From contig JADHVE010000003.1 in the NCBI GenBank assembly GCA_016784195.1, forward strand, positions 1 to 37,871: DNA of 37,871 nucleotides, in the 5' to 3' direction. Each line of letters begins with the position of its first letter. Positions within the stretch are counted from its first letter, which is position 1. Positions 1 to 37,871 of this stretch are shown here, piece by piece. The DNA comes from Candidatus Woesearchaeota archaeon. GTDB taxonomy: Archaea; Nanobdellota; Nanobdellia; Woesearchaeales; GW2011-AR4. The notes under the pieces were generated by a model that saw nothing but the letters and a program-made list of their open reading frames with translations, searched no databases and was not told where the DNA came from. The position numbers and the translations under genes were made by a program.

Positions 1-777
1 AGATTCACAGAACAAAATAATTTAGTTGCAACCTACCTCTTTAATGGAGATACAATGTTCACATCAGCTCCTACTACATCTATATTTGGTGACAGCGCAT
101 TTCCAGGAAGATATATCCATCCTCTGACATATGGAATTCCTATTTTTGAAGTTGAACAACTAACTGGAAGAAACGGAATATCATTCAACTGGTTAGGAGA
201 CCCAACACTTAGAATGCGGTACGACAACAATAATAACAACAATAATATTGATAATGCAGCTATCTGTCTGGGTAGTACTGAAATTAATTTTGGAAATATT
301 GAGATAAGTAATGATGAGCTTGTAAAAGAGACTATCAAGATTTACAATAAGGGTAATACTCAATTGGAATTTGGAGCATATATTTTGTTATCCGAAGGTC
401 ATCAATATTCATTTGCTGAAGACTTAGAACAACCTCTAATGAGAATAAATCCTGGAAAATTTATGGAATTGTCGATAGAAATATCAGTGTTGAAAATGTT
501 CGATGAACGCACTAGTTCTGAATATGTTTCTGAAAATGGAAAAAAACCAGGAAACTTTCAGGGAGAACTAGTTCTCATCTCAAATGACTTTAATTATAAT
601 TTAGTCAAAGTACCATTTAAAGGAAGAGTTTTAAAAGTGAATTATATTGAAGATGAAAAGCCTTTGCAAACAGAGATTTTATCATGTGCCAGCAATGAAG
701 ATTGTATACAGAAATGTAGAGTTAAGGGGTTTGACAGTGGGTTATGCATTGGAGATTCCGACTGTATATGCAGCTAA
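1..777 (+). CDS. C-terminal part of secreted C25-like peptidase or surface protein ending in a six-cysteine domain (5' partial)
   Basis: The frame is open from base 1, so the N-terminus lies outside the window and 258 residues remain. The first 75 residues end in the GDPTLRMR motif, typical of the C-terminal edge of gingipain-like (C25) and caspase-fold peptidase domains; the catalytic His/Cys region would be upstream. A seven-Asn linker, encoded by an AAY tract, follows. Then comes a beta-rich Ig/ASPM-like domain of about 120 residues with the motif FGNIEISNDELVKETIKIYN. The last 30 residues hold six Cys with spacing C-x5-C-x3-C-x9-C-x5-C-x-C, the defensin/scorpion-toxin (CS-alpha-beta) pattern. 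The product is presumably exported. The peptidase label is tentative because the active site is not visible; the cysteine pattern is read directly. Confidence 0.7.
   Translation, partial: RFTEQNNLVATYLFNGDTMFTSAPTTSIFGDSAFPGRYIHPLTYGIPIFEVEQLTGRNGISFNWLGDPTLRMRYDNNNNNNNIDNAAICLGSTEINFGNIEISNDELVKETIKIYNKGNTQLEFGAYILLSEGHQYSFAEDLEQPLMRINPGKFMELSIEISVLKMFDERTSSEYVSENGKKPGNFQGELVLISNDFNYNLVKVPFKGRVLKVNYIEDEKPLQTEILSCASNEDCIQKCRVKGFDSGLCIGDSDCICS
685..771 (+). other. CS-alpha-beta (defensin/scorpion toxin-like) cysteine motif
   Basis: These codons encode the six cysteines at the end of the preceding protein. The CxxxC pair, the Gly two residues before the fourth Cys (G-L-C) and the closing CxC match the invertebrate defensin signature (CxxxC, GxC, CxC) in order and spacing. 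The motif sits at the extreme C-terminus, one residue before the stop. The fold is an inference from spacing alone. Confidence 0.55.
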
Positions 778-899
778 ACAATATTTGTAAATCATACCTC
801 TCCATATTTTTGAAAATGAATATTCACTATAACTTCCCCATAAGAAGTATTGAATAGGATTTAATTATTTTTTAACAAGGGAGATCTAACAATAAAAAC

Positions 900-1394
900 C
901 TACCCCTTCCTAAAATCAAAGATAGAACTCAGCTTATGCTCTAGAACCTTGCCGTTCTCTGCATCAATTTTAACATTCAGTGTTTTAAACGCTTTTGTTA
1001 TAAAAGTCATATTCCATACATTCCCTAACTCCTCAAGATTCTGAAGTATTGCTATTACCTTATCAATCACTTCTTTCGAATACTTTTCTTTTTGAAACTC
1101 AGAAGCCTTATCCACAATCTCAGCAAAAGTCAACTTGACCTTATCAAGATCGACCTTATTAACTTTCATATCAGGCTTCTTAAAAATCTCCTCCAGGGGC
1201 ATTATCTCTATTTTCTCATTAACAACAAAAGTAGTTATCTGGTCATTCTTTTTGTTGTAATACCCTACTTGCCATTCATTCCCTACATCCAATTTACAAA
1301 AAGCATAAGAAAAATAATCATCCTTATTTTTCTCCCTCCATCCTTTAAATTCAGGGCTTGCCTCTAACCTGCTTAAAGTTTCTTTTATCTCCAT
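900..1394 (-). CDS. Conserved hypothetical protein, PepSY-like C-terminus
   Basis: The protein has 164 residues from the ATG at 1394. An upstream in-frame ATG at 1445 is rejected because the TATA-like box at 1416-1425 lies between the two and gives near-leaderless transcription at 1394. The first 70 residues carry a hydrophilic alpha/beta domain with several Trp and Tyr (the WQVGYYNKK region). The last 40 residues include NVKIDAENGKVL, which resembles the repeat unit of PepSY/DUF-type domains. No signal peptide or membrane segment is visible, so it is probably cytoplasmic. It is divergent from taw1 and shares its promoter region. I do not recognise a specific function. Confidence 0.65.
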   Translation of the reverse strand: MEIKETLSRLEASPEFKGWREKNKDDYFSYAFCKLDVGNEWQVGYYNKKNDQITTFVVNEKIEIMPLEEIFKKPDMKVNKVDLDKVKLTFAEIVDKASEFQKEKYSKEVIDKVIAILQNLEELGNVWNMTFITKAFKTLNVKIDAENGKVLEHKLSSIFDFRKG

Positions 1395-1415
1395 AACATT
1401 TGTTTTTAGATTAAT

Positions 1416-1425
1416 ATTTATATAT
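1416..1425. promoter_or_regulatory. Shared TATA box between divergent genes
   Basis: The near-symmetric sequence ATTTATATAT lies about 26 nt before the ATG at 1447 (+) and about 24 nt before the ATG at 1394 (-). One TATA-like element therefore fits the archaeal TATA-to-start distance for leaderless transcripts in both directions. Confidence 0.5.
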
Positions 1426-1446
1426 CTTTGTCTTTTACTGATCATT

Positions 1447-2385
1447 ATGGTGTCAGAATTAAAGAAAAAGGATTTGGAAAAACAAGGCTATAGGCTAATT
1501 GGCAACCATTCAGCAATTAAAATATGCTTATGGGCAAAAAAATCCATAAGAAATGAAGATGTGTGCTATAAAAACACATTTTATGGAATAAATTCAAATA
1601 GATGTGTGCAAATGACTCCAAGTTTATTTTTTTGCAATCATAGATGTTTTCATTGCTGGAGAGATATTGAATTTACCTTGCCAAACTGGGAGGGCCCAGT
1701 TGATAAACCTAAAGACATTATTGATGGCTGCATTTCAGCCCATGTCGAATATTTACAGGGGTTTGGAGGAAATCCAAAAACAAGCAGAAAAAAATATTTA
1801 CAAGCCCTAAAGCCAAAGCATTTTGCTATCTCTTTGAGCGGAGAGCCAACATTCTATCCAAAACTCCCGGAATTGATAAAAGAATTAAAAAAAAGAAAAA
1901 TAAGTTCTTTTTTAGTAACTAATGGAACCCACCCTGATATGCTTAAAAAATTAATAAAAACTCAGCCAACTCAATTATACTTAACATTACCTGCTCCTGA
2001 TGAACAAATCTATAAAAAAGCCTGCAATCCTTTAATCAAAGACAGCTGGGAAAAAATACAGCAGTCATTGAGGCTATTAAATAAATTCAAAAGAAGCACT
2101 ATAAGATTAACTTTAGTAAAAAATATCAATATGCTCAAGCCGGAAAAATACGCGGAGTTAATTGAAAAAGCAGAGCCAAAATTTGTAGAAGCCAAAGCAT
2201 ACGTGTGGGTAGGCCACTCAAAACATCGTTTAGGAATTGAAAATATGCCCTTATACCCTGAAATGGTAAATTTTTCTAAAAAAATAGAAAAAAACTCTAC
2301 ATATAAGATTATTGACAAAAAAAAAGAAAGTAGGGTAGTTTTATTGATGAAAAAAGACTTCAAGGGAAGGGTTATGAAATTTTAA
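1447..2385 (+). CDS. taw1: tRNA 4-demethylwyosine synthase (Taw1/TYW1), radical SAM
   Basis: Taw1 condenses pyruvate with N1-methylguanosine-37 of tRNA-Phe to form the tricyclic base of wyosine derivatives. The protein has 312 residues, the usual archaeal length. The radical-SAM cluster motif CNHRCFHC gives C63, C67 and C70. A second set, C27, C40 and C53, matches in spacing the cysteines of the second 4Fe-4S cluster of archaeal TYW1. The SLSGEPTFYP segment is the SAM-binding GGEP-like motif. There is no flavodoxin domain, as expected for archaea. The ATG at 1447 lies about 26 nt from a TATA box and looks leaderless. The gene stands alone, followed by a T-rich gap. Confidence 0.93.
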   Translation: MVSELKKKDLEKQGYRLIGNHSAIKICLWAKKSIRNEDVCYKNTFYGINSNRCVQMTPSLFFCNHRCFHCWRDIEFTLPNWEGPVDKPKDIIDGCISAHVEYLQGFGGNPKTSRKKYLQALKPKHFAISLSGEPTFYPKLPELIKELKKRKISSFLVTNGTHPDMLKKLIKTQPTQLYLTLPAPDEQIYKKACNPLIKDSWEKIQQSLRLLNKFKRSTIRLTLVKNINMLKPEKYAELIEKAEPKFVEAKAYVWVGHSKHRLGIENMPLYPEMVNFSKKIEKNSTYKIIDKKKESRVVLLMKKDFKGRVMKF

Positions 2386-2464
2386 AATTATTTTTTTATC
2401 ATTTAATCTTGGTCATTAAGCGCTATTATCCTTTTACAATCATCTGGATATTTTTTATTGATAC

Positions 2465-3067
2465 CTAAATATTAATCATCTTTCCATAAGGTCCGGGATT
2501 AATTGCTTTTGTCTTCTTTATCTTATCCTCTTTGCCGTAATTCTCATGTATATGCCCGCATATCAACAAATCAACCTCGTTTTTCTCTACGAACTCTCTT
2601 ATAGTCTTATTTCCGCAATAATCCTTGCCTAATCTATCAAGTTTAGTCTTATAAGGCGGAGCATGCGTAACAAGAATTATTTTTTTACCTTCGTTTTTCT
2701 TTATTAAATCTTTAAATTTCTTAGATATTTTCTTTAAGCCTGGCTCTGTCAATGAAAAGCCTCCTCCGCCATAGCCTAAAAACAGATAATTGCCTAAAAT
2801 ATAAGATTTTTTATGCAAAAAAACAGTATTCTTTAATTTAGAGCATATCTTTTTCATTGTAGTTTGGGTTTCATGATTTCCATGTATAACTAAAAAAGGA
2901 ATTTTAAGCTTATCAAATTCTTTCAATAAATAACTCAGACCCTGCTCAAATATGCTTAAGTCCCCAGCGCATACAATAACATCAGGTTTCTGCTTCTTTA
3001 TTTTCTTTTTCAGCCTTTTGAATGTCTTAAGCAATGCATGCATATCCACAAACGCTAATATTTTCAT
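2465..3067 (-). CDS. Calcineurin-like metallophosphoesterase (YfcE/MJ0936-like)
   Basis: This 200-residue single-domain protein has every metallophosphoesterase motif: D8-x-H10, G35-D36, GNHE at 63-66, H135 (THAPP) and GHIH at 171-174. These residues bind two metals, and the fold hydrolyses phosphomonoesters or phosphodiesters; the substrate cannot be told from sequence. No signal peptide is present, so it is cytoplasmic. It is divergent from the diadenylate cyclase gene with a shared TATA region at 3088-3101. A role in cyclic-dinucleotide turnover is possible only as a guess from that neighbour. Confidence 0.88.
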   Translation of the reverse strand: MKILAFVDMHALLKTFKRLKKKIKKQKPDVIVCAGDLSIFEQGLSYLLKEFDKLKIPFLVIHGNHETQTTMKKICSKLKNTVFLHKKSYILGNYLFLGYGGGGFSLTEPGLKKISKKFKDLIKKNEGKKIILVTHAPPYKTKLDRLGKDYCGNKTIREFVEKNEVDLLICGHIHENYGKEDKIKKTKAINPGPYGKMINI

Positions 3068-3087
3068 TCTTTAGTTTTTATTTCCAG

Positions 3088-3101
3088 TTATATTTAAATT
3101 T
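3088..3101. promoter_or_regulatory. Bidirectional TATA region
   Basis: TTATATTTAAATTT lies about 26 nt before the ATG at 3120 (+) and about 27 nt before the ATG at 3067 (-). It is the second instance in the window of one AT-rich box placed symmetrically between two leaderless divergent genes. Confidence 0.5.
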
Positions 3102-3119
3102 ATGTGTAACCATTCTTAA

Positions 3120-3860
3120 ATGGTAAATAAAGGAAAAGCTTATAAAAAACTAAAAAATCTAAATTGTAGGTTATTGAAAATGGGCAAAAAAATTAAAATT
3201 ATTGGAACTGAACGCAGTTTATACGATGAACTTATTGATGGAAATCTAAGTAGACAAAGGATGGCGAGATATTATGTTAAGCCTACCAAAAGAGCTTTAA
3301 AAAGTTTCATAAGATTATCTAATCAATTATCAGGTGATTCTGCTCCACATGGGGCACTTTTAATGTTGGGTTTTGTATCGGGCAGTTCGTCAGGTTATAA
3401 AGAAATAGATGAATGTTTTATTTATGGCATACAAAAAGACACATCACAAAATCTAAGCTTGACTGATGATTTTGATAAAACACTTGATACGATCATTAAA
3501 AGGACTCTTTCAGAAGAAGATCATGATGGTGCTTTCTTATTCAGTCCTGATGGCATCTTAAAACATAGTGGAGCAGAATTTGCCCCTAATAAGAAACAAG
3601 TTTACCAAGCCCATGGATTTTCTACTTATTATTCCTTTAAAGATGCAGCAGGTATAAAAGGAGCAACACGGATGAGTTCAGCTGTTATACAATCTTTATT
3701 GTTTGTTAATTCTCTAATAGCATCAATAAGTGAATCAGGAGATCCTTCCAAAATAGTTTTTGCTCATAATGGGAGACTCGTTCCAATTAATCAATACGAT
3801 GTTAAACAATACTACAATAATCCTCCAGCACAACCTTATCAATGTTCTCAACATCCCTGA
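3120..3860 (+). CDS. Diadenylate cyclase (DisA_N/DacZ-like), divergent
   Basis: The C-terminal half (about residues 130-222) matches the DAC domain, which makes c-di-AMP from two ATP. It has the DGA motif at 136-138 (DGAFLF), the GATRMSSA block at 181-188 that aligns with the canonical GTRHRAA motif, and a closing AHNGRLVP strand. The Arg is kept, but the following His and Arg are Met and Ser, so activity is not certain. The N-terminal 120 residues form an uncharacterised alpha/beta domain, as in archaeal DacZ proteins. The start is leaderless. The 3' end overlaps the convergent VWA gene by 59 bp. The family call is fairly strong; catalytic competence is inferred. Confidence 0.8.
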   Translation: MVNKGKAYKKLKNLNCRLLKMGKKIKIIGTERSLYDELIDGNLSRQRMARYYVKPTKRALKSFIRLSNQLSGDSAPHGALLMLGFVSGSSSGYKEIDECFIYGIQKDTSQNLSLTDDFDKTLDTIIKRTLSEEDHDGAFLFSPDGILKHSGAEFAPNKKQVYQAHGFSTYYSFKDAAGIKGATRMSSAVIQSLLFVNSLIASISESGDPSKIVFAHNGRLVPINQYDVKQYYNNPPAQPYQCSQHP

Positions 3861-4992
3861 TAACATATAATCTGCCTTTTCCAATCTCAACAATTTTCTT
3901 GGCTAACTTCTTTCCTTTTTCATCTAAATTGATTCCAATAAAAGAAATAGTAATACCGTTATTCCTGGCAACAGAAGCCTCCTGTAGTGTCTCCTTTTCA
4001 GGCTCTTTGCCTATTGTGGGCAAAGCATCGCTTATCAAAATAAGATGTTTAGTTATATTCCCTGAAGGGAATAATTCTATTGCTTTCCTTAACATACAAA
4101 CAAGATCTGTCTGCCTGGAAGCCTTGATTTTTGTTATACTCTTCAATAAAAAAGCAAAATCAGTAGTCGGCTCAACAACCTCTTTTACCTCAGTGCCAAA
4201 AACTATCAACCCCACCTTGTCCTTTTCTTCAATCGCCTTATAAGCTAAGGCTATCCCAGCCTTTTTACAGGCGCTGATTTTCTTGCCTTTCATCGAGCCG
4301 GAAGCGTCCAGAGCATAAACAATACAGCACCGGCCTTTGCTTTTTCTTTCAAAAACTTTTAGGTCTTTTTCATCCAATTTTTTATGGTTTCTTCTTATAG
4401 CCAGTTTAACAGATTTTTTAATCGCAATATCTCTGTATCTGTCGCTTCTCTTAAAATTTTTTACATCCTCTTTTCCGCCGTAAATAGAATCCTTTTTATG
4501 TATTTTTCCACCTAAAATTCCCATGGGTTTTAGTTTATCTAATTCCTCAAAATAAGTTACTAAAGAAGCGAGTTCAATGCCTTTCTCATTTATTGAAGTA
4601 TCATTCCCGATTAATTTTTCTTCTTTCAGCTCTTCAATATTTTTCTCAATCCTCTCTTTTAGTTCTTTTTGAAACTCAGGAATATTGATGTTTTTTTTAA
4701 CATAATCCGGATTATAGCCTGAAATAAGCTTGATTAAAGAGCCCCCATAGATATGCCTTGCAACTGAAAAATTGTTTACTAACTGCTGGAATAATAAGTC
4801 CGGGGTAAAAGAATTTAAGCCTTGATTTATAGCATCATTTATTAGTTTCCCTTTTTCTATTGTTTTCTTGTCATTCTGCAGAACAGAATGCATTAATTTA
4901 TCCTCTATTTTCTGGAATGATGACTTTCCTGCTAGCTCTTCTATTTTTTCCAGATCCTTTATCTCAGTTTGCAGGCTGTCAAAGGCAACCAC
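3802..4992 (-). CDS. von Willebrand factor A domain protein (MoxR partner)
   Basis: The protein has 396 residues with a helical N-terminal part (about 1-215) and a C-terminal VWA domain (about 220-395). The metal-ion-dependent adhesion site is complete: D229-x-S231-x-S233 in DASGS, T295 and D322. It resembles the BchD/CoxE-type cytoplasmic VWA proteins that work with MoxR ATPases as protein-remodelling machines. The start is GTG at 4992, overlapping the upstream moxR gene by 14 nt, so the two are probably translationally coupled. The reading frame runs 59 bp past the stop of the convergent diadenylate cyclase gene. The client protein is unknown. Confidence 0.9.
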   Translation of the reverse strand: MVAFDSLQTEIKDLEKIEELAGKSSFQKIEDKLMHSVLQNDKKTIEKGKLINDAINQGLNSFTPDLLFQQLVNNFSVARHIYGGSLIKLISGYNPDYVKKNINIPEFQKELKERIEKNIEELKEEKLIGNDTSINEKGIELASLVTYFEELDKLKPMGILGGKIHKKDSIYGGKEDVKNFKRSDRYRDIAIKKSVKLAIRRNHKKLDEKDLKVFERKSKGRCCIVYALDASGSMKGKKISACKKAGIALAYKAIEEKDKVGLIVFGTEVKEVVEPTTDFAFLLKSITKIKASRQTDLVCMLRKAIELFPSGNITKHLILISDALPTIGKEPEKETLQEASVARNNGITISFIGINLDEKGKKLAKKIVEIGKGRLYVIRDVENIDKVVLEDYCSIV

Positions 4993-5902
4993 CTTTTTCT
5001 TCCCATTTTTCCCTAGTAACTTCTTTTTCGAACTTCTCTTTTACATAATCTTCAGCTGCCTGCAGATATTTTATAGATGGCTTTAGCCTTATCCTGTGGC
5101 TTAAGACAGAAACAACAGCCTCTTTTACATCATTAAAACTTACCTCTCTTTTCCCTTTCACCAGGCAATTTGCTTGCGCTCTTTCATAAAGCCCGATAGA
5201 AGCTCTAACACTGGGTTTTTTCTCTAAATTCTTATCCTCTCTCAATAGTCTTATAAAATAAACAATCAATGTTAATAATTTATCATTGATTTTAACCTCA
5301 TCAACTTTTTTCCCTTTTTTTAATACTATCTCTTTTTCTATATCTATATTTTCCGGATAATGCATGTATATCAAATCAAACCTGTCAAGCAAAACATCTG
5401 ATAATTTTTCAGTAGAGCTGTCTTCAGGGTTCATAGTTCCGATAAAAATCAAGTCAATGTCAAAATCAACGTCATACGAACCAATAGTGGCTTTTCCTTC
5501 CTCCAAAACCTGTAGTAGGGCATTCTGCAGCTTCTCAGGACACCTGTTTAATTCATCAAAGAATAGAATTCCCTTATCTGCCTTGAAGATTTTTCCTTTT
5601 GTAAAAGCATCTAGGCTCAAAGGACCATGTTTCATAGCCTTTATTGGATCAATATCTCCTAGTAAATCCTCAACAGTCAAGTCCGGGCTTCCTTGAACCC
5701 TTATGAATTTCTTTCCAGGAATCAGTTTTGCAATATTCTTTGCCAAAGTTGTTTTCCCAATACCTGGTGCTCCAACTATGATGATATGCCTGTTAGTCAA
5801 TAAAGCAGACTTTACGTCTTTCTTTACCATTTCTTGCCCTAAAATATCTGTAAAAGGGCATTTCTCTTTCAATAATACTTTTTTTAATTGTTCTGATAAC
5901 AT
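4979..5902 (-). CDS. MoxR-family AAA+ ATPase
   Basis: The protein has 307 residues. Walker A is GAPGIGKT (about 44-51), Walker B is ILFFDELNR (catalytic Asp/Glu about 116-117), the sensor-1 strand FIGTMNPED follows, and LLDRFDL carries the Arg finger. The order and the DELNR motif are typical of MoxR. I prefer the ATG at 5902, because an AGGTGG ribosome-binding site lies 8 nt upstream; an in-frame ATG at 5929 would add nine residues. It forms an operon with the VWA gene that overlaps its end. MoxR/VWA pairs usually act as chaperones that insert cofactors or activate targets. The 225 nt upstream show a TATA-like box near 6017 and no other gene. Confidence 0.92.
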   Translation of the reverse strand: MLSEQLKKVLLKEKCPFTDILGQEMVKKDVKSALLTNRHIIIVGAPGIGKTTLAKNIAKLIPGKKFIRVQGSPDLTVEDLLGDIDPIKAMKHGPLSLDAFTKGKIFKADKGILFFDELNRCPEKLQNALLQVLEEGKATIGSYDVDFDIDLIFIGTMNPEDSSTEKLSDVLLDRFDLIYMHYPENIDIEKEIVLKKGKKVDEVKINDKLLTLIVYFIRLLREDKNLEKKPSVRASIGLYERAQANCLVKGKREVSFNDVKEAVVSVLSHRIRLKPSIKYLQAAEDYVKEKFEKEVTREKWEEKGGCL

Positions 5903-6128
5903 GTCAAAAACCACCTGTTTTGAGCACACTTGAAAATCTCGGAGGGATACAGGAAGAATAGTTGCTGTATTTTAGATTTCCGATGTTTTGAACTAAATAG
6001 AATACTTTTGTCTTTTATAAATATTCGGGTTTTTATTAAGCGAGCGTGAATCCATTTTCAAAACTATAAAACTCTTTGTCAAATAACAAACATGGAAACA
6101 ACAGAAACAATCAACTTAAACTTCTTGA

Positions 6129-6758
6129 TCAAATCAGATACTTAATAACCAAAAACCCGCCGATGAATAAGATAAAAAAAAGGATTGTGAGTAAATTAAA
6201 GTATTTATCTATAAATTCCTTCATCTTAGGGCCAAAGAAATAAAGCAACGTTGCAACTAAAAAAAATCTTGCACTTCTTGAAACTGCAGAAGCAATAAAA
6301 AACATCCCAAAGCTAACACCAAAAAGTCCTGCGCTTATTGTGATGATCTTATAAGGTATGGGTGTAAATCCGGCTGTAAAAACAACCCAGAAATTGTATA
6401 GTTCGTACTTTGATTTGATAACCTCAAAAATATGGGGTGTAAAACCTGGTATGTATGAAAAGAAAAAGCCCTTTAGCACAATCCACAGCTTCCACCCTAT
6501 AAAATACCCTAAAATACCGCCTAAAATAGAGCCAATTGAGGAAATAAAGGCATAAAAAAATGATTTTTTTGGCTTAGAAACCGATAAAGCAATCTGCAAA
6601 ACATCAGGCGGAACTGGAAAAAATGATGATTCAGCAAATGCTAAGACAAACAACGCTGCAGACGAATGCTTCTTATGCGCCCATGACAAAACCCAGTCAT
6701 ACATCTTCCTTAAAAAGCCAAATGCATAAAGATGAATCCCTTTTATTTTATTAATCAT
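6129..6758 (-). CDS. VTT/DedA-family membrane protein (YqaA-like)
   Basis: The 209-residue protein has about five hydrophobic segments. The FAESSFFPVPPDVLQIAL signature (about 41-58) is the re-entrant membrane motif of the VTT (DedA/YqaA) family, and GSILGGILGYFIG and FTPIPYKIITISAG are the other conserved glycine- and proline-rich elements. Relatives act as lipid scramblases or in membrane homeostasis; the exact role here is unknown. It is the last of three same-strand genes but lies 96 nt from its neighbour, so co-transcription is uncertain. Confidence 0.88.
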   Translation of the reverse strand: MINKIKGIHLYAFGFLRKMYDWVLSWAHKKHSSAALFVLAFAESSFFPVPPDVLQIALSVSKPKKSFFYAFISSIGSILGGILGYFIGWKLWIVLKGFFFSYIPGFTPHIFEVIKSKYELYNFWVVFTAGFTPIPYKIITISAGLFGVSFGMFFIASAVSRSARFFLVATLLYFFGPKMKEFIDKYFNLLTILFFILFIGGFLVIKYLI

Positions 6759-6854
6759 TTTTTAATCTATTAATTTTAAACCACCGAATTCTACAACAGT
6801 GCACAGTTATTCTAATATTTTTAAGTTCTTTTCTTTGTATCTTTTTTTTTAAAT

Positions 6855-7892
6855 TTACTTAACATCTTCTTTAATCTCTCCTTTTATCTCCTTATTAGGC
6901 CATACTTTACATCCCGGGTTTATAATAACACCCTTAGCTATTACATTATCTCCTAAAATCCCTCCAAGTCTCTTAACAACAACTGCCTTTCCTTTAACCA
7001 TTGATTTCACATTCTCTTCAGAAAATATCTTTCCGCTAAAATAAACCCCCTGGCCTATAATGGAATCTTCAATTTCAGAGTTTTTCTCAATTGTAACATT
7101 ATCCATAATGATGGAATCCTTTACAGACCCATCAATAATGCAGCCATCACCTACAGAGCTGTTAACAATCTTTCCATCTGCTTTTGTTTTTTTCCCGATT
7201 TTATTTTTACCTTTTCTAAAATACTTATCCGCTTCCAGCAAATCCCACACGTATCCAATAGGAAACCATCCATCACTTTTGACGCAATAAATATCTTTTT
7301 CCCTAGCCAAATGCCCTATAGCATCAATTACTTCATACTCTTCTCTCTCTGATTTTTTTATTTTTTTAAGAAAACCAAAAATTTTCTTATCAAAAACATA
7401 CATCGCGCAATTTATCAGATCAGAAACAAACAACTGCGGCTTTTCAATAATCCCTATCACAATATTATTATTTTCTTTGACAACTCCAAACAGCTCAGGA
7501 TTCCTAACCTTCTTGACCAAAATTGAATTTTCATGCTTCAAGCAATTCTTAACATCCTGCTTAGAATGAATGTTGTCTCCCATCAATAAAATAAACCTGC
7601 CCTTAATGAATTTCTCAGCTAAAGACAATGCATGCCCTGTCCCCAATTGCTTTTTCTGCTCAACAAACATTACTTTGAACTTATATTTGTTTTTTATCTT
7701 GTCAACAAACTCTACAATCATTTCTTTTTTATACCCTACAACCAAAATAACTTCATCAACCAAGCCATTTAAAACATCAAAATTCCACTCAAGCAGGGTT
7801 CTATTCGCAGCCTTAAGCAAAGGCTTTGGCTTAGTGATTGTTAAAGGATATGTCCTTGTAGATCTGCCTCCTGCTAGAATTATAGCTTGCAT
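6855..7892 (-). CDS. Sugar-1-phosphate nucleotidyltransferase with left-handed beta-helix (GlmU-like)
   Basis: The protein has 345 residues. The N-terminal Rossmann-type domain (about 1-230) starts with LAGGRSTRTYPLT, a form of the GGxGTR nucleotide-binding motif in which the middle Gly is Ser. It also has the GTGHAL block, the MGDN metal-binding Asp and an EKP motif near 170. The last 100 residues are hexapeptide repeats of a left-handed beta-helix (SSVGDGCIIDGSVKDSIIMD). This layout fits the archaeal bifunctional UDP-GlcNAc or dTDP/UDP-glucose pyrophosphorylases; the sugar cannot be assigned. It begins 1 nt after the stop of cca, so the two form an operon. Confidence 0.85.
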   Translation of the reverse strand: MQAIILAGGRSTRTYPLTITKPKPLLKAANRTLLEWNFDVLNGLVDEVILVVGYKKEMIVEFVDKIKNKYKFKVMFVEQKKQLGTGHALSLAEKFIKGRFILLMGDNIHSKQDVKNCLKHENSILVKKVRNPELFGVVKENNNIVIGIIEKPQLFVSDLINCAMYVFDKKIFGFLKKIKKSEREEYEVIDAIGHLAREKDIYCVKSDGWFPIGYVWDLLEADKYFRKGKNKIGKKTKADGKIVNSSVGDGCIIDGSVKDSIIMDNVTIEKNSEIEDSIIGQGVYFSGKIFSEENVKSMVKGKAVVVKRLGGILGDNVIAKGVIINPGCKVWPNKEIKGEIKEDVK

Positions 7893-7893
7893 T

Positions 7894-9201
7894 TTATTTT
7901 ATAAATTTAACATCGCTTATTTTCTGTTTTAAATATGGATCATTAAACAAGTATTTAATCAACTTCTCCGGCTCTCTGTATTTCCTTTTATCCGAGGCAA
8001 AAATTTTTCCTTTTTTAACAAAAGTTTTTTTATGTTTTTTCTTAAAATTATTAGCATGCTCTTTTGCCTTTATTGGAGGACCGCTTTTTTCTATATTTTC
8101 AGATAATCTTTTTTTATCCAAAACAAAATAAAACACAGCTTTTTTATCCCAATTCCACCCATACTCAGAAACCTTAAAATCATTTTCAATAAGTTCTTTA
8201 TTGATAAATTCCAAAGTCTTCACTAATTTACATCCCACAACATCTTTTTTCCCACTTAAAGGTTTAACTTCTAAAACTATTATTTTTTTGTTTTTATTTT
8301 TTTTAATGATACACTCTATTGAAAATTCTTTAACCGCAAAAAACTCCTCGGATGGTTTCTTGACAAATCTTCTACAAGCTTCCCTAAACCTGCTAAAACT
8401 TTCAAAAGACAAGGCAGCAGCCGCATTCCTGGTGGCTTGAACAGGATCAATAACAATCAGCGGAGAGACTAATTTCGATTTATTCAGCTCCCTAAAAACA
8501 TCTTTTCTTTTATAATAACCTTCAACATCAATAACCTCTTTATCTTTCCATTTAGCAGCTTTTCTAATCAATTTCAAAAAAGAGCCATAGTACACTGTTA
8601 ATATCTCGCAGATATACCCTGAAAATCCTTTTATATAAGATTCAGCACCATAAACCTCCTGGGCTTTGCAAAACTGCTTCGCCAATTTCATCTCATCCTG
8701 CAGTTTATGCACTAAAAAACGCTTCGCGTTTTTGGTGTCTTGAAAATCTTTGATTTTCCTTGCATCTTTGATTTTCATGGACTTTAAAACCCATTTAGCA
8801 TGCAGGGGGCTCACATCTGTTATATTTTTGGCCTGCTCTGCTTTTTTAATGTCTAGAATAGGGATTATCTCAAAAGTAAAATTTCCTTTTTTTATCTGAA
8901 AATAGTCTCGGCTCCCATGCAGCCTTGTTACTCCGGTAAATTCCTTTTTCAAAATTTTCTCTAAAATATCAGAAATAAGATTGTTTTTACCCTTGTATTT
9001 GCTATACTTAAACTTGACAAAAATATCAGCATCAAATGCCTTAAGCCAGGTTCCTTTTGCACCGCTCCCGCCTAACACCGCCTTGCCGTCTTTCAATTTT
9101 TTATTTATCTTATTTATGATTGAGTCTACTTGCCCTAAAACCTTTTTTTCATAATCTTTATCAGGGCTGATATCCTTTATAATATCTTTTAATAATTTCA
9201 T
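7894..9201 (-). CDS. cca: CCA-adding enzyme, archaeal class I tRNA nucleotidyltransferase
   Basis: This enzyme adds or repairs the CCA 3' end of tRNA. The protein has 435 residues, close to the archaeal norm. The polymerase-beta-like active site is GGSGAKGTWL followed by the catalytic pair D57-x-D59 (FDADIFVKF), with a third acidic residue in FEIIPILDI. The central and tail domains follow. I choose the ATG at 9201: the TATA-like TTTTATAG box near 9227 is 26 nt upstream, and an in-frame ATG at 9219 would fall too close to it. Only 1 nt separates its stop from the next gene. Confidence 0.93.
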   Translation of the reverse strand: MKLLKDIIKDISPDKDYEKKVLGQVDSIINKINKKLKDGKAVLGGSGAKGTWLKAFDADIFVKFKYSKYKGKNNLISDILEKILKKEFTGVTRLHGSRDYFQIKKGNFTFEIIPILDIKKAEQAKNITDVSPLHAKWVLKSMKIKDARKIKDFQDTKNAKRFLVHKLQDEMKLAKQFCKAQEVYGAESYIKGFSGYICEILTVYYGSFLKLIRKAAKWKDKEVIDVEGYYKRKDVFRELNKSKLVSPLIVIDPVQATRNAAAALSFESFSRFREACRRFVKKPSEEFFAVKEFSIECIIKKNKNKKIIVLEVKPLSGKKDVVGCKLVKTLEFINKELIENDFKVSEYGWNWDKKAVFYFVLDKKRLSENIEKSGPPIKAKEHANNFKKKHKKTFVKKGKIFASDKRKYREPEKLIKYLFNDPYLKQKISDVKFIK

Positions 9202-9361
9202 AGCTAAAATTAAATTCAATTTCTATAAAAACTTTTGGTTTTGATTTTTATTCTACCTCAATTCGTTTTAAATAAAAATTTTGCCTGTTTTCTTTAAACT
9301 TCAATTTTTAACGATAAATATTTATATCTCCATTAGATTAAAAATAAAAAAGAGGTATATT

Positions 9362-10564
9362 ATGGAAGTTTTGGTTTTTTTAACATATCTTGCGATAATC
9401 CTTTTAATAGGAATTTTTTGTACTTTCATAGCCCAAAAAATCAACATTCCTAACATCCTACTACTAATCTCTGCAGGCATAATCCTAGGCAATTTGCCTT
9501 ATAAAGATACTCCGTTAATTTCATTTCCACCCATATTCCTCACTTCAATAGGAATTCTGGCTTTGGTTATGATAGTTTTTGATTTCGCTTCAAGGTTTAA
9601 GCTGGGAAAATTTGATAAATTATCAACGCAAACATTAAAGCTTTCGGTAGTTTTTTTAATCCTGAATTTAATTTTCCTGACCATTTTTGTCAACCTCGTA
9701 TTCGATCTGGAGTCTATATTTCTTGTATTGCTGTTCAGCTCACTAATGTCCGGAACAGACCCTGCAGCAATTCTCTCAATGTTAAAGCCTGCCACACACA
9801 GGGTTTTCGAACTATTGAGAATAGAATCTTTAATCAACACCCCCTTAGTAGTTTTGCTGCCTTTTATCATCCTGGATTTAATGAAAACAGTGGAAAAAGA
9901 ATTAATACTCACCAAATTTATCGAGCAGATTCTGCCGTTTCTGCAGCAATTCGTCGTAGGTATAGGGTCTGGAGTTTTAGTAGGAATCATAATGCTTAAA
10001 TTTATGAAAAGGGAATACTCTCATGTTTTATCCCCTTTAGTTATGATAACAGCAGCCCTGATAACTTATATCTTAGCTGAAAACCTCAAGGGCAATGGTG
10101 TTTTAGCAGTGACTGCAATGGGCTTGTTGTTTGGAAATATCTATCTAAGGCAGAAATTTCAGCTCCAGGAATTCTCATCTATCTTTTCAAACGCCTTAGA
10201 GATACTTGTTTTTGTTCTCATAGGATTGATAATCAAAATTCCTTTTTCTTTAACATTCTTCCTGCGTTCATTTATCCTGTTTATTATCTATCTTGTAATA
10301 AGGTACATAGCAATAGCCCTCTCTCTAAGAGATTTAGAACTATCTGCAAAGGAAAAAATATTTATGGCCCTAAACGCCCAAAAAGGAATAGCAGTTGCTG
10401 TTGTTGCATTCACTTTAAGCACATTCAACATACAGGGCATACAGTTTATCCTTAACTTAATATTAACATTTATGCTCTATTCAATCATAATTTCAACAAT
10501 AGCAATAAAATTCTCAAAATATTTCATTGAAGAAAAAAAAGTATGTAAGATACAAAAAAAATAA
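9362..10564 (+). CDS. Na+/H+ antiporter, CPA family
   Basis: The 400-residue protein has about 12 hydrophobic segments. The SGTDPAAIL motif (about 130-138) is the TDPAA element of CPA1/NhaP-type exchangers, where Asp is the ion-binding residue. A later NAQKGIAVAVVAF segment supplies the conserved region of the last third. The ATG at 9362 follows a GAGGT ribosome-binding site, and a TATA-like box at 9314-9325 gives a short leader, so the longer frame from 9281 is rejected. The role is sodium or pH homeostasis. Exact ion selectivity is not predictable. Confidence 0.87.
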   Translation: MEVLVFLTYLAIILLIGIFCTFIAQKINIPNILLLISAGIILGNLPYKDTPLISFPPIFLTSIGILALVMIVFDFASRFKLGKFDKLSTQTLKLSVVFLILNLIFLTIFVNLVFDLESIFLVLLFSSLMSGTDPAAILSMLKPATHRVFELLRIESLINTPLVVLLPFIILDLMKTVEKELILTKFIEQILPFLQQFVVGIGSGVLVGIIMLKFMKREYSHVLSPLVMITAALITYILAENLKGNGVLAVTAMGLLFGNIYLRQKFQLQEFSSIFSNALEILVFVLIGLIIKIPFSLTFFLRSFILFIIYLVIRYIAIALSLRDLELSAKEKIFMALNAQKGIAVAVVAFTLSTFNIQGIQFILNLILTFMLYSIIISTIAIKFSKYFIEEKKVCKIQKK

Positions 10565-10603
10565 AAGAATCCACTATAAACCAATTAACAAATAAATGAA
10601 CAT

Positions 10604-13054
10604 TCAATCTTTAACAATCTTGGTTGTAGCTACTACTTTATCTTCTCCGTTTAACTTCATTAATCTAACTCCTTGAGTTGCTCTTCCAATAACTGAAATA
10701 TCAGAAACAGGAACCCTTATCACAATCCCTTTCTGGCTTATGAAAATGATCTCATCATTATCCAAAACAGAGTTTACAGAAACAACCTTGCCGTTTCTTT
10801 CCGAGCATATGATATTTCTAACACCTGAACCGCCCCTGTTGATTAACCTATAATCCCCTACCTTAGTCCTTTTCCCATAGCCATTCTCAGTTACCGTCAA
10901 TAGGCTTTTCTCATCATCAGCAACAACCATACCTATAACTCTATCATTCTTCAGCCTTATTCCTCTAACGCCTTGTGCAGACCTTCCAGCTGCCCTAACA
11001 TCTTCTTCCTTAAATCTAACAGCTATTCCATTCTTTGTAGCTAAGATTATCTGCTTGTGTCCATCAGTTAGTTTTACATTTATTAATTCATCGTCCTCAG
11101 CCAGAGTTATTGCAATTACCCCGTTTTTCCTTGGATTACCATAGGCAATTAGCTTTGTCTTCTTAACAATCCCTCTTTTAGTCCCCATAATCAGATATCT
11201 TTCATTATCAAATTTCTTTACAGGAATAAAAGCATTAACCTTTTCATCTTTCTCAAGATTTAATAAATTAACCATGGCTTTTCCTTTTGCTTGCCTTCCG
11301 GCTTCAGGAATATAATAAACCTTAAGCCAATGCACCTTGCCTTTATTTGTAAAAAATAGCAGATAAGAATGCGTATTAGCTATAAAAAGGTCATTTACAA
11401 AATCATCTTCATGGGTTGTAGTTCCTATGACTCCTTTCCCTCCTCTTCTCTGTTGCTTATAAGTATCTAAATGCAGCCTTTTTATATACCCTGAATGTGT
11501 TATTGTAACAACCATATCCTCTTTCTCGACCAAATCTTCCATATTCAGATCTGTAGTCTCTACATCAACTATCTCACTCTTCCTCTCATCCCCATACTGC
11601 CCTTTTAATTCCAGTAATTCGTTTTTTATTATGTCTAGTATTTTTTTGGGATTTTGCAGGATAAACTTCAGCTCTTCTATAAGCTTCAAAAGATTTTTAT
11701 GCTCTTTTCTTATTTTTTCCTGCTCCAGCGAAGTTAATCTTTGCAACCTCATCTCAAGAATTGCATTTGTCTGCTCCTCGCTCAATTTATAATTAGAAAT
11801 TAAGGAAGTTCTTGCTGTCTCTGTAGATTTACTTTCTTTAATCAGTTTGATTATCCTGTCAATGTCATTCAAAGCTACGATTAAGCCCTCTAAAATATGG
11901 GCCCTCTGCTGTGCCTTATTCAGCTCAAATAATGCCCTCTTCCTCACAACATCTCTTCTATGAGAGATATAATGTCCAATCAAGTTTTTAAGATTCAGAA
12001 TCTTTGGCTCATTATTTACCAAAGCAAGTATATTTATTCCAAAAGTTGTTTGCAGTCTTGAATGCCTGTACAGCTGGTTCAGAACAACCTCAGCATTGCC
12101 GTCTTTCCTTAACTCAATAACCACCCTCATGCCGTCTCTATCTGATTCGTCTCTTAAATCCGATATCCCATCAATCTTCTTATCTTTAACTAGCTCAGCA
12201 ATATGGATTATTAACTCGGCCTTATTAACCATATAAGGAATTTCAGTAACAATAATGCGCTGTCTTCCTTTTATCTCTTCAGTAATTGTTTTTGCCCTAA
12301 CAATAACCTTGCCTCTGCCAGTGGAATAAGCATTTATTATTCCGTTTCTTCCGCAAATTAAGCCTCCTGTTGGAAAATCAGGTCCTTTAACAAACTGCAT
12401 TAATTCCCTAACTGTTATTTCAGGATTGTCTATCTGATTTATTACCCCATCAATTACCTCTGCTATATTATGCGGAGGGATATTTGTAGCCATTCCAACA
12501 GCTATTCCGCTGCTTCCGTTAATCAGCAGATTTGGCAGCTTAGCAGGCAGTACAGAAGGCTCTTTGTTGCTGTTATCAAAAGTAGGAACAAACTTAACTG
12601 TTTTTTTTTCTATATCCTGCAGCATTTCTTCTGCTATCTTTTTTAAGCGAGCTTCAGTATATCTATACGCAGCAGCTCTATCACCATCAACACTACCAAA
12701 ATTACCCTGGCCTTGCACTAAAGGATACCTCAACGAAAAATCCTGGGTCATCCTGACTAAAGAATCATATACTGCAGCATCACCATGGGGATGATATTTT
12801 CCAAGTACAGCTCCTACTACTGTAGCGCTTTTCTTGAAAGGCTTATTGTACAGCAAACCCATCTCATGCATAGCATACAGGATTCTCCTATGGACTGGTT
12901 TTAATCCATCTCGGGCATCAGGCAATGCTCTTCCGACAATAACACTCATAGAATAATCAACATAGCTCTGCTTCATCTCCTCTTCTATCACTCTCTGAAC
13001 TATCTCAGTCCCTTTGCTAGCTTCTTGTTCTTTTTTCTTGTTATTTTCATCCAT
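10604..13054 (-). CDS. gyrA: DNA gyrase subunit A
   Basis: GyrA is the DNA-cleaving subunit of gyrase. The 816-residue protein has the full N-terminal breakage-reunion domain, with catalytic Tyr132 in [10 protein letters not shown], and the C-terminal beta-pinwheel with the GyrA box QRRGGKG, which marks gyrase rather than topoisomerase IV. The quinolone pocket reads [10 protein letters not shown]: the usual Ser is Ala93 and the Asp is D97. A GTG at 13132 would extend the N-terminus by 26 residues; I prefer the ATG at 13054 because a TATA-like box at about 13086-13091 lies about 35 nt upstream. gyrB is not in the window. The gene is bacterial in origin but fixed in several archaeal groups. Confidence 0.95.
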
Positions 13055-13191
13055 TTTTAAAGCAGAATTTGACCTATTTTGTCGTCTATAAATAGGTATG
13101 TTCAAGGCTTTATAAGTATTATGTTTTTTCACTATTTATTTACTATACAGAAAATAATTAACAAATCAACGATTTGTTCAGGAATCAAATC

Positions 13192-13341
13192 TTAATTAGA
13201 AATCTTTTTGACAATAGCCTCTCTGACATTATATGACTTCCCGCAATAAACACACTTCTTCCTTTTTCCTGTTAATATCATCCCTTTGCTCTGATACTTC
13301 ATCTTATTCTTGCAGTTCGGACATTTTAAAAGAAACATCAT
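13192..13341 (-). CDS. Small zinc-ribbon protein
   Basis: The protein has 49 residues, starting MMFLLKCPNC, with two CxxC knuckles (CPNC and CVYC) about 25 residues apart and a Lys-rich loop between them. This forms one zinc ribbon, probably binding nucleic acid or serving as an accessory of the translation or transcription machinery. Two adjacent in-frame ATG codons (13341 and 13338) are possible starts. It lies between gyrA and the DUF167 gene on the same strand. No function can be named. Confidence 0.75.
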   Translation of the reverse strand: MMFLLKCPNCKNKMKYQSKGMILTGKRKKCVYCGKSYNVREAIVKKISN

Positions 13342-13424
13342 TTTTTTTATTATTTTTTAAAATAGTTTTTTAATTTTTATTAAAGATTTTTTAATGGTAT
13401 TTTCTATTTAAGGTATTTAGTTTT

Positions 13425-13655
13425 TTATTGGATTTTTAATACTTTCTCCTTTGACTTTAACCCTTTAATTATTTTTACCCTTTTCTTCAGCAATTTAGAA
13501 AAAAACTTTATTACTTCAATATTTGCCTTATTGTTTTCAGGCTTTTCTTTGATATTAACTCTGTAAGCTCCTTTTTCCTTATCAAATCTCACAATCTCAT
13601 TCTTTACAGAGTTTGGCTTTACAATAATTTTAAATACGTTTTCTTTAATCTCCAC
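13425..13655 (-). CDS. DUF167 (YggU) family protein
   Basis: The 76-residue protein has the DUF167 pattern: an opening strand ending in VKPNS, KEKPENNKANIEVIKFFSK, and a final strand after VKIIKGLKSKEK. Length and motif order match YggU and its archaeal relatives, whose function is unknown. The start is GTG at 13655, about 28 nt from the TATA-like box at 13677-13689, so the mRNA is probably leaderless. Confidence 0.9.
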   Translation of the reverse strand: MEIKENVFKIIVKPNSVKNEIVRFDKEKGAYRVNIKEKPENNKANIEVIKFFSKLLKKRVKIIKGLKSKEKVLKIQ

Positions 13656-13676
13656 TCACAAACAAAAAACAGAAAG

Positions 13677-13689
13677 ATTTATATAGTTA
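13677..13689. promoter_or_regulatory. TATA region between divergent DUF167 and receiver-like genes
   Basis: ATTTATATAGTTA lies about 28 nt before the GTG at 13655 (-) and about 26 nt before the region around 13709 (+). It may serve both directions. Confidence 0.4.
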
Positions 13690-13760
13690 TGTTATTACTC
13701 TAAAGGGGTAAACTGAATAGTGAATATAAAGACGCAACTAAAAAAATTGCAATTGAGGGA

Positions 13761-14111
13761 TTGGAAGAGGATATTGTACCGTTAATTAAGAAATTAGTGG
13801 AAAGATGTACAACGCACCTAGTAATCTATGCAAATGAAAGTTCTTACGATACTTCATGGAACAAACCAGAAGCCATTACTGATAAAATTATTAAATCTAA
13901 TCCAGACCTGACAATAATTTGTAATGCTCAAGGAGGCTATCTAAATGTCATTGAGAGTTATACAAAAACAACAACAACAACTCCTCTACTTATGTTTACC
14001 GGAGGAGGCCAAGATTTAGAAGAAAAGGTTCAAAATTATACTTCTCATTTAATTAGTGCACCTTGCAGTATAGAACTCTTCAATAAAAAAATAGTGGAAA
14101 TACTCGGTTAA
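13761..14111 (+). CDS. Degenerate receiver-like (pseudo-CheY) protein
   Basis: The protein has 116 residues from a TTG codon; the frame is open back to 13704, and a CTG at 13713, just after AAAGGGG and about 30 nt from the TATA box, may be the true start. The alternating strand/helix pattern and key segments resemble a response-regulator receiver: THLVIYANE (strand 1), NPDLTIICN (strand 3, with Asn where the phosphorylated Asp would be), TPLLMFTGG (strand 4, with the conserved Thr) and LISAPCSIELF (the KPFS-like segment, with Ala for Lys). The phosphoacceptor and Lys are therefore missing, pointing to a phosphorylation-independent pseudo-receiver. This is a fold-level inference from pattern. 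Confidence 0.5.
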   Translation: MEEDIVPLIKKLVERCTTHLVIYANESSYDTSWNKPEAITDKIIKSNPDLTIICNAQGGYLNVIESYTKTTTTTPLLMFTGGGQDLEEKVQNYTSHLISAPCSIELFNKKIVEILG

Positions 14112-14154
14112 ATTTAATATTTTATTTAATTACCTGCTTAAAGAATTTGTAAAA

Positions 14155-14205
14155 TTAATTATAATCTCTCAGGGTATGCCCTCACTTCTCGCACAATGAA
14201 AATCT
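14155..14205 (-). pseudogene. Fossil fragment of the tfs 3' end
   Basis: Read on the minus strand, this segment translates as RFSLCEK-stop-GHTLRDYN-stop. The end of the adjacent TFS reads KFLKCEKCGHTWRDYN-stop. The two align without gaps over 16 residues plus the stop, with an internal TGA where TFS has the zinc-binding Cys98 and Leu where it has Trp102. It lies 40 nt beyond the tfs stop codon in the same orientation, so it looks like the decayed remnant of a tandem duplication. Confidence 0.65.
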
Positions 14206-14244
14206 TCAATTTTCAAGGGTGAACAATATTTTACTAAGAATAAA

Positions 14245-14565
14245 TCAGTTGTAGTCTCTCCAGGTATGTCCACATTTTTCACACTTCAAAAACTTAGTCT
14301 CAGGCTCATCTCCCGCTCTTGTCTGAATCAGCCAGAAATAAGCTTTTCTGTGGCTGCATTTTGGACATTCTGCCTCTGTTTTAGGCAATGTCTCTAACTC
14401 TCCTTTTTCAATAATAACTTCAACATCTTTCCCTTTTTTGATAACCTTTTCTCTAATAGTTGCCTGCTCTATCTCCTTGGTCTTATATCCGCATGAGCAT
14501 ACAAGTAATTTTTTATTATCTTCTCGTTTGGGCACCAATATCGAGCCGCATTTAGGACAAAACAT
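14245..14565 (-). CDS. tfs: Transcription factor S (TFS), RNA polymerase cleavage factor
   Basis: TFS rescues backtracked archaeal RNA polymerase by stimulating transcript cleavage. The 106-residue protein has an N-terminal RPB9-like zinc ribbon (C3, C6, C23, C25) and a C-terminal TFIIS-like ribbon (C67, C70, C95, C98). The essential acidic pair D86-E87 sits in the conserved QTRAGDEPET loop. The start has an AAGGTGA ribosome-binding site 3 nt before the ATG. The 226 nt upstream hold two TATA-like boxes and no further gene. Confidence 0.95.
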   Translation of the reverse strand: MFCPKCGSILVPKREDNKKLLVCSCGYKTKEIEQATIREKVIKKGKDVEVIIEKGELETLPKTEAECPKCSHRKAYFWLIQTRAGDEPETKFLKCEKCGHTWRDYN

Positions 14566-14791
14566 AATTCACCTTAAGATTAAAGATTTTACACACAATT
14601 TAAAAAACTTGTTATTTTTTTTGAGTGCTATAGCTTAAGCAGCTAAAACCTGCAGATTTCAAAAGTAGACTGCAGCAATTGAGCAGAGGGTTTATATGTA
14701 TCAGTTCTAAATCTCTTATTAGAGCAATAAAAGAAACTATGAAACAAACCAAGAACCTAGATACCTCCTAAGAATAAACCCCGGAAATTAA

Positions 14792-15403
14792 CTATTTCAC
14801 TATTCCTGTAAGCTTCAAAACCTCAACAAAAATTATCTTGATATAGCCCAGTAAGGGGACCTTCAGCACAGCCTTGCCTACCAGCATATCTTTGCTGATC
14901 TTAGTTTCATCAACTAAGCTGTTTTTTATAGAATCTTGGTTATTGTCCCCTTTTGTCTTAAAATAATATTCTCCATCTTCCTCCCATTTATTTACAATCC
15001 TGTGGATTATAGGGTCTGGCTTGTTGCTTTTAAAAACAATTACATCGCCCACATCTAAAGACTCGGGCTTTTTACCAAACAAAACCATGATATCTCCCTT
15101 GTAAAAGCCATTCTTCAGGTGAAAGCTGGAGAATTTTTCTTCAGAGATTCCATTTTCAACATACCACTTGTTATTATTACTCCACCATTCATCAAAACCC
15201 ATCCCTTTATGCTCCATGCTGTTTGAAACCACAGCCACAATAGGATAATTAGTCCCTAAAACAAAGCCTAAGCCGGGATAGACCATAAATTTGATTAAAA
15301 CAAACGCTAAGACAATATTGACTAGCCAGCTCCATATGCTGTCATCTTCCCAGACAAACCACCATACTTTTTTCCAAGTGCTTTTAATTTTATTTTTGTT
15401 CAT
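14792..15403 (-). CDS. Signal peptidase I, archaeal/eukaryotic (S26B) type
   Basis: The enzyme removes signal peptides from exported proteins. The 203-residue protein has an N-terminal transmembrane anchor (about 25-45), then the catalytic Ser62 in VVSNSMEH, His134 in PIIHRIV and the Asp153 region in KTKGDNN. A His in place of the bacterial Lys is the archaeal and endoplasmic-reticulum arrangement. A second hydrophobic stretch closes the C-terminus. A TATA-like box lies about 20 nt before the ATG. Confidence 0.93.
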   Translation of the reverse strand: MNKNKIKSTWKKVWWFVWEDDSIWSWLVNIVLAFVLIKFMVYPGLGFVLGTNYPIVAVVSNSMEHKGMGFDEWWSNNNKWYVENGISEEKFSSFHLKNGFYKGDIMVLFGKKPESLDVGDVIVFKSNKPDPIIHRIVNKWEEDGEYYFKTKGDNNQDSIKNSLVDETKISKDMLVGKAVLKVPLLGYIKIIFVEVLKLTGIVK

Positions 15404-15525
15404 TCTAAAATCATTTTTTAATAAATGAAAATTACTGTTTTTTTAAATTGAAAATAAGGGCTTATAATATTTATTAAACAAATTAAATCAAAACTAATAA
15501 AAACCTTTTGTTTTATACACTCTAT

Positions 15526-15945
15526 ATGCACAAAGACTATTTTGAAGGCATTTTGCAATTGAGAGACCCAAATGAAGAAGTATTTGAATTTATCCAGAAC
15601 CAGATAGAAAAAAGATCCGACGTTTTCATAACCAAAGCACTGAAAGTCAATAACGGCATTGACCTTTACATAACCTCTCAAAAATATCTTCAGGCTTTAG
15701 GAAAAAAACTAAAAAAGCACTTTAAGGGAGAATTAAAAATAAGCTCCAAGCTACACACAAAAAGCAGGCAGACAAGCAAAAACCTCTACAGAGTTTCTGT
15801 TTTATTCAGGCCTTCAAAATACAACGCAGGAGATATCCTAAATTTTAAGGGAGACCAAATAAAAATCCTGAAACTAGGGAAGAAAATACTTGCAAAAAAC
15901 ATAAAGACAGGAAAAAAACTAAACCTTAATTATCAAGATCTATAA
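15526..15945 (+). CDS. Nmd3 core-domain protein lacking the zinc-finger region
   Basis: The 139-residue protein matches the middle of archaeal Nmd3, the 60S/50S ribosome-export or assembly adaptor: YFEGILQLRDP at the start, DLYITSQKYLQALGKKLKK, and the signature SKLHTKSRQTSKNLYRVSV. Usual archaeal Nmd3 also has N-terminal CxxC zinc knuckles; here only about 120 nt lie before the neighbouring signal peptidase gene, so that part is absent. I prefer the ATG at 15526 over a TTG at 15508. Its 3' end overlaps the convergent DUF460 gene by 20 bp. Confidence 0.82.
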   Translation: MHKDYFEGILQLRDPNEEVFEFIQNQIEKRSDVFITKALKVNNGIDLYITSQKYLQALGKKLKKHFKGELKISSKLHTKSRQTSKNLYRVSVLFRPSKYNAGDILNFKGDQIKILKLGKKILAKNIKTGKKLNLNYQDL

Positions 15946-17116
15946 TCCTTTCTTTCTTATAATTCTCCACTATATTATTTAAAATATTCACCTGGTTTGC
16001 TTCTTTATTCAGCACATCTTTGCCTACAACAGCAAAATGCTCCATTTCTCTTAAAATTAAATTTTTATAATCTATAAAAACAAAACCCAGCCTTTTAGTC
16101 GATTTGTTCAAACATTTTTTATAAACAATTATCCTTACCTTACCTTTTATTTTTTCAACAACTTTGTTATTGAATATATTCGGATTATTCACTAATAAGA
16201 TATCTCCTCCCCCTACATTTAAAAATTTAGTTTTATCTTCAAATTCTAAACTACCCAGATTATTCAGCTTTTTAAGAAGATAATTGTCATTAAGGCTCGA
16301 CAAAATAAAATTAAGATTATTTATTTTCTCTCTTAAAAGCCCAATCTCCGCATCCTTAACCTTAACCATTCCATCAAAAAATTTAATCCTCCTTTCCTTA
16401 AAATTTATCAGCTCCTCTGCCTTTTCATCAGATTTAAACATCTTAACCTTTTTTACTATATCCTCATATTTATCAAAGCTATTTTTTAACTCCCCCTTTA
16501 GAATATTATTCTGTTTTCTCAAAAACAAGCTCTCTTTTTCATACCTTTTTGCCCGGTCATACAATTTTAAAAAATCAGCCTGCCTTAACTCTTTCTCTTC
16601 CACTACCTTTTTGATTATCTTAGCATCCTCTTTTTCAGGCCTCTCAATAATATCCATAGCCAGCTTTATGCTGATGTTCTTAGTAACAACCAGCTCAATT
16701 ATCCTGTCTTTAATCCCCATTTTTTTATGAGCTTTAACAAAAACATCAATCTTCTTCAGCAAACTTCCCATTTCTTTATACGCAAACAAAGCAGAAGCCA
16801 GAGCATCAGCTTGATGGCTGTCTTTAACTTTATAGCCTGAAATTAATCTTTTCTTCTCATTTACTTTCAAATCCTCTTCAGGCAGTATCCTCTTTCCTCC
16901 GGTCTTTATAGAAAACATCTCAACTAAGTTAGGAACCTTAGCTTTGTCAGCCCCTACAACAATAACCTTGCCCAACTCTACAACCTCAGAAATCAAAGAA
17001 TTCAGATTCATCTGTTTTGATGATTTTACCTTCACCGCACAACCATTAACATCCAAAACAGCATAACCTAAAGTAGTGCCAGGATCAATCCCCACAATAA
17101 GAAGCTTATTTCTCAT
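15926..17116 (-). CDS. DUF460 protein (RuvC/RNase H-like fold with coiled coil)
   Basis: The 396-residue protein begins IVGIDPGTTLGYAVLD, the first strand and Asp of a RuvC/RNase H-like nuclease fold. A second conserved element, KDSHQADALASALFAYK (about 98-114), supplies the downstream Asp residues. A highly charged coiled coil (about 185-270) and a small C-terminal alpha/beta domain follow. This matches archaeal DUF460, whose members are longer (about 600 residues) in other archaea, so this is a compact form. A nucleic-acid role is inferred from fold; no function is established. The mRNA is probably leaderless, from a TATA-like box near 17145. Confidence 0.85.
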   Translation of the reverse strand: MRNKLLIVGIDPGTTLGYAVLDVNGCAVKVKSSKQMNLNSLISEVVELGKVIVVGADKAKVPNLVEMFSIKTGGKRILPEEDLKVNEKKRLISGYKVKDSHQADALASALFAYKEMGSLLKKIDVFVKAHKKMGIKDRIIELVVTKNISIKLAMDIIERPEKEDAKIIKKVVEEKELRQADFLKLYDRAKRYEKESLFLRKQNNILKGELKNSFDKYEDIVKKVKMFKSDEKAEELINFKERRIKFFDGMVKVKDAEIGLLREKINNLNFILSSLNDNYLLKKLNNLGSLEFEDKTKFLNVGGGDILLVNNPNIFNNKVVEKIKGKVRIIVYKKCLNKSTKRLGFVFIDYKNLILREMEHFAVVGKDVLNKEANQVNILNNIVENYKKERIIDLDN

Positions 17117-17214
17117 CTGAAAATTGTATAGGGAATTCTATTTAAAAAATTTTCTATCTAAGCTACTCATTTTTGTTAAGCGTAAAATTTATAAGTAACT
17201 CTGCTTTATCCTGG

Positions 17215-17859
17215 ATGATGAATTACAACTATCTTGAGTTGTTGCTGTATTTAGCAGACAAAACAAAACTATTCTCGCCGTTATTAACATCAACAAATCA
17301 AATATCTTCAGATATTAAAGTTTCTCAGCAGACAATAAGCCGCAAACTCAGAGAAATGGAAAAACTCGGTTTGATAACAAGAAACGTAAATTATCTGGGG
17401 CATACAATAACATTAACTCAAATCTCAATAAGCATTTTAAAAGAACATTCAAAAAACCTCACAGCTTTATTAAAAAACAAAAAAACCTCAGTTACCGGAA
17501 CCATCATGGATGGCTTAGGTGAAGGCAAATATTACATATCTTTAAAGCAATATAAAAAAAACATTGAGAATAAATTAGGCTTCGCAGCCTACCCCGGAAC
17601 ACTAAATGTCAAGATAACTAAGCAAGGTATGGCTCCTTTTTTAAACAGCCTGATACCCATCAAGATTACAGGCTTCAAAACAAAACAACGCTCTTTTGGA
17701 AATATTGCCTGCTATAAAATAAAGCTTAAAAACACTGATGCTGCAATTATTGTCCCGGAAAGAAGCAGATATGAAGACATACTGGAAATAATAGCTCCAG
17801 TTAACATAAGAAATAAACTCAGCCTCAAAACAGGAGATAAAATAACAATTAACCAATAA
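17215..17859 (+). CDS. ribK: CTP-dependent riboflavin kinase with N-terminal winged helix
   Basis: RibK phosphorylates riboflavin to FMN using CTP. The 214-residue protein has a winged-helix DNA-binding domain (about 20-75, SQQTISRKLREMEKLGLI) followed by the DUF120 kinase domain (about 93-214). The kinase part has GTIMDGLGEGKYYISLKQY and the signature LGFAAYPGTLNVKI, close to the family's LGFxPYPGTLN. Fusion of HTH and kinase is common in archaea and suggests self- or pathway regulation. The start at 17215 (or the next codon, 17218) is about 26 nt from a TTTATAAG box; the longer frame from a TTG at 17173 is rejected. ribH follows after 204 nt. Confidence 0.92.
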   Translation: MMNYNYLELLLYLADKTKLFSPLLTSTNQISSDIKVSQQTISRKLREMEKLGLITRNVNYLGHTITLTQISISILKEHSKNLTALLKNKKTSVTGTIMDGLGEGKYYISLKQYKKNIENKLGFAAYPGTLNVKITKQGMAPFLNSLIPIKITGFKTKQRSFGNIACYKIKLKNTDAAIIVPERSRYEDILEIIAPVNIRNKLSLKTGDKITINQ

Positions 17860-18063
17860 ATAAAACACCAGCAAAAAACAGCCAATAGTGCACAAACTGG
17901 ATATCACTTAGTTATGCACGCGGTTAAGTTAATTTTTCATTATTATTGCAAAATTTTAAAAACTTAAAAAATATCCAAAAAACAAAACTAAGAAGATCTA
18001 CCAATAATTGTGTTTGTGTAAAATTACCTAATGTCAAAAAAATAATCAATAAAACAATTAAAA

Positions 18064-18468
18064 ATGAATCTAGCAATAGTAACAGCAGACTTCAACAGCA
18101 AAATAACCTACAAAATGGAAGAGGTAGCTAAAAAACAGGCTGTAAGCTTAGGTGCAAAAATAAAAAAAACAATCCATGTTCCTGGAGCATTCGAAATACC
18201 TTTTGCAGTCAATAAATTATTAAAAGATCCTGAAATTGATGGCATTATAACTCTAGGCGTAGTCATCAAAGGGCATACAGACCACGACCAAGTTGTTGCT
18301 AACAATGCCTCAAAACAGATAATGAACCTATCATTAAAATATGAAAAACCAGTTTCCTTAGGAATCATCGGCCCGAATGTCACAAGAACCCAGGCAGAAG
18401 AAAAGCTGGAAAACTACGCAAAACGGGCTGCAGAAGCAGTAATCAAAATGCTGAATATAAGTTATTGA
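18064..18468 (+). CDS. ribH: 6,7-dimethyl-8-ribityllumazine synthase
   Basis: RibH makes the riboflavin precursor lumazine. The 134-residue protein has HVPGAFEIPFAVNKLL for substrate binding, GVVIKGHTDHDQVV with the catalytic His74, and a closing helix in the archaeal form GPNVTRTQAEEKLENYAKRA. Length and motifs fit archaeal lumazine synthases. It follows ribK on the same strand, so the pathway's last steps are clustered. The 204-nt gap between them shows no FMN-riboswitch-like sequence and no convincing gene. Confidence 0.94.
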   Translation: MNLAIVTADFNSKITYKMEEVAKKQAVSLGAKIKKTIHVPGAFEIPFAVNKLLKDPEIDGIITLGVVIKGHTDHDQVVANNASKQIMNLSLKYEKPVSLGIIGPNVTRTQAEEKLENYAKRAAEAVIKMLNISY

Positions 18469-18560
18469 TATAACCTAAAAATGATAGTTTGCTCTGACAT
18501 ACAAATCCAAACATATAAATACTAAAACAAAACAGTATCATAAAAAAAAGGGGTGGTAAA

Positions 18561-19178
18561 ATGACAAACTCACAAAAATATGCAGCAGTTCCAGAAAAAA
18601 TAATATATCTAATCTTAATTGTTTCTATAATTTCTCTGGCAGTTTCATCATTTACCTTGTATGAGCTCAAAAAAACAACCAAGCCCGTACAAGGCATAGC
18701 AATTGACCAATTTTTAGCAAAACTAACAGACCACACCGAATTAGCAGATTATAAAGGCATTCCTCCTTCAAATATAGTGAGGGTAGAAAACACAAATCTT
18801 GCAAACCTTCAAGCCCAGATTAATGGCTTAGACACGTCTTTTATCGGGAGCTATATAGTCCAGTACACAGACAGGTTATTCATTTATAATTTAGAATCTG
18901 ACAAAATAATGGCTAATATACCCTTGGAGACTCAACCTCCAATGCCTAATGATCTTTTCACAAAATTATTACAGCATCCAGAGCTTAAAGGAACCGAACA
19001 GTCAACACCTCGGGGAGGACTCTTAGATGAAGAATCCTTACAAGCTCTAAAACAACAGCTTCCTGATGTTTACAAAGATGCCCAAGCAGGAGATTATTTA
19101 TTCAGATATCCAGATAGGCTGGTTATCTACAACTATCAGCAGGATAAAATAATAAATGCAGTAAGCCTTCAACAATAA
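18561..19178 (+). CDS. Single-pass membrane protein with duplicated extracytoplasmic motif
   Basis: The 205-residue protein has a transmembrane segment at about 14-35 and a soluble, probably extracellular, remainder. Two related units are visible: GSYIVQYTDRLFIYNLESDK (about 94-113) and GDYLFRYPDRLVIYNYQQDK (about 177-196). Both share the pattern GxYxxxYxDRLxIYNxxxDKI and are preceded by a variable helix. I do not recognise the family. The ATG follows a strong GGGGTGGT ribosome-binding site at 3 nt spacing, with a TATA-like box at 18508-18520, which suggests good expression. Confidence 0.75.
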   Translation: MTNSQKYAAVPEKIIYLILIVSIISLAVSSFTLYELKKTTKPVQGIAIDQFLAKLTDHTELADYKGIPPSNIVRVENTNLANLQAQINGLDTSFIGSYIVQYTDRLFIYNLESDKIMANIPLETQPPMPNDLFTKLLQHPELKGTEQSTPRGGLLDEESLQALKQQLPDVYKDAQAGDYLFRYPDRLVIYNYQQDKIINAVSLQQ

Positions 19179-19224
19179 ACCATGTAATTCAAAAAATAAA
19201 GAAGTAAAAAATAATAATTTTAAA

Positions 19225-20025
19225 CTAAAAGAAATCACTCAAAGTCATTTCTCTCTTTATAATTTCTTTTTCTTTTTCTTTTATTCCCTGCATCTTCAAT
19301 AAGGAATTAAAGAAAGGCTTTCTTGTCCGCCTGTTTAAAATGCTTTTTTGTAATAACTCTGCCAGTTTTTCAGGATTTTTAACAGAAACATGCTTTAGTA
19401 TCTCCGCTAATCTTTCTTCATTAGTCTTTCTGAACTCTTTGATCATATCTTCCTGATCCAGTACTGCCTTCAAAAATTCTTCTCTGTCTCCTGACCTTAA
19501 AACATTGCTCAAACCTGCAAACGCGCTTGGCTTTGCTAAAACAAGATACTTGACCAGCTGCAAAGTCCTTATTATGTCATTTTTGTAGTATTGCGTATCC
19601 AGCTTTTCAAATACTTTGCTCAATATAGTCTGAAATTCTAAAACCTGAATATTCTTGTTTCTAAAACTATCAACAATCTCTTTTTTTCTCGATTTAGGCA
19701 GCATACCTAAAACCAGAACTTTTTTTATCTTTTTACTGTATGAAAAATTCTTCAGGTGCGCATCAACACCTTTAATGATATCTTTATTATCAAACTTTTC
19801 ACCAATAATCTTTTTTACAGAATTACTGAAGTTTTTATCAAAAGCATTCCCACTGATAGAGCAGCTAACCTCAATATGGTGTATTTCCTCAATCTTTTCT
19901 TTCTTGAACTTCAGCGCAATAACTCCTATATCCCTGTTAGCAGCTTTTATATTGTTTATAGTAAAGAAACCGTTTTTATTATACCAATAATTAACTATCT
20001 CCTTTTCAGCAGACAACTTAAACAC
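19225..20025 (-). CDS. Hypothetical protein with restriction-endonuclease-like N-terminus
   Basis: The protein has 266 residues. The first 60 resemble a degenerate PD-(D/E)xK core: helix with E9 (EKEIVNYWYNKNGFFT), D32 in NRDIGVIALKF, and IEVSCS (E52), where Ser replaces the expected Lys. The remainder is helical and charged, with several Lys-rich segments. The start is GTG at 20025; a TTG at 20016, 8 nt after AAGGGGG, is an alternative. No neighbour gives a function. The nuclease-like reading is tentative. Confidence 0.6.
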   Translation of the reverse strand: MFKLSAEKEIVNYWYNKNGFFTINNIKAANRDIGVIALKFKKEKIEEIHHIEVSCSISGNAFDKNFSNSVKKIIGEKFDNKDIIKGVDAHLKNFSYSKKIKKVLVLGMLPKSRKKEIVDSFRNKNIQVLEFQTILSKVFEKLDTQYYKNDIIRTLQLVKYLVLAKPSAFAGLSNVLRSGDREEFLKAVLDQEDMIKEFRKTNEERLAEILKHVSVKNPEKLAELLQKSILNRRTRKPFFNSLLKMQGIKEKEKEIIKREMTLSDFF

Positions 20026-20278
20026 CCCCTTAGAACCAATAAGAGTTGGATTATTTATAAGGTTTTTCTTTTATTTTTGAATAAGTTTTTACAATTAGAT
20101 ATATTATTATGCGCAATTATTTGAGTATTTATCATCTCTTTTCTTTGTATTCTTTTTATTTTTTAAAATTAATTATAATTTTTATTTGATGGCAGGTATA
20201 GGAGGTATTGATTATTTTTTAATGGAGTATCAGAATATTGGCTTAACAATTAATTATAAGATTGACTAACAAACTGGC

Positions 20279-20698
20279 TTAAATACTCCACAAATTCAGC
20301 CCTATATCTTCATCTTTCTCTCTCTTAATTAAACCATCAACTTTCCTCAATACAATTTCTCCTGTTACGCTTATGATGCCTTCTTTCAAATGCCCGCCAA
20401 AAGCACCCATCTTCTCATCACTCAGTACAATATGAGAATGTACCAAAACCTCCCCATCTAATTGAGTTACATTCCCGCTGATATTAGCTATTTCCAGGTC
20501 TTTCTTTATGTTATTTTCAGAATATTCTTTTGTGGTGGTATCAAATATACTCAGAGTAACATTATCTACTGCACCTATTCCATTAAAAAATCCTAATTTT
20601 ATATTTTCCTTTTTACACATTTCTGTAATCTCTTCTATTATCTTATCTCCTTTCTCCAGCTTTATGCAGTAATGCTCTCCAAATTTTTTATATTTCAT
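20279..20698 (-). CDS. PPC-domain (DUF296) protein
   Basis: The 139-residue protein is a stand-alone PPC (plant and prokaryote conserved) domain: LGFFNGIGAVDNVTLSIFD near the start and VLVHSHIVLSDEKMGAFGGH with H87, H89 and H103, the putative metal-binding site. Family members form trimers and are linked to DNA binding when fused to AT-hooks, though bare domains are uncharacterised. Its ATG overlaps the stop of the preceding membrane regulator (ATGA), so the two are co-translated and probably act together. Confidence 0.9.
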   Translation of the reverse strand: MKYKKFGEHYCIKLEKGDKIIEEITEMCKKENIKLGFFNGIGAVDNVTLSIFDTTTKEYSENNIKKDLEIANISGNVTQLDGEVLVHSHIVLSDEKMGAFGGHLKEGIISVTGEIVLRKVDGLIKREKDEDIGLNLWSI

Positions 20699-21435
20699 CT
20701 TAAAATAAGGATATTTCCCCTCCCTTTTTTAATCTTTCTTATCCTGCCATTAGCTTCCAGCTCAGCAATTACCAGGCTTATCTTTGCCTCAGACAGTGGG
20801 ATCTTTTTCCTTATCTCTTTCTGTGTTGTTCTCCCACCTTCTTCTTTTATCATCTCAATAACCTTCTCAGCTAGATTCTCTAAATAAAAATCATACCTTT
20901 CCTTTTTTTCTTCTTTTTCATCTTCTCCCCCTTTTGTTATCTCCTCAGCCTTTTCTTCAAAAGAATCTTCCTTTTCAATTACCTCCCTCTTCTTTACACT
21001 CTTTTTTTTATTATAAAAATAAAATAATATCCCTGCCAAAATAATTAAAACAACAGAAAAACTGCCGATATTAAACCTATTCTTAGAAACCTCAATCTCA
21101 TCTTCTAATAACTCTTCCTCATTTATGACTGGAAACAGCACCAAATCCAGAATATAATCTCCATTATCCTGTACAGTTATATTCTCAGAAGTTGAAGAAA
21201 TAAGCAAAGTGCTTTCATAATGCTGCGCTTTGACTTCATAAACACCAATAGGAACTGTAAAAGAATAAGTTCCATTCTTTGAAACAAAAAATTGCTTTGG
21301 AGCAGTATTTATCTCGATAATAACATTCCCTATCCTATCCAATGAAAAATCATAGATATTTCCATGGATATTAGCCCCTAAAACAACCTCAGTCATCAAT
21401 AAAAATACAAACAATACCAACAAAAATTTCTTCAT
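20695..21435 (-). CDS. Membrane-anchored winged-helix regulator with extracellular domain
   Basis: The 246-residue protein has a signal peptide (MKKFLLVLFVFLLMTEVVLG), an extracellular beta-rich carboxypeptidase-regulatory-like domain (about 20-115), a transmembrane helix (about 125-143), a charged linker and a C-terminal winged helix (about 185-240, GGRTTQKEIRKKIPLSEAKI). This arrangement is typical of archaeal one-component membrane regulators that sense outside and bind DNA inside. The ATG at 21435 is chosen over 21456 because the TATA-like box near 21462 gives a leaderless start. It overlaps the PPC gene by 4 nt. Confidence 0.85.
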   Translation of the reverse strand: MKKFLLVLFVFLLMTEVVLGANIHGNIYDFSLDRIGNVIIEINTAPKQFFVSKNGTYSFTVPIGVYEVKAQHYESTLLISSTSENITVQDNGDYILDLVLFPVINEEELLEDEIEVSKNRFNIGSFSVVLIILAGILFYFYNKKKSVKKREVIEKEDSFEEKAEEITKGGEDEKEEKKERYDFYLENLAEKVIEMIKEEGGRTTQKEIRKKIPLSEAKISLVIAELEANGRIRKIKKGRGNILILR

Positions 21436-21613
21436 ATCAACAGTTAAGTCAGTCATAATATAAAAATGTTATGATAACTAAAAATCTCTAAAAATGCTTG
21501 TTTTAAAATAAAAAAGAGTTTCCAGCCTTAAAAACCTAAAAAAAGAGCTTATAAAGTTTTATAAAGTTTTAAAACCCCTAAAAGCCAATATATTTTTTTT
21601 AAGAGTAAGTATC

Positions 21614-21622
21614 TTTATAAAT
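21614..21622 (+). promoter_or_regulatory. TATA box of candidate small RNA
   Basis: TTTATAAAT lies about 26 nt before 21644, where a stable hairpin begins. No open reading frame of useful length starts downstream before the T-run at 21709-21722. Confidence 0.45.
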
Positions 21623-21643
21623 AAAAGCAACCATTATATCCTT

Positions 21644-21720
21644 GAATCAACTTAACAGTTGGTTCTATTCGGCTATCTTTATATTGGGGCAAACCTCGCG
21701 GTTTTGCCTTTATTTTTTTT
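21644..21720 (+). ncRNA. Candidate small structured RNA with terminator-like hairpin
   Basis: This lies in a gene-free stretch between 21436 and 21797. From the predicted start at 21644 the sequence GAATCAACT-TAAC-AGTTGGTTC folds as a 9-bp stem with one G-U pair and a tetraloop (21644-21665). A 22-nt linker follows, then GGCAAACC-TCGC-GGTTTTGCC (21688-21708, eight pairs with one bulged T), then a run of T with one A. A TATA box sits 26 nt upstream. The arrangement looks like a 77-nt independent transcript. It matches no RNA family that I recognise; transcription is inferred. Confidence 0.5.
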
Positions 21721-21797
21721 TTAAATTCTCTACTAAACTAAACTATGCAACATAAATAATAAACTATTTATACCTAACCATCTTCCATACATAAGAG

Positions 21798-23408
21798 ATG
21801 AAAAAAATCATTAAGTTAATAATTCTGGCTCTTTTTTTAGTTATCGCCCTTCCACTTGTAAATCCAGAAGAAACAAAGAATATGAAGAATACATCTCTTG
21901 ACCAGACAAACTCGCTTAAGGAAGACCTCGCTAAAGAACGGCAATTTGCAGAAATAAAAAGACAAAAACTGGAAAAAACCCAGGACTTAGAAGAAAAAAC
22001 AATAGAAGAATTCAGGATTCTAGAAAAAAACGAGCTTCAGAACATAATGAAGCTAAACGAAGAAAAACTAGTGAAACTAGCAGGGTTAAATAAATCACAA
22101 ATAAAAAAGCTTGCTGAAATCAAAGCAGTAAACCTAAGAAAAATAATCGGCTTGGATGAAAAAAAAATAAACAAAATAACTTCTCTTGACCAAGCTCAGT
22201 TGGAAAAATTATCAAATCTTGATAGGGCACGCTTAAATAAATTCTCGCAATTAAGCATCAACAGCCTAAACAAAGAACTGCAGAAATTAGAGATTAAAAA
22301 GATAAACCCTTCAGCCTTATTCAGAAAAAGGATATTAACAGAGCAAAAAATAAGAACAGCAGCAGAAAGATTTCAAGTAGCAGAACAAAACCTATTAAGC
22401 CTAAAAAAAGATTTAGATGCTGAGATAAAGCTGCTAAAAAAAGCTAAGGGAAGCAAGGATGAATTAGGAGTAAAAGAACATTCAAAAAAATACCTTTTGA
22501 CAGCAGCAGATGCTATAATAAACCATCTTGAAAAAATAAAAAGCAGGGTCCAGCAATCCCAGAATATTGATGAGGAAGAAGCATTAGAGCTTATTAAAGA
22601 TATTAACAAAAAAATACAGGAGCTTGAAGACTTGAAATCATCTGCAGAAGATATTGAAACAAAAGATGGAATAAAAAGTATAGCAAAAGACATAAATGCT
22701 GCATGGAAAAGAACAAGAATAAGCTCTGAATTCTATGTAAGATTATTAGTTAACAAAAAAATACAGGAAACCATAAAAAGATCAGAGCAGCTGGAAAAGA
22801 AACTTGACAGCATACTCGCAGAAATAGAAGAAAAAGCTTTTGAAGTTAAAAACATAGAGGAGATTTTAACAATATTCAGCGAAAAAATAGACGAAGCAAG
22901 AGAAAAACTTAAGGAATCACAGGGGAAATCCATCAAATCAAGAGCTACAGGCATTGAAGCAGACATCCAACAATTAATAATAGAGTCAAAATCTTCTTCA
23001 CAAGAATCAGAAATCCTACTAAAAGAAGCCCATAATATCTTAACAGAAATAGTAAAGGGCATAAAAGCTTTGTATCCTGCAGTGGATTTTGAAAAAGACA
23101 GGTTGGAAGAACAAATAATGATTGAAGAAAAAGAAGAAACAAGCAAAGTTAATGTTGAAATTAGAGGTTTCTTAAAAACTTCTCAGCAAACATTAGTTAA
23201 TTCTTTAATCCAGAATCTGAACCAGACAAAAACAAATGCAGAAATAGAGATAGATGCAACTGTAGAAAAAGAAAATTTAGAGCTAAAAAAAGAAATCAAA
23301 GGCACATTAACAGACCATCAAAAAATATTAGTCACTCAATTAACAGTAAGCCTTGAAGATATAGGTGAAAATGTAAAAATAAAGATTTTAGCAGGTGAAT
23401 TTGAATGA
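21798..23408 (+). CDS. Exported coiled-coil protein with 11-residue repeats
   Basis: The 536-residue protein has a signal peptide or membrane anchor at about 1-23. Residues about 72-160 form eight tandem 11-residue units of the form xLxxxxLxKLx (KLNEEKLVKLA, GLNKSQIKKLA, SLDQAQLEKLS, NLDRARLNKFS), a hendecad pattern that favours a right-handed coiled coil. Long heptad-like helices (about 170-430) follow, and a C-terminal part (about 445-536) holds two similar segments around RGFLKTSQQTLVNSL and KGTLTDHQKILVTQL. It is probably an extracytoplasmic structural protein. The lipoprotein gene downstream overlaps its stop by 4 nt, so the two are coupled. No known family is recognised. Confidence 0.75.
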   Translation: MKKIIKLIILALFLVIALPLVNPEETKNMKNTSLDQTNSLKEDLAKERQFAEIKRQKLEKTQDLEEKTIEEFRILEKNELQNIMKLNEEKLVKLAGLNKSQIKKLAEIKAVNLRKIIGLDEKKINKITSLDQAQLEKLSNLDRARLNKFSQLSINSLNKELQKLEIKKINPSALFRKRILTEQKIRTAAERFQVAEQNLLSLKKDLDAEIKLLKKAKGSKDELGVKEHSKKYLLTAADAIINHLEKIKSRVQQSQNIDEEEALELIKDINKKIQELEDLKSSAEDIETKDGIKSIAKDINAAWKRTRISSEFYVRLLVNKKIQETIKRSEQLEKKLDSILAEIEEKAFEVKNIEEILTIFSEKIDEAREKLKESQGKSIKSRATGIEADIQQLIIESKSSSQESEILLKEAHNILTEIVKGIKALYPAVDFEKDRLEEQIMIEEKEETSKVNVEIRGFLKTSQQTLVNSLIQNLNQTKTNAEIEIDATVEKENLELKKEIKGTLTDHQKILVTQLTVSLEDIGENVKIKILAGEFE

Positions 23409-23623
23409 AAAAATCCCATATAGCCTTATCTCTGATTATCATCTTTTTAGTAAGCTGCACAACAATACCTAACATCCAGGAAGAGCAGCAGGAAGAAACA
23501 GAGAAAAGCCTAGATATCTCAGAAACTACAGATGTTTCAGGTGTAGGGGCAATGGACAAAGAGTTAGACACTGCATCACTGGATACCTTAGGGGAAGATT
23601 TGGAGTATATTGAGAATATCTAA
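23405..23623 (+). CDS. Small lipoprotein-like protein
   Basis: The 72-residue protein has a hydrophobic signal segment ending in a lipobox-like FLVSC (Cys18) followed by a very acidic tail rich in Glu, Asp, Ser and Thr. The ATG overlaps the stop of the coiled-coil gene (ATGA), so the two are translationally coupled. It is probably a membrane-anchored partner of that protein. Lipid attachment is inferred; the archaeal pathway is not well defined. Confidence 0.65.
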   Translation: MKKSHIALSLIIIFLVSCTTIPNIQEEQQEETEKSLDISETTDVSGVGAMDKELDTASLDTLGEDLEYIENI

Positions 23624-23719
23624 GCCGTCCCTTTAGGAATTCACCCAATTAATGCAAATGAGTCCTGAATAAATTCTAAGTCAATAATTTTAAATAATAA
23701 TAGATAATTCTTTTCATTT

Positions 23720-24820
23720 ATGATTAAGCTAGATGGTTCTTACATGGAAGGGGGGGGAAGCATAGTAAGGCAAGCCTTAGCACTCTCAACAATAACCCAA
23801 AAGCCGTTTGAAGTTGATAATATAAGGCAGGGGAGAGCAACTCCGGGATTGAAAAACCAGCACCTTCATGGTATAAAGGCTTTAGAAAAATTATGCAGCG
23901 CAAAAACAGAAGGCGTTTCTTTAGCATCAACTCATCTTAAATACTGGCCAAATAAAATTGAAAGCAAAAATTTGGATATTGATATTGGAACTTCCGGCTC
24001 AATAACTCTATTATTACAATCCCTGCTAATCCCCTCTATTTTTGCAGATAAGCCATTAAAAATAACCATAATCGGAGGAACTGAAGGAAAATTTGCCCAG
24101 CCTTTTGATTATTTCAATGAAGTTTTTTTACCTCAGCTAAGAAGGTTTGCGGATATTGAAGTGAGATTACTCAAACGAGGATATTACCCTAAGGGAAATG
24201 GTAAAATTGAGCTCAAAATAAAGCAAAAATTTCATTTAAATGATTTTAATAATTTTGAAGATTTTCACAAACAATTAAAAGGAAACATTCCAAGAATAAG
24301 CCTAACGGAGCAGCATAACTTAATCCAGATAAAAGGAATTTCACATGCTTCTTTTACCCTGCAAAAAGCAAATGTCGCTGAAAGGCAGACAAAAACAGCA
24401 GAATTAATATTGAAAAATAAATACAGCTGCCCTGTGAACATAGGCACTGCCTATAACGAAACCTTATCAACAGGCTCAGGAATAGCTTTATGGGCTGTTT
24501 TTTCCAAAGATGAAGATGAAATTGACATCACCAACCCAATAAGGATAGGATCAGATTCTTTAGGAGAAAGAGGGAAAAAAGCAGAGATAGTAGGCCAGCA
24601 AGCAGCAAGTAATTTAATAAACGAAATAGAAAGCAAAGCCCCAGTTGACCATTACTTAGCTGATCAAATTTTATCGTTTATGGCTCTAACTGGTAAAAGC
24701 AAAATAAAAACCTCAAAAATAACAAGTCATTGCAAAACAAATATCTATGTCATAGAGCAGTTCCTTGGCAAAACATTCGAAGTTGATGAAAAAGAAAATG
24801 TTATTTCTACTATAGATTAA
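23720..24820 (+). CDS. rtcA: RNA 3'-terminal phosphate cyclase
   Basis: RtcA converts RNA 3'-phosphates to 2',3'-cyclic phosphates with ATP. The 366-residue protein starts with LDGSYMEGGGSIVRQALALS, the family's GEGGGQxxR-type motif, and has H311 in APVDHYLADQIL, the nucleotidylated His. The inserted domain (about 185-285) is present. The Gly-Gly-Gly is encoded within an eight-base run of G (23750-23757), a likely site for sequencing or replication slippage; the frame is intact here. A TATA-like box lies about 29 nt before the ATG. Confidence 0.94.
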   Translation: MIKLDGSYMEGGGSIVRQALALSTITQKPFEVDNIRQGRATPGLKNQHLHGIKALEKLCSAKTEGVSLASTHLKYWPNKIESKNLDIDIGTSGSITLLLQSLLIPSIFADKPLKITIIGGTEGKFAQPFDYFNEVFLPQLRRFADIEVRLLKRGYYPKGNGKIELKIKQKFHLNDFNNFEDFHKQLKGNIPRISLTEQHNLIQIKGISHASFTLQKANVAERQTKTAELILKNKYSCPVNIGTAYNETLSTGSGIALWAVFSKDEDEIDITNPIRIGSDSLGERGKKAEIVGQQAASNLINEIESKAPVDHYLADQILSFMALTGKSKIKTSKITSHCKTNIYVIEQFLGKTFEVDEKENVISTID

Positions 24821-24864
24821 AAAAATCCATAATCTTTATAAACAAAACTCAAATCCCACTTATC

Positions 24865-25041
24865 ATGGCAGAAGAAAAATTTGTATGTTTATCATGTAAA
24901 AAACGAATAACAAACACTCTGGGAACAACTAGATTTAAATGCCCGAACTGCGCTAAATCAGAAATCATCAGATGCAGGCATTGCAGGGAAATAGTTGCAA
25001 AGTACAAATGTGCATTATGCAATTTTGAAGGTCCTAATTAA
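24865..25041 (+). CDS. Zinc-ribbon RNA-binding protein (DUF1610/HVO_2753-like)
   Basis: The 58-residue protein has four CxxC knuckles: CLSC, CPNC, CRHC and CALC, ending in the conserved NFEGPN. These form two zinc ribbons of the archaeal DUF1610 family, predicted to bind RNA. It lies 8 nt before the aEF1B gene, a pairing conserved across archaea, which points to a translation role. A TATA-like box at 24833-24842 gives a leaderless start. Confidence 0.9.
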   Translation: MAEEKFVCLSCKKRITNTLGTTRFKCPNCAKSEIIRCRHCREIVAKYKCALCNFEGPN

Positions 25042-25049
25042 TTCTAAAA

Positions 25050-25328
25050 ATGGCTAGTGTAATAATAACTCTAAAAATAATGCCAAAAAGCCCGGAAGTA
25101 GATTTAAATCCATTAGAACAGAAAGCAAAAGATATTATAAAAGAATTCACAGGGGAAACAGAATTTAAAACCGAACAGGAGCCAATTGCATTCGGCCTTA
25201 AAGCATTAAATATAATGTTTGTTATGGACGAAAGCAAAGGCTCAACCGAAGAGATGGAAAACAAGATAAAAACCATTGAAGGAATAAATTCTGTTGAAGT
25301 TGTTGATGTTCGAAGAGCTATAGGTTAA
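25050..25328 (+). CDS. ef1b: Elongation factor 1-beta (aEF1B)
   Basis: aEF1B exchanges GDP for GTP on aEF1A. The 92-residue protein has the ferredoxin-like fold of the family: VIITLKIMPKSPEVDLNPLE at the start, PIAFGLKALNIMFVMDESKG in the centre and INSVEVVDVRRAIG at the end. Length and motifs match archaeal proteins. It is the second gene of an operon with the zinc-ribbon gene. Confidence 0.95.
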   Translation: MASVIITLKIMPKSPEVDLNPLEQKAKDIIKEFTGETEFKTEQEPIAFGLKALNIMFVMDESKGSTEEMENKIKTIEGINSVEVVDVRRAIG

Positions 25329-25380
25329 TTAAGCATTTTCCAGTTTAAGACAGTTTCTGTTGTATCTTCCCAGCTTCCGC

Positions 25381-26433
25381 CTATTGCTTCACGAATCGTA
25401 ATAATTTACCTAAGGGAATATCTGATCTCAACCCAGTACCTGAAAAATGTGTTTCACTAACCTTAAACCCTCCACGCTTTATCCTTTTAATTAATTTTTC
25501 TTTTTTCGGTATTTTTTTTATTTTATGTTTCTTAACCAACTTATGGACATCATAAAAGCCGACGGTATTTATTTTTGATTCATCTTTTATTATTTTTAAA
25601 AATTTAATTAATTCTTGGTCATATATTTTATTTTTTAATAATAATTTATAAATACAATCCACCAATTTCTTATCCCACAATTTACCTGCCCATAACGGCC
25701 CTGCTTTTTCAAAAAACCCATGCTGTTCTATAACCTTGTCAGCATCCTTTTTTCCTTTAACACACTTAAAAAATATCCTGAAATAATGATTCTTAAAATA
25801 AGAAAAAATAGGGATTAAAGCCTTTTCATACTGTGCTCCAATCAGCTGGCATTTTCTTATTAAAATCCTCAGCCCGATTTCATGCATCAATTCATTTCTT
25901 AAAGGCTCTGCCCAGTATTTCCGCCTGCAAACTTTAGGGTATGTGCCGGTTAAAGCAGCAGTATCAGTAGCAGTAACTGCTAAAATACCTTCCCTGGATA
26001 TCCTTCTGATAGCAGAATCAAGCATAAAATTGGGGCTTCCAAAAGGATCAACATCAATATAATCAAAACCTTTAGAGTTTAAAAGAAAAAGATTAGCATC
26101 TTCATTAGTTATTCTTACCTTATCTTTTATTGTTTTATTTAATAATAAATCACTTTTAATTGATTTAACAGCATCTTTTGAAATATCATTAAAGCTTATA
26201 CTTTTAATCTTATTTTTCCTTAATTCCAGTAAGAACCTGATACCTCTAATACCTGTTCCGGCTAAAGGCAGCCCAATCTGCATATCTTTTTTCCCTATAC
26301 AATTCAGCAGCAAAACAGAAATATCTCTGTTATGCGCCATTACAGGATTATAAAAAACCTCCATCTCTTTGCTTATCTTCTTTGCTTTCCTGACCTTTAT
26401 TCTGGCGTTTCCTTCTTTAATTATTTCATACAT
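25381..26433 (-). CDS. trm1: tRNA (guanine-26-N2)-dimethyltransferase
   Basis: Trm1 methylates G26 of tRNA twice using SAM. The 350-residue protein has FYNPVMAHNRDISVLLL near the start, the SAM-binding segment IRFLLELRKN, the catalytic-region motif YIDVDPFGSPNF and the signature ATDTAALTGTYPKVCRRKY. A C-terminal Trm1-specific domain follows. The mRNA starts from a TTTAAATAG box near 26458, about 25 nt from the ATG. The first repeat element lies just upstream. Confidence 0.95.
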   Translation of the reverse strand: MYEIIKEGNARIKVRKAKKISKEMEVFYNPVMAHNRDISVLLLNCIGKKDMQIGLPLAGTGIRGIRFLLELRKNKIKSISFNDISKDAVKSIKSDLLLNKTIKDKVRITNEDANLFLLNSKGFDYIDVDPFGSPNFMLDSAIRRISREGILAVTATDTAALTGTYPKVCRRKYWAEPLRNELMHEIGLRILIRKCQLIGAQYEKALIPIFSYFKNHYFRIFFKCVKGKKDADKVIEQHGFFEKAGPLWAGKLWDKKLVDCIYKLLLKNKIYDQELIKFLKIIKDESKINTVGFYDVHKLVKKHKIKKIPKKEKLIKRIKRGGFKVSETHFSGTGLRSDIPLGKLLRFVKQ

Positions 26434-26475
26434 AATAAAAAGAGCTTATTAGCCTATTTAAAATTATTTTGATTT

Positions 26476-26568
26476 TATAACAAACACATTAATCAATCGA
26501 ACATTATTATGTGTTTGTTATATTCGACGAACTAAACACTATGTTTGAATATTTAGTTCGTGCACTAT
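26476..26568 (+). repeat. Double-hairpin repeat element, copy A
   Basis: Stem 1 pairs 26476-26489 with 26509-26522 (14 perfect pairs, TATAACAAACACAT). Stem 2 pairs 26528-26536 with 26552-26560 (nine perfect pairs, CGAACTAAA). Loop 1 CGAACAT (26498-26504) can pair with loop 2 ATGTTTG (26541-26547). It lies in the divergent region between trm1 and infB; its right end, CACTATAAAA, could act as the infB TATA box. Confidence 0.8.
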
Positions 26569-26618
26569 AAAACAACAACATTTAAAAAACGCTATTGACT
26601 TCTCACTGATTGATAAAA

Positions 26619-28379
26619 ATGCCGTTAAGACAGGTCGTGGTGAGTTTTGTAGGTCATGTAGACCACGGGAAATCAAGTATCTTAGATAAAATTAGGGATA
26701 CCGCTATTGTCTCTTCTGAAGCAGGAGGCATTACCCAGGCAATCGGCGCTTCAATAATCCCTTTACAAACCATCAAAAAAATCTGCGGGCAACTGCTTAA
26801 AACCTTAAACATGGAAATCAAGATTCCCGGAATACTCGCAATAGATACTCCAGGCCATGCAGCCTTCACAAACCTGAGAAAAAGAGGAGGAAACTTGGCA
26901 GACATAGCCATATTGGTAATAGACATCCATGAGGGAATTAAGCCCCAGACACTTGAATGTATTGAAATTTTAAAGCAATACAAAACCCCTTTTTTAATAG
27001 CCTTAAACAAAATAGACTTATTATCTGGCTGGCAGCATCATGAAGGCATTTTGTTGGAAACAATAAAAAAACAATCTGCAAATATTCAGCAGTTATTAGA
27101 TAAAAAGATTTATGAGTTAGTGGGTAAATTATCAGAGCTTGGATTTAACTCAGAAAGATTTGATAGGATAGAAGATTATACAAAGCAGATTGCTATTATT
27201 CCTACTTCTGCAAAAACCGGCCAAGGCATACCTGAGCTTTTAATGTCCTTGACAGGCTTAGCCCAAAAATTTCTCGAGCAATGCCTTGAATGCAATATAA
27301 AAGGGCCTGCAAAAGGCACAGTATTAGAAATTAAAGAAGAAAAAGGCTTAGGCAAGACAATAGATGTCATAATCTATGATGGAACATTAAAGAAAAACGA
27401 CATAGTTGTTATTGGAACCCTTGATGAGCCCATTGTAACAAAAGTAAAAGCACTCCTTGAGCCAGCTCCATTAGCAGAAATGAGGGACAAAAAAAGCAAA
27501 TTCAGGCAGGTAAAAGAAGTATTTGCAGCTACTGGCGTAAAAATCTCTGCTCCGGAACTTGAAAATGCAGTAGCAGGAATGCCTTTAAGGTGCTGCAAAA
27601 AAGAAGAAATTGAAAAAATCAAAGAAGAGATCAAAAAAGAAATTTCAGAAGTCTTGATTGAAACAGAAAAAGAAGGCATCATACTAAAAGCAGATTCTTT
27701 AGGCTCTTTAGAAGCCCTGATAAAGCTGTCAAAAGAAAAAAACATACCTATAAGAAAAGCTACTATTGGAAACATCTCAAAAAAAGATTTGTCAGATGCC
27801 GAATCAATCTGCAAAAAAGATCCCTTAAAAGCAGCTGTTCTAGGCTTTAATGTAAAAGATGATTCAAAAACATGCATTGAGAATGTAAAGGTAATAACCT
27901 CAGATATAATATACAAGCTCATAGAGGATTTTGAAAAATGGCGGGAAGGGGAAATAAAAAAACAGCAAGGCAAAGCCCTCGAACTTTTGGTAAGGCCATG
28001 CAAAATGCAGATAATGAGGGGCTATATATTCAGGCAGAACAACCCCGCTGTTGTGGGAGTTGATATCTTATCAGGAACACTAAAAGCAAACACGCCTTTA
28101 ATGAATCAAAACGGCAACGAACTAACAGAGGCCAAAAGTATACAGCTGGAGCAAAAAAACATAGACAAAGCAGAAAAGGGCAAGCAGGTAGCTGTTTCTT
28201 TGCCTAATGTGACTGTTGGCAGGCAGATAAATGAAGGAGATATATTGTATAGTGCAGTACCAGAAGAAGATTTCAGAAAACTAAAGGACTTAAAAGACCA
28301 GCTAAGCCAGGAAGAAATAGCAATATTGAAGGAAATAGCAGAAATTAAAAGAAAAGACAACGTGGTTTGGGGAATTTAA
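26619..28379 (+). CDS. infB: Translation initiation factor aIF5B
   Basis: aIF5B is the GTPase that promotes ribosomal-subunit joining and initiator tRNA placement. The 586-residue protein has the G1 motif GHVDHGKSS, G3 DTPGHAAFT and G4 NKID, followed by domains II to IV in the archaeal/eukaryotic order. The length fits archaeal aIF5B rather than bacterial IF2. The ATG at 26619 opens MPLRQVVVSFVGHVDHGK; a TTG nine nt earlier is rejected. The 5' region includes repeat element copy A. Confidence 0.95.
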   Translation: MPLRQVVVSFVGHVDHGKSSILDKIRDTAIVSSEAGGITQAIGASIIPLQTIKKICGQLLKTLNMEIKIPGILAIDTPGHAAFTNLRKRGGNLADIAILVIDIHEGIKPQTLECIEILKQYKTPFLIALNKIDLLSGWQHHEGILLETIKKQSANIQQLLDKKIYELVGKLSELGFNSERFDRIEDYTKQIAIIPTSAKTGQGIPELLMSLTGLAQKFLEQCLECNIKGPAKGTVLEIKEEKGLGKTIDVIIYDGTLKKNDIVVIGTLDEPIVTKVKALLEPAPLAEMRDKKSKFRQVKEVFAATGVKISAPELENAVAGMPLRCCKKEEIEKIKEEIKKEISEVLIETEKEGIILKADSLGSLEALIKLSKEKNIPIRKATIGNISKKDLSDAESICKKDPLKAAVLGFNVKDDSKTCIENVKVITSDIIYKLIEDFEKWREGEIKKQQGKALELLVRPCKMQIMRGYIFRQNNPAVVGVDILSGTLKANTPLMNQNGNELTEAKSIQLEQKNIDKAEKGKQVAVSLPNVTVGRQINEGDILYSAVPEEDFRKLKDLKDQLSQEEIAILKEIAEIKRKDNVVWGI

Positions 28380-28390
28380 TGAACCAGATA

Positions 28391-28427
28391 AACCCTCTGA
28401 GGCTTTACCGCTGAGGGTTAAAATTTT
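28391..28427 (+). terminator. Hairpin plus T-run after infB
   Basis: AACCCTC (28391-28397) pairs with GAGGGTT (28413-28419), with further pairs in the interior, followed by TAAAATTTTTG. It lies 12 nt after the infB stop codon. Confidence 0.5.
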
Positions 28428-28442
28428 TGATTAAATATTAAA

Positions 28443-28895
28443 ATGCAGAATTTAACAATTTTGAATAAAAAACAGGCAAAAGAAATTCTGAAATTGATTA
28501 AAAAACAATTCAATGCAGATTTTAAGTCAGACTATGCTTTCCTAAAAAACGAAAAAGAGAAAATATACTTGATTCATAAAGATATTTCAGTAATTAATAT
28601 TGAAAAGTTAAGAATCAATTCTTTCGGCATGTATTTTGCGCAAATAAGAAACAATGAAATAAGGCTCAGTATAGAAGGCTCACAGCTAATAGGCCCAAAA
28701 GCAGATAAAAACATTTTAGAGATAGATGAAAAACAAACAAAAGAATGGATGGCTGGAACTGATTTGGAGATTGAAGGAGATTATTCTGGATTTGTATTAG
28801 TTAAGCATAATAAAGATTTCTTAGGCTGCGGAAAAGCAAGAGATGGGAAAGTTTTTAATTTTGTAGGGAAAGCCAGGAGAATAACTACAACTTAA
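28443..28895 (+). CDS. PUA-domain RNA-binding protein
   Basis: The 150-residue protein has an N-terminal alpha/beta pre-PUA part (about 1-75) and a C-terminal PUA domain (about 80-150) with EWMAGTDLEIEGDYSGFVLV and the closing GCGKARDGKVFNFVGKARR. It resembles the C-terminal modules of archaeal NIP7- and RsmF-type proteins, without a methyltransferase domain. A role in rRNA or tRNA modification or ribosome assembly is likely. Its 3' end overlaps the convergent gene by 11 bp. Confidence 0.82.
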   Translation: MQNLTILNKKQAKEILKLIKKQFNADFKSDYAFLKNEKEKIYLIHKDISVINIEKLRINSFGMYFAQIRNNEIRLSIEGSQLIGPKADKNILEIDEKQTKEWMAGTDLEIEGDYSGFVLVKHNKDFLGCGKARDGKVFNFVGKARRITTT

Positions 28896-30174
28896 TTGGT
28901 TCTGTTAATTCTTGTCTCCCAAATAAACTTTCTAAATTTCTTTTGTAATCATCAATAAATTCTTGTTTACTCAATTGCGAATTGCCTTGGTCACTCATCT
29001 TCACTTTCCCCCCTAATTGTTTTTCTTTGTAAAGCCCATGTCTCGCATTACTTGCTGTATCAATATAGCCGTAATGATATTGCTCTTTATCAAAAATTTG
29101 TATCTCTCTTGTTACTTTTCCTGTTCTCATGGTTGAAGTACTTACAACCACTTTAATCATCTTGAAACCATTAGGTTTAGGTGAAGCATACAGATCCCTA
29201 GTTAATAACCACTCTAAATCCAAATTGCCCAATTTAGGAGATTTTTTTAAATAGTCTCCAAATTCTCTAACTTCTTTCTCATCAGCAAGGATTACTCTAT
29301 TCGCTGTCCAATCGTTTATTGGATACTCTTTAGGGTATGTTTCCCAGGGGCATGTTGTTTTAAAATCAAATTTTTTTATTAATTTGGCTGTTAGTGTTTG
29401 TTTCAACCTCGAACTCATAAATCGGAAATTCGATCCTCGATATTCTTCAGCAGTAGGCGATTTAACATCTTCTAAAACTATGTTACCTTCATTCCTGGAA
29501 AGCATCAATCTGGATGCTTCCTTTAAAGTTCCATCATTTTCATCTTTAATATATTTCAATACTAAACCGCTCTGGACTGGTGAGATCATAGGCACTAATT
29601 TTTTCATTATTATTTGTCCATCTTCACCAATATAGTCTTGTATCTCATCTTCCTCAAAATAAAAAAACTTGGAGGTATTTATCCCAAACGAAGAGCTTTT
29701 CCTTAAAATATCAACCCCTCCAGAGTCTATGTTTCCTTGGTGATTATCAAATGCAGTCCTTACCATTTTCCTAGTCACATATTCATCTATAGTAGAGTAT
29801 CCTGATTGTTTTGTGTGTAAATAGTGTTCCCTATTACCGCTCAAATCTATTGGTAAAACCGTTTTAATATTCTCTTCTCCATAGAAAGTCCCCCCCACTA
29901 GCATAACAATCCTTTTTTTCTTTCTACCAAAAATCTGATTGTACAAACTTTGCGAAAATTCATACGTTGAAGTATCTAATATTTTTCTTTTCTTTTTAAT
30001 TTCATCTCTTGCTTTTTTCATATCCTCTTTAGAAATCTTGTATGTTAACCCTCTTTGAAAATTATTTTTCATATCCCTTACTATATCCCTAGCTTTTGAA
30101 TTCTTACCTTTATAGAAACTTTTCCCAAAATAAAAATCCATCAGGTTATGTTCTTTATTGTAAGATTGGACCAT
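28885..30174 (-). CDS. RelA/SpoT synthetase-like nucleotidyltransferase (putative alarmone synthetase)
   Basis: The C-terminal half of this 429-residue protein (about 250-386) reads as a divergent RelA/SpoT synthetase domain. RLKQTLTAKLIKK (256-268) is the basic ATP-binding segment, YPINDWTANRVIL carries D288 (the metal-binding Asp of the family's DLxAxR block), DLYASPKPNGFKMIKVVV matches the PKxNGYxSxH loop with Phe for Tyr, and REIQIFDKEQYH carries E358 of the vExQIRT motif. The N-terminal 240 residues are unrecognised. It is not fused to a hydrolase, ACT or TGS domain. A separate HD hydrolase of the same superfamily lies 615 nt upstream. (p)ppGpp or related pyrophosphoryl-transfer activity is inferred, not shown. 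Confidence 0.7.
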   Translation of the reverse strand: MVQSYNKEHNLMDFYFGKSFYKGKNSKARDIVRDMKNNFQRGLTYKISKEDMKKARDEIKKKRKILDTSTYEFSQSLYNQIFGRKKKRIVMLVGGTFYGEENIKTVLPIDLSGNREHYLHTKQSGYSTIDEYVTRKMVRTAFDNHQGNIDSGGVDILRKSSSFGINTSKFFYFEEDEIQDYIGEDGQIIMKKLVPMISPVQSGLVLKYIKDENDGTLKEASRLMLSRNEGNIVLEDVKSPTAEEYRGSNFRFMSSRLKQTLTAKLIKKFDFKTTCPWETYPKEYPINDWTANRVILADEKEVREFGDYLKKSPKLGNLDLEWLLTRDLYASPKPNGFKMIKVVVSTSTMRTGKVTREIQIFDKEQYHYGYIDTASNARHGLYKEKQLGGKVKMSDQGNSQLSKQEFIDDYKRNLESLFGRQELTEPIKL

Positions 30175-30198
30175 TTTATTCAGTTAGTAAATTTTTTA

Positions 30199-30290
30199 TC
30201 TAGCAAACACATTAATTAATCAAATATTATTATGTGTTTGTTATACCCTCCGAACTAAACACCATATTTAAATATTTAGTTTGTTCACTA
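30199..30290 (+). repeat. Double-hairpin repeat element, copy B
   Basis: Stem 1 pairs 30201-30212 with 30232-30243 (12 pairs, one G-T). Stem 2 pairs 30251-30259 with 30275-30283 (nine pairs, one G-T). The loops hold AAATAT and ATATTT, which differ from copies A and C but remain complementary. It lies between the synthetase-like gene and the 123-aa gene, whose stop codon is in the last bases of the element. Confidence 0.78.
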
Positions 30291-30659
30291 TATTTTGTTA
30301 AAATCTCCTAAAACTTGGTTTACAACCTGCCCATAATTTTCGAGAATACTTTCTAAAGGAATATCTTTTTTTGTTTGAAACAGCAAAATTTGCTGAATCA
30401 TTTTTGCAACATCTGCTTCCTTTACATTTTTTGTTGTAACGGGGTCATTTTCCCCTGCAATTAATGGGTTTACATGTTGTTGTTCAGTATTTGGCATCCA
30501 TCCCAATCTACTATACCCATCTGTTGAAATAAGGGTGTAAAATGAATAAAAATCTCTATCAGGCAAGTCATTTGACCGGCCATATAAATGGATCTCATAC
30601 GTTTTCATTTCTTGGTAGGCTGGTTTTTGATTCTCTAATTGTTTCAATTTAACCTCCAT
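30288..30659 (-). CDS. Hypothetical protein in the alarmone locus
   Basis: The 123-residue protein has no transmembrane segment or signal peptide and no recognised motif. Residues about 22-55 are probably beta-rich (YEIHLYGRSN, DFYSFYTLIS) and the last 45 are helical (VAKMIQQILLFQTKK). It has its own TATA-like box (TTTATATAG near 30684), giving a leaderless start. It lies between the HD hydrolase and the synthetase-like gene on the same strand, so a regulatory or antitoxin role is possible, on position alone. Its stop overlaps repeat copy B. Confidence 0.65.
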   Translation of the reverse strand: MEVKLKQLENQKPAYQEMKTYEIHLYGRSNDLPDRDFYSFYTLISTDGYSRLGWMPNTEQQHVNPLIAGENDPVTTKNVKEADVAKMIQQILLFQTKKDIPLESILENYGQVVNQVLGDFNKI

Positions 30660-30788
30660 TTAGTCATCAGATATAAACTACTATATAAACCTTTCTAATT
30701 TCTCCACTACCTAGTAGTTAATAATAACTCTAAGCCCTATACCTCTTAAGATCTATATTTTTTGCAAATACAGCCCCAACTTAAGAAA

Positions 30789-32117
30789 TTAGTCAGACTC
30801 TAACATATTTCTAAAGTCCTCAGCAGTCTTATCTTTTAGATTAATCAGGCTAAAATTTTTGATAATCTGCTCAGATTTTAATATAGATTCCAATAATATC
30901 AAATCCTGATACTGAGTTAAGTAATCATCTTCTGCAACTAATCCTTCTTTGTTGTCCAGCAACATCCTCATATACCTGTAAATAGTTCCATCAAATATGT
31001 TGCCGTTTCCACCCAGGGTTGTATTTAGAAAATCTTTTGTACCTTTGTAATCAATTAGTTTTTCATCAAGTCTCTTTCTATCTTCTTTGCTTATCAAGTC
31101 TCTTTTACATAAATAAGTAATATCCTTCTTGCATTGTTTCAAAGCCTCAGTTCTTAGTTCGCCAGCTTGTGTTGATATCTTGTGTAGGTAATCCTTCTTA
31201 ATTTTTGTTTCCTTGACACTCGCTTCATGAATTATCACCAGACTTTTCCATTCTGCAAAAAGTCTGTTTGGAATTCCAAAATAGTCTCTGGGCATGTCTT
31301 TTAAGTTTGATAAGTCATCTGCAATCTTGCAATGGATTGTTCTCCTCTTGATTCTTTCAATATCATTTTTAACCAAAAGTTTTGAATTCACATGTCTCTC
31401 ATATTCTTTTATAAATTGCGATTTATCCTTAATATCTTTAAAATTCCCATAGAATGGCAATACATCAACAGGAGTTATTTCGGTGATAAATCCACTCTCA
31501 GGCATAGTAAAATAGAATATTTGGTCATAAAGGTACCTCAAATGAGTATTGTTAGAATCTCTGGTGAGATTCTTGATAATAGTCATGATTATCTTAATAT
31601 CCTTATAAAATAAGTCCTTATTCTCAATTTTCTTATTATTTTTAACAAAATTATAGAATTCAAGCCCAATAGAGTAAAAAATAGCATTTACTTTGCCCCT
31701 ATAGGCAGGATCACTCGTTTTCAATTCCTTTTCTGCTCTCTCTTCTATAATATCATGCAACATCTCTGCGATATAAGCAGTATACCCCACCTGATAACCA
31801 TTCAATAAAGATGTTGCGCTAGTAGGATGGCTGATATAGGGTTTATTAGTTTTCCTTTTATGGCCTCTATGACCTGCAATAGAATATGCTCTTCCAAATT
31901 TCATCATCTCCACTATATCTTCAATAGAGCGTTCTGCCTTAAGACCTTCATCATGACTTTCCTTAACATGGGGGATGTAATGATCAGTTACATACTTTTC
32001 TAAACCTCTATTTTCCTTATCAAATACTGCATAGACTATATTTGAAATATATTTTCCCTTATCTCCCAATATCCTCCCCTCCATTTCCAATAATCCTACT
32101 AATTCTGTTAAGCCCAC
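30789..32117 (-). CDS. RelA/SpoT-type HD phosphohydrolase (putative alarmone hydrolase)
   Basis: The N-terminal half (about 70-275) of this 442-residue protein carries the HD motifs of RelA/SpoT hydrolase domains in order: GHKRKTNKPYISHP (R88, H97), EMLHDIIEER (H121, D122, E125) and IHCKIADDLSNLKDM (D267, N271). These are the Mn-binding and catalytic positions of SpoT-type (p)ppGpp hydrolases. The C-terminal 165 residues are helical and unrecognised. No synthetase, TGS or ACT domain is present. The start is GTG at 32117; an ATG at 32084 is an alternative. A TATA-like box at 32226-32233 implies a leader of about 80 nt. Confidence 0.85.
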   Translation of the reverse strand: MGLTELVGLLEMEGRILGDKGKYISNIVYAVFDKENRGLEKYVTDHYIPHVKESHDEGLKAERSIEDIVEMMKFGRAYSIAGHRGHKRKTNKPYISHPTSATSLLNGYQVGYTAYIAEMLHDIIEERAEKELKTSDPAYRGKVNAIFYSIGLEFYNFVKNNKKIENKDLFYKDIKIIMTIIKNLTRDSNNTHLRYLYDQIFYFTMPESGFITEITPVDVLPFYGNFKDIKDKSQFIKEYERHVNSKLLVKNDIERIKRRTIHCKIADDLSNLKDMPRDYFGIPNRLFAEWKSLVIIHEASVKETKIKKDYLHKISTQAGELRTEALKQCKKDITYLCKRDLISKEDRKRLDEKLIDYKGTKDFLNTTLGGNGNIFDGTIYRYMRMLLDNKEGLVAEDDYLTQYQDLILLESILKSEQIIKNFSLINLKDKTAEDFRNMLESD

Positions 32118-32307
32118 CCATTAATCCATATCCTAAGTCCATCCTTTTGTACATTTTTCAACCTATTATCATTATTTCAAAAAATAAAGAAAAAACCCCT
32201 TTTTACAGGTAGTACTCATTTCTAATATAAATACTTAACTAAAAATCAATTTCAGTTTATCCTCTGCTATTCAACCAGATACCTTAGAAATAAAACCCAA
32301 TTTTGTT

Positions 32308-32400
32308 TATATAACCCTCGCATTGATTAATCGAACATGATTATGCGTTTGGTATATTCAACGAACTAAACAAAATGTTCGGATATTTAGTTCGTTCGCT
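32308..32400 (+). repeat. Double-hairpin repeat element, copy C
   Basis: Stem 2 pairs 32362-32370 with 32386-32394 (nine perfect pairs). Stem 1 is weaker, with 10 of 14 positions pairing between 32310-32323 and 32343-32356, but an A-T pair of copy A is replaced by G-C. Loops CGAACAT (32332-32338) and ATGTTCG (32375-32381) are perfectly complementary. It ends 4 nt before the DUF371 stop. The rest of the 288-nt gap from 32118 holds only the HD-gene promoter region. Confidence 0.75.
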
Positions 32401-32405
32401 ACAAT

Positions 32406-32822
32406 TTATTGCTTAATTTCAATACTGATCTCTTGTGAAGAATTCCTTAAGATTTCAGTAAACTCCTTGCATAACTCCCAAGCACCCTTGTCAGCCCTAA
32501 CGCCAAAAGTCCTCTCATCCCTAAAATCACTTTTCCTGATAACCATCTCTCTGTCAGAATTAAACTCAGGATTAATCTCCGCAACAATCTCTTCTTTTAT
32601 TATTTTATTATTTACTTTATCTTTCAATCCAATAATAATCTCTATCTTATTATTTTTTAATGATTTAATAAATTTTTTTAATTGAATCAAAAAAAAATCA
32701 GCATTAACCCCTATAATACAATCCCCCCTTAAACTTAAATTCTTATCTTTAGTAAATTCTAATGTAGTCTTATGTTTTGCAGTTATATTCGGATGTCCAT
32801 AAGCCTTAAATTTATATTGCAT
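32406..32822 (-). CDS. DUF371 family protein
   Basis: The 138-residue protein matches archaeal DUF371: the opening YKFKAYGHPNITAKHKTTLE, then LSLRGDCIIGVNAD, a central basic region, and FGVRADKGAWELCKEF near the end. The family is widespread in archaea and of unknown function; it is probably cytoplasmic. Repeat copy C lies immediately downstream. Confidence 0.92.
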   Translation of the reverse strand: MQYKFKAYGHPNITAKHKTTLEFTKDKNLSLRGDCIIGVNADFFLIQLKKFIKSLKNNKIEIIIGLKDKVNNKIIKEEIVAEINPEFNSDREMVIRKSDFRDERTFGVRADKGAWELCKEFTEILRNSSQEISIEIKQ

Positions 32823-32909
32823 TTTATTATTTGATTCCTAAATCCTAGATTGAAACTAACCAAGTTTACTTAACCTGGAATATAAAAATTAAAAAGAATG
32901 ATTAACTTT

Positions 32910-33155
32910 CTACCTCAGCATATCCTCTATAGGCCTATCTGATTTTTTAGCAGTTTTAGCAGATTTCTGAGCTTCTTTAGCAACCTTCTCCAAATCTACC
33001 CCTAGTTCATTTAAGCCCTTGATATGCATCTGCATCAATTGCTCTACTATCTGGAGTATCTTCATCATTTCTTCTCTTTCCTTAGCCAGTGTTGTCAGAG
33101 CACCTTTATGAAATCCAACTTGTTCATCCTTATTAACATCCTGTTTTTTTGTCAT
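32910..33155 (-). CDS. Small helical hypothetical protein
   Basis: The 81-residue protein is predicted to be nearly all helix, with an amphipathic segment around KGALTTLAKEREEMMKILQI and a Lys/Ala-rich end. There is no signal peptide or Cys motif. A GGTGAT ribosome-binding site lies 3 nt before the ATG, and a TATA-like box near 33205 gives a short leader. It is divergent from the asparagine-synthetase-like gene. The function is unknown. Confidence 0.7.
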   Translation of the reverse strand: MTKKQDVNKDEQVGFHKGALTTLAKEREEMMKILQIVEQLMQMHIKGLNELGVDLEKVAKEAQKSAKTAKKSDRPIEDMLR

Positions 33156-33240
33156 ATTATCACCATTTAATCCGATATGTGTATATTATTGTTACTTGTT
33201 TTTAAATATTTTTATAAATAAACAATAAGTTCCATTGATA

Positions 33241-34146
33241 ATGGAAGAAATTTTCATAAAAAACAATAATCTGATAGAAGAGCCTGAATGGAAAGCCCTA
33301 ATCAAGAATATCGAAACAAACTTCAATAACTTAGAAACCAACAAACAAAGGGCAAAAAGAAAGCTAAAAGATTCATTAATAAATTCAATAAAAAACAGAA
33401 CCAGAGATATAGGCAATTTTGGAATCTTATTCTCAGGAGGCATTGACTCAACCTTGATAGCATTTATCTGTAAAAGCCTGAAAAAGAATTTCACCTGCTA
33501 CACTGTAGGCTTGGAAAACTCCAAAGATATAGAGGCAGCAAAAACAGTAGCCGATTTTTATAATCTTAATCTTAAATATAAAACCCTCGCTTTAGATGAA
33601 TTTGAAAATATTGTAAAAGAAACAGCACCAATATTAAATGAAAATGATGTAATGAAAGTATCTGTTGGCTCTGTTTTGTATGCAGCATCAAAATTAGCAT
33701 TAAAAGATAACATCCATACTTTATTCACAGGCCTTGGCTCTGAAGAGTTATTTGCAGGCTACCAAAGGCATGAAGAATCCTTAAAAGAAAATAACTTTGA
33801 AAACCTCCACAAAGAATGCTGGAACGGCTTAAAAAAAATGCACGAAAGAGACTTAAAAAGAGACTTTTTAATCAGCAAAAAACTAAACATAACTCTTCTA
33901 ACGCCTTTTCTGGATATAGATTTAATAAAAACAGCAATGTCAATACATCCGATGTATAAAATAGACAAAACCAATAAAAAAATAATCCTTAGGGAAGCAG
34001 CAGAAGAGCTTGGCTTAAAAAAAAGCTTTGCCCAAAGAGAAAAAAAAGCAGCGCAATACGGTTCAAACTTCATAAAAGGCCTAGATAAATTAGCTAAAAA
34101 ATACAATTTTGAATTTAAAAAGGATTATTTGCAAAGTTTGATTTGA
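33241..34146 (+). CDS. Asparagine synthetase-type ATP pyrophosphatase without glutaminase domain
   Basis: The 301-residue protein is the synthetase half of AsnB: the PP-loop GILFSGGIDSTLIAF, the LFTGLGSEELFAGYQRH block with the conserved SEELFAGY residues, LLTPFLDIDLIKTAM and the ending LREAAEELGL. The N-terminal Ntn glutaminase domain is missing, so it would need free ammonia, a partner, or another substrate. A TATA-like box (TTTATAAATA, about 33213-33222) gives a leaderless start at the ATG 33241; the TTG at 33235 is rejected. Confidence 0.88.
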   Translation: MEEIFIKNNNLIEEPEWKALIKNIETNFNNLETNKQRAKRKLKDSLINSIKNRTRDIGNFGILFSGGIDSTLIAFICKSLKKNFTCYTVGLENSKDIEAAKTVADFYNLNLKYKTLALDEFENIVKETAPILNENDVMKVSVGSVLYAASKLALKDNIHTLFTGLGSEELFAGYQRHEESLKENNFENLHKECWNGLKKMHERDLKRDFLISKKLNITLLTPFLDIDLIKTAMSIHPMYKIDKTNKKIILREAAEELGLKKSFAQREKKAAQYGSNFIKGLDKLAKKYNFEFKKDYLQSLI

Positions 34147-34270
34147 TCACATTTTTTTAATTATTCAGTATAAATTTTTAATTGATGATTTATAAAATTG
34201 ATTTTTATTAGTAGAAATAAGATCTTTATCGAATTTTTTAATGATAAACTCAGGGGGATATAAACTAATT

Positions 34271-35437
34271 TTAATTCATATGAAGCTCCAGAACATCTCC
34301 ATCTAAAAGCATTTTATCCATTTTCCTGAACAGCTGCCCGCCAAACTTAGAGCTTTTTCCCCAGACCCTAGCAAACTTAAACTTATCCACAAAATCCTTG
34401 TGCAGTTTCATACAGACATCTCTTATTGTACATCCTTTAAACATTATCAACGGCTCTTCCATATCGGCCTTGTTATTCACTTCTTTCAAAAATATCTTTA
34501 TAATCTCTAACTTATCATATATAGCCTTTTTTAACTCTTCCATGCCCTGCTTTTTTTCTGCAGACACTATCAAATCAGGCTTTATCTCTTTAGATATCTC
34601 ATCTAGTCTTTCTTTACTGACCATATCTGCTTTTGTAATGATTGTCAAAGCTTTTGTGTATTTTTTATCCCCTTCAATAATATCAATAAGCTGATCAGCA
34701 TCAATATCCGTCCTTATAAGAATCTCAGCATTATTTAACTTCATCTCCCTTGCAATACCCTCAATAGTCTTTTTGTCAGTCTTAGTCAGCCTTACAGTTG
34801 TCCCTACAATAACCCCTCCACGCTCTTTCTTGGTTATATTTACATCAGGCTTTTTTTGGTTAACTCTAATCCCAGTTTCATATACCTCTCTAAGTATCGC
34901 ATTGTAATGCTCTGGTTTAAGTGCTTCAACTAAAATCAATATCAGTTCAGAATTCCTTAAGATCCCTAAGATCTCCTTGCCTCTTCCTCTTCCGGAAGCA
35001 GCCCCTGAAACAATACCTGGCACATCAATTATCTGTATTTTTGCATGTTTATACTCCATCAGGCCGGGAATTGCTCTCAGCGTTGTAAAAGAATATTCAC
35101 CTATATCTGATTTTGCATTTGTAATCTTATTTAGCAGCGTAGATTTGCCAACAGAAGGGAATCCCAGCAGAACAACAGTCCCGTCACCTGTTTTCCTAAC
35201 AGCAAATCTATCATCCCCCTTACCCTTGCCGACAGATGACCTTTGCAGCGCCCTTTCCTTAAGAACAGCCAGCTTCGCTTTAAGCAGCCCAACAGCATGC
35301 TGTGTTTTCTTGTTGTATTTAGTTTTACTTATCTCTCCTTCTAGGTCTTTTATCTTTTCATGAATACTTAGCTCTTTTCTTTCAGTAACTTCTGCTGTTT
35401 TTCTCTTTCCTATATTAATTCCTTTCTTCCCAGCCAT
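34271..35437 (-). CDS. DRG-family GTPase
   Basis: The 388-residue protein is a developmentally regulated GTP-binding protein (Rbg/DRG): charged N-terminal helix, G1 GFPSVGKSTLL, G3 DVPGIVSGAA with the RGRGKEIL loop, G4 TKAD and G5 SAEKKQG, an inserted S5D2L domain and a C-terminal TGS domain with CMKLHKDFVDKFKFARVWG. DRGs bind translating ribosomes. A TATA-like box about 25 nt before the ATG suggests a leaderless mRNA. Confidence 0.94.
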   Translation of the reverse strand: MAGKKGINIGKRKTAEVTERKELSIHEKIKDLEGEISKTKYNKKTQHAVGLLKAKLAVLKERALQRSSVGKGKGDDRFAVRKTGDGTVVLLGFPSVGKSTLLNKITNAKSDIGEYSFTTLRAIPGLMEYKHAKIQIIDVPGIVSGAASGRGRGKEILGILRNSELILILVEALKPEHYNAILREVYETGIRVNQKKPDVNITKKERGGVIVGTTVRLTKTDKKTIEGIAREMKLNNAEILIRTDIDADQLIDIIEGDKKYTKALTIITKADMVSKERLDEISKEIKPDLIVSAEKKQGMEELKKAIYDKLEIIKIFLKEVNNKADMEEPLIMFKGCTIRDVCMKLHKDFVDKFKFARVWGKSSKFGGQLFRKMDKMLLDGDVLELHMN

Positions 35438-35491
35438 ATTCTATTTAGAATTACAGAAGCTATAAATACATTTCTTTTTGAAGTTTTGAAT

Positions 35492-37780
35492 CTAAGAACT
35501 CAGCCTGGAATAGACATCCATAAACTCATCATAAATATCTTTTTTCTCTTCATAAGGCAGTTTAGTGTATAACTCCCTTGTCTTCGGATATAATCCTTTA
35601 GCAGCATCCATTTTGCCTTCATTCATCAAGCTTTTTATCTTCAATAACATATTATGGCATTTTACAAACTTTCTGCTTTTTCCTTCTATCCTCTTTTTCA
35701 ACATAACCTTTTCTTTAGGCTTTTTCACATGCTCTTCTTTTCCCCTATTCCCCTCACCTTTTCTTTGCTTCTCTGACCTCAATTTTTCAATCTCTTTTTT
35801 TCTCCTATATTCCTCTTTTTGCCTTATTCTGTCTTCTTCAACCTTTTTCATTTCACTTTCTCTCTGTTCCCTCAACCTCTCTTTTTCCCTTAACTTCTCT
35901 TCTTTCAGCCTCCCCTCTTCAATTTTTCTCTGCCTTTTCTCTTCTTCAGCCCTTTTGATTTCAAGCTCTTTTTTCTTTATCACATTCTCCCTTAACTTCT
36001 CTAACTTCGCTTTTTCTCTTTTTGTCTTATACAACCCAGCACTATACAAAAAATCAATTGTCTTTTTCTTTACTATTTTCTTAATCAATTTTTTCTTTAG
36101 TTCCCTAACCTTTTCTCTTTCCAACTGCTCTTTTTTTCTCCTCTTCCTTTCACTTTCTCTCTGTTCCTTCAACATCTCTTTTTCCCTTAACTTCTCTTCT
36201 TTCAGCCTCCCCTCTTCAATTTTTCTCTGCCTTTTCTCTTCTTCAGCCCTTTTGATTTCAAGCTCTTTTTTCCTCATCACATCTTCCTTTAGCTTCTCCA
36301 ACTTTACTTTCTCAAGCTCTTTATTTCTCCTAGATTCCTCTTTCTGTCTTATTCTGTATTCCTCCACATTCTTCCTTTCATTTTCCTTCTCTTTCCTTAG
36401 TCTCTCTTTCTTAGCTTCCCTCTCTTTTCTTTTCTCTTCCTCCTGTTTTCTTTCTCTTGACCTTTCAATCTCTATTCTTAACTTTAAAAATTCTTTTTCC
36501 CTCTCTTCAACCTTCCTCAAACTCTCTAGTTTCTTCCTCTCGTCCTCTTTCCTTCTCTTTTCATTCCCTCTTTCTTTTTCTCTCTTCCTTCTTTTTTCCA
36601 ACCTCTTCTTTTTTGATTCTCTGCCTCTAGCCCTGTAGATTCTAAGAATCCCGTTCACTCTATCTTTCCCTTTAGCTTTAACTTCTTTTAATTCTACTGC
36701 AGGAACTCTGCCAGTTATCCTCGCAAAGCCTCCTGTAAGTTTATGGTAGACATAAGCCCCAAAAGAAAATAAAACAAATATCAGCGCTAAAGAAATGGTC
36801 CAGCAAAGCACATCATTGCTGCAAAACCCTGCAATCTTAAACTCCTTATCAGCTTTTGCATTAACAACCTCAAATAAGTAACTTGAAGTTCCGACTGAGC
36901 TGCCATATTCTGCATGTACAACAAAAATATAATCCTTAGCCCTTAAGTTTAAAGGAATCTTTAAAGTCTTAAAAAAAGAAGCCTGAGTTTTTACAACAAC
37001 ACTCTCTGTTTCTGTTATAATTGTATTCCCTTCCAGATCCCTGACAAAATAATTCATCTCAACATTTACTGGCTCTATACCTTCAAGGTTAAATAGCCTC
37101 ACTTCAATATTAGCCTCCTGGCCTTGCGGAATTCTCCCCTCTTTTGAATTAGGATTAAGGTTTATATCAAACAAAACAGTCTTACTTTCAATCTCAACAA
37201 TAACTGGAATCTTCCTCAATAGACCATTAGAATAAACAATTAATTTACCAATATAAACTCCCGGGGCCTGCTCAATTTCTTGGTCCTTTAAAACAGAATT
37301 AAAATTTAGATTAATACTCTTTGTTTGCCCAGGTTTTATACTGAAAAATGGGTCCTTCACATCAACCATATCCAAGCCTTCTGCCTTAATCTCAAAACTG
37401 CTTTCATCCTCACCAGTATTCATCACTCTTATCTGCTTGTCAATGAACCCTCCTTGTTTAATCAAAACCTTGATCAATGTCTGATCGACCTCAAACTTGG
37501 GTTCGTTCTCTTTGATTTCCTCAGACAAAAACCCAACCCTGTTTTGCACAAGGAAAAATAGGCTGCCGGCTATAATCAAAAAAATCAGCAAAACAATAAA
37601 GAACAAAAACTGATTTGGCTTTTGAACAAATTTTCCCCTTTTTTTATTATTAAACTGCTCAGTACCTAAATAAACAGACTTTATCTTGCCACCATTTCCC
37701 CTAACCTTAGGGTAATTATCAGGCTTGGACCTTTCGTTTTTAGTGGTGTACCTCTTATAAGCCAATAATATCACCCTCAA
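35492..37780 (-). CDS. Membrane protein with extracellular Ig-like domains and cytoplasmic charged coiled coil
   Basis: The 762-residue protein has a basic N-terminal tail, transmembrane segments at about 57-79 and 326-346, and a beta-rich extracellular portion between them with two Ig-like (NEW3/COG1470-like) domains: FIDKQIRVMNTGEDESSFEI and ANIEVRLFNLEGIEPVNVEM. The cytoplasmic part is a very long Glu/Lys/Arg helix (about 385-690) with an internal duplication, ending in a small helical domain (about 700-762). It probably links envelope to cytoplasm structurally. The start is uncertain: TTG 37780, or TTG 37765 which sits after a GAGGGTGAT ribosome-binding site. Confidence 0.8.
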   Translation of the reverse strand: MRVILLAYKRYTTKNERSKPDNYPKVRGNGGKIKSVYLGTEQFNNKKRGKFVQKPNQFLFFIVLLIFLIIAGSLFFLVQNRVGFLSEEIKENEPKFEVDQTLIKVLIKQGGFIDKQIRVMNTGEDESSFEIKAEGLDMVDVKDPFFSIKPGQTKSINLNFNSVLKDQEIEQAPGVYIGKLIVYSNGLLRKIPVIVEIESKTVLFDINLNPNSKEGRIPQGQEANIEVRLFNLEGIEPVNVEMNYFVRDLEGNTIITETESVVVKTQASFFKTLKIPLNLRAKDYIFVVHAEYGSSVGTSSYLFEVVNAKADKEFKIAGFCSNDVLCWTISLALIFVLFSFGAYVYHKLTGGFARITGRVPAVELKEVKAKGKDRVNGILRIYRARGRESKKKRLEKRRKREKERGNEKRRKEDERKKLESLRKVEEREKEFLKLRIEIERSRERKQEEEKRKEREAKKERLRKEKENERKNVEEYRIRQKEESRRNKELEKVKLEKLKEDVMRKKELEIKRAEEEKRQRKIEEGRLKEEKLREKEMLKEQRESERKRRKKEQLEREKVRELKKKLIKKIVKKKTIDFLYSAGLYKTKREKAKLEKLRENVIKKKELEIKRAEEEKRQRKIEEGRLKEEKLREKERLREQRESEMKKVEEDRIRQKEEYRRKKEIEKLRSEKQRKGEGNRGKEEHVKKPKEKVMLKKRIEGKSRKFVKCHNMLLKIKSLMNEGKMDAAKGLYPKTRELYTKLPYEEKKDIYDEFMDVYSRLSS
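35851..36311. repeat. Direct duplication within the coiled-coil gene
   Basis: About 164 bp at 35851-36014 recur at 36148-36311 with an exact 297-bp (99-codon) offset and high identity, best in the middle. Both copies encode KKELEIKRAEEEKRQRK and the following residues. High DNA identity over a coding segment suggests a fairly recent duplication or gene conversion. Confidence 0.8.
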
Positions 37781-37871
37781 TACTACTCCAAGAATACAAA
37801 TAACTTAAATAAACATTAAAATACAAAACTACCACCCCTTTTTTTGTAGTGTAACCACCACAAATAACTTT

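Follow-up and report, generated by a model that had tools for sequence, protein, structure and literature searches.

The element at 21644-21722 of the window (the whole 37,871-nucleotide stretch of DNA that was analysed) most probably specifies a trans-acting small RNA, with a probability that we put at about 0.85: it would belong to a new Woesearchaeales family, be transcribed from a promoter probably governed by a membrane regulator and pair with the mRNA of the S-layer protein, most likely lowering its translation. The conserved RNA, its structure, its genome-specific complementarity and the context of the target site are read from the sequence, and from them we infer that the RNA is transcribed under the control of the regulator and that, in the cell, it pairs with its target and has an effect on it. 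The window is contig C73 of G000, an archaeal MAG of 1.09 Mb in 73 contigs, of which 993 kb were covered by the genome-wide searches; most orthologues of the genes in it belong to Candidatus Woesearchaeota records. The relevant features are the following:

20695..21456, minus strand: divergent gene for a putative membrane-bound regulator (ORF, Pfam; conserved neighbour across Woesearchaeota)
21550..21573, unstranded: operator-like direct repeat TATAAAGTTT TATAAAGTTT TAAA, 5' of the TATA box (sequence)
21614..21623, plus strand: TATA box of the RNA, TTTATAAATA (sequence; conserved in wHTH-divergent promoters)
21644..21722, plus strand: predicted small RNA of about 79 nt (sequence, folding, family model)
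21644..21665, plus strand: hairpin 1, 9 bp, GAATCAACT/AGTTGGTTC with loop TAAC (folding, family comparison)
21666..21687, plus strand: single-stranded linker with the conserved GGCTATCTT at 21671-21679 (folding, conservation)
21671..21685, plus strand: putative pairing region GGCUAUCUUUAUAUU within the linker (complementarity to the S-layer 5'UTR)
21688..21708, plus strand: hairpin 2, the terminator stem, GGCAAACC-TCGC-GGTTTTGCC with one bulge (folding, covariation)
21709..21722, plus strand: T-run TTTATTTTTTTTTT, putative transcription terminator (sequence; T-runs of other members at the same place)
21765..21772, plus strand: candidate separate promoter of the coiled-coil gene, TATTTATA (sequence only)
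21798..23408, plus strand: secreted coiled-coil protein, 536 aa (ORF, Pfam)

On inspection of the sequence, a TATA box, a 9-bp hairpin, a linker, a G+C hairpin and a T-run stand in this order at 21614-21722, as an earlier note on this DNA had described, and ORF and Pfam analysis places a membrane winged-helix regulator on one side and a secreted coiled-coil gene on the other, where the note had put an envelope-sensing regulator and an envelope coiled-coil gene. The regulator comprises a signal peptide/extracellular CarboxypepD_reg-like domain, a TM segment and a cytoplasmic winged helix (DUF7343, PF24034), and a Pfam search with the coiled-coil protein gave no match; the divergent pair formed by the two genes is widespread among the 36 genomes of the family. 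Hairpin 1 starts (21644) 30 nt past the start of the TATA box. The whole RNA folds at -19.9 kcal/mol (z -3.7; 0/200 shuffles equally good), the 5' hairpin by itself has a z of -3.2, and a TTG frame is the only one that stays open across the RNA in the window. The stem quality, which the note had called unusual, is so in terms of its z-score and of the rarity of perfect hairpin and T-run sites in G000 (16 hits in 993 kb), but it is not unique by composition, the folding energy of the preceding 70 nt ranking 19th among the 921 intergenic T-runs of this genome. The element rises above chance because it is conserved, rather than by its composition. A search of Rfam 15 with the window and eight member loci, a scan that the note had proposed, returned nothing above the gathering threshold and, at lax thresholds, only chance hits. 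Box C/D and H/ACA roles were considered and rejected by eye, the C/D motifs being absent and the ACA inconsistent.

Since a plain DNA similarity search with the window element gave no more than short matches, for the most part to T-runs and TATA-like sequence, conservation was sought through the flanking genes, and 80 loci were gathered by scanning genome contigs with an alignment of the regulator. In several distant loci, the same TATA box precedes two hairpins separated by GGCTATCTT, and a T-run closes the series. By k-mer counting in 75 wHTH-divergent loci, GGCTATC, which was among the most enriched words after the Shine-Dalgarno words, occurs downstream of the same promoter in 10 loci versus 0.33 expected (two of the ten, L159 and L163, had been added through a motif match), and GGCTATCTT in 6 versus 0.02 expected. 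An RNA model, R1, built on seven seed members with the window excluded, found the window RNA with a modest score (23.8 bits, with an E of 0.016 when 60 kb were searched and of 0.14 when 540 kb were); run on the 353 genomes of the order, it gave strong hits in 16, nine of which had not contributed to the seed, under strict filters by which divergent members, including the window, are missed. In a class-wide scan with model R2, hits outside the order were weak, none of them strong. Altogether, about 25 Woesearchaeales genomes share this promoter, a linker that contains GGCUAUCUU, and a hairpin that is followed by a T-run and acts as the presumed terminator; the members have the TATA box and the T-run, and they often adjoin membrane wHTH regulators.

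Hairpin 2 is 97% paired across the family, with a covariation of 0.191 versus 0.099 in shuffled alignments (0/500), and the 5' hairpin region has a z of -2.6 or lower in eight long-form members. These two measures are less biased than the hand alignment A8, in which the arms were picked to pair and whose 100% pairing is therefore uninformative by construction. MAFFT by itself misaligned the stems, and a subset of sequences in register was taken for building the model. Compensatory changes accompany the recurrence of both hairpins, which supports reading the element as a small RNA that has a TATA box, a 5' hairpin and a terminator to itself, and the retention of the stems in relatives, which the earlier note had named as a check, was found when this check was run. 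The RNA exists in a long form, with hairpin 1 and 50-59 nt from the TATA box to the motif, and in a short form without hairpin 1, in which this distance is 29-36 nt; the 5' hairpin is not essential, being absent in families f7 and f81. In some families, the gene on the 5' side of the RNA encodes a different type of membrane regulator, also with a winged helix (ending ..WFLGKD). At the f81 loci (L176, L179, L181, L182 and related ones), the RNA lies just 3' of this second type of regulator, and a convergent small-kinase-like gene comes next, directly or past one secreted protein. Most same-family relatives of G000 lack the element. One of them, G001 (L050/L393), has two hairpins and GGCCTATCTT, without a T-run or an S-layer site, and this copy has possibly decayed.

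The linker, which the earlier note had treated as a spacer, emerges instead as the important part, complementary to the S-layer 5'UTR. Indeed, GGCUAUCUUUAUAUU (21671-21685) is the perfect 15-nt complement of the 5'UTR of an S-layer gene (G000:C55, minus strand, 4490-4476) whose product matches S_layer_C (PF05124), so that the unpaired region is complementary to the mRNA of a gene located elsewhere, on another contig. The leader of this gene contains AAAGATAGCC and GAGATAGCC in tandem, 5' of CGGAGGTG, and the 15-nt site lies 5' of the S-layer Shine-Dalgarno hairpin. Among 890 gene 5' regions, the S-layer 5'UTR ranks first both by pairing length (15, next 10) and by energy (-25.9 versus -20.5 kcal/mol for the next), and the 15-mer is unique in 993 kb, matches elsewhere, outside the RNA gene, being of at most 12 nt. 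The ranking of 890 regions, the genome-wide match and the own-versus-swapped tests described below were used in place of a shuffled S-layer UTR, which is a poor null because a 15-nt match came back in one of 5,000 shuffles. Near other starts in G000, the seed matches at Alba, over 8 nt, and weakly at a few further places. The Alba 5'UTR (L217, G000:C30, minus strand 1744) has AGATAGCC upstream of GGAGG, and the Alba mRNA is a possible second target of the RNA.

In the RNA-bearing genomes, the S-layer leader has a complement of the linker just 5' of the Shine-Dalgarno sequence. The match between a genome's own RNA and S-layer leader extends over 17 bp in G124, 16 in G048, 15 with two G-U in G348, 13 in G231, G307 (two sites) and G311 (three sites), 12 in G213, and 11 in G304 (three sites) and G041; it is of 7-8 nt only in G309, G215 and G247, and G111 and G084 have the RNA with no clear S-layer site. 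In G124 (L163) and G084 (L109), a complement, AAAGATAGCC / GAAGATAGC, also stands just past the RNA, within the 5'UTR of the coiled-coil gene that follows. RNA and leader change in a coordinated manner: the RNA reads GGCUAUAU and the UTR AUAUAGCC in G041, the RNA GGCUAUCCG and the UTR CGGAUAGCC in G304, and the own-versus-swapped test points the same way. At the family level, own pairs reach 11.35 bp versus 8.61 for swapped pairs (0/100,000 permutations); the corresponding values are 11.14 versus 8.60 in a test with 20,000 permutations (0/20,000), and with one genome per family the core-anchored extension beyond the core is 67 versus 37.2 (2/40,320, including identity). G213, G208 and G310 were picked via the target site, and their RNA was found only afterwards; two of them enter these tests, where this choice introduces a bias as to whether the core is present but none as to its flanks. 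Searching genomes selected only by their S-layer site yielded three new RNAs, and 17/17 pattern hits at translated loci are S-layer N-termini. Among the 36 same-family genomes, the site pattern is matched only by G000, and ten of these genomes whose S-layer UTR was read, all without the full element, have no site there; in f7, the altered-site pattern ATATAGCC is found in G041 only, the S-layer starts of most other f7 genomes being unreadable. Because the linker matches the start of the S-layer message species by species, the RNA probably controls the amount of coat protein.

In at least 12 genomes with a verified S-layer site, or about 16 when counted by pattern, a search for the RNA found none. 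GATAGCC was seen in S-layer leaders, with no matching RNA found, in G074, G086, G101, G125, G126, G130, G150, G151, G222, G236 and others; at the wHTH locus, G046 and G241 carry structured leaders that lack the motif. That many genomes have the site and no detected RNA would be accounted for if GGCUAUC in the RNA and GAUAGCC in the S-layer leaders were protein sites or unrelated motifs that do not pair with each other; however, the complementarity goes past the core, is genome-specific and co-varies, and we consider this explanation very improbable. It is also unlikely that the relationship runs in the reverse direction, with the abundant S-layer mRNA acting as a sponge that titrates an RNA whose real targets are elsewhere: candidates for such targets are the coiled-coil mRNAs in G124 and G084 and the Alba mRNA in G000, whose 5'UTRs contain a complement of the linker, but the S-layer sites adjoin the Shine-Dalgarno hairpin, which is a usual place for direct translational control. 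As for a functionless hairpin and T-run arising by chance in AT-rich sequence, the comparative data already contradict it, by showing the element to be conserved in many families, to covary and to match the S-layer leader of its own genome best, and make it extremely improbable even though the folding energy is not extreme in G000 (19th/921) and the element is missing from most same-family relatives.

The history of the promoter bears on a further explanation. In most same-family relatives, the shared TATA box is followed by a short 5'UTR, GGAGG and the ATG of the coiled-coil gene, with no element between; because it leads there directly to that gene, the comparison indicates that the coiled-coil gene was ancestrally transcribed from the TATA box found at 21614. 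The window differs in that a terminator stands between this old TATA box and the ATG, and a second, candidate TATA box (21765-21772) precedes the ATG at 21798, which is nearly leaderless relative to this candidate. An ancestral coiled-coil promoter is what one would expect if the element were a cis-acting 5' leader or attenuator of the coiled-coil gene, with regulated termination at the T-run and the short RNA as a by-product. An SD-led gene also follows the element in G348, G247, G084 and G231, with little room for another promoter, and in several genomes, the first three among them, the element could be an mRNA leader because it lies directly upstream of an SD-led coiled-coil gene. By contrast, the downstream gene is RtcA in G048 and G343 and a convergent gene in f7, so that no single same-strand gene or regulon lies downstream in all members; in f81 the RNA is located 3' of the regulator gene with its own TATA box, and the coiled-coil gene of the window has a TATA candidate of its own. 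As a leader or attenuator would, in addition, leave the S-layer complementarity unexplained, we hold this to be quite unlikely.

A trans-acting RNA directed at the S-layer message could work as follows. The RNA would be transcribed from the conserved TATA/operator promoter adjoining the divergent membrane-anchored winged-helix regulator, which probably controls its transcription, a proposal drawn solely from gene adjacency and the conserved promoter repeats. The operator-like repeat at 21550-21573 is conserved, the form in relatives being ATAAAGCTTTGTAAAGTTTTAAA, and we infer that the wHTH protein binds there. The transcript would end at the hairpin and oligo-U terminator, display the core GGCUAUC in its unpaired linker and pair through this linker with the S-layer 5'UTR (over 15 bp in G000, where a shorter site is also present), on the 5' side of, and at a few to about 30 nt from, the conserved Shine-Dalgarno hairpin AAACAC-GGAG-GUGUUU. 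Pairing beside this hairpin could stabilise it, resulting in repression; alternatively, it could help open the hairpin or protect the message, resulting in activation. Lowered S-layer translation is the most likely outcome, repression being slightly favoured over activation. The Shine-Dalgarno hairpin (AAACAC-GGAG-GTGTTT in the DNA; G000:C55, L242, minus, ~4425) is found in most S-layer leaders, including those of relatives without the RNA, and may be a cis control of its own.

Such a circuit would link the state of the envelope to the synthesis of the coat. On balance, we favour the idea that DPANN archaea possess a circuit running from an envelope-sensing one-component regulator through a small RNA to S-layer translation, as an independently evolved counterpart of the bacterial envelope-stress small RNAs, with the RNA and its sites gained and lost together. 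RybB, MicA and CpxQ are bacterial, Hfq-dependent small RNAs with outer- or inner-membrane targets. The Woesearchaeales RNA resembles them in its link to an envelope-sensing regulator, in its target, the 5'UTR of a major surface protein, and, for the short form, in a pairing region near the predicted 5' end; unlike it, they are bacterial, and common ancestry is not suggested. Through the circuit, the main surface protein would be connected with a membrane-bound regulator, in cells for which a life attached to hosts is assumed. As coordinated evolution in about ten families speaks for the target, it lends itself to in vitro tests that need no culture of the organism.

Within the open-access literature, surveyed mainly through titles and abstracts, we found no report of a small RNA of Woesearchaeota and none of an archaeal small RNA aimed at an S-layer mRNA; described archaeal sRNA-target pairs are few, according to one account (PMC8155600). 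The sRNA162 of Methanosarcina mazei pairs with its target mRNA through a single-stranded linker and masks the ribosome binding site (PMC3510493). The Woesearchaeales RNA would likewise be an archaeal trans-acting sRNA that pairs through a single-stranded linker, the comparison being one of mode of action only; it differs in target (a transcription-factor mRNA for sRNA162), lineage and genomic setting, and no cis-antisense domain was found in it. The s479 RNA of Haloferax volcanii, also an archaeal sRNA with a short conserved interaction sequence for its targets, differs in biogenesis and target: it is encoded in a CRISPR locus, its processing is affected by cas6, and it targets the coding region of a zinc transporter (PMC8155600). 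Finally, AAAG[CT]TTT repeats are located 5' of the TATA box of the RNA (window 21550-21573) and also 5' of the S-layer TATA box in G111 and G041 (L282, L284), and these common repeats suggest that a single regulator may act on both the RNA and the S-layer promoters.
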